Assembly (NCBI GenBank): GCA_026706165.1
Contig: JAPOZF010000577.1
Location: forward strand, 1 to 7,227
Origin: Gemmatimonadota bacterium
Lineage (GTDB): Bacteria; Latescibacterota; UBA2968; UBA8231
Length of the DNA: 7,227 nucleotides
Direction of reading: 5' to 3'
Shown here: positions 1 through 7,227 of the stretch, piece by piece
Layout: each line of letters begins with the position of its first letter
How positions within the stretch are numbered: the stretch's first letter is position 1
Notes under the pieces: model-generated
Seen by the model: the letters and a program-made list of their open reading frames with translations, nothing else
Databases searched by the model: none
What the model was told of the DNA's origin: nothing
Translations under genes and position numbers: made by a program

Positions 1-2
1 GG

Positions 3-512
3 GTTGTATCCGGCCCTCTGTATGGTGAGATCGTCGACGCTGGCCGTTTCGTGGTCAGGAATATGAAAACCGCTGCATTCAAGACCATGGGAAGAACGAA
101 CCGTCCGCAATACGACATGGCTGCGGTTTTCGAGGCTGTTGCCAATGCGGTAGCGCATCGGGACTACTCGGTTCATGGATCCAAAATCCGGCTGCAACTG
201 TTCGAAGATCGCCTGGAGCTTTACTCCCCCGGGGCCATCGCCAACTCCATGGCAATAGACAGCCTGCGCTACCGTCAATCCGCTCGCAACGAAGCCGTCT
301 GCAGTCTGCTGGCCAAGTGCCCTGCGCCAGATGAATCTTGGCTCGTCACCCATCGCACGAACATCATGGAGAGGCGAGGTGAGGGCGTGCCTATCATCCT
401 GGACAACAGCACGCTTTTGTCCGGAAGGGAGCCGGAATACCGGCTTTTCGACAATGAGGAGCTTTTGCTCACCATCTACGCGGCGGCTCCGGAAACCGAC
501 GATGCGCTATAG
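3..512 (+). CDS. RecG-C-like / Schlafen-type ATP-binding protein, 3' end (partial at left edge)
   Basis: The frame is open from the first bases of the window, so this is the C-terminal part (about 169 residues) of a longer protein; the in-frame GTG at 51 is not its true start. The visible part matches the GHKL-ATPase-like domain found after an AlbA_2 (Schlafen-like) DNA-binding domain in proteins often named 'ATP-dependent DNA helicase RecG C-terminal' or 'putative transcriptional regulator'. The N-box is clear at 132-164 (E-A-V-A-N-A-V-A-H-R-D-Y). It is followed by the DRLELYSPG strand at about 210-236 and the glycine-rich RRGEGVP at 372-392. Despite the name, such proteins are not helicases; they probably bind ATP and DNA and may act as regulators. 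It ends soon after the GHKL domain, with no room for the C-terminal winged helix some relatives carry. It lies in the same direction as pglZ-brxL, and such genes are known as accessory genes in BREX loci, so a role in regulating the defence operon is plausible but inferred. The family call is firm; the function is not. Confidence 0.82.
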   Translation, partial: VVSGPLYGEIVDAGRFVVRNMKTAAFKTMGRTNRPQYDMAAVFEAVANAVAHRDYSVHGSKIRLQLFEDRLELYSPGAIANSMAIDSLRYRQSARNEAVCSLLAKCPAPDESWLVTHRTNIMERRGEGVPIILDNSTLLSGREPEYRLFDNEELLLTIYAAAPETDDAL

Positions 513-570
513 GTGGCTTCTGGAGATTCGAACACCCAGACCATCACCGCAGTGCCGCAAGCCTGTGAAT

Positions 571-576
571 GAGGAG
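571..576 (+). promoter_or_regulatory. Ribosome binding site that decides the KTSC gene start
   Basis: GAGGAG lies four bases upstream of GTG at 581. The alternative ATG at 569-571 overlaps this site and has no Shine-Dalgarno sequence of its own, so GTG 581 is the better start. Confidence 0.5.
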
Positions 577-580
577 AACC

Positions 581-793
581 GTGGAGAAAAACCCTGTTTC
601 ATCCTCGATGGTAAGGTCGGTAGGATACGACTCACAGACGCAGACCCTTGAGGTCGAATTCCAGAGCGGTTGGGTATACCAATACTATGGTGTGTCTGAC
701 GATATGCATGACCGGATGATGGAGGCGCCGTCCAAGGGGCGATTCCTCAACATGCACATCAGGGACAGCTACCCGTATTCACGGATCGCGTGA
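581..793 (+). CDS. KTSC domain-containing small protein
   Basis: This is a 70-residue protein if it starts at GTG 581; an ATG at 569 in the same frame would add four residues but overlaps the likely ribosome binding site. The whole product is a KTSC domain: the opening V-S-S-S-M-V-R-S-V-G-Y-D, the strand ending G-W-V-Y-Q-Y-Y-G-V, the A-P-S-K-G-R-F-L-N segment and the closing H-I-R-D-S-Y-P-Y-S-R-I are all typical. The domain takes its name from a KTSC-like tetrapeptide; here that position reads V-S-S-S. KTSC proteins are small, soluble and of unproven function. They occur alone or fused to lysyl-tRNA-synthetase-like or nuclease-like proteins and are frequent in mobile and defence regions. It follows the RecG-C-like gene by 68 bases and precedes the unknown 115-residue gene by 72 bases, all in the same direction. 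The domain call is confident; any part in BREX is inference from position. Confidence 0.85.
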   Translation: MEKNPVSSSMVRSVGYDSQTQTLEVEFQSGWVYQYYGVSDDMHDRMMEAPSKGRFLNMHIRDSYPYSRIA

Positions 794-865
794 TCGCCAT
801 GCGTTCTGCGGGAAGTCTGCGCATCCCTCACCTGACGTGAACTCCCTTGTCGAGGTCAAGAACCG

Positions 866-1213
866 ATGAGCACCTGCTTTCATGACCTGAAGGACCCCTG
901 GAGCAACCTTGTGGTGGAAGAGGGCCCGGAGCACTGCCGCATGACTCTGTGGGACAACCAGGGTTCCCAAGCCGGCTCTTTGACCGTTCGGGCCGAGGAC
1001 GGCCATGAAGCGATCCGGCAATTCTTTCGCGACGACCCCGTGTGCCAGACCTGGTTCGACGCCCGAGGCAAGGTGCTGCGCAAATACCGGGATGCCCGCA
1101 CTGCTACCCTGCTCAGTGAGTACGGCGGCGTCGTGACAGGGGAGGAACTCAGAAAGGAATGCTACCGCCGACATGATGTTGAGCCGGAGCCTACGCCAGA
1201 TGATCTGGTATGA
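866..1213 (+). CDS. Hypothetical protein (115 aa), unrecognised
   Basis: I do not recognise a family. The product is a soluble, strongly charged protein of 115 residues with no signal peptide or membrane segment. The N-terminal half reads like a short beta-rich segment (N-L-V-V-E-E-G, C-R-M-T-L-W-D-N-Q-G, G-S-L-T-V-R). A helical part follows (H-E-A-I-R-Q-F-F-R-D-D), then a basic stretch R-G-K-V-L-R-K-Y-R-D, and an acidic, proline-rich tail (E-P-E-P-T-P-D-D). The ATG at 866 has GAGG at 852-855 ten bases upstream, a weak but usable ribosome binding site. A reverse-strand open frame of 131 codons covers most of it (779-1174). The plus reading is preferred because it fits the direction of all neighbours. 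It sits directly ahead of pglZ, with its TGA 84 bases before the pglZ start and in the same frame. Its place inside the BREX operon suggests accessory cargo, but no function can be assigned. Confidence 0.6.
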   Translation: MSTCFHDLKDPWSNLVVEEGPEHCRMTLWDNQGSQAGSLTVRAEDGHEAIRQFFRDDPVCQTWFDARGKVLRKYRDARTATLLSEYGGVVTGEELRKECYRRHDVEPEPTPDDLV

Positions 1214-1280
1214 AGACAGAGCGTATCTCAGATCATTCCTCCGTCGCGCTTTGCCTCACACAGTAGGAACGCTTGGCTGG

Positions 1281-1288
1281 AAGGCGAG
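1281..1288 (+). promoter_or_regulatory. Weak ribosome binding site for pglZ
   Basis: AAGGCGAG ends nine bases before the TTG start at 1298. It is an imperfect Shine-Dalgarno match and, together with the rare TTG start, suggests modest translation of pglZ. No better start lies in frame between the upstream TGA (1211-1213) and 1298. Confidence 0.35.
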
Positions 1289-1297
1289 CTTCGAATC

Positions 1298-3622
1298 TTG
1301 ATCCCATCCACCGCCACCGTAGTCGAGGTACTCAAGGCCTCCCTCGAAGCCGCTGCCGGTCACAACCCCAACGACGCGGTGCCGCCGGCCGCCATCCTGT
1401 GGACCGACCCCGACGCCCGCTGGCAGTCGCTCATCCCGCACCTGCTCCCCCTGATGCCGCACCTGCTTGTCTTTGGCGAGTACGATCCTGAGAACCGAAG
1501 CGGACCCTCGATCTGGTTGCGTTGCGTCATCGAGGGAGTTCTGGGGCCTCCCGAGATCCCAGACGAGTCGACGCCAGTCCTCTACCTGCCCGGTGTGGGC
1601 CGAGGGGAACTGGGCGCCGCGGAGACGTGCCCGCATCACCTGAAACCCCTGGTCGAGCTCCAGTACCGGGGCGTCTGCTGGAAACAGAAGAACGGCAGGG
1701 ACTGGACCGTGGAAGCCTTCCTCGCATCCCCGGACGGCGGCCTTGGACTGGACCTCGCCAAGGACGCGGTCACTCGTGATGCCATGCACCGCGCTCTCCC
1801 CGAACTGGCTGCCACCCCGGTACAGGCGCTACAAAGCCGGCGCCTCGAAGCGGAGGATTTCGACCGGCTCTTCTCCAACGATCCAGTCAGGGATCTGCTG
1901 AACTGGATGAGCGACCCCGAAAATGTGAAGGCCCGCTGGACTGGTGGGAGGTGGAATGCCTTCCGGTCGCGCTGCCGGGCGGATTTCGCCTTCGACCCGG
2001 AGCAGGACGGCGAGCTGGCCGCGGCGGAGTTGCTCGGCAAGCGGGAAGGGGCCTGGGAACCGGTGTGGAACCGTTTTGCCGAGTCCCCGGCGCCGTACGC
2101 GGGTGTGCCCGGGCTGCTGCGCAAGGCCGGGCCGGACGACCTGTTCGCCCGGGGTTCTTCCTGGCCCCAGCACAACGAGGCGGACGAAAACGCCCTGCGG
2201 GAGGCTTTTCAGAAACTCGAAGGTCCCCCAGCCGCCGCCGGAAAAAAGATCATCGAGCTCGAGAAGAAACACGGTGAGCGACGCGGTTGGGTCTGGGCGA
2301 AACTCGGCCAGGCGCCTCTTGCGGACGCCCTCGGGCACTTGGCTGTTCTGGCTTCAGGGGCTTCGAACGAGTTGGGCGGGGCCTCCATTGCGCAGATGAC
2401 AGAGCGGTACGCCGGGGAGGGCTGGAAGGTGGACGACGCCGCCCTCCGCAGCATGGCCGCGGTGAAGTCGGCCGCGGACACCCAAGCCGTAAGCCAGGCA
2501 CTGGACGCGGTCTACCGGCCATGGCTGGAGTCCGCAGCCCGGCATCTGCAGGAACTGGATCGGCCAGTTGTGGTACGGGACCGGCAGGAATCATATGGTG
2601 CGCCGATCGAACCCGGGACGGTGATTCTCTTCGCTGACGGTCTGCGTTTCGACGTGTCCCAGCGCCTCGTTGAGCTACTTCGAACAGGAGGCCGTTCCGT
2701 TACCGCGTCACCGCAATGGGCCGCCCACCCTACTGTCACGGCGACCTCGAAGCCGGCGGTCTCTCCGGTGATCAATCGCATCAAGGGTCTTTCCCTGGGG
2801 GAGGGATTCCAGCCGGTAACCGCGGATGCAGAACGCCCCTTGACCTCCGATCGGTTTCGCGGGCTCCTCAAAGCTGCCGGATACCAGTGCCTCGGGACGA
2901 ATGAGGCGGGAGATCCTTCGGGCCGGGCTTGGACCGAGCATGGAGAGTTGGACAGGCTGGGCCATTTGCTGAAAGCGGGGCTGGCCCCCCGAATCGACGA
3001 CCAGATCGAACGGCTGTCCGAACGGATAACCATGCTCTTGGAGGAAGGGTGGCAGGAGGTCCGCGTGGTTACCGATCACGGTTGGCTGTGGCTTCCGGGC
3101 GGCTTGCCGAAGGTCGACCTCCCCAGGTACCTGACCATCAGCCGGTGGGCGCGCTGCGCGGCCATGGAGGGCGGCTCCACTGCCGAAATGCCGGTTGTTG
3201 GCTGGGATTGGAATCCCCAGGAACGTATCGCAGTAGGGCCAGGAATCGCCTGCTTCGAAGCGGGCAACCAATACGCCCACGGAGGCTTGAGTCTCCAGGA
3301 AAGCCTGGTGCCCGTTATTCGGGTCACCTCCGGGGAAGGCTCCGGAAAGGCTGAGATTCGCATCACCGACCTCACCTGGGTCGGCTTCCGGTGCCGGGTG
3401 CGGGTCGAGCCCGTCCTTCCAGGACTGTCGGTCGACTTGAGAACCCGCCTAGGAGACGCGAATTCCAGCGTCAGCACGGCGCGTCCCGTGGACGACGATG
3501 GCGCCGCTAGCCTGTTGGTCGGCGACGATAGCCTGGAGGGAACAACCGCGGCGATTGTCGTCCTCGATTCCGGCGGTCAAGTCATTGCCCAGCAATCGAC
3601 GATTATCGGAGGTGAAGAGTGA
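1298..3622 (+). CDS. pglZ: BREX system alkaline-phosphatase-like protein PglZ (type B-like)
   Basis: PglZ is a core BREX component with an alkaline-phosphatase-like fold that works with the PglX methyltransferase and BrxB/BrxC. Its chemical role is not settled. The 774-residue product shows every expected motif: the metal-site strand F-A-D-G-L-R-F-D (residues 445-451, D447), the nucleophile region H-P-T-V-T-A-T-S-K-P (477-486, candidate threonine T479 or T481), V-T-D-H-G-W (591-596, D593/H594) and A-H-G-G-L-S-L-Q-E (660-668, H661). The N-terminal part, with N-D-A-V-P-P-A-A-I-L-W-T-D near residues 25-40, Y-L-P-G-V-G-R, and Q-Y-R-G-V-C-W-K-Q-K-N-G-R-D-W-T, is the form I associate with BREX-1 PglZ 'type B'. 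The start is TTG at 1298; it gives the N-terminus normal for the family, and no ATG or GTG is available upstream in frame. The gene is intact and overlaps brxL by four bases (GTGA), so the two are translationally coupled. The subtype is less sure than the family. Confidence 0.95.
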   Translation: MIPSTATVVEVLKASLEAAAGHNPNDAVPPAAILWTDPDARWQSLIPHLLPLMPHLLVFGEYDPENRSGPSIWLRCVIEGVLGPPEIPDESTPVLYLPGVGRGELGAAETCPHHLKPLVELQYRGVCWKQKNGRDWTVEAFLASPDGGLGLDLAKDAVTRDAMHRALPELAATPVQALQSRRLEAEDFDRLFSNDPVRDLLNWMSDPENVKARWTGGRWNAFRSRCRADFAFDPEQDGELAAAELLGKREGAWEPVWNRFAESPAPYAGVPGLLRKAGPDDLFARGSSWPQHNEADENALREAFQKLEGPPAAAGKKIIELEKKHGERRGWVWAKLGQAPLADALGHLAVLASGASNELGGASIAQMTERYAGEGWKVDDAALRSMAAVKSAADTQAVSQALDAVYRPWLESAARHLQELDRPVVVRDRQESYGAPIEPGTVILFADGLRFDVSQRLVELLRTGGRSVTASPQWAAHPTVTATSKPAVSPVINRIKGLSLGEGFQPVTADAERPLTSDRFRGLLKAAGYQCLGTNEAGDPSGRAWTEHGELDRLGHLLKAGLAPRIDDQIERLSERITMLLEEGWQEVRVVTDHGWLWLPGGLPKVDLPRYLTISRWARCAAMEGGSTAEMPVVGWDWNPQERIAVGPGIACFEAGNQYAHGGLSLQESLVPVIRVTSGEGSGKAEIRITDLTWVGFRCRVRVEPVLPGLSVDLRTRLGDANSSVSTARPVDDDGAASLLVGDDSLEGTTAAIVVLDSGGQVIAQQSTIIGGEE
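3608..3612 (+). promoter_or_regulatory. Ribosome binding site for brxL
   Basis: GGAGG lies inside the end of pglZ, six bases before the GTG start at 3619. It is a strong Shine-Dalgarno sequence and supports GTG 3619 as the brxL start. Confidence 0.75.
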
Positions 3623-5481
3623 GACTGGAGCTGGACGAACTCGACCAGAGGGCGGCGAACGCCTTCGACGGCTACCTGGTTCGCAAGGATCTGGTGCGCA
3701 AGTACAGCCGTCAGTACCCGGTTCCCACCTACGTCGTCGAGTTCCTGCTCGGGCGCTACTGCGCTACCACTGACGAGCGGGAAATCGAGGAAGGACTCGA
3801 AATCGTGGAGCGGCAACTGGCCGACCGCACGGTACGGAGCGGGGAAGAAGAGTTGTTTAAGGCCCGTGCGCGCGACCTCGGTTCCATCAAGCTGATCGAC
3901 ATCGTCAAGGCGAGGCTTGACGCAAAGACCGATTCGCTGATTGCCGAGCTTCCCAGCCTCACGCTCAAGGATGTCCGTATCGAAGACAGTCTGGTCAAGC
4001 AGCACGAGCGCATGCTGACCGACGGTTTCTACGCCGAGGTGACGCTGAGCTACGATGCCTCCATCGCCCAGGAGAAGAACGGGCGACCCTTTGCGGTAGA
4101 TGGTCTCCGGGCAATTCAGCTCTCCAAAGCCGACACGCTGGATACCCTCCGGCAGGGCCGCAGCCAGTTCACCAGCGAGGAGTGGAAGCGAATCCTGCTG
4201 CGCAGCATCGGTCTGGAGCCCGACGCGCTCTCCGAAAGGGCCCAGATGGTGGCGCTGATTCGAATGACCCCGTTCGTCGAGCGCAACTTGAACATGGTGG
4301 AGCTGGGGCCGCGCGGGACCGGCAAGAGCCACCTGTTCCAGCAGATTTCCCCCTACGCCCACTTGATCTCAGGCGGCAAGGCGACGGTTGCCAAGATGTT
4401 CGTCAACAACGCCACCGGGCAGCGCGGCCTCGTCTGTCAATACGACGTGGTCTGTTTCGACGAGATCGCCAGCGTCTCCTTCGATCAGAAGGACGGGGTC
4501 AACATTCTCAAGGGGTACATGGAATCAGGGGAGTTCTCGCGCGGCAAGGAGAGCATCCGGGCAGATGGCGGCGTAGTCATGGTCGGCAACCTCGACGTGG
4601 AAGTCGAGCACCAGCAACGGATCGGCCACCTGTTCAGTCCCCTGTCCGCGGACATGCGCGACGATACGGCCTTCATGGACCGTATCCACGCCTACGTGCC
4701 CGGATGGGACTTCCCCAAGCTCAACCCGAACGAGCACTTCACCAGCCACTTCGGCCTTGTCAGCGATTTCCTCTCGGAGTGTTGGAGTCGGTTGCGCACC
4801 GGCAGCCGCGTTCAGCAGTTGCAGGGAAGGGTTAACTATGGCGGCGCGCTCAGCGGACGGGACATCACCGCGGTCAACAAGACCGTTAGCGGCCTGCTCA
4901 AGCTGCTGTACCCTGATCCTGATTCGCCGGTACCGGACGATGAGTTGGAGCCGCTTGTGCGATTGGCAATGGAAACCCGCCGCCGGGTCAAGGAGCAGCA
5001 GAAGCGGGTGTTCAAGAGCGAGTTCCGCAACACCCAGTTCAGTTATGCGATGGGTGAAGACGGTATAGAGAAGTTCGTCGCGACCCCGGAACTGCGCAGC
5101 GACGACGCCATCGATCCGGACCCGTTGCCTCCGGGCCAGGTTTGGGGAATCGGTCCGGGCGGGCCGGAGACGGGTCCCTCCCTTTATCGAATCGAAGTCA
5201 CGGCGGGACCGGGAAGCGGGGTAAGGATTCTGAACTCGCCGGTGCCGCAACCGTTTCGCGAAAGCACCAGGTACGCAGAGCAGAACCTGTACACCCGGGG
5301 GAGGGAGCTGGTTGGAGACCGCGACCCCCGAAGCCATGAATTCTCCGTGCAGCTCCGCGCCTTGGACACCGACCGTTCAGGCGCGTCTCTGGGACTGCCG
5401 GCACTTCTGGCGCTTTGTGGCGCGTTGCTGGAAAAGAGACAGAAGGTCGGACAGATCGTGGTGGGTCAGCTGAACCTCTGA
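3619..5481 (+). CDS. brxL: BREX Lon-like AAA+ protein BrxL, cut by an in-frame stop at codon 621
   Basis: BrxL is the Lon-like BREX protein, an AAA+ ATPase ring that binds DNA and is needed for phage restriction in studied BREX-1 systems. The start is GTG at 3619, which overlaps the pglZ stop. The N-terminal region (about residues 1-200) contains the conserved Y-P-V-P-T-Y-V-V-E-F-L-L-G-R-Y-C. The ATPase core has Walker A G-P-R-G-T-G-K-S (230-237), Walker B V-V-C-F-D-E (277-282), a sensor-1-like V-G-N-L-D (322-326) and D-R-I-H-A-Y-V-P-G-W (354-363). The Lon-like domain follows from about residue 500, with S-G-A-S-L-G (587-592), where S590 corresponds to the Lon nucleophile. TGA at 5479-5481 ends the frame after 620 residues, right after G-Q-L-N-L, in the middle of this domain. 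The normal family length is near 680, and the missing 64 codons continue in the same frame to 5673. The product as written therefore lacks the end of the Lon-like domain. Activity is doubtful unless the stop is bypassed, the tail is supplied separately, or the TGA is an error. Confidence 0.92.
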   Translation: MRLELDELDQRAANAFDGYLVRKDLVRKYSRQYPVPTYVVEFLLGRYCATTDEREIEEGLEIVERQLADRTVRSGEEELFKARARDLGSIKLIDIVKARLDAKTDSLIAELPSLTLKDVRIEDSLVKQHERMLTDGFYAEVTLSYDASIAQEKNGRPFAVDGLRAIQLSKADTLDTLRQGRSQFTSEEWKRILLRSIGLEPDALSERAQMVALIRMTPFVERNLNMVELGPRGTGKSHLFQQISPYAHLISGGKATVAKMFVNNATGQRGLVCQYDVVCFDEIASVSFDQKDGVNILKGYMESGEFSRGKESIRADGGVVMVGNLDVEVEHQQRIGHLFSPLSADMRDDTAFMDRIHAYVPGWDFPKLNPNEHFTSHFGLVSDFLSECWSRLRTGSRVQQLQGRVNYGGALSGRDITAVNKTVSGLLKLLYPDPDSPVPDDELEPLVRLAMETRRRVKEQQKRVFKSEFRNTQFSYAMGEDGIEKFVATPELRSDDAIDPDPLPPGQVWGIGPGGPETGPSLYRIEVTAGPGSGVRILNSPVPQPFRESTRYAEQNLYTRGRELVGDRDPRSHEFSVQLRALDTDRSGASLGLPALLALCGALLEKRQKVGQIVVGQLNL

Positions 5482-5673
5482 GGTTCTGAGGAGCAAATGC
5501 CAAATGCCGTCGGCATCGTGGAAACCGCGGTCGAAAAAGAGGCCGAAACCGTGCTGATCCCTGTCTCCGCTCGCAAGCAATTGTTCGATCTCTCCGACAA
5601 CATGGCGACGCGCGTCAATGTCCAATTCTACTCCGACACCCCCGATGCCCTGCTGAAGGCATTGCTGGAGTGA
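5482..5673 (+). pseudogene. brxL: C-terminal remainder of brxL after the in-frame TGA
   Basis: This stretch continues the brxL frame without any shift. It encodes the last 64 or so residues of the Lon-like domain. The run N-A-V-G-I-V-E-T-A-V-E-K, then T-V-L-I-P-V-S-A-R-K-Q-L and V-N-V-Q-F-Y-S-D, is what I expect after L-N-L-G-G-S in intact BrxL proteins. With the upstream part and the stop codon, the total is 685 codons, which fits the normal family length. The remainder itself has no further stop or frameshift, so the damage looks recent, or the sequence is still under selection. If translation starts at ATG 5497 the piece would be a 58-residue polypeptide. By eye, the place of the Lon catalytic lysine in this segment is not a lysine (near N-A-V), a feature I believe other BrxL proteins share. 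It is called a pseudogene fragment by default; it could equally be part of a working split or read-through gene. Confidence 0.75.
5488..5493 (+). promoter_or_regulatory. Possible internal ribosome binding site for the detached BrxL tail
   Basis: GAGGAG starts seven bases after the TGA that ends brxL and lies three bases before an in-frame ATG at 5497. The spacing is short, but the GAGG core alone sits five bases away. It could allow reinitiation by ribosomes that stop at 5479. Confidence 0.3.
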
Positions 5674-5735
5674 TTCCCACACTGAGCACGGATTGATCTG
5701 CAAACAGGACGGCTCGTGAATCGCAACAGCCGGCC

Positions 5736-6668
5736 ATGAAAGGGGACCTGCGCTACTCGCTGTACGTCCTCGCCTCGGCCGCGTCCGCGGCGGCAGGACT
5801 GCTGCTCACCGAGATCGCCCTGAACTTCTACCCGGCGACCACCCTGCAGATCGCCTTCCTGGCGAACATCGTCGGCGGGATCTTCCTGCTGCTCCCCTAC
5901 CTCCGCGGCGGCTTTCCCTGGCGGGGCTGGCCCGCGTCGGACTGGCTGCGCTTCGCCGTCTCGGCGGCGGCGATCTACGCGGCCGGGTTCGTGGTGCTGT
6001 TCGCCGCCATCGCCCGCGTCGGCTCCAGCAAGGTGATCCTGCTCAGCCGCGTCGAGACTATCTTCGTCGTCGTTCTCGCCGTGATCTTCCTCGGGGAACG
6101 CTGGTCGGGCCGCCACTGGTTCGCCTCCTTTCTGGCGCTCGGCGGGGCGACCTTAATCAGCTTCGATCCCGGGGTGCTGCAGCCAACGCTCTCCTGGGGA
6201 GACGGCCTGACTCTGCTCGCCGCCTTCCTCGTGGCCGCCGGCATCGTCATCCTCAAGCCGCTGCTGATGCGGCGGGACGCCCGCTTCGTGACCGGGCTCG
6301 GGCTTCTGGCCGGCGCCTTCTGCCTGGGGCCGTTCCTCTACGCCGACAGCAGCCTCCCGGCGGGGGCTTCCCTGGTAACCGCGCCGCTGTTCCTGCTGCT
6401 GATCGCGGTCCGGGGGCTGATGCTGGGGATATCGTGGGCGACCTACAACGCCGCCATGAGGCAGATCGGCGCTTCCCGCTGCGCCGTGCTGTTCCTGTCG
6501 GTCTCGTTCCTGACCGTGGCCCTGCAGGTGTTCGTCGACGCCGCCGCTCCCGGCCTGGGGCTGCGGGTGCCCGACAGCCTGGCCACCGCGGTGGCCGGCG
6601 GCATCGTCATCTCGGTTGCGGTGGCGTTGGTGCAGCGCGACCCGGACGGAAGCGCGGAGGAGGCCTGA
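5736..6668 (+). CDS. EamA/DMT-family transporter (10 TM)
   Basis: This is a 310-residue inner-membrane protein of the drug/metabolite transporter superfamily, whose members mostly export small metabolites or amino acids; the substrate cannot be told from sequence. About ten hydrophobic segments are visible, near residues 8-28, 34-56, 71-92, 98-119, 127-143, 154-174, 185-203, 212-232, 246-268 and 280-300, forming the usual two five-helix repeats. The first repeat has the classic end S-R-V-E-T-I-F-V-V-V-L-A-V-I-F-L-G-E-R-W. The second has A-T-Y-N-A-A-M-R-Q-I-G-A-S-R but lacks the matching G-E after helix 9 and has F-V-D-A-A instead. The ATG at 5736 has no clear Shine-Dalgarno sequence. Composition is much richer in GC than the BREX genes, which suggests an ordinary host gene. 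It lies 62 bases after the end of the brxL remainder and could receive read-through transcription from the BREX operon. No link to defence is implied. Confidence 0.88.
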   Translation: MKGDLRYSLYVLASAASAAAGLLLTEIALNFYPATTLQIAFLANIVGGIFLLLPYLRGGFPWRGWPASDWLRFAVSAAAIYAAGFVVLFAAIARVGSSKVILLSRVETIFVVVLAVIFLGERWSGRHWFASFLALGGATLISFDPGVLQPTLSWGDGLTLLAAFLVAAGIVILKPLLMRRDARFVTGLGLLAGAFCLGPFLYADSSLPAGASLVTAPLFLLLIAVRGLMLGISWATYNAAMRQIGASRCAVLFLSVSFLTVALQVFVDAAAPGLGLRVPDSLATAVAGGIVISVAVALVQRDPDGSAEEA

Positions 6669-6686
6669 AACCGCGAACCGCCGCCG

Positions 6687-7106
6687 TCACGATTCCCAGG
6701 GGTTCTCGTCGTCGAGATGGCAGGTGACGACCGCGGCGACCAGCTCCTCCTCACCGACCGCCTCGATGTCGTGCTCGACCCCGGGGGGCATGTAGGCAGA
6801 GCCGCCGGGGCCGACCGTCCTCTCCTCCTCCCCTACCCTGATTCTCGCCTGTCCCGCAAAGACGTAGTAGCACTGCTCCCAGGACTCGTGGCTGTGGCTG
6901 CCGTGCGCCTTGCCGGGGGGCCAGGTGTGAATGGAGAGCTGAATCCGCCGCGTCGGAAACTGGTTCAGCTCCCTGCCGGTCTTCTCCGGGCCGTAGATCC
7001 CGGGCGGGCCGGCGATGATGGAGGAGAACCCCTCCGGCTCGGGGCGGTGCAGAAACCCGGCGAACGGCGCGAGATCTTCGGAGGTGTGGATATGGTTCAT
7101 GATCAT
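6687..7106 (-). CDS. Small cupin-domain protein
   Basis: This is a 139-residue single-domain cupin. Motif 1 is well kept, with G65, H71, H73, E77 and G85 in the order G-x5-H-x-H-x3-E-x7-G. Motif 2 has G101, P107, G109 and H112, so the metal ligands would be H71, H73, E77 and H112. It is a soluble cytoplasmic beta-barrel, probably metal-binding. Small cupins of this type may be enzymes (dioxygenases, isomerases) or sugar- or ligand-binding proteins, and the sequence does not decide between these. The start is ATG at 7106; a second ATG at 7100 is only two codons later. Both follow AGAGAGA, a weak ribosome binding site that fits the second ATG slightly better. The frame is open further upstream but offers no good start there. 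It runs convergent to the transporter gene, with 18 bases between the stops and no hairpin terminator visible between them. Confidence 0.87.
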   Translation of the reverse strand: MIMNHIHTSEDLAPFAGFLHRPEPEGFSSIIAGPPGIYGPEKTGRELNQFPTRRIQLSIHTWPPGKAHGSHSHESWEQCYYVFAGQARIRVGEEERTVGPGGSAYMPPGVEHDIEAVGEEELVAAVVTCHLDDENPWES

Positions 7107-7227
7107 TCTCTCTGGTTGTCGGCGGGTGTTGATCGACCTGGCCGAATGATCCCGAATCAGGCGGTGCCCCTGCCGCGGGCAGTTAGCTTGAAGAGGAGGT
7201 CTGGCAAGCCCGATCAGCAGGAGAAAG

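Follow-up and report, generated by a model that had tools for sequence, protein, structure and literature searches.

An in-frame stop codon in brxL of a BREX type 1 locus that is probably part of a patch of sequence error

Does the TGA that interrupts the reading frame of brxL in this contig mark a BREX system which has lost its BrxL protein, or is the stop codon absent from the organism itself? The window (the whole stretch of DNA analysed here, 7,227 nucleotides) carries brxL directly behind pglZ, and a first-pass annotation had explained the stop by a single G-to-T change (GGA to TGA), predicting a cell which still methylates BREX sites and no longer excludes phage, with read-through of the TGA or a sequencing error as alternatives. 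The features of the window are as follows:

3-512, + strand: 3' portion of a HATPase_c_4 gene (RecG-like C-terminal domain) upstream of pglZ; the window begins inside this gene
569-793, + strand: gene for a KTSC-domain protein, beside the BREX genes
866-1213, + strand: open frame of 115 codons, no family match
1298-3622, + strand: pglZ, BREX-1 PglZ type B, intact, TTG start and TGA stop (PDLC02566, E 7.4e-294; NF033450, 885.5 bits)
3619-5673, + strand: brxL, GTG start, with an inner stop
3619-5481, + strand: brxL piece 1, 620 codons from the GTG to the in-frame TGA, with BrxL_N, BrxL_ATPase and the start of the Lon-like domain
5437-5502, + strand: patch of codons 607-628, frame kept, with the inner stop inside it and 9 of the window's 11 never-seen residues
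5479-5481, + strand: TGA in brxL, at a column which is glycine in relatives
5482-5673, + strand: brxL piece 2, 63 codons of the BrxL C-terminus in the same frame, final TGA at 5671-5673 (PDLC02506, 617-677; TIGR02653, 619-672)
5488-5499, + strand: GAGGAG, CAA and ATG, a candidate re-initiation site (judged from the sequence) for 58 codons at 5497-5670
5736-6668, + strand: gene for an EamA-type transporter
6687-7106, - strand: gene for a cupin protein

The interrupted brxL gene and its surroundings

The GTG start at 3619 and the TGA at 5479-5481 share one reading frame, and brxL comprises 684 codons when this inner stop is counted, or 685 when the final stop is counted too. Both pieces match one PADLOC model, PDLC02506 (BrxL), piece 1 at 4-615 of its 680 positions and piece 2 at 617-677, which agrees with the first-pass description of the gene, domain, frame and length and of the position of the stop. 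Piece 1 scored above the cut-offs for BrxL_N (149.1 bits, cut-off 28.2), BrxL_ATPase (420.9, cut-off 25) and TIGR02688 (454.4, cut-off 329.3), and below that for TIGR02653 (548.1 versus 628.25). The order of N-terminal, AAA+ and Lon-like domains is that of the LonP-type BrxL of BREX type 1 (PDLC02506; solved structures 8EMC, 8EMH and 8EIL), with the difference that in the letters as given the stop removes the last 64 brxL columns, approximately the last third of the Lon-like domain; a full-length BrxL with a whole Lon-like domain is hence absent from these letters, piece 1 ending at 615 of the 680 model positions. The full-length protein P0001, which is the closest relative among the homologues listed and is 98% identical to piece 1, aligns to 8EMC over 7-682.

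The adjoining pglZ gene overlaps brxL by four bases and encodes a BREX-1-type PglZ of 774 aa, which matches the PADLOC profile PDLC02566 over 3-773 of 774 and exceeds the NF033450 cut-off of 400 with its 885.5 bits, and the first-pass view of pglZ as intact was thus upheld. When compared with 83 more distant loci, pglZ had 17 unseen residues with at most three per 22 codons, and no cluster of unseen residues like that in brxL (see below) was detected in this comparison.

With regard to the other neighbours, relatives of the HATPase_c_4 gene were found in 24 of 96 loci, the strongest hits (e.g. L008, L011 and L004) being located no more than a few hundred bases before the part that matches pglZ, and this gene looks like a recurrent BREX companion. 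The KTSC-domain protein had relatives in three loci (L001, L012 and L010), while the 866-1213 frame had no Pfam, NCBIfam or PADLOC match at E 0.01 and no hit in the loci compared. For the full-length BrxL protein P0006 and for P0179, a relative of the EamA protein of the window, the longest contig listed is 37381 bases in each case, a hint that they belong to the same neighbourhood, there with a whole brxL.

Relatives at the stop site and a near-identical allele

A protein search with piece 1 scored 8000 candidates, and the 120 homologues listed have lengths of 684 aa (107 proteins), 683 aa (11), 679 aa (1) and 734 aa (1). At the DNA level, 90 loci were compared, consisting of the best 80 of 442 loci from genomes, 7 viral contigs and 3 loci from further genomes, and 89 of these are open through the stop site with a glycine codon in that place, although L088 in this count is the same gene as L001. 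The same column is glycine in 107/107 proteins of length 684, in line with the G which the first-pass annotation had assigned to relatives, and BrxL relatives naturally ending at this point, which that annotation had named as evidence against a broken gene, were seen neither among the 120 listed homologues nor among the 89 open loci. The 90th locus, on a viral contig (L087, 4431-5483), loses its brxL match after residue 351 with other sequence following, and represents either a truncated brxL copy or a chimeric contig. No stop was present in 11 later loci with a whole or nearly whole brxL (L091-L093 and L097-L104), four of which are genes already counted.

The best protein identity among the best 80 of the 442 genome loci was 87%, and matches were also found in 16 plasmid records (60-80% identity), in the 7 viral loci (best 76%) and in three genome groups (3/53, 4/17 and 20/369 genomes, best 82% DNA identity). 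There was no match in the E. coli genomes, and one exact 27-base pattern had 0 occurrences in the viral contigs. With the nearest DNA found at about 82% identity, there was no basis for counting synonymous changes within the patch.

A search with the 63-residue tail gave 56 small proteins, the best of which was P0121, a 71 aa protein on a 2503-base contig, which equals the tail of the window except at two columns and also covers columns 614-621. P0121 shares with the window P628 and N661 (both in 0/107 relatives) and T636 (2/107), which places it in the same lineage as the window or nearly so. It has the family residues at positions 617, 621, 624 and 627, with glycine at the stop column, and an allele which is intact at this site therefore exists in the same lineage. 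Of the eight differences from P0001 in codons 607-627, four can be compared with P0121 and none of these is present there, the other four being upstream of its reach; since residue 628 is common to P0121 and the window, the patch seen in no other sequence is reduced to 5437-5499, and only 607-627 holds changes private to the window. P0121 gives no information on 607-612, its first codon corresponding to 614, inside the patch: this may be the edge of its contig, or else the frame is interrupted further upstream, and the lineage would then have a real break. The other small proteins (P0122-P0176) include many with the BrxL C-terminus only, some on contigs hundreds of kilobases long, suggesting that it is not unusual for brxL to be broken or for a start to be called inside it.

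The cluster of unique residues and its explanation

The window was compared column by column with the 107 relatives of length 684, with the inner stop shown as such. There are 11 residues in the window which are never seen in these relatives, nine of them in codons 607-628 and the others at 436 and 661, and adding 86 loci leaves eight, i.e. seven at 607-627 plus N661. In a leave-one-out control with the 107 relatives, the maximum number of unique residues per 22 codons was 0 in 48 proteins, 1 in 47, 2 in 10, and 3 and 4 in one protein each, versus 9 in the window, with the caveat that the protein list is clustered and that some of the relatives are nearly identical to one another, altering their chance of unique residues. 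Compared with P0001 alone, there are 18 differences in 684 columns with nine of these within 22 codons (eight residues in 607-627 differ, stop included), while the tail beyond 628 differs at 636 and 661 only. When 18 differences were placed at random, with all codons assumed to be equally variable, 0 of 200,000 placements reached nine, and the highest value, eight, was obtained once. The sign is weaker at the base level, because eleven of the 14 differences at the 872 positions with 90% or higher conservation across the 86 loci are scattered over the gene (two of them past the patch) and three are in the patch, where at two positions 86/86 loci agree. There is no indel in the patch and the frame is kept, and the smallest set of base changes required is at least nine, apparently all transversions as read by eye from the codon table. 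The stop is thus one member of a tight cluster of never-seen residues; a lone nonsense change was rejected on this ground, and the single G-to-T change originally proposed is unsupported as an explanation.

Based on this tight cluster of unique residues which includes the stop, on the kept frame, and on the near-identical allele without the changes where it is comparable, we consider it most likely (probability about 0.7) that the organism does not have this brxL stop, which would stem from a patch of wrong base calls or faulty assembly. The approximately 60 bases at 5437-5499 of the assembled sequence would then carry several wrong bases, probably originating from low-quality or low-coverage reads in a short and presumably metagenomic contig, and what the population really carries in this BREX type 1 locus would be an uninterrupted brxL of 684 codons, encoding an ordinary LonP-type BrxL; its living members probably have the gene intact. 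The clustering, the undisturbed frame and the near-identical allele lacking the changes are also features of known nonsense and frame artefacts in assembled sequences, and a technical cause of the patch is, on sequence comparison, the most likely one. Sequencing error, the last of the alternatives in the first-pass annotation, has accordingly moved to first place through the cluster and through P0121 reading through the site.

Two more specific origins of the patch were rejected. The sequence AAGAGACAG at 5434-5442, which we take to be the end of a transposase adapter, occurs once in the window (0.04 occurrences expected by chance) and a longer adapter pattern fits with one mismatch, but it extends over no more than the first edge of the patch, and an adapter remnant is a hint rather than an explanation. 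Copying from elsewhere in the window, by template switch or local conversion, was discarded as there is no exact match of at least 9 bases covering two changed bases on either strand. According to a review of sequencing errors, A-C and G-T transversions are the dominant substitution errors in Illumina data, and errors become more frequent near GC-rich motifs and inverted repeats (PMC4719071; PMC3622629). About half of the patch changes are of the A-C or G-T kind, with the rest of kinds which the review does not name as dominant, and this pattern gives only mild support for error. A narrow term search of the literature found nothing on stops in assembled genomes.

An unlikely alternative to sequence error is that brxL is a real pseudogene, with BrxL lost by the nonsense change and the odd neighbouring residues representing further real changes, due to relaxed selection or to a burst of mutation at this place; such a cell would still methylate BREX sites without restricting phage. 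The stop is real in the letters, P0121, which starts within brxL, could point to a break in its lineage as well, and the studies on Acinetobacter (PMC9122589) and on StySA (PMC9009780) describe BrxL as needed for restriction and not for methylation, as the first-pass annotation had stated for the E. coli system. Decayed brxL copies also exist, an example being L095, a fragment of a second brxL (columns 475-569, with one inner stop) in a genome which has an intact brxL as well (L091). Relaxed selection should however scatter changes, whereas the 662 columns outside the patch hold only two never-seen residues; the tail past 628, as described above, departs from P0001 at two positions only. Spread changes, indels or loss in sister strains, as expected of a pseudogene, were not found, since the changes are clustered, the patch lacks indels and P0121, comparable only from codon 614, is without the stop. 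A gene-conversion donor is unlikely as well, because seven of the residues occur in neither the 107 proteins nor the 86 loci, and nowhere else in the window, on either strand, is there an exact copy of at least 9 bases that covers two changed bases. The proposed cell which methylates but does not exclude phage finds no support in this sequence.

It is very improbable that BrxL is made in two pieces, with re-initiation at the ATG at 5497 behind GAGGAG and a 58-residue piece which would complete the Lon-like domain in trans or act alone. The GAGGAG-CAA-ATG stretch lies 6 to 15 bases past the stop and in frame with the tail, and in Salmonella StySA a brxL 3' remnant altered transcription globally, for which the authors favour a translated stand-alone C-terminal piece (PMC9009780). 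By analogy, a real patch might create two coupled genes, as the stop, GAGGAG and in-frame ATG fall within 21 bases, and the 58-residue end of an inactive Lon-like domain might regulate BrxL or act itself, a proposal to which we give equally little credence. The StySA remnant is likewise a C-terminal brxL piece separated from the rest, but it stems from a laboratory cassette insertion and measures about 700-800 nt, compared to 63 codons in the window. Only three bases, a short spacing, separate GAGGAG from the ATG, P0121 lacks both the stop and the methionine at 627, none of the 55 other small tail proteins listed starts at this methionine column, and several other unique changes would be needed alongside; furthermore, the break falls inside a folded domain, given as residues about 498-679 of the solved BrxL in PMC10164562.

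Decoding of the TGA as an amino acid, via a changed code, selenocysteine or the read-through suggested in the first-pass annotation, would fit with the conserved residues continuing in frame past the stop, but is hardly credible given that 6/7 other gene ends checked are TGA, that pglZ ends on TGA at the end of its family, that the column of the relatives is glycine and not cysteine, that the short perfect inverted repeat which surrounds the stop (visible in sequence and fold) folds no more strongly than shuffles (z 0.07), and that the window has no Rfam match at gathering score. Equally implausible is a naturally short BrxL comparable to the type 4 BrxL, described without C-terminal extensions in PMC12839542, as the stop is within the domain and not ahead of it, PDLC02506 is 680 long with piece 2 matching its end, and the alignment contradicts it with all 120 listed homologues being at least 679 aa.

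Implications for BREX systems

According to two reports, the Lon-like domain of BrxL has no protease dyad and connects two rings in a tail-to-tail arrangement (PMC10164562; PMC12839542), and a break inside this fold would probably destabilise BrxL. The effect of BrxL loss on restriction and methylation outlined above is not a universal rule, since, according to the introduction of one paper, BREX in E. coli and Acinetobacter requires BrxL and Salmonella BREX does not (PMC12839542). The same source describes a type 4 BrxL which lacks the Lon-like domain altogether, and a shortened BrxL therefore need not be dead. A real stop would mean a strain occurring in nature whose BREX system methylates without being able to restrict, and with it a ready test of the role of the BrxL C-terminal domain. 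If it is an error, which is more likely, it warns that the surroundings of a lone stop in an assembled defence gene should be screened for clustered unique residues before the system is declared inactive.
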